37,309 nt of DNA from Deltaproteobacteria bacterium (lineage in GTDB: Bacteria > Desulfobacterota > Dissulfuribacteria > Dissulfuribacterales > UBA3076), in contig JAGYNZ010000027.1 in the NCBI GenBank assembly GCA_018399745.1, positions 1-37,309 on the forward strand, given 5' to 3'. Numbering within the stretch: the stretch's first letter is position 1; the number at the start of each line of letters is the position of its first letter. Position numbers and translations under genes: made by a program. The notes beneath the pieces were generated by a model. That model was not told the DNA's origin. It saw only the letters and a program-made list of their open reading frames with translations, and did not search any database. Of this stretch, positions 1 through 37,309 are shown in pieces.

Positions 1-379
1 TTTCGGGATTGCGGAATACTATCGTCTGCTGCCGGAGATAGATCACTGGCTGAGGCGGCGCCTACGCATGTGCCATCTAAAACGATGGCGCTGGTGTCGT
101 ACAAAGGTTCGTTTACTGGTAAAGCTCGGTACAAACCTGCGGCTGCCCATATCAATCGGCCTGAGCAGGAAAGGACCATATCGACTCGCCAAGGCACTGG
201 CAACCCAGTCGGGGATGACCAACAACTGGCTGAAGGATCAAGGTCTGTTATCTGTTAAAGATCTATGGGTGAAAAATCATTACCCCGCTACGGCTCGGTA
301 GCTCATGGAAACCGCCTGGTGCGGACCTGCTTGCCAGTGTTGCGGGAAGGAGGAGAGAAAAACTCCCCCTTACCCGATT
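1..379 (+). mobile_element. 3' end of a group II intron (truncated by window edge)
   Basis: The C-terminal end of an intron-encoded reverse transcriptase/maturase is followed at once by sequence that folds like domains V and VI of a bacterial group II intron. Around 311-346, CCGC pairs with GCGG and CTGG with CCAG. A second stem, roughly GGAGGAG with CTCCCCC (350-369), lies just before TTACCCGATT, a typical intron 3' end. The 5' part lies outside the window, so completeness and the 5' exon cannot be judged. The exact intron class is not resolved. Confidence 0.72.
2..301 (+). CDS. ltrA: group II intron reverse transcriptase/maturase, C-terminal part
   Basis: This is the partial C-terminus of a group II intron-encoded protein, which reverse-transcribes the intron and helps it splice. 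The open frame runs from base 2 to a TAG at 299-301 and has no start in the window. It reads FGIAEYYRLLPEIDHWLRRRLR and then a K-R-W-W-R stretch, followed by LAKALATQ, NNWLKDQGL and SVKDLW. These fit the X/thumb-to-end motifs of the family (W-RRRLR, N-WL---GL-S---W). The ORF ends directly before the intron's catalytic domain V, as in most bacterial group II introns. Only about 99 residues are visible. Identification is by motif recognition; activity cannot be judged. Confidence 0.75.
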   Translation, partial: FGIAEYYRLLPEIDHWLRRRLRMCHLKRWRWCRTKVRLLVKLGTNLRLPISIGLSRKGPYRLAKALATQSGMTNNWLKDQGLLSVKDLWVKNHYPATAR

Positions 380-385
380 GGCCTC

Positions 386-769
386 TTATTTATTGTAGAT
401 AGATGACAGGCCTTTTATCATAGGGTAATGTTTAATGTTGAGCGTCCTTAATTCCGCATTTTCGATTTCTGCGGTAGCGGCCACAATGGCGTCTGCAAGC
501 CCAACTCCGTGCGACTTACCATAATCCAGTTTGTAGAGTCCACCGGCCTTCGCGATTTCTACATCCAAAGGAATAACTCGGAACAAGGAGACAAACTTAT
601 CGATTGTCGCTTGCTCAGCATCGCCTTTAACGCCGGCATACAACTCAGCGACGACTATGGATGACAAGATGATCCGGGAATAGTTGTCGTTGATAAAGGC
701 AACCGCCTTGCTATAACCTCGAAAAAAGTCAACCAGAACATCCGTATCCAGAAGTATCGACCCGGCCAT
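386..769 (-). CDS. vapC: VapC-family PIN-domain ribonuclease toxin
   Basis: This is the toxin of a type II toxin-antitoxin pair; VapC proteins are Mg-dependent endoribonucleases of the PIN fold, usually cutting tRNA or rRNA. The 127 residues hold the expected acidic residues: Asp8 and Asp10 in LLDTDVLVDFFRG, Glu in SSIVVAELYAG, and Asp in GVGLADAIVAATA. The length is normal for the family. The gene starts 2 nt after the stop of the antitoxin gene (772-1005), so the two are almost certainly translated together. It appears intact although it sits between decayed mobile elements, which fits selection for keeping the pair. The target RNA cannot be predicted. Confidence 0.9.
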   Translation of the reverse strand: MAGSILLDTDVLVDFFRGYSKAVAFINDNYSRIILSSIVVAELYAGVKGDAEQATIDKFVSLFRVIPLDVEIAKAGGLYKLDYGKSHGVGLADAIVAATAEIENAELRTLNIKHYPMIKGLSSIYNK

Positions 770-771
770 GA

Positions 772-1005
772 TCAGTTCCTATCCCATTCAGCACGCATTG
801 CTCTGAAATCAGGAAGATCCGTGCGGTCTTTCCACATTCCGGCAGCCTCGCGTAATACAGTCTCCTGCCTGTTGCGGCCCTTTTCGTCAATGAGACGATC
901 AACGGCCTCTCGAATGAGTTCGCTCTGCTTTTTCCCAACAGTCTTAGCAATGGCCGCCAATTCGTCGCGCTGATGAGCTGTCAGGTATATCTGCGTTCGT
1001 ATCAT
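772..1005 (-). CDS. vapB: ribbon-helix-helix antitoxin of VapBC pair
   Basis: This 77-residue antitoxin is encoded directly upstream of vapC. The N-terminus (MIRTQIYLTAHQRDELAAIA, then a second helix with KKQSELIREAVDRLI) is a ribbon-helix-helix DNA-binding fold of the CopG/Arc type. The C-terminal half (WKDRTDLPDFRAMRAEWDRN) is polar and presumably wraps the toxin. The ATG at 1005 is preceded by a strong AGGAGG. The promoter region contains a palindrome, fitting autoregulation by the VapBC complex, which is the known behaviour of the family. It could also be filed as a CopG-family antitoxin. Confidence 0.85.
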   Translation of the reverse strand: MIRTQIYLTAHQRDELAAIAKTVGKKQSELIREAVDRLIDEKGRNRQETVLREAAGMWKDRTDLPDFRAMRAEWDRN

Positions 1006-1018
1006 TTGGCACCTCCTG

Positions 1019-1061
1019 TAATGTATACATCTACATTATACATCACAAATTTTCCTGTCAA
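1019..1061 (-). promoter_or_regulatory. vapBC promoter with overlapping palindromic operator
   Basis: On the minus strand a perfect -35 TTGACA (1061-1056) is followed after 15 bp by TATAAT (1040-1035). The -10 lies inside overlapping inverted repeats: TAATGTA at 1019-1025 with TACATTA at 1032-1038, and ATGTATA at 1021-1027 with TATACAT at 1037-1043. A repressor binding here would block the polymerase, as expected of an autoregulated toxin-antitoxin operon. The 15-bp spacing is shorter than the usual 17. Confidence 0.65.
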
Positions 1062-1124
1062 GGTCAATGGGCGATAAGCGAAGCTCAGGTCGGAATTTTG
1101 ATTCCCATTGCTGACAGACTGTGA

Positions 1125-1469
1125 CAGGTAGAGCAGGTATTTCGGACAATGAAGTCCATACTGGAGACCAAGCCCATTTTTCATCAACGCGACGAAACCA
1201 TAAGAGATCATGTATTTTGCCGTTTTCTTGCCCTTGCTATGCGCAAGGAACTGATGAAACGCCTCGAGCAGTCGGGACATGATCTTGAATGGGCACACAT
1301 GATCCAGGATCTTGAATCCTTGCAGGAAACGACCATTGAAGAAAACGGGAAACGCCTTGCCGTTCGTACAGAATGTGTTGGTACCTGTGGTAAGGTATTC
1401 CAATCAGTTAAAGTGGCAATTCCACCTACTATCAGGGATCTCAGTCCGTGTATGCAGGCAATTGCTTGA
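1125..1469 (+). pseudogene. IS1634-family-like transposase, C-terminal remnant
   Basis: The frame reads QVEQVFRTMKSILETKPIFHQ and continues with RDETIRDHVFCRFLALAMRKEL and EWAHMIQDLESLQET. This resembles the C-terminal catalytic and tail region of IS1634/IS4-type DDE transposases (V-FR-MKS-LE-RPI-H). An in-frame TGA lies immediately upstream at 1122-1124 and no N-terminal two-thirds exists nearby, so this is a remnant rather than a gene. The stop follows at 1467-1469. No terminal inverted repeat was recognised. Confidence 0.65.
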
Positions 1470-2025
1470 AAAAATCAAATGGTAGTGCCAAGAACTATTA
1501 TTGCGTCTATATCTTACTGATTTAACAGGTAAAGTTATTTTTAACTGTCAAAGATGAGCCAAAAGGATTTCGCAGAGCAGTAAAAAACTTATCATGACTC
1601 TATAGATGATTTTCTCTGTTTATCCATTCAAGATCTTTAACCGGAAGAAAGAACATGCAAAAATTATCTGCCCGGCATATGGCGCAAAAATGAAAATCAT
1701 CATGACTATGATACCTAAACCACCGGACAGACTATCTGCCCGTCTCATATAATCAACAAAGGAGGAATCGTTATGTGAACTTAAAACAACATTACCGGCT
1801 TATGCAAAATCCGGCTCAACCGGCAAGGGATCTCTGCGTGCAAAAAACAGCCAATTTTATCCGTAAACGGGGCATTTCCCTGGCATAAAGCCTGTTTATC
1901 AGGAAAGTCCATCTCAAAGATCGTTTTTTCAAAAGCGGATTCAGAAGCAGGAAATCCTCTACGTCCCACATGCCTGATCCAGGCAGGTCCTCAAAAAGCT
2001 ATTTTCTATATAATAGACCGGGCTT
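1470..2025. other. decayed accessory DNA, no gene recognised
   Basis: About 550 bp with no convincing coding sequence. A textbook ribosome binding site, AAAGGAGG at 1758-1765, is followed by ATG at 1773 and immediately by TGA, so any gene there is dead or is not translated from that start. TATCTGCCCG occurs twice (near 1667 and 1732). Short open frames in this stretch have no recognisable domains. Confidence 0.5.
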
Positions 2026-2088
2026 GCCCAACAAACGGTTCAGATTGTGGCTCGCTACGCTCTCACAATCTAACCTTGTATGTTATAC
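2026..2088 (-). repeat. attC-like imperfect hairpin
   Basis: Read on the minus strand, this begins GTATAAC, ends GTTGGGC, and encloses nearly complementary arms: GGTTAGATTGTG and CACAATCTGAACC, the second with one unpaired base. An integron attC site has an RYYYAAC box, two partly paired arms with unpaired bases on one side, and a GTTRRRY box. The right box matches exactly and the left has one mismatch. There is no integrase gene in the window, so this may be just a hairpin. Confidence 0.35.
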
Positions 2089-2389
2089 ACAAAACAATTA
2101 GGGAAAAGATCACAGCCCTTATTACCGTAGGTCTTGATCGACCTAACTCAGCAAGAAATCGTGATGAAATGGTGTGTGCATGGCTGGGACTTCCACCACG
2201 CACTTGTGCCCCAATCCTATGGGCTAAATCTCTTGGTAGCTCAGAAACACTAGAAAGGAACAAGATTTGGCGAGCTCTTGTAATCGCAACGTAAAATAAA
2301 CGTCTTTGTTCTTCCCGCATTCTTTGTTCTTCAGCACGTGTATCCCCAAGAATGAAGGACAGCAAGCCTTCAATGCATCCAGCAACTAA
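2063..2389 (-). pseudogene. UvrD/Rep-type helicase C-terminal fragment
   Basis: The open frame contains GLLSFILGDTRAEEQ, then EEQRRLFYVAITRAR and ILFLSSVSEL. The core EEQRRL-YVA-TRA is the conserved motif VI region of superfamily 1 UvrD/Rep/PcrA helicases. Only about 100 residues of a protein that is normally over 600 residues long are present. The frame meets the stop codon of the tetrahaem cytochrome gene at 2390-2392, so the helicase was cut there. The only possible start is an internal TTG at 2365. It is presumed non-functional. Confidence 0.65.
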
Positions 2390-2914
2390 TCATCTGTTAT
2401 TATCAGAAAGATGGACCACATGGCATTTAGTGCACATGTTATTTCCCCAGTCCGTATGGTCGGCAGGCGCAGGCATAATATTATTGTCAACGCTATGGCA
2501 CTTTATGCAGTCCTCCCAGCCTTCTATCTGATGAGTAATCGGGGAAATCTTTCTTTCATCTGATATGTTCTTTTCAGCAGAATGATTTTTAACAACAGCC
2601 TCAGAATCTTCTGCAAAAGATGGCGCCGGAGTTATAGCTACAGGCTCAATGGCATGTGAAACAGCAGGCAAATGACATTTTTTGCAACTCTCATTACTCC
2701 AACCCATATGCCTTACGGGATAAGGCCTGATGCCTCTGATGCCGTGACAGCCGTCACATTGCGTGCGCCCCTCAATAGTATGCGGGATCGATATGGATTC
2801 TCTTTCAGGAGCGCGCAAAATTTCCGGTGACTGAATCATTGCAAAGCCAACCGTTACCACAGCAACAAAAAACCCCGCAACGATTGACAATATAACGGAA
2901 TACGATTCTCTCAT
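2390..2914 (-). CDS. membrane-anchored tetrahaem c-type cytochrome
   Basis: This is a 174-residue cytochrome with an N-terminal membrane helix (about residues 7-27, apparently uncleaved) and a periplasmic part with four CXXCH haem sites at residues 53-57, 77-81, 136-140 and 161-165. The protein is an internal duplication. Residues 45-81 and 128-165 both follow H-IEG---C--CH, then P-P--H--W-N--C--CH, with a low-complexity linker of about 45 residues between. It starts 22 nt after the reductase gene 2937-4253, so the two probably form one electron-transfer unit, with the reductase feeding or taking electrons at the membrane. The physiological partner is unknown. The gene's stop abuts a helicase fragment, so the 3' flank has been rearranged. 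Confidence 0.85.
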   Translation of the reverse strand: MRESYSVILSIVAGFFVAVVTVGFAMIQSPEILRAPERESISIPHTIEGRTQCDGCHGIRGIRPYPVRHMGWSNESCKKCHLPAVSHAIEPVAITPAPSFAEDSEAVVKNHSAEKNISDERKISPITHQIEGWEDCIKCHSVDNNIMPAPADHTDWGNNMCTKCHVVHLSDNNR

Positions 2915-2936
2915 ATGGAATTTATCCGCTTAAAAG

Positions 2937-4253
2937 CTAAACAAAATTAAAGCTCTCCGACTGAACCCGTTCAAGGGATATGCCCAGCTTTTCAAGGGCC
3001 TCCTTTAGCGCCATCTGCATGGGTTGCGGCCCGCAGACGAGGTATTCGCAATCCATCCTCGTGCTCGGCAGATACTTCGCTATAACTTTCTCATTAATGC
3101 GTCCTGTCTCACCCTCCCAATCATCAGCAGGCTGGCTGAGGATATGAATGACCTGGAGGTTAAGCCTCTTTTTTAAGTTTTCAAGCTCTTCTCTGAAAGT
3201 TGTCCCCTCCAATGTCTTGCTCTGATAAAAAAGCACAACAGGCCGCAAATCATTTCTATCTGCCATGGTCCTCAATATGCTTATTATAGGCGTTATCCCG
3301 ACGCCTCCGGCTATGAAGACATAACCGGAAGACCTGTAATGATCGATAGTGAACGTTCCATAAGGTCCATCCATGAAAGCGCGTGTGCCCCTGGCCACCT
3401 CGCCAATTTTAGAAGTAAAATCCCCCAGTTCCTTGATCGTCATCTCAATTTGTCCCGGATTCATCGCACTTGAAGAAAAAGAGAAAGGGTGCTCTCTAAT
3501 AGCAAAAGGTGATTTTCCAATGGTCAGCCACGCAAATTGTCCGGGCTTGAAATTCATACCTTTATGTCCGTGTGGTTTCAAGGCCAACGTCCATGAATCG
3601 CCGCGTTCTTTGATAACATTCTCGATGAGATAAGGGCGTCTGAGCATCGATATGGGCTTTACGATCCGAACATACAGCAGCGCAAGAATCCATCCAATTA
3701 CCATGGAAATCCACAGCCAGCGCTTTACGGGCTCTTGGACGTAGTAACTGACCCCTGCAATATGCGTCATTGAGAACGCTACGGCTACAACCGACATATA
3801 ACCGTGAATGATGCGCCAATGTTCGAAAATAATGCCCATTTCAATACGATACAGCGAGGTTACAATAACAATGATAAACGCCAGAAGACCACCTGTGCCT
3901 ATAGTAATCCACCAGGGTGCAGTAAGCGGATTTAGCAATACAAGTGTTGAAGGACTTGAGCTTATAAGGATTACCGGATGTAATAAAATGAAAAAAAAGG
4001 CTATTATGGCTATCTGGCGGTGAAAATGATAAACAACATCTATCCCGTAAGGAGACGTGATATGCCTGAAACGTCCCGTCAAAAAAAACTGTAAACCCAT
4101 CATCGATAAACCGGCAAAACCGAGCCCGACTGAAAACTCCCTCCAAAAACCGCGCCCGGGAGGAGCTTGACCGATTAACAATACAAACAGAGGGGCTATT
4201 ATAAGCAAAAGATACAGTGCTATCCAAAAAGCGCCACGCCAAATATGCCTCAT
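2937..4253 (-). CDS. ferric reductase-like membrane flavoprotein (FAD/NAD(P)H oxidoreductase)
   Basis: This 438-residue protein has an N-terminal ferric-reductase-like membrane domain (about residues 5-215, six to seven helices). Candidate haem-b histidines lie in HFHRQIAIIAFFFILLHP and in HWRIIHG and MTHIAG. A cytosolic ferredoxin-reductase-like half follows. FAD binding is shown by the motif HPFSFSS and nucleotide binding by GGVGITPIISILR. The C-terminal CGPQPMQMALKEAL and a final E-S-F-N-F-V are typical of the FNR superfamily. Such proteins move electrons between NAD(P)H and the membrane or periplasm. The following tetrahaem cytochrome gene is the likely electron partner. The substrate (ferric chelates, quinone, other cytochromes) cannot be told from sequence. 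Confidence 0.85.
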   Translation of the reverse strand: MRHIWRGAFWIALYLLLIIAPLFVLLIGQAPPGRGFWREFSVGLGFAGLSMMGLQFFLTGRFRHITSPYGIDVVYHFHRQIAIIAFFFILLHPVILISSSPSTLVLLNPLTAPWWITIGTGGLLAFIIVIVTSLYRIEMGIIFEHWRIIHGYMSVVAVAFSMTHIAGVSYYVQEPVKRWLWISMVIGWILALLYVRIVKPISMLRRPYLIENVIKERGDSWTLALKPHGHKGMNFKPGQFAWLTIGKSPFAIREHPFSFSSSAMNPGQIEMTIKELGDFTSKIGEVARGTRAFMDGPYGTFTIDHYRSSGYVFIAGGVGITPIISILRTMADRNDLRPVVLFYQSKTLEGTTFREELENLKKRLNLQVIHILSQPADDWEGETGRINEKVIAKYLPSTRMDCEYLVCGPQPMQMALKEALEKLGISLERVQSESFNFV

Positions 4254-4277
4254 GTCTCACCTTACCATAAATCTATC

Positions 4278-4572
4278 TCATATTGATTTTTCTGAATCGT
4301 ACAGCATTATCAAAACGCCAAGCTTTGCGTTGAAACCCATGATGGGCGTTAGAATCCGCATAGTGCTTTTTTCATCCTTAAAGATATGGATTCCATTTTG
4401 CTCGACAAGGTCTTGAGAGAACAGAGATGAAATTGGTGCGCCTTTCAGTTTTTTGTCCATTGCAACCACAATAGTACCCGTCAGGCTTCACCAATAGGAT
4501 CAGTTTAATATTTGGCTCTTTTATGAATTGATTAAGATATTCGTTGATCTGGCCGTAATTTCCCCTGGTCAT
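4278..4572 (-). pseudogene. small sensor-like protein, interrupted by one-base frameshift
   Basis: Two overlapping frames join into one plausible protein of about 97 residues if one G is removed from the GGG at 4477-4479. The N-part is MTRGNYGQINEYLNQFIKEP and on to LLVKPDG; after correction it continues T-I-V-VAMDKKLKGAPISSLF, ending IMGFNAKLGVLIMLYDSE. The pattern (a strand ending in PDG, then later a core ending GVLIMLYD) resembles part of an extracytoplasmic or cytoplasmic sensing domain, but no named family is recognised. It sits 24 nt upstream of the reductase gene and in the same direction. It may be a real frameshift, a sequencing error, or the tail of a larger lost gene, because a stop codon lies just upstream. 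Confidence 0.45.
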
Positions 4573-4622
4573 TTCTCACCGTACAACTCAGACCACGGGA
4601 ACGGATACCTATTGTTTTTTAC

Positions 4623-6329
4623 TAGTTTCCATCCTGAAACTCTAACATATTGAAAGGATTGGTGATAGTTTGTTTTTCTTGTTGCTTTTTTGGCGCATTC
4701 TTGTATATTGTTTATAATAATTGCTTGATTTCATTGAGTAAGTTCTATAGCGAAAGGGCAAAAAATGCGTCAGAAAAGGGTCAAACAGTTTAATATCTTT
4801 CATGTGATGCCGAGCAATCCGATTGCCAAAGAATTGGGAGTAATCTCGGAAATTCTTGATGCGCAACCGAGGGTTGTGGATCTGGTTCACGGAAACATCG
4901 TAGGCATCAAAAGATCGGATACCGGGCGTCCCGGAATGAAAGCGGAACAGACCCTTCGGTCTGCCATTCTGAAGCAGTACCGGAGCCTGACTTATAAGGA
5001 ACTGGCGTTTCACCTCGAAGACTCTCAGTCGTTTCGTGCCTTTGCAAGGCTGGATATAAATCAGTATCCGAGCAGGTCTGTGCTGCAGGAAAACATCAAG
5101 GCCATCAGCGCATCGACATGGGATGTGATCCATCGGGTTTTGATCGAATACGCCTTGGATCAGGAGCTTGAGAAGGATCGAAAGATCCGTATCGACTCTA
5201 CGGCTGTAGAGAGCAACATCCATCATCCTACGTATTCCAAACTGTTTGAGGATGGAGTTCGCGTTATCACGCGGTTGCTTATTGCAGGCAAGGAGTTGAA
5301 GCCCATGCCTGAATACTCGTTTGCTGATCACCGGAGAGTAGTCAGGAAGCGGGTGGTTACGATACTGAACGCCAAGAAACAGAAGATACGGGAAAAGGCG
5401 TATGAGGACCTGCTTAATGTTTCTGTTCGTATACGGGGATATGCAATGTATGCCATTTTTGCCCTGAAGACGTTTGACAGTGTTGATCTGATGCAATGGG
5501 TACGCGCCAGGGTGCTGAGAGAAAAGCTTGAGCAGACTCTTTCGATTCTGGAACGTGTCATGGATCAGACCGAACGGCGGATCATTCGGGGTGAGAAGGT
5601 TCAGGCGTCCGAGAAAATCAGTTCGTTCTTTGAGTGTCATACAGACATCATTGTCAAGGGCGGCCGTGATACCCAGTTTGGCCACAAGGTCTTTCTTGCA
5701 GGAGGAGATTCCGGCATTATCACGGACTGCGTAGTCGTGCATGGAAATCCTGCCGATTCGCAGATGTTTCAGCCCATGATAGAGAGGCAGAAAGTCCTCT
5801 ACGGAAGGGTACCGCGTCAGACGGCCGCTGATGGAGGTTTTGCCTCTGAAGACAATCTCAAGTGGGCCAAGAAAGAAAAGATCAAGGATGTCATGTTCGC
5901 GAAGAGAAAGGGCCTTTCTGTACTCGAGATGGTCAAGAGCAACTGGGTGTACAAGAAGCTCAGGAATTTCCGTGCAGGGATTGAAGCGAACATTTCGAGG
6001 CTCAAGCGGTCCTTTGGATTTAACCGGTGCAACTGGACCGGATGGCCGGGCTTTCGGCAGTATGTTTGGAGTGCGATTGTATCGTATAATCTTTCGGTGC
6101 TGGCCAAGTTGAAAATGGAGTTGGATTAAGGATATTTCTGGTGTCATTCTCTGGTTACGACAGGAGAGATATGCCCTGAAGATACCCCCAAACGCCTCTG
6201 GGGGCCTTGAAAAATGAAAATTGGCGTCTATCACTCCAAAATCTCCACTGTCATGATCCGCTCAACCTGCTTCGCCTGATCGGTGTCAGTCAGTACACCC
6301 AAAAAACAGGGGTTTCCGGATGGAAACTA
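4623..6329 (+). mobile_element. complete insertion sequence (ISNCY-type), 1.7 kb
   Basis: The element is bounded by matching terminal inverted repeats. The left end is TAGTTTCCATCCTGAAACTC (4623-4642); the complement of the right end (6310-6329) reads TAGTTTCCATCCGGAAACCC, 18 of 20 identical. It carries one transposase gene. A target duplication is not clear; at most the flanking TA or CTA could be one. The insertion lies between the redox module and ahcY, both on the opposite strand, and seems to break no gene. The intact frame and well-matched ends suggest recent arrival. Confidence 0.85.
4765..6129 (+). CDS. DDE transposase, ISNCY-like family
   Basis: This 454-residue transposase is intact. 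The N-terminal region (RPGMKAEQTLRSAILKQYR, then SLTYKELAFHLEDSQSFRAFA) is the DUF772-type domain found in many DDE transposases. The catalytic triad is likely Asp in RIRIDSTAVESNIHHP, Asp in TAADGGFASEDN, and Glu in FRAGIEANISRLKRSFGFNR. The DSTAVESNIHHP signature matches transposases that databases usually label ISNCY. It lies inside matched inverted repeats with about 120 bp of leader. A 530-codon open frame on the opposite strand is a coding shadow. Confidence 0.9.
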   Translation: MRQKRVKQFNIFHVMPSNPIAKELGVISEILDAQPRVVDLVHGNIVGIKRSDTGRPGMKAEQTLRSAILKQYRSLTYKELAFHLEDSQSFRAFARLDINQYPSRSVLQENIKAISASTWDVIHRVLIEYALDQELEKDRKIRIDSTAVESNIHHPTYSKLFEDGVRVITRLLIAGKELKPMPEYSFADHRRVVRKRVVTILNAKKQKIREKAYEDLLNVSVRIRGYAMYAIFALKTFDSVDLMQWVRARVLREKLEQTLSILERVMDQTERRIIRGEKVQASEKISSFFECHTDIIVKGGRDTQFGHKVFLAGGDSGIITDCVVVHGNPADSQMFQPMIERQKVLYGRVPRQTAADGGFASEDNLKWAKKEKIKDVMFAKRKGLSVLEMVKSNWVYKKLRNFRAGIEANISRLKRSFGFNRCNWTGWPGFRQYVWSAIVSYNLSVLAKLKMELD

Positions 6330-6539
6330 ATTAATAATTAACAATTCCCATTTTATTTGTCAAACCAATAGGAAATCACCTAGATATTTCATATAAGATA
6401 CAGGCAGCAAGCACCGAGTAGGCTGATCGTCATACAATTACTGCTATTGGTCTGAAGATTCTTTCATCGAGCAACCATTGATCACAAAAGCACGAAAAAA
6501 CGAAAATAATTGCTAATATAATAAATTGGGCACTAATTA
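6330..6539. other. intergenic, IS right flank to ahcY stop
   Basis: AT-rich 210 bp with no recognisable gene, no clear terminator for ahcY and no repeat beyond short A/T runs. Confidence 0.5.
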
Positions 6540-7808
<1,269 letters not shown>

Positions 7809-8963
7809 CTAAAGTCCCGCTTGTTCTTTAAGATTTTCCGCCATGTCGAGACGTTCCCAGGTAAATTCCGGTTCAGTTCTGCCGAAATGACCATATGCAG
7901 CCGTCTTTTTAAAGATTGGCCGTCTCATGTCCAGGTAATCAATGACGTCCTTAGGTTTAAAACTAAAATTCTTTTCGATAAGTTTTATAATCCGTTCCCT
8001 GGGAATGACTTCGGTACCAAACGTACGGACATTTATGGCCAGGGGCTGGGTAACACCGATAGCGTAAGCTATCTGTACCTCGCATTCCCTTGCGACCCCA
8101 GCGGCTACAAGATTTTTGGCCACGTAACGGGCCATATATGAAGGTGAACGGTCAACCTTAGTGGGATCCTTGCCGGAAAAGGCCCCGCCACCATGATGAC
8201 CGCGGCCTCCGTAAGTATCAACTATAATCTTTCTCCCGGTAATTCCACAGTCTGCCAAAGGACCGCCTATCACAAAACGCCCGGTGCTGTTTATAAAAAA
8301 CTTTGTTTCTCCGGTCAGGTGTTCGGGTGCAATGACCTTTTTAACAACCTCCTCAATAACCGCATCTTTTACTTCTTTTTCGCTCACCTCGTCGTTATGC
8401 TGAGCGGCTATTACAATGGAATGTGCTGAGACAGGTCTTCTGTCCTCATACTGAATTGTGACCTGTGACTTACCGTCAGGTCTTAAAAAAGGCAAAATGC
8501 CTTTTTTCCTTACTTCTGCCAAACGAAATGCCAACCGATGGGCATACCATATGGGCATGGGCATATAGTCAGGAGTCTCATCGCAGGCATAGCCAAACAT
8601 AAGGCCCTGATCTCCAGCCCCGATATCATCTGAACGATCCACACCCATGGCTATATCCGGCGACTGTTTATCAATACTTGAAATAACCGCACAGGTCTGC
8701 CAATCAAAACCCATGGAAGAATTGAAATACCCGATCTCTTTTATAGTATCACGGACGACCTTGGGCATATCCACATAGCAATCCGTAGTTATCTCACCTG
8801 CAATCAATGCTAGACCAGTGGTTACCAGAGTTTCACAAGCAACTCGGGCATAAGGATCTTTATCTAAAATGGCATCCAAAATAGCATCTGAGATCTGATC
8901 CGCTACTTTGTCTGGATGACCCTCTGTTACTGACTCCGATGTAAAAAGAAAATTACGCATCAT
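7809..8963 (-). CDS. metK: S-adenosylmethionine synthetase
   Basis: MetK makes S-adenosylmethionine from methionine and ATP in the cytosol. The 384-residue protein has [21 protein letters not shown] at its start, the [12 protein letters not shown] hexapeptide region (ATP binding), the P-loop-like [16 protein letters not shown], and the C-terminal [17 protein letters not shown]. The start was set at the first of two adjacent ATGs (8963), which lies 10 nt from AGGAGGT. It is followed by ahcY. Upstream are two tRNA-Ser genes on the same strand with only 60 nt between, leaving no room for a SAM riboswitch. Confidence 0.96.
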
Positions 8964-9023
8964 GATTAGATGTACCTCCTAAAAAATACCGGCTTTCACC
9001 GTAAAATCCGAGAAAATAATTTT

Positions 9024-9115
<92 letters not shown>

Positions 9116-9131
9116 GTATTGATACATTTTT

Positions 9132-9219
9132 TGGCGGAGGGAGTAGGATTCGAACCCACGGTACCTCTCGGCACAGCGGTTTTCAAGACCGCCGCCTTCA
9201 ACCACTCGGCCATCCCTCC
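9132..9219 (-). tRNA. tRNA-Ser (anticodon UGA)
   Basis: The acceptor stem is GGAGGGA with TCCCTCC, discriminator G, then an encoded CCA. The anticodon loop CTTGAAA gives anticodon TGA (9185-9183), and the long variable arm is of class II type. It lies 16 nt upstream of tRNA-Ser(GCU), so the two are surely cotranscribed and then run on towards metK. Confidence 0.95.
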
Positions 9220-9256
9220 AGACAGATATCAATCATTGGTATTTGTTAAGGCGTTA

Positions 9257-9285
9257 TAAATACTAATGGTGGCAAATACTGTCAA
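9257..9285 (-). promoter_or_regulatory. sigma-70 promoter of the tRNA-Ser/metK/ahcY unit
   Basis: On the minus strand TTGACA (9285-9280) is followed by a 17-bp spacer and TATTTA (9262-9257). Transcription would start near 9250, about 30 nt before the first tRNA. Confidence 0.6.
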
Positions 9286-9357
9286 GAAGCGATTCCAAAG
9301 ACTATAGGTATAACCTGCCGGGAATACAGTCATTAAAAAATATGTGCGCATTTCCTC

Positions 9358-9405
9358 TTGACAAAAAGAGAATAAATGGAATAACTGAATGAATGTGCAT
9401 TCATT
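9358..9405 (+). promoter_or_regulatory. promoter and FadR-type palindromic operator of the TetR gene
   Basis: TTGACA lies at 9358-9363. A weak -10 (around ATAACT, 9381-9386) follows at 17 bp. Directly downstream is an 8+8 bp palindrome, AATGAATG-TG-CATTCATT, at 9388-9405, ending 3 bp before the ATG at 9409. TGAATGA-type palindromes are the known operators of FadR-like TetR regulators of fatty-acid breakdown, so autoregulation is likely. Confidence 0.7.
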
Positions 9406-9408
9406 AAA

Positions 9409-10038
9409 ATGCGTCTATCCATGAAAACCGCTGACAAACACAATAAAATATTAAGGGCCGCTATTCGGGTATTTGCCCGTAATGGTTTTTTCGATTCCCG
9501 CATAGCAGAAATAGCTAAAGAAGCCAATGTGGCTGATGGTACTATTTATCTTTATTTTAACAATAAGTACGATATCCTTATTACCATATTTGAAGAAGAA
9601 ATGGGCAAGATCATTGCCAGGGTTAAGCAAGAAATCGCTTCACTTGATGACCCGCGGGAAAAATTGGAGCGCTTTGCCTATCTCCATTTGATCCTGGTGC
9701 AAGAAAATAGAGACCTGGCAGAATTAATACAGGTAGAGCTGCGTCAAAGCAGCAAGTTTATGAAGGAGTATCGCAACAAAAGATTTGCCGAATATGTAAA
9801 CATCATCTCACATATAGTAATCCAGGGTCAGGCTCAGGAGCTCTTCTTGTCAGAAATACTGCCGGGGATATTTAAAAGGGCCTTTTTCGGGGCATTGGAT
9901 GAAATGTCTCGGTTCTGGGTCCTTTCTCACAAAAAAAAGTACAGTGTCGCCACAGCTGCAAAGCAAATAAGTGATTATTTTCTTCAGGGGATACTTGCCG
10001 CAAAGGGCCGCGAGTCAATGTCTCCTCAAAATAAGTGA
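9409..10038 (+). CDS. TetR-family regulator, FadR-like
   Basis: This 209-residue one-component regulator has an N-terminal helix-turn-helix (ILRAAIRVFARNGFFDSRIAEIA, then KEANVADGTIYLYFNNKYDIL). The C-terminal domain (FAYLHLILVQENRDLAELIQ, VELRQSSKFMKEYR) resembles the acyl-CoA-sensing domain of Bacillus FadR/YsiA-type proteins. This fits with the TGAATGA palindrome in front of the gene. It probably represses fatty-acid or acyl-CoA degradation genes elsewhere, because none are adjacent. No ribosome binding site is visible before either ATG (9409 or 9421), as the operator occupies that space. The shorter start at 9421 is possible, and the message may be leaderless or nearly so. Confidence 0.85.
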   Translation: MRLSMKTADKHNKILRAAIRVFARNGFFDSRIAEIAKEANVADGTIYLYFNNKYDILITIFEEEMGKIIARVKQEIASLDDPREKLERFAYLHLILVQENRDLAELIQVELRQSSKFMKEYRNKRFAEYVNIISHIVIQGQAQELFLSEILPGIFKRAFFGALDEMSRFWVLSHKKKYSVATAAKQISDYFLQGILAAKGRESMSPQNK

Positions 10039-10264
10039 GCAAGACGTCCGGGCACACGCAGGAAATACTATATAGCTCTATAGGCCCTCCAAAGCATAGA
10101 AAGGAATCATGCCAACACTCAATTGCTATTGATAACATAGAACTTATGAGTAACGAATCGACCGCGGGAAGAGAAACCTTATCTTTTATTGCCTTGACAC
10201 CTAACCCGATTCATCCTATTTTTAGACAGTTAAAAAGCGAATCATATCAGTAAAAATAAACACT
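10039..10264. other. intergenic between TetR gene and AAA ATPase gene
   Basis: A GTG-started open frame of 72 codons overlaps the TetR stop (10035-10253) but has no recognisable domain and no ribosome binding site. It is not called as a gene. Nothing else was recognised before the terminator hairpin at 10265. Confidence 0.4.
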
Positions 10265-10302
10265 GCGGAGATTCTCAGGGAGGGTCTCCGCTTTATTTTT
10301 TT
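10265..10302 (+). terminator. rho-independent terminator, possibly an attenuator
   Basis: GCGGAGA (10265-10271) pairs with TCTCCGC (10285-10291), followed by a T-rich run (10292-10302). A third copy, GCGGAGA at 10306-10312, is the ribosome binding site of the next gene and could compete for the same TCTCCGC. Confidence 0.8.
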
Positions 10303-10317
10303 ATAGCGGAGAAATAT

Positions 10318-11397
10318 ATGAAAATCGCATCTGATGAGCTTAGTCCACAAGATTACGTGGCCCTGATTTGCGAATTCAGTGGACAAAAGGTTGAACCTAA
10401 GGTAGCCGCTGAGCTGTGGCCCAAAATAATGCAACATAAGTGGGTGCTTTCTGAAAAACTGGGCCGGGATGTGGGAACGAAGGTGGCATGCCTGGATTTC
10501 ATGGAAAATATTGAGCCCATGCATCAGGAACTTCATGATGCACAGAGGATTCAGCTTCTCAAGGCGCTGGGGGCTCAGAGGATCGACCGATCAATCTGGG
10601 ATACCATATCCGAGACCCAGCCGCCAAAACAGATCGTTAACAAAAGAATCATACTTCCTCTGACAGAGATAGAACTCGCACGAAAACACGCGGTCATTCC
10701 GCCCCGCACCATTATATTTTTCGGGCCACCCGGTACAGGCAAGACCCACTTTGTTCGGGCAATAGCAGGTATACTCCAGTGGTGGTATGTTGAGATAAGC
10801 CCCAGCATCTTGATGTCCGATGGAGAAGATCGCCTCGGTGCGAACCTGAAAACCTTGATAGAAAAAGCGAGCAACCTCGACGAAGTAGTCCTGTTCATAG
10901 ACGAATTCGAGGAAATAGCAGGAAGCCGTGATCTCGCCTCACGCATCGACAAATCAATTACAAATGAGTTTCTGAAACAGGTACCTTTGTTGAAAAGAAA
11001 GGAGAGAAAAAACCTCCTGGTATGTGCAACCAACTATATCCGGCAACTGGACACGGCCCTGTTAAGGCCTGGCCGTTTTGATTGCATCATTCCAGTAGGG
11101 GGACTGGATGATCAAGGCCGTCGAACTATTTTCGAGCATTATCTATGCGATACCAGCCGAGGCGATGTAGATGTGGATAGAATCATCTCCATGATTACCC
11201 TCTTCACCCCGGCTGATATCGAGTACCTCTTTCAGAAAGTCAGACAACTTGCCTTTGAGAGAGAATACATCAAAGGAAAAGATTACCGAGTGACAACAGA
11301 GACATTCCTGGAAATGATTCCCAATGTTCCATCTACACTCACTAATGAAATCATTGAGGATTTCAAACAGGACTGCGCGAACTACACCAGATATTGA
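10318..11397 (+). CDS. stand-alone AAA-family ATPase
   Basis: This 359-residue protein has an N-terminal region of about 105 residues of unknown fold and one AAA module. Walker A is GPPGTGKT (residues 136-143), Walker B VLFIDEFEE (191-199), sensor 1 around LLVCATNYI, and the arginine-finger region LLRPGRFD (249-255). A C-terminal helical lid follows (about 265-340, with TPADIEYLFQKV). The module is most like the AAA domains of FtsH, Cdc48 and spastin, but it has no protease or second ATPase domain. A partner or substrate cannot be named from its neighbours. The ATG follows GCGGAGAA after 6 nt, and that binding site is part of the repeat described under the upstream terminator. Confidence 0.8.
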   Translation: MKIASDELSPQDYVALICEFSGQKVEPKVAAELWPKIMQHKWVLSEKLGRDVGTKVACLDFMENIEPMHQELHDAQRIQLLKALGAQRIDRSIWDTISETQPPKQIVNKRIILPLTEIELARKHAVIPPRTIIFFGPPGTGKTHFVRAIAGILQWWYVEISPSILMSDGEDRLGANLKTLIEKASNLDEVVLFIDEFEEIAGSRDLASRIDKSITNEFLKQVPLLKRKERKNLLVCATNYIRQLDTALLRPGRFDCIIPVGGLDDQGRRTIFEHYLCDTSRGDVDVDRIISMITLFTPADIEYLFQKVRQLAFEREYIKGKDYRVTTETFLEMIPNVPSTLTNEIIEDFKQDCANYTRY

Positions 11398-11979
11398 TTC
11401 AAATCAAAGGAATCATTCTTGTCTATATCATAACTGAATTTTTGCCATTAATCTGCATAATCATATAATAGGTGGCCACTGATTCAGATTAATCCGGTCA
11501 TTAACGCTAAAATTCCTTTGAAATTAGCCATAGACACAAAGACATTTTATCACTTTCGAAGTACTATCGGCGCAAACACATCAAAGTGTGAAAGTCGTCG
11601 TGTTTTTAAAAAAGATATTGTATATTTACAAATTATTAAAAAAATAGCAAAATTTAGGCATTTGATACTTGATCTACCCTTTAAAAAGGGGTAGCCATAA
11701 TAAGGCGCCTGCGAAACTCGTCTCGTGTACGATTGCTGCTTGTCAGTCGGTAAAAATTGCTCATGTAACTCGGTTATAGCGCGCTTCCTCATTTCCTCGT
11801 GCCTTGGCCCTCAAACAAAACCTGGGTCGTGCAAGCGTCATATAGTAACCTTAAAAATAGTAACCTTAAAAATCTTCACACATTAAGGATAAATTCAATT
11901 CTGTTTATGCAGAGAAGAGCGCCGACGGATGCTCAATTTTTTTATTTATACATTATAGAAGCGTTTCAGGGAGGGATAT
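11398..11979. other. 582-bp intergenic region with hairpin and tandem repeat
   Basis: No gene is recognisable. It holds a strong perfect-to-near-perfect hairpin, CTACCC-TTTAAAAA-GGGGTAG, near 11674-11694, and a 15-bp tandem repeat at 11842-11873. The folD promoter should lie in the last 100 bp, but no consensus boxes stand out. Confidence 0.5.
11842..11873. repeat. 15-bp tandem repeat, 2.1 copies
   Basis: ATAGTAACCTTAAAA occurs at 11842-11856 and again at 11857-11871, with two further matching bases. It lies about 105 bp before folD. It may be replication slippage; no function is evident. Confidence 0.85.
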
Positions 11980-12867
11980 ATGGCGGCAAAAATAATCAGC
12001 GGGACACAAATAGCAAAACAGATAAGAGAAGAACTAAAGGCTGAGGTGGCTGAAATGAAGGAAAAACAAGGGGTCACACCGGGCCTTGTAACCATACTGG
12101 TAGGAGAAAATCCTGCCTCTATCTCCTATGTGACCGCAAAGCAGCGCACAGCTCATGACCTTGCTTTTCATTCCATCCAGGACAATCAGCCCGCTGATAT
12201 CAGTGAGGCCGATCTGCTGGCCCTTATAGAGAAATACAATCAGGATACGGCATTTCACGGCATACTCATTCAGCTCCCTCTTCCGAAGCATATAGATGAG
12301 GGCAAGGTCATATATGCGGTAAACCCGGCCAAGGACGTGGATGGTTTTCACCCTGTAAATGTCGGTAAGATGATAGTAGGTGAACCCTGTTTTCTTCCAT
12401 GCACGCCCCACGGCATAATGGAAATGCTTATACGTTCAGAGGTTGAGACCAGTGGAGCCGAGGCCGTAATTGTAGGCAGAAGCAATATCGTAGGCAAGCC
12501 CATAGCAAACCTGTTGCTTCAAAAAAGAGAGGGCGGAAATGCTACTGTTACTCTATGCCATACGAGGACCAGGGACATGGCATTTCATACAAAAAGGGCT
12601 GACATTCTTGTAGTGGCAGCGGGCCGTCCCAAGGTCATCACAGCAGATATGGTTAAAGACGGCGTAGTGGTTATAGACGTAGGAGTAAACCGTATTGGCA
12701 AGACCCCCGAGGGCAAGGCGATACTTTGCGGCGATGTGGATTTTGATGCCATAAAGGAAAAGGCCTCTGCAATAACTCCGGTGCCTGGTGGTGTAGGTCC
12801 GATGACCATAACCATGCTAATGAAAAATACGGTCCAGGCTGCAAAACAGATTTCAGGTCTGGCATGA
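11980..12867 (+). CDS. folD: bifunctional methylene-tetrahydrofolate dehydrogenase/cyclohydrolase
   Basis: FolD interconverts 5,10-methylene-, methenyl- and 10-formyl-tetrahydrofolate in the cytosol. The 295 residues have the cyclohydrolase lysine in YVTAKQR, the substrate-binding GILIQLPLPKHI and NPAKDVDGFHPVNVG, the nucleotide fold with VIVGRSNIVGKP, and the C-terminal TPVPGGVGPMTI signature. GGGAGG precedes the ATG. CooS begins 34 nt downstream on the same strand. In this company FolD is likely part of the methyl branch of the Wood-Ljungdahl pathway, run in either direction, and not only of one-carbon biosynthesis; that role is inferred. Confidence 0.95.
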   Translation: MAAKIISGTQIAKQIREELKAEVAEMKEKQGVTPGLVTILVGENPASISYVTAKQRTAHDLAFHSIQDNQPADISEADLLALIEKYNQDTAFHGILIQLPLPKHIDEGKVIYAVNPAKDVDGFHPVNVGKMIVGEPCFLPCTPHGIMEMLIRSEVETSGAEAVIVGRSNIVGKPIANLLLQKREGGNATVTLCHTRTRDMAFHTKRADILVVAAGRPKVITADMVKDGVVVIDVGVNRIGKTPEGKAILCGDVDFDAIKEKASAITPVPGGVGPMTITMLMKNTVQAAKQISGLA

Positions 12868-12901
12868 GAAATTCTCAAGACAACCGAGGGGGAAAATAGT
12901 C

Positions 12902-14899
12902 ATGGATACGAGCAGACGCTTTGATAATGAAGAAGGGGGGTGCCCTGGCATCCAGTGCGAAGCCAATCGTGATGTACTGTGTAACTCGTGTTCTGAAGGT
13001 GTCGTGACTGCTGCTCACAGGATCTCTAGGAGAGCAGTGGAACCTTGTCTGTTCGGCAAAGGCGGAGTCTGCTGTCGCATCTGCAATATGGGGCCTTGCC
13101 AGATAATAGAAGGCATGGACACCATGATAGGTGTTTGTGGAGCAGATGCGGCTACGGTGGCTGCTCGCAATTTCTGTCGCATGGTTGCCGGCGGGGCCTC
13201 TGCCCACATGGATCACGGCAGAGGAACAGCACTGGCCTTTCTTGCCACTGCCCGTGGTGAAACCCCCTATGAGATCAAAGACACAATCAAGCTGAGAAAT
13301 ACGGCCTTAGTGCTCGGCATTGACCCCGCCGAAAAGGATACCAAAGATCTCGCAATAGCGGTAGGGACAAGGCTGCTCGAAGAATTTGGTCAGCAAGAGG
13401 GGACACTGGCCTTTATGAAGAGGGCACCCAAGGCCAGACAGGAGCTTTGGGGCAGGCTGGGGATCTTCCCCAGGGGTATTGACCGTGAGGTGGTAGAGAT
13501 AATGCACCGCACACATATGGGGGTGGACCAAGAACATAAGAATCTGCTTTTTCAAGCTGCCCGTTTGTCGTTAGCAGACGGCTGGGGCGCATCCATGATA
13601 GCCACTGAACTGTCTGACATCATGTTTGGCACCCCGGTCTCAGTAAGGAGCAAGGTAAACATCGGGGTCCTGAAAAAGGATGAAGTAAACATCACGGTTC
13701 ACGGCCATGAGCCTGTGCTTGCCGAAGCCCTGGCCATGGCAACCAATGACCCGGAGATAGTCAAGGCCTCAAAGAAGGTCAAGGCCAAGGGAATAAATCT
13801 GGCAGGTGTATGTTGTACTGGAAACGAGATCCTCATGAGAAGAGGGATTCCTATAGCTGGAAGTTTTATTCAACAGGAGGTTGTCCTTGCCACCGCTGCG
13901 GTAGAAGCAATGGTTGTGGATGTCCAGTGCATCATGCAGGGCCTGTCCCCCGTGGCGGGCAAATTCCATACTGAACTTATCACCACATCTGAAAAAGCCA
14001 GGATTCCAGGGACCACTCATATACAGTTCGATGAGCACAGGGCAATGGAAACGGCCAAGGAAATCATACTGCGTGCGATCAATAAATACCCGGAAAGGGG
14101 AAAATACTTCATACCTGTGCACCAGATGGACGTAGTGGCGGGCTTCAGTCATGAAAACATCGACTACACCCTTGGCGGCCGTTTCCGCGCATCCTATAAA
14201 CCACTTAACGACAATATAATGAATGGACGCATTCGAGGGGTTGCCGCTATAGTGGGCTGTGATAATTACAGAGTCATGGAGGAAATTCATATAGACCTTG
14301 CCAAGGAACTCATAGCCAATGACATACTTGTGCTGGTCACTGGCTGCGCAGCTACAGGTATGGGCCGCGCAGGTCTTTTGTCTCCCGAGGCACTAAACAT
14401 GGCAGGTGACGGTCTGAAGGAGGTCCTTGAGACAGTGGGATGCCCCCCTGTACTGCACATGGGTTCCTGCGTGGATAACAGCCGGATTCTTATTGCCGCT
14501 ACTGAAATGGTAAAAACAGGCGGTCTCGGCAATGATATAAGCGATCTTCCGGCAGCAGGATGCGCACCTCAATGGATGAGTGAAAAGGCAGTATCCATCG
14601 GCCAATATTTTGTTTCAAGCGGTGTTTATGTGGTCTTCGGTCCCGGTTTTCCCACAACGGGATCTAGGGTGGTTACAGACTATTGCTTCAGGGAGATGGA
14701 AAATCTCTATGGCGGTATGTGGGATAAGGCTGAAACATCAAATGATTTTGCCAACAAGATGATTGATAAAATAAACCAAAAACGCCTTAACCTCGGCCTG
14801 GACAAGAAAAAGGAGCGGGTCCTTTTTGACATGGCCATGAGGCGTGAACTCGAGGCCACACCTCTGCTCGATGTGGGATGCCATGGGTCGGGAGGATAG
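12902..14899 (+). CDS. cooS: anaerobic Ni-Fe carbon-monoxide dehydrogenase catalytic subunit
   Basis: CooS interconverts CO and CO2. The 665 residues carry the cysteines for clusters D and B: Cys49, Cys57, Cys58, Cys61 and Cys66 (GVCCRICNMGPCQ), then Cys79. The active-site C-cluster ligands are all recognisable: His in HGHEP and Cys in VCCTGNE, DVQCIMQ, VGCDNY, TGCAATG and GSCVDNSR. The catalytic lysine is in MSEKAV. The N-terminus has four extra cysteines (14, 19, 27, 30: C-4-C-7-C-2-C) not part of the usual set. No cooC, acsB or cooF gene follows in the window. The pairing with folD suggests a role in carbon fixation or its reverse. Confidence 0.95.
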   Translation: MDTSRRFDNEEGGCPGIQCEANRDVLCNSCSEGVVTAAHRISRRAVEPCLFGKGGVCCRICNMGPCQIIEGMDTMIGVCGADAATVAARNFCRMVAGGASAHMDHGRGTALAFLATARGETPYEIKDTIKLRNTALVLGIDPAEKDTKDLAIAVGTRLLEEFGQQEGTLAFMKRAPKARQELWGRLGIFPRGIDREVVEIMHRTHMGVDQEHKNLLFQAARLSLADGWGASMIATELSDIMFGTPVSVRSKVNIGVLKKDEVNITVHGHEPVLAEALAMATNDPEIVKASKKVKAKGINLAGVCCTGNEILMRRGIPIAGSFIQQEVVLATAAVEAMVVDVQCIMQGLSPVAGKFHTELITTSEKARIPGTTHIQFDEHRAMETAKEIILRAINKYPERGKYFIPVHQMDVVAGFSHENIDYTLGGRFRASYKPLNDNIMNGRIRGVAAIVGCDNYRVMEEIHIDLAKELIANDILVLVTGCAATGMGRAGLLSPEALNMAGDGLKEVLETVGCPPVLHMGSCVDNSRILIAATEMVKTGGLGNDISDLPAAGCAPQWMSEKAVSIGQYFVSSGVYVVFGPGFPTTGSRVVTDYCFREMENLYGGMWDKAETSNDFANKMIDKINQKRLNLGLDKKKERVLFDMAMRRELEATPLLDVGCHGSGG

Positions 14900-15156
14900 T
14901 TAGAAAAATGATTTAAAAACTTTCCGTTAAGCGCCTCTTCTCCACATTTCGACTCATTTAATCCCTTGGGTGAAATGACCGTAACATATAAGCCCGAACT
15001 ATTTTTGGGGATTGCAGCTCCAAAATCCTTGAATCTCTCATTTCATGAATTTAGTATATAGATCTAAGGTGTCGATTTTTTGATATCCTGGAGGATCCAG
15101 GGCCCGGAATAATGCTCTGTCAAATCATGAAAACGATCTTTTTTTCAAGGTGATAT
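14900..15156. other. intergenic, cooS to NYN gene
   Basis: 257 bp without recognisable gene, terminator or repeat. The ATG at 15157 is preceded by AAGGTGAT, a usable ribosome binding site. Confidence 0.4.
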
Positions 15157-15966
15157 ATGCTTAAAGCAGGAATTTTTTTGGATATTGAAAATCTGGTACG
15201 ATGCGGAGGCTGGGGGATTAGATACCGCGTTGTCAGAAAGTTGGTAGAAGCTCAAGGGGCCATTGTACTGAGGGCCAATGCCTATATGGCAATTGATTCA
15301 GAACGGGAAGAAAAGGATATTGACTATAAGAGGAAAAAACAGGAGTATCGAGATGCGGTCAGACGTGAAAGTTTCCACCTGGTTTTAAAAAAGGTCCAGC
15401 GTTATAAAAATTCTGAAGGAGATATTATTACCAAAGCAAATGCCGATCTTGACCTTGCAATAGACGCGCTGTTGCAGGCGGACAATTTGGATTATATACT
15501 ACTGGGCAGCGGGGATGGCGATTTTTTCAGGCTTGTCAGGGCACTTCAAAATAAAGGGAAACGAGTAGATCTGCTCTCTTTCTCCAATACCAGTGAAATT
15601 CTTCGATGTGAAGTTGATAACCACTTTTCAGGATATCTGGTCCCTGAAATCTTGCCCTCCATAGATAATTCTTCGCGTGTGCGGGGGGTAATGCATGTCT
15701 TTAATGAGGAGAAGGGATTTGCATTTTTGGGTGTACGAACCGGTCTTGGTGTGCTGGATATGCGTGACGATATCTTTTGCCATATCAGCGATTTCAGACA
15801 CAGAGACGGACGTATTGTGACTGATCAGTCCTTTGCTCAATTGAAGACTCAGCAAAAGATTATTGAATTCGAACTGGTGGAGCGGAGCGACGGAAAGGTA
15901 AAAGCGGTTAATGCTACCGAGTTTGAACCAGAAGTAAGATGTGCCGAAGGGCCTCCCCAATGCTGA
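15157..15966 (+). CDS. NYN-domain (LabA-type) nuclease fused to a cold-shock domain
   Basis: Residues 1 to about 165 form a NYN/LabA-type PIN-like domain. MLKAGIFLDIENL gives the first acidic pair, ADLDLAIDALL the central aspartates, and LLGSGDGDFFRLVRAL the last acidic cluster, with the usual spacing for a metal-dependent RNase. Residues of about 172-250 form a cold-shock domain: RGVMHVFNEEKGFAFLG is the RNP1-like strand, DDIFCHISDF is RNP2, then VEFELVERSDGKVKA. The fusion suggests an RNase with its own single-strand RNA-binding module. The final 18 residues have no assigned role. It ends 55 nt from the convergent hemG end. The RNA target is unknown. Confidence 0.85.
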   Translation: MLKAGIFLDIENLVRCGGWGIRYRVVRKLVEAQGAIVLRANAYMAIDSEREEKDIDYKRKKQEYRDAVRRESFHLVLKKVQRYKNSEGDIITKANADLDLAIDALLQADNLDYILLGSGDGDFFRLVRALQNKGKRVDLLSFSNTSEILRCEVDNHFSGYLVPEILPSIDNSSRVRGVMHVFNEEKGFAFLGVRTGLGVLDMRDDIFCHISDFRHRDGRIVTDQSFAQLKTQQKIIEFELVERSDGKVKAVNATEFEPEVRCAEGPPQC

Positions 15967-16021
15967 TTGCTGTTTCCGGCTCATGGAATTATTGTATTGG
16001 CAATGCCCTTGAGCTGTTTAC

Positions 16022-17386
16022 TCATAAACTTGCAAGCTGTTCTGCAAGTCTTTTCGAATTTGCGATAGAGTCATTGAGGCTTACACCCCCAAGCCAATTA
16101 CACCTTATATATAGTCCAGGATAAGACCTCAGGGCAAAATCGATTTCAGAAGCAAGGGCATGGTGTCCCCTCTCATACTGTGGAATGGCCTCATTCCAGC
16201 GAAAAATTTTCACAAATTCTGGTCCACTCTTCAAACCGACGAGTTCTGTAAATTCTTTTACAACCAGGTCAAGGAGAGGTGAGTCAGGAAGCATGGCCAG
16301 GTCAGGGGCCCTTGCTCCGCCTACCAGTGTCCTTGTCAGTTGATAGCCCTCAGGTGCCCTGTTCGGGAAAATGGACGAATCCCAGAGAGACCCAAGGATC
16401 GAGCGCTTTTCAACGCCCGGGGCAAGAAATCCGAATCCATTGAGTGAATTCTCCGTGGTTCCCTGCTTAATGCCCATACAAACAATACTCACAGGCGGGT
16501 AATGTATTTGCATTGCAAGTTTTACAATATCCGGGGCGGTCTCCTTCAGGACTTCTGAAACCGCCTTGGCCGGACACGCAAGCACCACATGGCTTGACTC
16601 GAACTCCTTCCCGTCTTGCAAATAGACACGCCAGCCGTTGTTATTCCTTGAAATCGATGCCACGGAGGAATTTAGGCGTATTGCAGGACCCAATGTCATG
16701 ACAAGGGCATCTACGAGTTCATTCATGCCTGTAGTAAAAGAGGTGAGAACACCTCCGGGACCAGCACCCGGCCCCTTTTTACCCTTTTTCTTTGCCTCTC
16801 TTTGGAGCTTGATCATGGCCCTGATCAAGCTCCCGTAGTCACGCTCAAGTTCGTGAATTCTGGGAAAACAGCTACGAAGAGACAGTCGTTCAGGATCTCC
16901 GGCATATATCCCCGTGGCCATGGGATCTATGAGATATTGAAACGCCTCCCTGCCAAGACGCCTTCTGGCGAAATCAGCCAGAGACTCGTCTTTGGAAATA
17001 TCACCCTTTGACACAAGGGCCTCGGCCAACACCCTTAATCGTCCGGGCAGAGAGAGTATTTTCGAGTTTAAGAACTGTGTGGGTGATACTGGAAGTTGAA
17101 TCAACTGCCCATTCTTTATCACAAAACGGCGTCTGGCGGCATCATTGCTCCTCAGGGGATCAAGTCCGAGCCTGGCGGCAAGGTCAAGGGTTGATGGCTT
17201 GTTGTCAAGCACACCGTTTACGCCCTTCTCGCACACAAAGCCATCTTCTTTTATGGTCCAGGCCTTGCCTCCCGCTCTGGCCCCTGCTTCAAGTACCAGG
17301 ATTTCCCAGCCGGGCCTCAGTTCTTTGAGGAACCAGGCAAGTGACAGGCCTGACAACCCGCCCCCTGCTATTATTAATTTAGCCAT
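16022..17386 (-). CDS. hemG: protoporphyrinogen/coproporphyrinogen oxidase, HemG/HemY (CgoX) family
   Basis: This FAD enzyme removes six hydrogens from a porphyrinogen. The 454 residues begin with the dinucleotide fold IIAGGGLSGLSLAWFL and show the family's EAGARAGGKAWT. A central membrane/substrate domain (YLIDPMATGIYAGDPE-LSLRSCFP) follows, and the C-terminal FAD motif ends with GVSLNDSIANSKRLA. The family normally uses oxygen, while the surrounding genes point to an anaerobe, so another electron acceptor is likely. It may act on protoporphyrinogen IX or coproporphyrinogen III; the radical-SAM gene in the same cluster makes the second possible. Its start overlaps the hemH stop by 13 nt. Confidence 0.9.
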   Translation of the reverse strand: MAKLIIAGGGLSGLSLAWFLKELRPGWEILVLEAGARAGGKAWTIKEDGFVCEKGVNGVLDNKPSTLDLAARLGLDPLRSNDAARRRFVIKNGQLIQLPVSPTQFLNSKILSLPGRLRVLAEALVSKGDISKDESLADFARRRLGREAFQYLIDPMATGIYAGDPERLSLRSCFPRIHELERDYGSLIRAMIKLQREAKKKGKKGPGAGPGGVLTSFTTGMNELVDALVMTLGPAIRLNSSVASISRNNNGWRVYLQDGKEFESSHVVLACPAKAVSEVLKETAPDIVKLAMQIHYPPVSIVCMGIKQGTTENSLNGFGFLAPGVEKRSILGSLWDSSIFPNRAPEGYQLTRTLVGGARAPDLAMLPDSPLLDLVVKEFTELVGLKSGPEFVKIFRWNEAIPQYERGHHALASEIDFALRSYPGLYIRCNWLGGVSLNDSIANSKRLAEQLASL

Positions 17387-18342
17387 CCCGCCTTTTTAAG
17401 ACCGTGTTCCACCAGATCGGAAAGCGCATTGATAAACAATGGCCTGTTATTAAGGGAAGGCGTACGAATAAGCCTTACCCCCTTTTTAGCCATCATCTCT
17501 GAATAAAGCATATCTATCTCAAAAAGTGTCTCTATATGATCTGAAACAAAACTAATAGGCAATACCAAAATGTTATGAACACCCTTTTCTGCAAGTTCGT
17601 TCAGCAGATTATCTGTTGCAGGCTCCAGCCATTCCACAGGGCCGCTTCTGCTCTGATAGCACAGATGGCCCTTAATCCCGATCAGTTTTTCCAGGGCCGT
17701 AATGGTGCGACACACATGATCTACATAGGGATCGCCTTCTTCAACCATACTTTTGGGCAGGCTATGGGCGCTGTAAACGAGGGCAAATTTATCTTTATCT
17801 TCACCTTTTAACATTTTTAGGCCCTCTCGCACTATGTCTGCCAGGGCCTCTATATAACCCGGATGATCTGGAAAGTTATCTACTATCTGGGTCTCAAGTC
17901 CAAGTCTGCCCGCACATCTCTCGAATTCTCTGATAGAAGAACCACTGGTAGCACGGCTATAGTGAGGATAAAGAGAAAAACCAAGAACTTTAGAAATACC
18001 CCTTTCTTTTATTTGATTTAACACGTCAGGGGTCCTCGGATTCCAGTATCTCATTCCTGAAAGACAAAGCAACTGTTCCTGCAATTTATTATTAAGAAAT
18101 TGTTCAACGGAATTGGCCTGCATTTCAGTTATTTTGGCGAGCGGACTCTTGCCACCGATTTTTGCGTATGCAGCACGGCTCTTGGGAGCCCTTCGTCTGG
18201 ATATGGCCCAGGCAATAATGGGCTGAAACAGGCGTGGACCCAGTTGAATAATCTCGCGGTCTGAAAAGAGATTATAAAGAAAGGGTCTCACTGCAGACAG
18301 GGAATTCGGCCCTCCCATGTTGAGAAAAACTATACCTATCAT
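17374..18342 (-). CDS. hemH: ferrochelatase (proto- or coproporphyrin)
   Basis: Ferrochelatase inserts Fe(II) into a porphyrin. The 322 residues include the N-terminal GIVFLNMGGPNSLSAVRPFL, the SGSSIREFE and YSAHSLPKS motif with the catalytic histidine, the QSRSGPVEWLEP box, and VLPISFVSDHIETLFEID. It sits between hemE (1-nt overlap) and hemG (13-nt overlap), giving translational coupling. Whether the substrate is protoporphyrin IX or coproporphyrin III cannot be read off directly. No carboxyl-terminal membrane helix or Fe-S cysteine set is seen. Confidence 0.95.
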   Translation of the reverse strand: MIGIVFLNMGGPNSLSAVRPFLYNLFSDREIIQLGPRLFQPIIAWAISRRRAPKSRAAYAKIGGKSPLAKITEMQANSVEQFLNNKLQEQLLCLSGMRYWNPRTPDVLNQIKERGISKVLGFSLYPHYSRATSGSSIREFERCAGRLGLETQIVDNFPDHPGYIEALADIVREGLKMLKGEDKDKFALVYSAHSLPKSMVEEGDPYVDHVCRTITALEKLIGIKGHLCYQSRSGPVEWLEPATDNLLNELAEKGVHNILVLPISFVSDHIETLFEIDMLYSEMMAKKGVRLIRTPSLNNRPLFINALSDLVEHGLKKAGWLN

Positions 18343-19367
18343 CAGGAAGACAACCCATGTACCAGTTCTACAAGAAGCCTTGCCTTCTCATGAGGTATTT
18401 CAGGCAGGATACCATGACCCAGATTAAAGATATGTGCTTTGGCCTCGAGACCTTGGCGCAACAAGGAATCCACCCTTGTTTTTAGCTCGTTCTCGGGAAG
18501 AAAAAGGGCACATGGGTCCAGGTTTCCCTGAACTACAGTATCAGATCCAAGTATTGATATAGCGGTTTTGATGTCCGTACGCCAGTCCAGGCCTATGACT
18601 TCGGCACCTGAATCACGTATGATTTCAAGAACATGCCCTCCATTAAAGACAAAGTAAATAAACGGCACTCCTGAACCCTTAACTCTTTTAATGATCCGGG
18701 TTACGTATGGAAGGGCGTATCTTTCGTAATCCTCTCTGGTAAGTATCCCCGCCCATGTATCAAATACCTGTATGGCTTGAACCCCCGCCTTTATCTGTGC
18801 CTCTATATAAGAAAGGACCACTTCAGAAAGCAAATCCATAAGGCGCGAAAAGAGATGTGGAGACTCAAACAGCATCCGTTTTGTATTTACAAAGGTTTTG
18901 GAGGTACCTCCTTCTATCATATAGGTCGCAAGGGTAAAAGGTGCCCCTGAAAAACCAATCAGCGGAACCTTGCCGCTGAGTTCTTTCCTCAAGATCCGAA
19001 TGGTCTCAAGCACGAATGATACATCGGTATCTGGATCTATAGGATATAGCCTTTCAATGTCCTGCTCAGTCCTTACAGGAGGATTTAACACAGGTCCTCT
19101 TCCCTCGTGAAAATCAAGCCCTATTCCCATGCATTCAAGGGGAATCAGTATATCGGAAAAGAGGATGGCTGCATCAACCCCAAGGATATCAACGGGCTGT
19201 ATGGTAACCTTTGCTGCCAGCTCAGGGGTCTTGCAGAGGGTTAAAAAGTCTATCTTTTTTCTGAGCTCTTGGTAGGCAGGAAGATATCTCCCGGCCTGCC
19301 TCATGAGCCATACCGGGACCGGCCTGACCGCTTCGCCATGGCATGCCCTTAAAAAGGCTTCGTTCAT
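18342..19367 (-). CDS. hemE: uroporphyrinogen decarboxylase
   Basis: HemE takes four carboxyl groups from uroporphyrinogen III, giving coproporphyrinogen III. The 341 residues have VWLMRQAGRYLPAYQELR at the start, with the catalytic-site arginine, then the aspartate motif in ILFSDILIPLECMG, IGFSGAPFTLATYMIEG, and the C-terminal NLGHGILPEIPHEKA. The ATG follows AGGAGG. It is the first gene of a tightly packed hemE-hemH-hemG run and lies about 140 bp behind the ahbD-like gene. Confidence 0.97.
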   Translation of the reverse strand: MNEAFLRACHGEAVRPVPVWLMRQAGRYLPAYQELRKKIDFLTLCKTPELAAKVTIQPVDILGVDAAILFSDILIPLECMGIGLDFHEGRGPVLNPPVRTEQDIERLYPIDPDTDVSFVLETIRILRKELSGKVPLIGFSGAPFTLATYMIEGGTSKTFVNTKRMLFESPHLFSRLMDLLSEVVLSYIEAQIKAGVQAIQVFDTWAGILTREDYERYALPYVTRIIKRVKGSGVPFIYFVFNGGHVLEIIRDSGAEVIGLDWRTDIKTAISILGSDTVVQGNLDPCALFLPENELKTRVDSLLRQGLEAKAHIFNLGHGILPEIPHEKARLLVELVHGLSS

Positions 19368-19378
19368 CCTGTCCTCCT

Positions 19379-19500
19379 ATTCAGGGTTCAGGGGTTCAAA
19401 GGTTAAGATGTTTATATGTTCATGGTTTACTTAACTTCGGCTTGAAATGCAAATTCAGAATGTAGCAGGCAACCTTGAACGGTGAACATCTGAACCTCTG
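19379..19500. repeat. intergenic GGTTCA inverted repeat (copy 1)
   Basis: GGTTCAGGGGTTCAAAGGTT (19385-19404) faces AACCTTGAACGGTGAAC plus ATCTGAACC (19471-19496), a dispersed-repeat style element between the ahbD-like gene and hemE. A related element lies at 28760-28859, sharing GGTTCAAAGGTTA. Confidence 0.7.
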
Positions 19501-19507
19501 AAAGCTA

Positions 19508-20575
19508 TCAGCTCTTTTTTCTCATCTTCCCTGGCACGTAGTTACAAAAAGGCTCTTCAGCAAGATAGTCTCCGTGGATTGCATACGCCCTGGCCCTGCA
19601 TCCCCCGCAAACCCGAATATATTCACAGGCACCGCAACGTCCCTTATAGGAAGAAAAATCTCTTAGTTCCTTAAAAAGAGGGCTTTCTTCCCAGATCTCT
19701 TTAAAGGACTGCTCTTTGATATTTCCTGCCGATAAAGGAAAATAGCTGCAAGGAAGGACATTTCCGTCCACGTCGATGAGCGCAATCAACTGACCCGCCA
19801 GACAACCCTTGGAGCCTCCGGTGGAAAACTTCAGGCTCCTGTGCTCTATCTTTTCGCCCTGTTCCTTGGCCCTCTGGAGACGAATACGGTAATAATGCGG
19901 TGCGCAGGTAGGCCTGACAAGAATATTTTTTTCTTTTTTTTCCATCTCGTAATGCCAGTCGAGAATGGTCTCATAGTCTTCAGGTGTAATAAGCTCTTCC
20001 AAGATCTCCTTTCCACGTCCTGTCGGCACAATCATGAACATATACCAGGCAGTGGCCCCTATCTGCTTGGCCAGCCTGTAAACCTTTGGAATCTCTTCCT
20101 GGTTGCGGCGGGTAAAAGAAGAATTGATCAGAAAACTTATACCGTATTCCCTGAAGAGCCTTGCGGCGTCCATTACATATTCAAAGGCGCCCGGCTGTTG
20201 ACGAAAATTGTCATGAACTTTGGCTGTGGCTCCATCAAGGCTGAGAGAAACCATGCATATACCGGAGTCCTTTATCCTGTTACAGACCTCAGGAGTTACA
20301 AAAGTGCCGTTAGTGGCGAGGCACATCCTTAAGGCCTTTTCTGTGCCATAACTGGCGATGTCAAATACATCTTTTCTTAACAGCGGTTCTCCGCCTGAGA
20401 GGACTACCACAGGCTTGGCATAGGCTGCTATGTCATCCAGGACCCTGAAGGCCTCAGAGGTGGAAAAATCAGGGTGATCTTTCGCTTCCAGCCCGGATGA
20501 AGATCTACAATGTACGCAGTGTAGGTTACAACGCCTGGTTATCTCCCATGCCAGCCATTTGGGTATAAATTCCAT
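19508..20575 (-). CDS. ahbD: radical-SAM/SPASM haem synthase, AhbD-like
   Basis: This 355-residue radical-SAM protein has the cluster motif CNLHCVHC (residues 16-23 region) after WLAWEITRR, and [23 protein letters not shown]. The second half contains [28 protein letters not shown], and the C-terminal cysteine block [25 protein letters not shown], then EPFCNY. That set matches AhbD, which decarboxylates two propionates of Fe-coproporphyrin III to give haem b in sulfate reducers and archaea. It precedes hemE in the same direction. Family relatives (AhbC, PqqE-like maturases) are alternatives, but the TCAPHYYR and [12 protein letters not shown] boxes favour AhbD. No clear ribosome binding site precedes the ATG. 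Confidence 0.85.
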
Positions 20576-20703
20576 AGATGTAAGACTAACATCAAGAATT
20601 CTTTATGACAATATCATATATTAAGGTATTTAGGCAGGAGTGACCTAACAGATTTCAGTCTGCGGTCTAATCACCTTCGGTCTATCCACATGAGTCATTA
20701 ATG

Positions 20704-23700
20704 TTATTGTTCCTTCCAGGAAGTTTTTCCAGCCTTGGTCATCCCCGGATTCGCCTGCTCTATACCGATGATTGCTCCTGTACTTGTTTGTACAAAGGCC
20801 TTGGAGCCTGCCTCTCTTCCGGTATGTATATTGGCGGTCTCCGAGTAGCCCTTCCCGATATCAATTTTTGAAACTACCTTGTTGGTGACCGGATCTACAC
20901 CTGTCCCATTGTTGCCGTCTGTCTTTAATACACCCTTCCAATAGGCAGTACCTGTTTTATAGTATAGACCATAGAGATAACTTCTCCCCTCATAAGCACA
21001 TAAATCATTATTGGGCACAAAGGTGGTAAAGGTGACAATATCTCCCAAAACAGCCGCCTGGCCCAGGTTTCTTTCACCGGTCTCGTCAAAATTAAGATAC
21101 CATCCATCTTTGGCCTGTACTTCGGCAACGAGATCAGAAAAATCTATATTCCCGTCTCCGTTTTGGTCGCTTACAGCGGTCCCATGAAGAGGATTTGAGG
21201 TATTTAGCGAAAGGGTGTTGTAATCCTCTATTTCTATGCCGGTTACATTTCTCAGGTAGCTCTCTTTGGCGCCAACCTCCGCGTCGGTCAAAGTGCCGTT
21301 TGCGTCCACGGGCTCCTTAATGCCGTAAAATGTGTTCTGATAACCCATATAAGGCGATTGGCGATCCAGTGAACTCCAAAACCTTCCTGTCCCGAAATAG
21401 ACCCAGATTCTTCCTTCGTCATCTCTGGCCACTGAAACAGCCGTGTTAATGTGCTGATGATCATCGCCGGTGCTGTTCGGATTGAAAAATAAGCTCTTTG
21501 TCCAGTTATTGGGATTTTCATCTTCGTTGGTCTTTATCCTAAAGACCTGACCCTCCAGTCAGGCCCCGCACCCGTCAGAGGCGATGTAAATCGCCTCCCC
21601 TGTCCATAAGAGATCTCCATTGCCATCAACCGTGGTAGCCAAATCAAAATCCACCGCTATTGGATCAGCCAGGAACGAATGGCCATCACCGGGAAATTCC
21701 CTGGCCAGAGTCCCGTCATCGGCATTCAGGATATACAGGCTGGCCGTGCGGTTGCTGCCGCCGTACTCGGTAAGATTGACACCGTCATCTTTACGTGTAG
21801 CCTCATAATCGACCGGTCCGGAACCAATGACGACAAACCACTTGCTTCCGACCCTTATGGGTGTGGGATAGGCAGTGGTAAAGCCCAGATTGTCTTCACT
21901 GAAAGTCCAGAGTAACTTGGGGGCTACCTCCGGATTGGTAACATCAAGGGCAAAATAAGTAGATCGGAAATGGAGGTCACACGTACCGTCAGGCGCGGGA
22001 TCGCCATTGACGTCAGTAGTGGTATCCACACCGATATCCTTTCCGCCAAGCCTCATTCCGCCGATCAGAACCGTCCCCCAGCCTCCGGGATGGTCATCAT
22101 CCAGAGGGGTTACCCCATCCTGCTGGTAAAATATCCTTGCATCAAATATCCGGGGTTTCAGGTCAACATAATAGACATGGGTATTGTAACTTGATAATTT
22201 CGTGAGCCATTTGAGATGAGACAGCAGGGCGTTTGGTACGTAAGCCCATAATTCTGAGCCTAATGCATAATCTGTATAGCTGGTGTCAGGTATAAAGGAT
22301 GAGGAATTGCTGTCCCATATATTTGGTTGGCTATTGAATTTGTGTTCTTTAGCATCGTAAAAACCGCTGTTGAAGGCATGGAACATACCGTCATTTGCTC
22401 CCACGTAGACAACAATCCTGCGATTAAGGTATTTTTTCCTGAAAACCCTGTAGGAACCATCTCTATAGAGCAGGTCATAGTTTTCTGATGGTTTTGAAAC
22501 CACAGTGGGAGTAGAGTAAATAATATCGCCTATACGATAAACCGTATCGTTGCCATCAATATTCAATGTACGGTTACGATACACCCTTCCGGTGCCTGTT
22601 TCGCTCAAGCCCTCTTCTCCCCGGATAAAGCATATGATCTTTTGGGCCTCGGCGATCATTTCATCTTCTGTAAGACCGATTGCCGGAGTGACTGGGTCAC
22701 TGTCATGGTCGTATGTCAAGTAAGGGTTAAGAAAATAATAGTTGTCATGACTAGGATCGTTTACAAAATCAGGGGTAAAGGGCATGGTTTGAGTATTATT
22801 TACATTATCAATGGAAACATTATCACTGGTGTTTATATAGTCGGTGAATATGTAACGCTTACCATCGTTTGAGCCATAATTCCTCTGGGTAAGCACGTCC
22901 ATGCCGGGATCGGAGAGTCCGGAAAGTGCGTCCCATACAAAGTTAATTTCGGTGATCTTACATTCATCTACAAATGTCTCTGTTTCGGACGTTGAATTGT
23001 AGCCGTATCTCCTGGCCTTACCAGTTTCGCCTTCAAATTCTATGATGTAATCGGCGTCTGGATCAAGGGTGTCATTTTCATTAGTATCTTCACGCATGTT
23101 GCCGTAATCATCCACAAACAGTGAGTGAGTATTGCCGACCCAAAGGGCGGTCTTGCCCTCGTCGTCCCCCAGCTCGGGGAAGAATATAGATTGATATATT
23201 GCTCCCTCTCCAGACCGTGAGCTTGAGATAACAGAGGCGGCGCTGCCTGATGACACCCTGTTGAGCATCTCGGCAAAAGACCTGTTAAGCTGTTCTTCCA
23301 GTTCCAGCGGGTTCGTTACGTAAAAATAGGTATCAGGCACACCGTCTGCGTCGTTATCCCATTCGCTTTCAAGGTCAGGAATATCGTTATTGTTTCTGTC
23401 CTCAAAACCTCCCCATTTAGCGGCATACCACAGGGGATTTTCCAGTAATGTGGCCGCGGGGCTGTCTCCCGGAGTAAAGGTCCTTGTGGTGTTAAGAGGC
23501 AGGGCGCCACCGTCATTCCATGTCCCTCCGGGCCCTTGTCCTGGAGGCGTGTCCAGGAAATAGTCAGGATCAGAACCTGATGAAGTGTCGTAGTCTCTGA
23601 CTTCCAGATATGTCCCATCGGCCGTAGTGCCTGAGATAATATAGCCTATGTGTTGTATTATAGAACCAGCTGAATACAGGGAGTTAAGCGTTATGTCGAC

Positions 23701-26148
23701 AGATGTGCCGTTCACCTGATATTCATACTCAACAATGGCATCCATATCATGGTCGGCCCCCTGCTCCACGTCCTCGAAATTGATTCGGAATGTCCCGGCA
23801 GTCGCATTTATGCTCTCTACAAAGAAATCTACTATAGTGTTTGTGGGCTGGAAATCTCCTTCAGTAGCTGAAATGCCGTAGTTGCCGACTGATTTGGCAA
23901 AGGGAACCAGTGTTATCGTTTTATTGTCATCACCCACCGGGATATTGATATTAATCCTTGGCAGAGGGGAGGCCAGGCCGACGGCATAGGTATCCACACT
24001 TTGGCTGCCGTTCGCGTCGCTTAAATCCTCCTTGTGTCCAAAATGGGCGACACTGGCCGCGTAATAGCTTCCCTGTTTGGTAGGCTCCTCAGGGCAGAGA
24101 CCGCGAACACCCCCGAAACCGGTTATGTCTTTTTCGCTGCAGGTACCGTCATAATTGGAATCACTCTGGCCGATAAAATGCGAACCGGCATCGTTCTCTT
24201 CGGTGCATAAGGTATTTGCCAGATCATTTACATCCAATCCGGTTAAATCTCCTGTAAAAGAGCCGAAATAGCTGCCAGGCAATTGGTCTGAATCATATGT
24301 GGGATTTATATCGGACAGGACAAGCATAAAGGGCTTGGCACAATAGAAAAAACCGCTACTCGAATCGTAGGGATCCTGCCATGTCGGTTTGGGCAGTCCC
24401 AGAGTCACATCATCACCCGAGGAGTAATCAAAGTCAGGAGTTGCCGCACCCTTGCCGGCGAAATAACGCATGCCTTCGTACATCATCTCCCCGACAGGAT
24501 TTCCCCACATACGGCATTCACCTTCATTTATGGGCCTGGTAGTTATCCAGCCGCAGTTTTGATTATAGGAATGACTGCCGTAATCAAAGCCGATGACCCT
24601 CAGGGCATCGATGGTCTTTATAATACCGTTTGTTGAGGTAACCTGTCCTGTGTTTGGGTCAATTTCATCTGTGATAGAGCTGATGTTCTTTCTCAACACG
24701 CCGCCGGACGTGTTTTTTGAATACGATCCTGTTATAAGGCCGAAATACATCCTGTCCAATTCGCCGTGCCTCTGAAGTATGCCGACCGGTTTATAGACTC
24801 CAGAAGGATACATCTTTGCGTTGCTCTCAGGCATGGATGGATCGCACACCTTTACCCTGACATGATAGTCTGTCAGTGTCGCCGTTGAGGGAACAGACTC
24901 TGTCGTTTCCATCATCTCTATCTCAGTGATTTGAACACACCAGTAACCCCCGCAATCGTTATTAATCATGTCCTTCTTTTCTGTTATATAGAGTCGATAA
25001 TAAGTGTAGCTTTCTGACGGAGGACTGTCACAGATAAATTCTTTTTTTGTTTTTCTGGCTACCGGAAGTGCGCCATCCTCGACGGTGTCGATATCGGTCC
25101 AGAGCATTCCATCGTTCGACGCCTGCAGCTTCCAGGCCTTCGGATCTCTGCCTTCTGCATCATTTCCGGTGGTGATAGTATACTTTAGGATCTCTCTCGG
25201 AGAATTAAATTGAAATTGTATCCATATATCCTGCCATGCAGATGACGTTGAAGCACCCCAAGTGAGCCATTTCGTATTTATGGAATCATCAAATGCCTTG
25301 GGTGACTCCTCTGCACTCGGACAGCCAAATCCGGCATCAGTTATTGTTCCTGCAGACCCGCCTTCGGTTACATCAAAACCACTCGCACTGCCATTATCCG
25401 TAACCAGAGGACCGGTTTGCCCATTTATCACTCTGTCTCCTGCAACCGGTACCTCACATGCCACCCAATCCCAGATTCTGTAAACACTGTCTTCAAGTAC
25501 CCTAAGAAGAGGATCTCCTGCCTCGGAAAGAGTGGTATTCACAAAAAGATGTCTTGTCGCCCCGGTTGGTCCAGAAGGTAAATCTAGAGGGGTATATTCT
25601 CTGATGTCGTATCCATCCCTTTCGATACTCTCGTATTCCTTGCCCCAGCTATGGGCGTCCTGAGGGATGTAGCACCTTTCCAACACCGTTTCAGTCGACG
25701 TATCGACAGCACGATGACCTCCATATAGTACCTTTCTGAGACAGTCCATCCTGGACATGCTGAGATAATTTAGAAAATCGCCGCTCCATTCGTCGGCTGC
25801 TGAACACTTTTTGTCTGCAGTAATGGTGGTTGGTTCAAACCGGCTATTTACACTACTGTATACATAGCACTTGTGGGAATCAAAATATCCATAATAATCT
25901 ATGTCCGGATTATATCCTACGTCTAATACACCGTCTCCATTGAGATCTGATGCATCGTTATAGGCCTCATAATATAATTTATGATTTCTGCCCATTACCA
26001 GCATTACGAGAGGAGGAACACCCGCAGATACAAATGGTGGCACGGCTTGATACTCACTGTCAGTAGATGCCATTGACCCGGAAGGGCCAAGAGGTCCTGA
26101 TGCAAAAAGTAACCCTAGTGATATAAAGACTGTACAAAATTTTCTCAT
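20704..26148 (-). CDS. pilY1: PilY1-like pilus tip protein; in-frame TGA probably read as selenocysteine
   Basis: This type IV pilus tip/adhesion protein has about 1814 residues if the TGA at 21561-21559 (codon 1530) is read through. It starts with a signal peptide (MRKFCTVFISLGLLFASGPLG) after AGGA. Residues of about 270-410 resemble an inserted F5/8 type C (discoidin) domain. From about 1205 to the end is the PilY1 beta-propeller, which carries IIYSTPTVV, VVYVGANDGMFHAF, GSELWAYVPNALL, and after the TGA EGRIWVYFGTGRFW. Several D-x-N-G-D-G loops look calcium-binding. Reading across the TGA is in frame with no other stop: IASDGCGA-U-LEGQVFRIKT. A stem-loop of SECIS type follows. A nonsense mutation is the alternative. 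Confidence 0.88.
21529..21558 (-). promoter_or_regulatory. candidate bacterial SECIS element in pilY1
   Basis: Right after the in-frame TGA (21561-21559) an 11-nt spacer is followed by GGTCTTTA, loop GGA, TAAAGACC: a perfect 8-bp stem with a loop that begins with G. The first loop base is the 20th after TGA. Bacterial SECIS elements lie within the coding region just behind UGA, with a short stem and a G at the start of the loop at roughly 16-37 nt. Folding software and homologues have not been checked. Confidence 0.65.
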
Positions 26149-26289
26149 GTTAATGTCCTGTATTCAAAAGAGATAATTGATCCCTGAATTTTGGGTCCTT
26201 GAATCCTTATCATGGTTTATATGACGGAAAATTTATTGAGTAGGAAACAAAACTTCCATTCAATATCTTTATTTACGCCATTTACGCCC

Positions 26290-26850
26290 TTACATGACAT
26301 GTCTCCATTGAAGCAATATGACGGCCTCACTGTTCACCTCTCCGACATGTTGTGACCATATGTCATAGACCACCCAGCTCCCACCCCCTGCGGCCGATTT
26401 ACCCTTGCCTTCATATCCGGCCGCCATTTGGATGGCACCGCCAGTTGACAAACCGGTATTTCCCCCGATGGTCAAATTGGTATGAGGCTCATCTCCCGTA
26501 TAATCCTTTGGGAAGTAAGCATCTCTATTACCATCAGAAGGCGAAGTAGATACGGTGTTAAGATATAGATTGGGATTGGTCGCGTTGACTTCTCCGAGTT
26601 TTTCAAGGTCAGTTGAATCAAAACCGGCAAGACTGATATTCTGCTCAACGAGTTCAATCCCGACCTCAGTTCCTCCATCTGCCTGATTGAATGCCATCTT
26701 TTGTGCCTTATCATTTCCAGATATAATGAGCTCTAATGTGCTAGTATTCGTTGCCACTATTCCTATAATAGTAAGAAGAAGTAAAATCAGTACTGCTAGA
26801 ACTAAAGTAGAACCTCTTTCATTATTTGCCATATATAAGATATATTTCAT
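26290..26850 (-). CDS. pilX: PilX-like minor pilin/assembly protein
   Basis: This 186-residue protein has a short leader and a hydrophobic N-terminus, MANNERGSTLVLAVLILLLLTIIGI, then VATNTSTLELIISGNDKAQKMAF. That is the PilX N-terminal domain, in which G-STL replaces the classical prepilin GFTLIE. It presumably primes pilus assembly with PilV, PilW and PilY1. The start at 26850 (MKYILY) has AAGGA 7 nt upstream and is preferred to the internal ATG at 26832. It lies between pilV and pilY1 in the usual order. Confidence 0.85.
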   Translation of the reverse strand: MKYILYMANNERGSTLVLAVLILLLLTIIGIVATNTSTLELIISGNDKAQKMAFNQADGGTEVGIELVEQNISLAGFDSTDLEKLGEVNATNPNLYLNTVSTSPSDGNRDAYFPKDYTGDEPHTNLTIGGNTGLSTGGAIQMAAGYEGKGKSAAGGGSWVVYDIWSQHVGEVNSEAVILLQWRHVM

Positions 26851-26881
26851 ATACTATTATCCTTTTGCTAAAAAATATTAT

Positions 26882-27319
26882 TTATATAATATCCGCCTTC
26901 ATAGAAGTAAGAGATACTTTTTTTCCTGCTTCTTTATCTGACCAGGTAACAATTATCCTTATCTCTTTGGTATTATCTATGTAATGATCAGGAGCTATAT
27001 TCCAAAAGATACTGTACCTACCATCAATGACACTGTGATCTGCTGTTGTTGCATTTGCACTATCTATTCCGGCATGACCATTGCCATTCGTATCATCTAA
27101 TAATGGATCAGCATAAGAAAGACATATCAGCCCTTCCATTTTATCTTGGGCCAATGTAGTTGCTTCGGTAATACCACTTGCAAAGAAATTAGCATTTATG
27201 GCCGTCATCTGCATTTTACCCACAGCGAGTATCCCGACGGCAAATACAGTCACTGCTATCAATATTTCAATAAGGCTAAAGCCCTTCTCATTATTTATAT
27301 TGAATTTCATTTCAATCAT
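26882..27319 (-). CDS. pilV: PilV-like minor prepilin
   Basis: This type IV prepilin has the cleavage/methylation motif KGFSLIEILIAVTVFAVGILAVGKMQ, cut by PilD between G and F. The ATG at 27319 (MIEMKFNINNEKG) overlaps the pilW stop as ATGA and has GGGA just upstream, so it is chosen over the longer start at 27337. Length is about 145 residues, normal for PilV. The C-terminal half has no cysteine pair of note. It is part of the fimT-pilW-pilV-pilX-pilY1 run. Confidence 0.88.
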   Translation of the reverse strand: MIEMKFNINNEKGFSLIEILIAVTVFAVGILAVGKMQMTAINANFFASGITEATTLAQDKMEGLICLSYADPLLDDTNGNGHAGIDSANATTADHSVIDGRYSIFWNIAPDHYIDNTKEIRIIVTWSDKEAGKKVSLTSMKADII

Positions 27320-28179
27320 AGTCCCATGTTTCTGCATCGTACATTTGTTATAAGAAGCCTCATGCGCAGGTTATTATTTGGTGTTATTACTTTATTCCCG
27401 ACTGTATAAGTCTTGGTATTAAGAAAGCTGTTGTCCCCGTATTCAGTCCTTGCGAGCAGCCAGATGCGCACGGCTCGAATATCCTGGATAGAAACAGGCG
27501 TTATCGCGGTCCCGTTTATAAGGCCGTTTCCGCCGAGCCCTGGACCGTCATTCTCATCAATCTCGCCATCACCGTTGGTATCCAGATTTCTATCCAGGAA
27601 ATTATCGCCATCTGAATCAACCGCCCAGATGACTTGATCGTCTCCACCAACATCATAGGTATCCAAAATACCGTCTCCATCCGTATCGAAGGCGTATGCA
27701 AAACCAAGGGCCTCTATATTTTCTGCTACTAATTGCCTGCCTCCACCACTGTTTCTGCCCAAGTCAGTTATTCCGTCGGGGGAACCAACAGGAGAGTCAT
27801 ATACACAGTAGTAAATGGTCTCGCCGCTACTCACTGTACCGTTGTCATCGAGATCGGCCGTGAATTCAAAGGAACCATTACCGGTAATAGTGACATTAAT
27901 ATTATCGTCTTTGTCCCTTGGGCTGATATCAGTTATTCCAAATCCTGGGGCACCGCGTGAATACCCTGCCATTCTGATATCCCTGGCCATGATATCCAGT
28001 GCCGCCCTGAGATTCTGTTGCATTTCAGAGACCTGCTCCTGGGCAAGATAGCTCTTTTGCTGAGACAGAAATGCCGTGAATATAGCGCCGGCAATGATAC
28101 CGGAGACGGCCATGGCAATAAGAAGTTCAATCAGGGTAAAACCACTTGTTTTGCTCATTTTATTATCATCTAACATCAT
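27316..28179 (-). CDS. pilW: PilW-like minor prepilin
   Basis: This 287-residue protein has the prepilin motif SGFTLIELLIAMAVSGIIAGAIFTAF. The globular domain carries three calcium-loop-like stretches: DTDGDGILD, DSDGDNFLD and DTNGDGEIDEND. These are acidic repeats more often seen in dockerin/EF-hand loops, suggesting metal-stabilised tip assembly. ATGs at 28179 and 28176 (MM) overlap the fimT stop, giving coupling. PilW belongs to the minor-pilin complex that carries PilY1. Confidence 0.88.
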   Translation of the reverse strand: MMLDDNKMSKTSGFTLIELLIAMAVSGIIAGAIFTAFLSQQKSYLAQEQVSEMQQNLRAALDIMARDIRMAGYSRGAPGFGITDISPRDKDDNINVTITGNGSFEFTADLDDNGTVSSGETIYYCVYDSPVGSPDGITDLGRNSGGGRQLVAENIEALGFAYAFDTDGDGILDTYDVGGDDQVIWAVDSDGDNFLDRNLDTNGDGEIDENDGPGLGGNGLINGTAITPVSIQDIRAVRIWLLARTEYGDNSFLNTKTYTVGNKVITPNNNLRMRLLITNVRCRNMGL

Positions 28180-28733
28180 TTCCAGTTACTCGCGCTAAAT
28201 GGAAGCTCGCCATTATATTTTCGTAATTTTATTGATCCGCTTGATCTTCCGGTTATTGCATAGCAAATATCATGATTTTTATTCTGGATATAAACGGTTC
28301 CCGTGTTAGACGTACCTCTGCTATTAAAAGTTATAGAACCGGCTTGCGTACAATTATCTCCATCCCAATTTAGTGCCGCATTACCGTTCCCGTAATCAAC
28401 GCCGCTCCCATAAGCAGAAAAGTCGATTCTATTCTCTCCGGCTGTGTAGGCATTATTATTATCAGTATCAAAATAATAAAATCCCGGATTTGTGCCGGCA
28501 TCAAACATCATAACAATATCTCCATTCTCTTTAACAGCCTGCATCCTGGCTTTCTGCATATTTGAGAACAGATCCCTCGCCGCAGACTTCAGTCTGTAAT
28601 TGGGCAACCAATTGATGATGCTGGGTACTGCGATGGCAGACAGAATGGCTATGATGACTATGACGATCATTAGCTCCGCCATGGTAAATCCAGCCTGTCT
28701 ACGGCAACGGATTTTGCGACAAAAGCCTTGCAT
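28176..28733 (-). CDS. fimT: FimT/GspH-type minor prepilin
   Basis: The 185-residue protein has the prepilin motif AGFTMAELMIVIVIIAILSAIAVPS. The region after it, NYRLKSAARDLFSNMQKARMQAVKENGDIVM, is the FimT/GspH family signature. A DTDNNN region and a Cys pair (GDNCTQAG and HDICYA) follow. It is the first gene of the minor-pilin operon. The leader MQGFCRKIRCRRQ is short and basic. Only a weak AGAAGA lies before the ATG. A sigma-54-like promoter lies about 145 bp upstream. Confidence 0.88.
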   Translation of the reverse strand: MQGFCRKIRCRRQAGFTMAELMIVIVIIAILSAIAVPSIINWLPNYRLKSAARDLFSNMQKARMQAVKENGDIVMMFDAGTNPGFYYFDTDNNNAYTAGENRIDFSAYGSGVDYGNGNAALNWDGDNCTQAGSITFNSRGTSNTGTVYIQNKNHDICYAITGRSSGSIKLRKYNGELPFSASNWK

Positions 28734-28759
28734 TGTCTTCTTTCTCCATATTATAGATC

Positions 28760-28859
28760 GGTTCCAGGGTCAGGGTTCCGGGTTCAAAGGTTATAGTCTA
28801 CTGAATTATTGCTAACAGCCAGTTAGAGATCTCCAACCGGGAACCGTGAACGTTGAACC
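28760..28859. repeat. intergenic GGTTCA inverted repeat (copy 2)
   Basis: GGTTCCAGGGTCAGGGTTCC and GGGTTCAAAGGTT (28760-28792) face AACCGGGAACCGTGAAC and GTTGAACC (28835-28859). Copy 1 is at 19379-19500. The repeat would lie in the 5' leader of the pilin mRNA and could fold there. Confidence 0.65.
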
Positions 28860-28876
28860 GCTTAACCCATATTATA

Positions 28877-28892
28877 TGCACTGACTATGCCA
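28877..28892 (-). promoter_or_regulatory. sigma-54-type promoter of the minor-pilin operon
   Basis: On the minus strand TGGCATAGTCAGTGCA has GG and GC separated by exactly 10 bases, as in the consensus TGGCAC-N5-TTGCA. Transcription would start near 28866, 130 nt before fimT. Pilin genes are often sigma-54 dependent with PilR. One half-site base deviates on each side. Confidence 0.5.
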
Positions 28893-28966
28893 TAACAGGA
28901 TAAGGATCTATATAACTGTTATTACAGGATATTTATCAGAGCAGAAGGGATCGGGATGCGTATGTC

Positions 28967-28997
28967 ATTACCCAATTTGGGTAATCGTTTACCCAAT
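28967..28997. promoter_or_regulatory. palindrome, probable enhancer-type activator site
   Basis: ATTACCCAA-T-TTGGGTAAT (28967-28985) is perfectly symmetric, with a half-site TTTACCCAAT just after it (28988-28997). It lies about 100-130 bp upstream of the predicted sigma-54 start, the usual place for a bacterial enhancer-binding protein. Confidence 0.5.
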
Positions 28998-29081
28998 CAT
29001 GTATGATCTTTTTTATTTGAATTAATTGATGTAACGGGCCTTTTTTGACAGAACAAATAAGATGTACACGAATTTTTATCG

Positions 29082-30308
29082 TTATGAGGTGTTTGTGTTA
29101 ATCGCCTTGCCTGCTGATGGCCTGATTATCTCCACTCCTGCCTCTTTCAACAGGGCTATAGCCGTGCCTTCACGATCACTGGCTACTTCTATCTGATCAG
29201 GCTTGAGAGAGAGCAACCATTTTCCCACCAGATATCCACGCTTACGTTCCTCACGCCAATAAGGATTTTCTATAAATTCCCTTTTTTGGACCTTTCCCGT
29301 CTCTCGCTCCTTTATCTCGACCAGAAACCATGGGGCCTTGGCGATATTTTCAGCCATCTTTCCTTCGGGTCTGGTAACCGGCATGACAGAATTTAACATA
29401 GGGGAGTAGTCGAAATGAGGCCTGATTCTCGACATGACCACCCTTGGAAACTGATCCAGTATGTCCTCTTCCAGACGGTCTGAAATCCTGTCAGCAATCT
29501 CATGTGACTTGGTCCTCAGCACCACGTCAAGATCAACTATAAAGCGCCCTCCGGCAGTCCTGCTGAGACATCGCTTAACTTCCGAAATCAATGGATGAGA
29601 CTCCACCAGCTTTATAATGGCCCGCTCCGTGTCCCTGTCTATTGAGGCGTCCAAAAGGTCCTTTAATGCCGATATTAAAAGTTGCCCGCCGGACCTGAAG
29701 ACAAAAACAGATACAATAGCTGCTGCCCATCTATCCAGGGCATATCCGTAATGGGCACCTATCAGGCCTAGAAGGACTACTCCTGTAGAGAGACTATCTG
29801 CCAGATAATCCCTGGCGTCCGCAATCAGGGCAGGAGAGTTCAGCCTTCTTCCTGCACGGAGCTGAGAAAAACCAAACAGCCATGATACCAATAAAGAACC
29901 TGCCGCGGCCGGAAAGGCCAGAGAGACATCAGGGATTCTGTCGGGGCCGAAGATGGCGCTTCGCCCAATCTCATAGGCTGCCAATAGTACGGCCATAGAG
30001 ATAATCAGTGTGGCCACTGTCTCCGCCTTATAAAGGCCGTAAGGAAATGAGGGATGTCGTTTCCCCGCCACCCAAAGGCCCGCATAAGCCGCTCCGGAGG
30101 CCAGCACATCTGTAGCCGAGTGTATGGCGTCACTGATCAGGGCCGTGCTGTTTGCAAAGAAACCTGCGAGGCCCTTTACCACAGAGAGTAAAAAATTAAG
30201 TCCTACAGATAAGGCCGCCCTTCTTCGTGCGGACTTAAGCTTAAGCCCCTGGTCTTTGCCTGACTTTGTCTCTTCCAATTCACTCTCCGCCATGAATATC
30301 TTATTCAA
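29082..30308 (-). CDS. cation diffusion facilitator transporter with C-terminal NifX-like domain
   Basis: This 408-residue divalent-metal exporter has a CDF membrane domain (six helices, about residues 30-225). Metal-site motifs are in STALISDAIHSATDVLAS (helix 2) and DARDYLADSLSTG (helix 5). Residues 225-310 are the cytosolic CDF domain. The tail, from about 325 (KAPWFLVEIKERETGKVQ, and later WLLSLKPDQIEVASDREGTAIALLKEAGV), resembles a dinitrogenase iron-molybdenum-cofactor (NifX/NifB-type) fold. The TTG start at 30308 is preferred to the ATG at 30293, because GAGG lies 8 nt before it and nothing precedes the ATG. It starts 23 nt after comEC. The transported metal is unknown. Confidence 0.85.
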   Translation of the reverse strand: MNKIFMAESELEETKSGKDQGLKLKSARRRAALSVGLNFLLSVVKGLAGFFANSTALISDAIHSATDVLASGAAYAGLWVAGKRHPSFPYGLYKAETVATLIISMAVLLAAYEIGRSAIFGPDRIPDVSLAFPAAAGSLLVSWLFGFSQLRAGRRLNSPALIADARDYLADSLSTGVVLLGLIGAHYGYALDRWAAAIVSVFVFRSGGQLLISALKDLLDASIDRDTERAIIKLVESHPLISEVKRCLSRTAGGRFIVDLDVVLRTKSHEIADRISDRLEEDILDQFPRVVMSRIRPHFDYSPMLNSVMPVTRPEGKMAENIAKAPWFLVEIKERETGKVQKREFIENPYWREERKRGYLVGKWLLSLKPDQIEVASDREGTAIALLKEAGVEIIRPSAGKAINTNTS

Positions 30309-30331
30309 TTATATAACCTCATGACCAAAAT

Positions 30332-32797
30332 TTACAAATTATGAGCCATATAAGTATCAACTGAAATCTCTTCACCATTTGTTTCAACACAGACCGTTCC
30401 GTCCATATCGGTTCTCAGGAGGTTACTTCCGGCCTCCCTGTATCTTTCCAGGACCTGAGGGTTTGGAAGTCCCAAACTGTTTCTCCACCCCACAGGCACA
30501 ACCGCTATTTCAGGATGAACCCGTCTGACGAAATCAATACAACTTGATGTTTTGCTTCCGTGATGCGGCACCACTAATACATCCACTGGTCCAACAAGTC
30601 CTTGTTTCAGCAGACATTGCTCCCTGCTCCTGCCTATATCCCCTGTAAGCAGTATAGAGCGCTTTCCACAATACAGTTCCAGTACCAGCGACCTGCCATT
30701 ATGTCCCCGGGCACCCTCGCACCCTTTAGACGGCCAAACATGCACCTTTATATCTCCTATATGTTCCGACCCGCCTTCTCGCCATACTCTGTGACTTACC
30801 CCATACTGAGAACAGGCTTCCATGAGTCGTTTCCAGGAAAGATTTTTGGAAATATCTTCATTGGTCCAGAGTTCTCCCACGGAAAACTGCCTTATAAGGG
30901 CGGCAAGGCCGCCCATGTGATCCTGCTCCGGATGAGACAGTACAATAATGTCTATTTTTCTGTAACCAAGGTGTCTGATAAATGGAGCAACTATCCTTTC
31001 TCCTGTATCAAAATAAGGGCTTCTCAGACCTCCTCCATCCATTACTATAAGACTTCCTCCGGGCAGCTCCACAACCTGTGATGTCCCCTGACCGACATCC
31101 AGCACGTGGAGTCTCAAGCTGTCCCGACGAGTGATGCTCCACTCATTATATGCAAAAGCTGACAGAAGCAAAACAAATAACAGTAAGGCCGAGGCCCTAA
31201 AAATCTTACTATGCCTTATCAGGGCAAGAGATCCCAGAAAGAGGTAGAACAGAGATATCTGTAAAATACTTGGCCTTGGAATCCATACAGCAGACCAGCC
31301 CCATCCTGAAATACAATGTACAAGATCCACCGTACAATCCAGAAACCGGCCCACGCCTTGCCATATGCCTGATGTCAATTCCGGAAATAGAGGCAGCAGG
31401 CCCGATCCAAACAACAGACCAGGAAGAATGACAAAACTTGTTATCGGCACTACCAAAAGGTTGGCCAGTAATCCCACAAGGCATACGCGCTGAAAGTGCC
31501 ATGCCACAAAGGGTGTCGTTGCAAGTGTTGCAATCAGACTTACCAGAATAAAGCCTCTTATATAGTTCCAAAAAGTCTTCTGACCATCCTGTTTTTCTTC
31601 CTTTGGTACTGATCTCAGGTATGAAGAAAACATGACCAAGAAAAAGACTGCCGCAAAAGACAACTGGAAAGATATGTCAAAAAGGTACATGGGATTAAAG
31701 ATGAGCAAAGCCCATGCTGCCAACGCGAGAGAATTAAGAGGTGTCTGCGGCCTGTCAATGAGAAAGGCCGTACCGAACGCAATAATCATTATCATTGCCC
31801 GCACGGCGGAAGGCGAAAAGCCGGCCAGACCCGCATAGGTCAATGCCCCTATCAATGCCAGGGATGTAGCAAGTTTCTTTACAGGGAACCTGAGCGTAAT
31901 CCACTCCGATCTGAGGAGCAGGTTCCTTGTAAGGCCTCCAATCAACAAGGCGGCCAGGGCCATGTGTATGCCTGATACGGCCAGCAGGTGGCCAACCCCC
32001 GCTCTGGCAAACGCCTCTTTGAGATCATTTGATAACCATGCCCTCTCGCCCAGTAGCAGGGCCATTGCAATGCCCCTGGCAGGTCCTGCAAGACAGCCGT
32101 CTATGCTGAGCATGATTGCTCTTCGTCCGGATTCCAGCCCGTACCGGAACAGAGACATTTTACTCGAGCTTTTACTGTGCCCAACATGGGCTAGCCTGAG
32201 CGGATGACTTACAAAACCCTTTACCATAACCCCCCTTATGGCCCACCAGTTTTCCTGATCAAAGGCCCCGGGCGTCTTGAAATTTCTTACTGGGCGAAGG
32301 CTTGCAGCAAAACGTATCCAGTCTCCCGGAGAGACGTCCTGGATTCGTATGCCCAATACCGTAAGGCTCATGATGCCTGAGACAGAGAGATCGCCTGAAG
32401 CGGTATGACTTTTATGGACCGCGACTAAGAGCCTCACTCCATCATTTGCAGGAAGTGCGGCACGTATCACTTGGCCGGTAATTATGTGTTTTCCCGGTAT
32501 GTCCGCAAGATTAAGAAGGACTTGAGATCGGTCTTCCAGGGATCTAGACGACAAATTTACGTGACAAAAGGCTATGGCAAAAAGAACCAGGGCCGCCCCG
32601 GTCCAAAGGACAAGACCCCGGACCCATAAAATCCACCTGGATGAATTCGTTGAACACGCAACGAACAGGAGTAATCCAGACCCAAATATCCCAATGATAT
32701 ATAGAAACCAGCCTGAGAAACCTGGATATCCAATGTGGGCGGCAGCAATTCCCAGCCCGAATGGTAGAAGCAACAGGGCTAACGGACTGGAAAGCAC
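30332..32797 (-). CDS. comEC: ComEC/Rec2 family DNA-uptake channel
   Basis: The 821-residue inner-membrane protein has an N-terminal segment with two to three helices, a soluble DUF4131-like region (about 100-220, with PVRNFKTPGAFDQENWWAIRG), and the multi-helix competence domain (GVGHLLAVSGIHMALAALL). The C-terminal metallo-beta-lactamase-like domain has LHVLDVGQGTS, MDGGG, LSHPEQDHMGGL, LTGDIG and VPHHGSKTSS. The first metal-site residue after SHP is Glu instead of the commoner Asp. The protein should carry single-stranded DNA into the cell. GTG at 32797 directly follows the tmk stop. Type IV pilus genes upstream in the window are consistent with natural transformation, but this has not been shown. 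Confidence 0.93.
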   Translation of the reverse strand: MLSSPLALLLLPFGLGIAAAHIGYPGFSGWFLYIIGIFGSGLLLFVACSTNSSRWILWVRGLVLWTGAALVLFAIAFCHVNLSSRSLEDRSQVLLNLADIPGKHIITGQVIRAALPANDGVRLLVAVHKSHTASGDLSVSGIMSLTVLGIRIQDVSPGDWIRFAASLRPVRNFKTPGAFDQENWWAIRGVMVKGFVSHPLRLAHVGHSKSSSKMSLFRYGLESGRRAIMLSIDGCLAGPARGIAMALLLGERAWLSNDLKEAFARAGVGHLLAVSGIHMALAALLIGGLTRNLLLRSEWITLRFPVKKLATSLALIGALTYAGLAGFSPSAVRAMIMIIAFGTAFLIDRPQTPLNSLALAAWALLIFNPMYLFDISFQLSFAAVFFLVMFSSYLRSVPKEEKQDGQKTFWNYIRGFILVSLIATLATTPFVAWHFQRVCLVGLLANLLVVPITSFVILPGLLFGSGLLPLFPELTSGIWQGVGRFLDCTVDLVHCISGWGWSAVWIPRPSILQISLFYLFLGSLALIRHSKIFRASALLLFVLLLSAFAYNEWSITRRDSLRLHVLDVGQGTSQVVELPGGSLIVMDGGGLRSPYFDTGERIVAPFIRHLGYRKIDIIVLSHPEQDHMGGLAALIRQFSVGELWTNEDISKNLSWKRLMEACSQYGVSHRVWREGGSEHIGDIKVHVWPSKGCEGARGHNGRSLVLELYCGKRSILLTGDIGRSREQCLLKQGLVGPVDVLVVPHHGSKTSSCIDFVRRVHPEIAVVPVGWRNSLGLPNPQVLERYREAGSNLLRTDMDGTVCVETNGEEISVDTYMAHNL

Positions 32798-33421
32798 CTA
32801 TTCCCCAACCAACAGATCTGATACCCGCTGCCACGCCGAGTTCAGTAATTCCTGGGGTGGAAGTTCGGCATCAATACGTGCTATAGATTGGTCAGAGAGG
32901 TCCTTGAAAACTCGGGTTACTCTCTTAAGATATTCGAGCTGTTCGAAATTGTCAGGCAGTTGGCCACGGTTCTCTCTTATTCTCTGAATTGCTGCTTCCG
33001 GATCAAGTTCCAGCAGGAGTACAAGATCAGGGATCGGCGCGAACATCTCATTTGTCTTTCTGATTTCTTCCGGATTAAGACCTCTGGCTCCCTGATACGC
33101 CATTGTAGAAAAGTAGTAGCGGTCGCAAATCACGATTTTCCCCTGTTCCAGAGATGGACTGACAACCTTTTTCACATGATCTTTTCTGTCTTTAAGAAAG
33201 AGATCCAACTCTTCTTCCGGCGTAAGCCTCCCGGGTGCGGAAAAACTCCGGCGCAACATCTTTCCCCAAGGGCCGTCTGTAGGCTCATATGTGAAGACGG
33301 CAGGAAATCCTCTGCTCTCAAGACGCCGCGATATATTTCGGGCCAGCGTGGTCTTGCCGGTTCCATCAATACCCTCCACTACTATAAAAAATCCGCGCGG
33401 GGTGTGCCTGTGAGAATTCAT
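32798..33421 (-). CDS. tmk: thymidylate kinase
   Basis: Tmk phosphorylates dTMP to dTDP. The 207 residues contain the P-loop GIDGTGKTT (residues 18-26), the DR motif in CDRYYFSTMAYQGARGL, the TYEPTDG loop, and LELDPEAAIQRIRENRG. The length is normal. The ATG at 33421 overlaps the stop of the Smr gene in an ATGA arrangement. Confidence 0.96.
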   Translation of the reverse strand: MNSHRHTPRGFFIVVEGIDGTGKTTLARNISRRLESRGFPAVFTYEPTDGPWGKMLRRSFSAPGRLTPEEELDLFLKDRKDHVKKVVSPSLEQGKIVICDRYYFSTMAYQGARGLNPEEIRKTNEMFAPIPDLVLLLELDPEAAIQRIRENRGQLPDNFEQLEYLKRVTRVFKDLSDQSIARIDAELPPQELLNSAWQRVSDLLVGE

Positions 33422-34236
33422 CAGGGCTTTCCGCCTGTCTTTTTACGCCTGCGTTTTGCCGGATGCCTCCTCAGTAGTACATATGTGACGCCCGCGCCTC
33501 CATCCCAGATGGGCGCACTACAAAAGGACAAAATAAAGCGCCTGTAAGGACCGTTGGTTAGCCATTTTAACACGACTCCCTTAAGAACAGGCTCTCTCGG
33601 GGACGATAACCCCCTTCCGTGGACAAAAGCTACACATCTCTTGTTCTCTAATAGTGCTTGAGCAAGAAAATCCTCGCATGATTCAAGGGCCTCAACCGCG
33701 CCCATGCCATGTAATTCACAATAGGCCTGGACTGCAAAGGCACCTTTATGCAGTCTACTCGTAAGCCCTTTATTATTACCGTTCCTGGTCCACTCCACAT
33801 ATTCAGGGGTATGATGAACAGGAAAAGGCCTTTCCCCCTCCACAAGGGCCCTGAGCTCTTTGAATATTAAGGCCTGTTCATCTTCATTCACAAAGGCGGA
33901 TTTGTTTGCACATGAACTTGAGGGCTCTTTCGTCTTGGACGAGTCCAGCGGTTTTACGTCTCTCGTGGCCTGCAGGAAAAGTTCTCTTTCCTGATATTCA
34001 TGAATCGGCTCCAGCAGGGATGGTTCTTTCTTCAAGCGGCTCGCAAGTCTTTTATCCGCTGAAGGGTTTTCCTTTTTTGTAAGGGCCTCCATTTTCGCCT
34101 TCGAGATCAATTGTCCCAGATCTGAAAAAGGCCGAACGGCCAAGGGCCCGGTATCACTGTCTGGTTGTCTATGCCCTCCGTCGTCTTGCATCTTAAACAC
34201 CTCAAGGTCTTCAGGCAGCCACTTTATATTGGACAT
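33421..34236 (-). CDS. Smr-domain protein
   Basis: The 271 residues have a charged N-terminal half without a known fold. A C-terminal Smr (small MutS-related) domain of about 85 residues follows, with AVQAYCELHGMGAVEALESC, then FVHGRGLSSPREPVLKGVVLKWL and a beta-strand end GVTYVLLRR. The HGRG loop is the characteristic nucleic-acid-binding or nicking motif. The arrangement is that of stand-alone bacterial Smr proteins. The gene is translationally coupled to tmk. The substrate is unknown. Confidence 0.85.
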   Translation of the reverse strand: MSNIKWLPEDLEVFKMQDDGGHRQPDSDTGPLAVRPFSDLGQLISKAKMEALTKKENPSADKRLASRLKKEPSLLEPIHEYQERELFLQATRDVKPLDSSKTKEPSSSCANKSAFVNEDEQALIFKELRALVEGERPFPVHHTPEYVEWTRNGNNKGLTSRLHKGAFAVQAYCELHGMGAVEALESCEDFLAQALLENKRCVAFVHGRGLSSPREPVLKGVVLKWLTNGPYRRFILSFCSAPIWDGGAGVTYVLLRRHPAKRRRKKTGGKP

Positions 34237-34341
34237 CCGCTTTTTGTTTGCCCCATGTCGATTTCAGGCAATTAATAAATAAGATCCCAAACTATACACT
34301 TTAACTTTAGTATGTTGCGACTAATTATTTAATGAAAACCC

Positions 34342-34869
34342 TTAACTATCCAGGAAGAGGCGCACATCGTCTTTACTGTCGCTCAAAAAGCTATTTTCTA
34401 TAAAGTCTGTCAGTTCTCCAACTTGGTTAATACTAAAAACCCTGTCAAATGACACTTCATAATCTGACACCACAGCACATACATCGGAAATCGAATCCCG
34501 AAGTGGTTCTTTAGATTCGGAGGCCCGGGTGACCTCGATCTTGGGTATCCCGTATGCGTGCTTGAATCCCTCGCCAATTACCAAATCAACATAGGGAAAG
34601 AGTCTAAAGGCCAGGTGCTTCAAATCCTCTCCGATATTCTTTTGAAACGTGATCATCGTATCAGGGCATATTAACGCTACAGATTCTATGCCGTCTTTTC
34701 TATACAAATAAGAATCTGAACCATGGATATCAATATTCAGCCCTCTATGTTCAGTTGATTTGATCACGGCTATTTTATAACCCCTGCCGCGCAGTTTTCG
34801 TACCACTTCTCTGACTACAGTAGTCTTGCCAGAATTGTGCCAGCCGATGAATGTCAATATTGGTATCAT
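34342..34869 (-). CDS. mobB: molybdopterin-guanine dinucleotide biosynthesis protein MobB
   Basis: This 175-residue GTP-binding protein assists MobA in adding GMP to molybdopterin. It starts MIPILTFIGWHNSGKTTVVREVVRKL with the P-loop GWHNSGKT, then HRGLNIDIHGSDSYLYRKDG and the characteristic VDLVIGEGFKHAYGIPKIEV. The gene lies 105 bp upstream of the Smr gene in the same direction. A molybdenum or tungsten enzyme elsewhere in the genome is implied. Confidence 0.94.
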   Translation of the reverse strand: MIPILTFIGWHNSGKTTVVREVVRKLRGRGYKIAVIKSTEHRGLNIDIHGSDSYLYRKDGIESVALICPDTMITFQKNIGEDLKHLAFRLFPYVDLVIGEGFKHAYGIPKIEVTRASESKEPLRDSISDVCAVVSDYEVSFDRVFSINQVGELTDFIENSFLSDSKDDVRLFLDS

Positions 34870-35258
34870 TTTGAGAATCTTCCTAATGATTATGGATAAT
34901 TTATAAAATCAAGTTTGTCATACTAATATTCTGCCACAATATAATAATGATGAGACTTGCATTATTAAATATTTGGCTTTATTTTGGCAGAATTCTAAAA
35001 TCAATAAACTAGTCCACCCCAAGGGGCGGGGAATACAACCCTGAAGTGATTTAATATTAAAACCGATATGGTAAATTGCAGATAGTGAACGTATCTTGGC
35101 CACTGGTAAAAGAGTCTTTTCTCTTCCAAGATTCAGTAAAGGAATAAATCGTTGAAATTCTCGCTCGGGTTTAGATCGGATTCGGTCGATTTGATTAAGC
35201 AAAAACAAGGATTTATATCTTTACCGGACCTGGATATTCGTAGATAGAATGATAAAAT
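34870..35258. other. 389-bp intergenic region with nested inverted repeats
   Basis: Between the divergently transcribed mobB and the deacetylase gene. It contains a nested inverted repeat: ATTCTGCCA (34928-34936) with TGGCAGAAT (34985-34993), enclosing TAATAATG (34942-34949) with CATTATTA (34960-34967). A GC-rich CCCCAAGGGG lies at 35017-35026. A 96-codon minus-strand open frame (34918-35208) shows no domain and is not called. Confidence 0.55.
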
Positions 35259-36236
35259 ATGGGTAAGGTGTCACAGTTTCGTCCAATTGCCTTAGTGACA
35301 GATCCAAGATATCTTGAGCACGATACGGCAAACTCCCTTCATCCTGAGATCCCTGCCCGTTTGGAAGTTATACTTAAACGTCTTGAGACCAGTCCGCTGA
35401 CACCATATCTAAAAAAAATAAGCCCGGAAAAGGCGGAGATAAATAGAGTGCTGGCTGTCCATGACGAGGAATATCTATCCAGCTTTGAAGGGACCTGTGT
35501 TTCCGGCCGTGAGTTTTTTGGACATCCGGACAACCGTCTTGGATATAATTCCTATGAAACAGCACTTTTGGCTGCAGGCGGATGTCTTAATGGAGTAGAT
35601 ATCCTTGAAAATGATGAATTTGAGCTTGTGTTTTGCTGCATTCGCCCCCCGGGACATCATGCAGAAAAGGCGCAAGCGCTCGGCTTCTGTTTTATTAATA
35701 ACGTGGCTGTTGCCGCCAAGTACTGGAAGGATGTCCACGGTAAAAAGAGAATCCTTATTATTGACTGGGACGCCCACCATGGAAACGGTATACAGGAAAT
35801 CTTCGAACATGACCCTGAGGTATTTTATATCAGTATACACGAACACCCTACATTCAGTTTTCCCGGGACCGGTTATTCAAACGAAACAGGAACAGGAGCA
35901 GGTGAGGGTGCGACTTTGAACATCCCTTTACCCCCGGGTTCAGGAGACGAGACAGTCCTTAATGCGCTTAAGGGAATTGTAAGAGAAGCCGTGGAAAAAT
36001 TCGAGCCGGAGGCCATTATTGTAGCTGCCGGTTTTGACGCCCATATAATGGACGACATGTCAGGCCTTGCATATACGACTAAACTCTATGGTTATCTTGG
36101 CACCTTTATGGCCTCTTGGGCAGAACGATATTGTAAAGGAAAGGTTTTGTCTATTTTAGAAGGCGGTTATCATCTCGAGGCATTGCCGGCCAGCGTGGAG
36201 GCCTATCTTGCCGGTCTTTCCGTTTTTATAGATTGA
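35259..36236 (+). CDS. histone-deacetylase superfamily protein, AcuC-like
   Basis: This zinc-dependent deacetylase has 325 residues. The family motifs are HPEIPARLEVILKRL, RPPGHHAEKAQALGFCFINN (the His-His charge relay), DWDAHHGNGIQEIF (Asp and His metal ligands), SIHEHPTFSFPGTG, and VAAGFDAHIMD (second Asp ligand). It is followed 12 nt later by a CBS-ACT gene. In Bacillus the like-named AcuC removes acetyl groups from acetyl-CoA synthetase, and AcuB is a CBS-ACT protein. Acetylpolyamine deacetylase is the alternative function. No good ribosome binding site is visible before the ATG. Confidence 0.9.
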   Translation: MGKVSQFRPIALVTDPRYLEHDTANSLHPEIPARLEVILKRLETSPLTPYLKKISPEKAEINRVLAVHDEEYLSSFEGTCVSGREFFGHPDNRLGYNSYETALLAAGGCLNGVDILENDEFELVFCCIRPPGHHAEKAQALGFCFINNVAVAAKYWKDVHGKKRILIIDWDAHHGNGIQEIFEHDPEVFYISIHEHPTFSFPGTGYSNETGTGAGEGATLNIPLPPGSGDETVLNALKGIVREAVEKFEPEAIIVAAGFDAHIMDDMSGLAYTTKLYGYLGTFMASWAERYCKGKVLSILEGGYHLEALPASVEAYLAGLSVFID

Positions 36237-36248
36237 AAGGAGCTTAGA

Positions 36249-36935
36249 ATGTACATATTACGTCATATGACTCCTGCCCCACTGACCGTGGAATCAAATA
36301 TACTTATTTCTGAGGCCCGTGAAATCCTTCGTTCCAACCGTTTTCGTCACTTGCCGGTAATAGACAAAGACCGGCGCCTCGTCGGAATGGTTACAGACCG
36401 GGATGTCAGATCTGCTTATCCGTCATCCGTATTGTCCGGCGAAGCTCGAATACAAGAGCTGGAGCAGGTATCCAAGACCCCGGTCAGCGAAATCATGAGT
36501 ACTGACCTCGTAAGTCTACTTCCTCATTCAACCATAGATGATGCGCTCCTGCTCTTGGAAAAGAAAAGGGTGGGGGCAATACCTGTATTGGATGAAAAGG
36601 GTGTTGTAGTTGGAATCTTCTCCATGCGGGATCTGATAAGGGCATACAGGATAATATTCGGACTGGCAGAAAAGGGCAGCTCACTTATTACCATAAAAGA
36701 CGATGGAGGACCTAATGTCCTGGCAAGGATAGTCAAAGTCCTTGAGCAGAAAGGAATCCCTTTTACAAGGCTTTGCAGAAGCAAAATGACCGAAGATGAA
36801 AAAAGCCCTGGAATAGTGTATATCAGGGTCCAGACCTATAACATAAGTGCAGTCCATTCTATTCTTGTCAGTGCCGGATTTGAGCTTGTAGATCCGGAAC
36901 CCTTGCTGCCTGAGGGCAGGCAACTGAATTCTTAG
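36249..36935 (+). CDS. CBS-pair plus ACT domain protein, AcuB-like
   Basis: The 228-residue protein has two CBS domains (about residues 1-58 with LPVIDKDRRLVGMVTDRDV, and about 78-130 with IPVLDEKGVVVGIFSMRDL). These form a likely adenosine-nucleotide sensing pair. An ACT-like region with GGPNVLARIVKVLEQKGIPFTRL follows from about residue 140. AAAGGAGC lies 6 nt before the ATG. Domain order matches AcuB. With the deacetylase immediately upstream it forms an acuC-acuB-type pair, perhaps tuning acetate activation by energy state; this role is inferred. Confidence 0.88.
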   Translation: MYILRHMTPAPLTVESNILISEAREILRSNRFRHLPVIDKDRRLVGMVTDRDVRSAYPSSVLSGEARIQELEQVSKTPVSEIMSTDLVSLLPHSTIDDALLLLEKKRVGAIPVLDEKGVVVGIFSMRDLIRAYRIIFGLAEKGSSLITIKDDGGPNVLARIVKVLEQKGIPFTRLCRSKMTEDEKSPGIVYIRVQTYNISAVHSILVSAGFELVDPEPLLPEGRQLNS

Positions 36936-37050
36936 CTGCTTGCAAAACTCAAGACCCAACAAATAGGTCCAAGCACATATTACATGTTTTTCCCGCCTTG
37001 TGATATGCAGCTAGGCTTTTATGAAGGCATGGCTTTGGCTTTTCACTGTT

Positions 37051-37309
37051 ATGCTTGACGACGTGAAATACATGCGGCAGGCCCTTGAACAGGCCCTTAT
37101 GGCAGGCAGGAAGGGAGAAGTGCCTGTAGGAGCGGTTCTCGTGGATAAAAAGGGTCAAATACTGGCCAGGGCCGGCAATATGTCCATGAAACAATGCGAT
37201 CCCACAGCACACGCAGAGATATTGGCCTTGAGACAAGGCGCCAAAAAGATCGGCAATTACAGGCTGACCGGCACCACTCTGTATGTTACAATAGAGCCGT
37301 GTTCCATGT
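37051..37309 (+). CDS. tadA: tRNA-specific adenosine deaminase, truncated by window end
   Basis: TadA converts the wobble adenosine of tRNA-Arg(ACG) to inosine. The visible 86 codons read MLDDVKYMRQALEQALMAG, then RKGEVPVGAVLVDKKG, and the zinc/catalytic HAEILAL, then TLYVTIEPCSM, where the first cysteine of PCxxC is present and the rest is cut off. An in-frame ATG at 37021 would add ten residues and is possible; no ribosome binding site clearly decides. It is transcribed in the same direction as the CBS-ACT gene, 115 bp away. Confidence 0.9.
   Translation, partial: MLDDVKYMRQALEQALMAGRKGEVPVGAVLVDKKGQILARAGNMSMKQCDPTAHAEILALRQGAKKIGNYRLTGTTLYVTIEPCSM

Follow-up and report, generated by a model that had tools for sequence, protein, structure and literature searches.

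In this bacterium the type IV pilus tip protein PilY1 is very probably a selenoprotein, with selenocysteine (Sec) at residue 1530. The in-frame TGA of pilY1 is conserved and is followed by a SECIS-like hairpin and by codons under constraint; the Sec machinery is present, and SelD and FdhA provide precedents. Insertion of Sec at UGA1530 is therefore highly likely. The features discussed below lie in the window, that is, the whole 37,309-nt stretch of DNA that was analysed, and are listed in Table 1.

Table 1. Location of pilY1, its putative recoding features and the adjoining minor pilin genes in the window
Feature	Position	Strand	Remarks
pilY1	20704..26148	minus	1814 codons when read through TGA1530, stop TAA
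In-frame TGA, codon 1530, predicted to be read as selenocysteine	21559..21561	minus	TGA in four species of the genus
TGC (Cys1527), first residue of the putative Cys-x-x-Sec	21568..21570	minus	Invariant in five close sequences; Ser in the outgroup
SECIS-like hairpin GGTCTTTA-GGA-TAAAGACC	21529..21547	minus	Stem from nt 12 after TGA
Upstream inverted repeat GAGGCGAT-TTAC-ATCGCCTC	21578..21597	minus	Ends 16 nt before TGA
PilY1 domains			N-terminal signal-like segment; F5/8 type C domain aa 281-390; beta-propeller aa 1206-1612
PilX-type minor pilin	26290..26850	minus	PF14341
Minor pilin with N-methylation motif (PilV position)	26882..27337	minus	PF07963
PilW minor pilin	27316..28179	minus	PF16074 and PF07963
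FimT/GspH-type minor pilin	28176..28733	minus	PF12019 and PF07963

Source organism

The DNA comes from a sulfate-reducing bacterium of the genus Seep-SRB2 (GTDB UBA3076). Members of Seep-SRB2 are described as syntrophic, electron-accepting partners of methanotrophic archaea, and their PilY1 as conserved and highly expressed with ANME-2c (PMC10553843). The same work places FWG174, an ANME partner, in Seep-SRB2 (“Desulfomithrium gen. nov.”), GTDB genus UBA3076, order Dissulfuribacterales (PMC10553843). The string “selen” is found in that paper in the reference list only.

The pilY1 reading frame

The first-pass annotation of this DNA had described a pilY1 frame broken by a single TGA at codon 1530 and open for another 284 codons, with the TGA in a Cys-x-x-Sec arrangement (G-C-G-A-U-L). 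Translation of 26148..20704 on the minus strand bears this out: 1529 codons precede the TGA, which is the sole one in frame, and 284 open codons follow it up to the TAA. The protein around the site reads ...IASDGCGA-U-LEGQVFRIKT..., and the GCG[A/G]-TGA context, giving G-C-G-[A/G]-U, is present in all four genomes of the genus that were compared.

A genome-wide reassignment of TGA was also considered and rejected. TGA is the ordinary stop of neighbouring genes and terminates 12 of the 23 ORFs checked in the window, which argues against any such change of code.

Selenocysteine machinery

The genome that carries pilY1 encodes SelA, SelB and SelD together with a tRNA-Sec having a UCA anticodon (74.5 bits), so that selA, selB, selC and selD, the set of genes on which the first-pass annotation had made its proposal depend, are all present. 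SelB was found in every tested genome of the genus. Two other genes of this genome have the same layout. The SelD gene has its own in-frame TGA followed by the hairpin TCCAGG-GGA-CCTGGA, the first loop G of which is at nt 21, and the formate dehydrogenase gene, fdhA, has an in-frame TGA (DHCARL-U-HAP) followed by a hairpin with a GGTCT loop. Both resemble pilY1 in possessing an in-frame TGA and a hairpin loop starting with G about 20 nt downstream; they differ in that their products are enzymes of selenium and formate metabolism, whereas PilY1 is a surface adhesin.

We propose that SelB, carrying Sec-tRNA(UCA), would bind the GGA-loop hairpin 11 nt downstream of UGA1530, and that Sec would be inserted to give a PilY1 of 1814 residues. 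Translation without insertion would yield a form of 1529 residues which is devoid of the end of the propeller.

The SECIS-like hairpin

Bacterial SECIS (bSECIS) elements have been modelled as having a loop of 3-9 nt, a stem of 4-16 bp, a G in the first two loop positions, a spacing of 16-37 nt and a minimum free energy at or below -7.5 kcal/mol (PMC13188914). The pilY1 hairpin falls within all of these published limits. As had been claimed from the first inspection, it consists of a perfect 8-bp stem (GGTCTTTA/TAAAGACC) with a GGA loop, the first G of which is base 20 after the TGA; 11 nt separate the TGA from the stem. RNA folding of a 45-nt stretch of the source window at this site gave -13.3 kcal/mol (z = -3.4). 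The minimum-energy folds of the relatives are mildly better than those of shuffled sequences (z -0.6 to -1.9), and for G006 an adjacent helix competes with the best fold. The position of the loop agrees with that in the E. coli fdhF element.

As a measure of chance, only 0.12-0.18% of window positions are followed at this distance by a perfect stem of 8 bp or longer and a G-loop; in the nine other long frames of the window that a TGA splits, no stem exceeds 4 bp. The 19-nt hairpin is identical in the four genus genomes G000, G002, G006 and G007; because the stem never varies among these relatives, no covariation is seen.

An inverted repeat also lies upstream of the TGA (Table 1). It is kept in all five close sequences, with one G.U pair in G002.

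Occurrence of the TGA among relatives

Sixty relatives were searched for the pilY1 TGA, and the genus genomes G000, G002, G006 and G007 (the sequence of the last is also locus L057) were compared. The TGA is kept in G002, G006 and G007, the three other genomes of the genus that have a close orthologue, whose proteins are 73-79% identical to the source PilY1 over the main matched stretches. PilY1 was not found in three of the eight genomes of the genus. The first-pass annotation had named two further outcomes that would speak against Sec, namely an assembly error at the TGA, or close relatives having Trp or Arg codons at this position and no stem-loop. Neither is what the relatives display. Every genus genome with a close orthologue has TGA rather than Trp or Arg; the hairpin is kept alongside it and is absent from the nearest non-Sec homologue; and since the identical TGA occurs in four assemblies, an assembly error is excluded.

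Outside the genus, profile searches at the level of the order (46 genomes) and the phylum (395 genomes) gave no TGA-bearing PilY1 among the matches listed. A scan of genome contigs matched four loci, and a scan of viral contigs matched none. Among 41 distinct PilY1 homologue loops, none outside the group has Sec or Cys at the exact position. The closest outgroup sequence (L095), which is 60% identical over the site region, reads SDG-S-QG-E, with Ser in place of Cys1527 and a GAA codon (Glu) at the Sec position. The hairpin is absent from it as well; thus Cys1527, Sec1530 and the hairpin go together. No Cys homologue was found at the position, so Sec seems to have been acquired here with no Cys ancestor that can be detected. 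Such homologues are usual in selenoproteins, though not defining, and their absence is unusual.

One contig (L058) has GGA (Gly) in place of the TGA, with Cys1527 and the hairpin kept. It belongs to a “Ca. Syntrophoarchaeum” (archaeal) MAG, into which it presumably came as contamination by the bacterial partner. In the best tree it groups, with weak support, among the TGA-bearing sequences (AU p = 0.052 for a basal placement). Its Gly represents either a recent loss, the state before the gain, or an error of that contig; with Gly beside an intact hairpin, either not every relative needs Sec or the contig is flawed.

The ordinary residue in L058, and the C which directly follows the TGA in all four genomes (UGA-C), would also suit programmed or leaky readthrough by a near-cognate tRNA, in which the hairpin would serve as a stimulator instead of a SelB site and Trp, Arg or some other amino acid would be incorporated. 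We consider this very improbable, because the SelD and FdhA genes of the same genome also have an in-frame TGA, with hairpins alike in form and spacing, the pilY1 hairpin conforms to the bSECIS model, and the invariant Cys three residues before the TGA is missing in the homologue that has no TGA.

Selection downstream of the TGA

In the four-genome alignment, pairwise synonymous divergence (dS) of pilY1 is approximately 0.4-1.5. Counted over every codon that follows the TGA, the dN/dS ratio is 0.10-0.31; upstream of the TGA it covers the same range (0.10-0.28). For the first 63 codons after the TGA it is 0.10-0.23 in five of the six pairs; in the sixth, G002 versus G007, it is 0.93, from 47 codons that hold very few synonymous changes. 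The hairpin codons, GTC TTT AGG ATA AAG ACC, form the only change-free six-codon window out of 502. No start codon common to all four genomes occurs before codon +119 after the TGA. Together, the conserved TGA, the dS and dN/dS values and the missing shared start rule out that the TGA is a recent nonsense mutation and, for practical purposes, that a second gene with its own start lies behind it. A PilY1 ending at residue 1529, with its last 284 codons separately started or left untranslated through a recent nonsense mutation or an assembly error, is what gene finders would list, and a GTG-started ORF (20704..21432) does lie inside the end of pilY1, but this arrangement has a negligible probability for a TGA that is common to four species at dS of up to 1.5, is directly followed by codons under purifying selection, and splits a conserved beta-propeller.

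Relation to known selenoproteins

Neither PilY1 nor any other pilus protein appears among the 119 prokaryotic selenoprotein families inventoried in 2026 (PMC13188914) or among the deep-Sep candidates. NCBIfam contains no matching family, and no description of a PilY1 selenoprotein was found in the literature searched. Sec-PilY1 represents both a new family of selenoproteins and a new PilY1 variant, so far in one genus only; if the identification is true, this is, within that literature, the first report of a selenoprotein that belongs to a pilus or serves as the adhesin at its tip. It shares with other CxxU selenoproteins (GrdA, the SelW-like and AhpD-like proteins, and the TonB-dependent receptor of FCYxU type) a UGA with a hairpin fitting bSECIS and a Cys three residues before Sec. 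Unlike these, it is a beta-propeller pilus-tip protein, for which a Cys homologue at the Sec position was not found. Selenoprotein searches by homology would overlook it if they require a Cys homologue. Standard gene finding, for its part, would cut PilY1 at the UGA, and published comparisons of adhesins in consortia of this genus with ANME archaea may therefore have used a truncated protein.

Protein architecture and predicted location

The C-terminal beta-propeller matches PF05567 (T4P_PilY1) with 45.4 bits, against a family cutoff of 28.1, and pilY1 comes after four minor pilin genes (GspH/FimT, PilW, N-methylated pilin and PilX) in a cluster. Given the signal-like N-terminus and this association of minor pilins with PilY1, export to the pilus tip is expected. 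The full-length Sec-PilY1 would be exported there, and the tip is the probable location of the protein as judged from homology.

The sole solved relative found was the P. aeruginosa PilY1 (PDB 3HX6; profile match E 1.6e-26). In the profile alignment to this structure Cys1527-Sec1530 falls in the turn of a beta-hairpin after the calcium loop of the propeller. The aligned turn in 3HX6 is AGD-LQGN, directly after LADNNSDGVAD, which carries Dx[DN]xDGxxD, the pattern described for the PilY1 calcium loop. The corresponding region of the source protein (VDFDLATTVDGNGD) was aligned, and a short insertion interrupts the pattern. Cys1717 is also conserved. AlphaFold2, run on the propeller with four sequences, gave a pLDDT of 29 and a pTM of 0.21, so the structural placement of the Cys-x-x-Sec is that of the sequence alignment alone. 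The source protein has in common with 3HX6 and with Myxococcus xanthus PilY1.1 the C-terminal beta-propeller and the minor-pilin cluster, and the calcium loop region is aligned, with the insertion just mentioned. It differs from them in its Cys-x-x-Sec turn (that of 3HX6 is short and without Cys), in the UGA recoding, and in its N-terminal part with an F5/8 type C domain.

Possible function of the Cys-Sec pair

Cys1527 and Sec1530 may form a reversible selenenylsulfide or bind a soft metal, and the redox state could thereby adjust how the tip folds, binds calcium or adheres. This is the function that we favour, tentatively and at somewhat less than even odds. The roles suggested in the first-pass annotation, cross-linking and metal or electron chemistry, are likewise hypothetical. 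In M. xanthus a low-potential cytochrome stimulates calcium binding by PilY1 (PMC8833165), and in P. aeruginosa a cysteine of the VWA domain matters for surface sensing (PMC8806160); redox control of PilY1 is therefore plausible. The P. aeruginosa residue, Cys152, is likewise a PilY1 thiol linked to surface sensing, but it is situated in the N-terminal VWA domain, not in the propeller, and is a cysteine, not a selenocysteine (PMC8806160). A specific residue pair of this kind would offer a route by which selenium and redox state could act on cell-cell attachment. It is conceivable, though rather doubtful, that a redox-active Cys-Sec pair sits at the pilus tips of bacteria that exchange electrons directly with methane-oxidising archaea, making attachment to the partner or contact chemistry dependent on redox state and selenium.

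Two further proposals concern what Sec is for and are compatible with its identification. Sec might act chiefly as a selenium-dependent expression switch, working PilY1 being made only with selenium and SelB, and the chemistry of the residue being minor. The truncated form would be without the propeller end and L058 manages with Gly, both of which suit a switch; the Cys three residues before it, which is invariant and was gained along with Sec, suggests instead that the residue itself matters, and we judge a switch unlikely. An equally unlikely role is that of the Cys-Sec pair in electron transfer or metal contact between the bacterium and its archaeal partner. The electron-accepting syntrophy of the genus and the high expression of PilY1 with ANME-2c are in keeping with such a role, as are the catalogued selenoprotein forms of a multihaem cytochrome (ExtKL) and of an MtrB/PioB-type barrel (PMC13188914). 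Against it, the surroundings of the site showed no motif for haem or another cofactor, and in the species studied PilY1 is an adhesin and priming protein.

Cys pairs at other spacing occur in the loops of two distant PilY1 homologues, ICTGTTAVC (L106) and QCTANC (L079), suggesting that elsewhere this turn can accommodate a disulfide-like link.

Inverted repeat and other selenoprotein genes

A second perfect inverted repeat precedes the in-frame TGA of pilY1. All five close sequences carry it, the copy in the same-genus genome G002 with one G.U pair, and it is absent from L095, the nearest outgroup. The bacterial SECIS (bSECIS) model does not include this upstream repeat. Besides pilY1, the genome that holds the window (G000) has two selenoprotein genes, those for the formate dehydrogenase alpha subunit and SelD.

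Coordinates of the repeat, the other selenoprotein genes and the PilY1 domain
Feature	Location	Strand	Remark
Inverted repeat GAGGCGAT-TTAC-ATCGCCTC	window 21578-21597	minus	ends 16 nt upstream of TGA
Formate dehydrogenase alpha subunit, selenoprotein	G000:C45:29726-31819		about 22 kb from selB
SelD, itself a selenoprotein	G000:C2:62587-63513		
F5/8 type C (discoidin-like) domain	window PilY1, aa 281-390		N-terminal part

PilY1 proteins

PilY1 has been described as conserved across Seep-SRB2 (PMC10553843), whereas none was found in the same-genus genomes G001, G004 and G005, which are 87-96% complete; G003 has distant copies only. The G002 gene (L011/L037; G002:C12, about 65815-67637) is broken near residue 576 by transposase-like sequence and a run of 764 Ns, which reflects either an insertion element or an error in scaffolding.

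L058 (2283-5864) is a contig in an archaeal MAG but probably derives from the bacterial partner. The N-terminal half of its PilY1 shares no more than 28-40% identity with the window protein, whereas the part before the site of the TGA is much closer, which suggests that adhesin modules have been exchanged. The F5/8 type C domain of the window PilY1 may be a carbohydrate-binding module that serves contact with the partner. The distant homologues L106 and L079 carry Cys pairs (ICTGTTAVC and QCTANC, respectively) in the propeller turn where the window protein has its Cys-Sec pair, and these may be disulfide counterparts of that pair.
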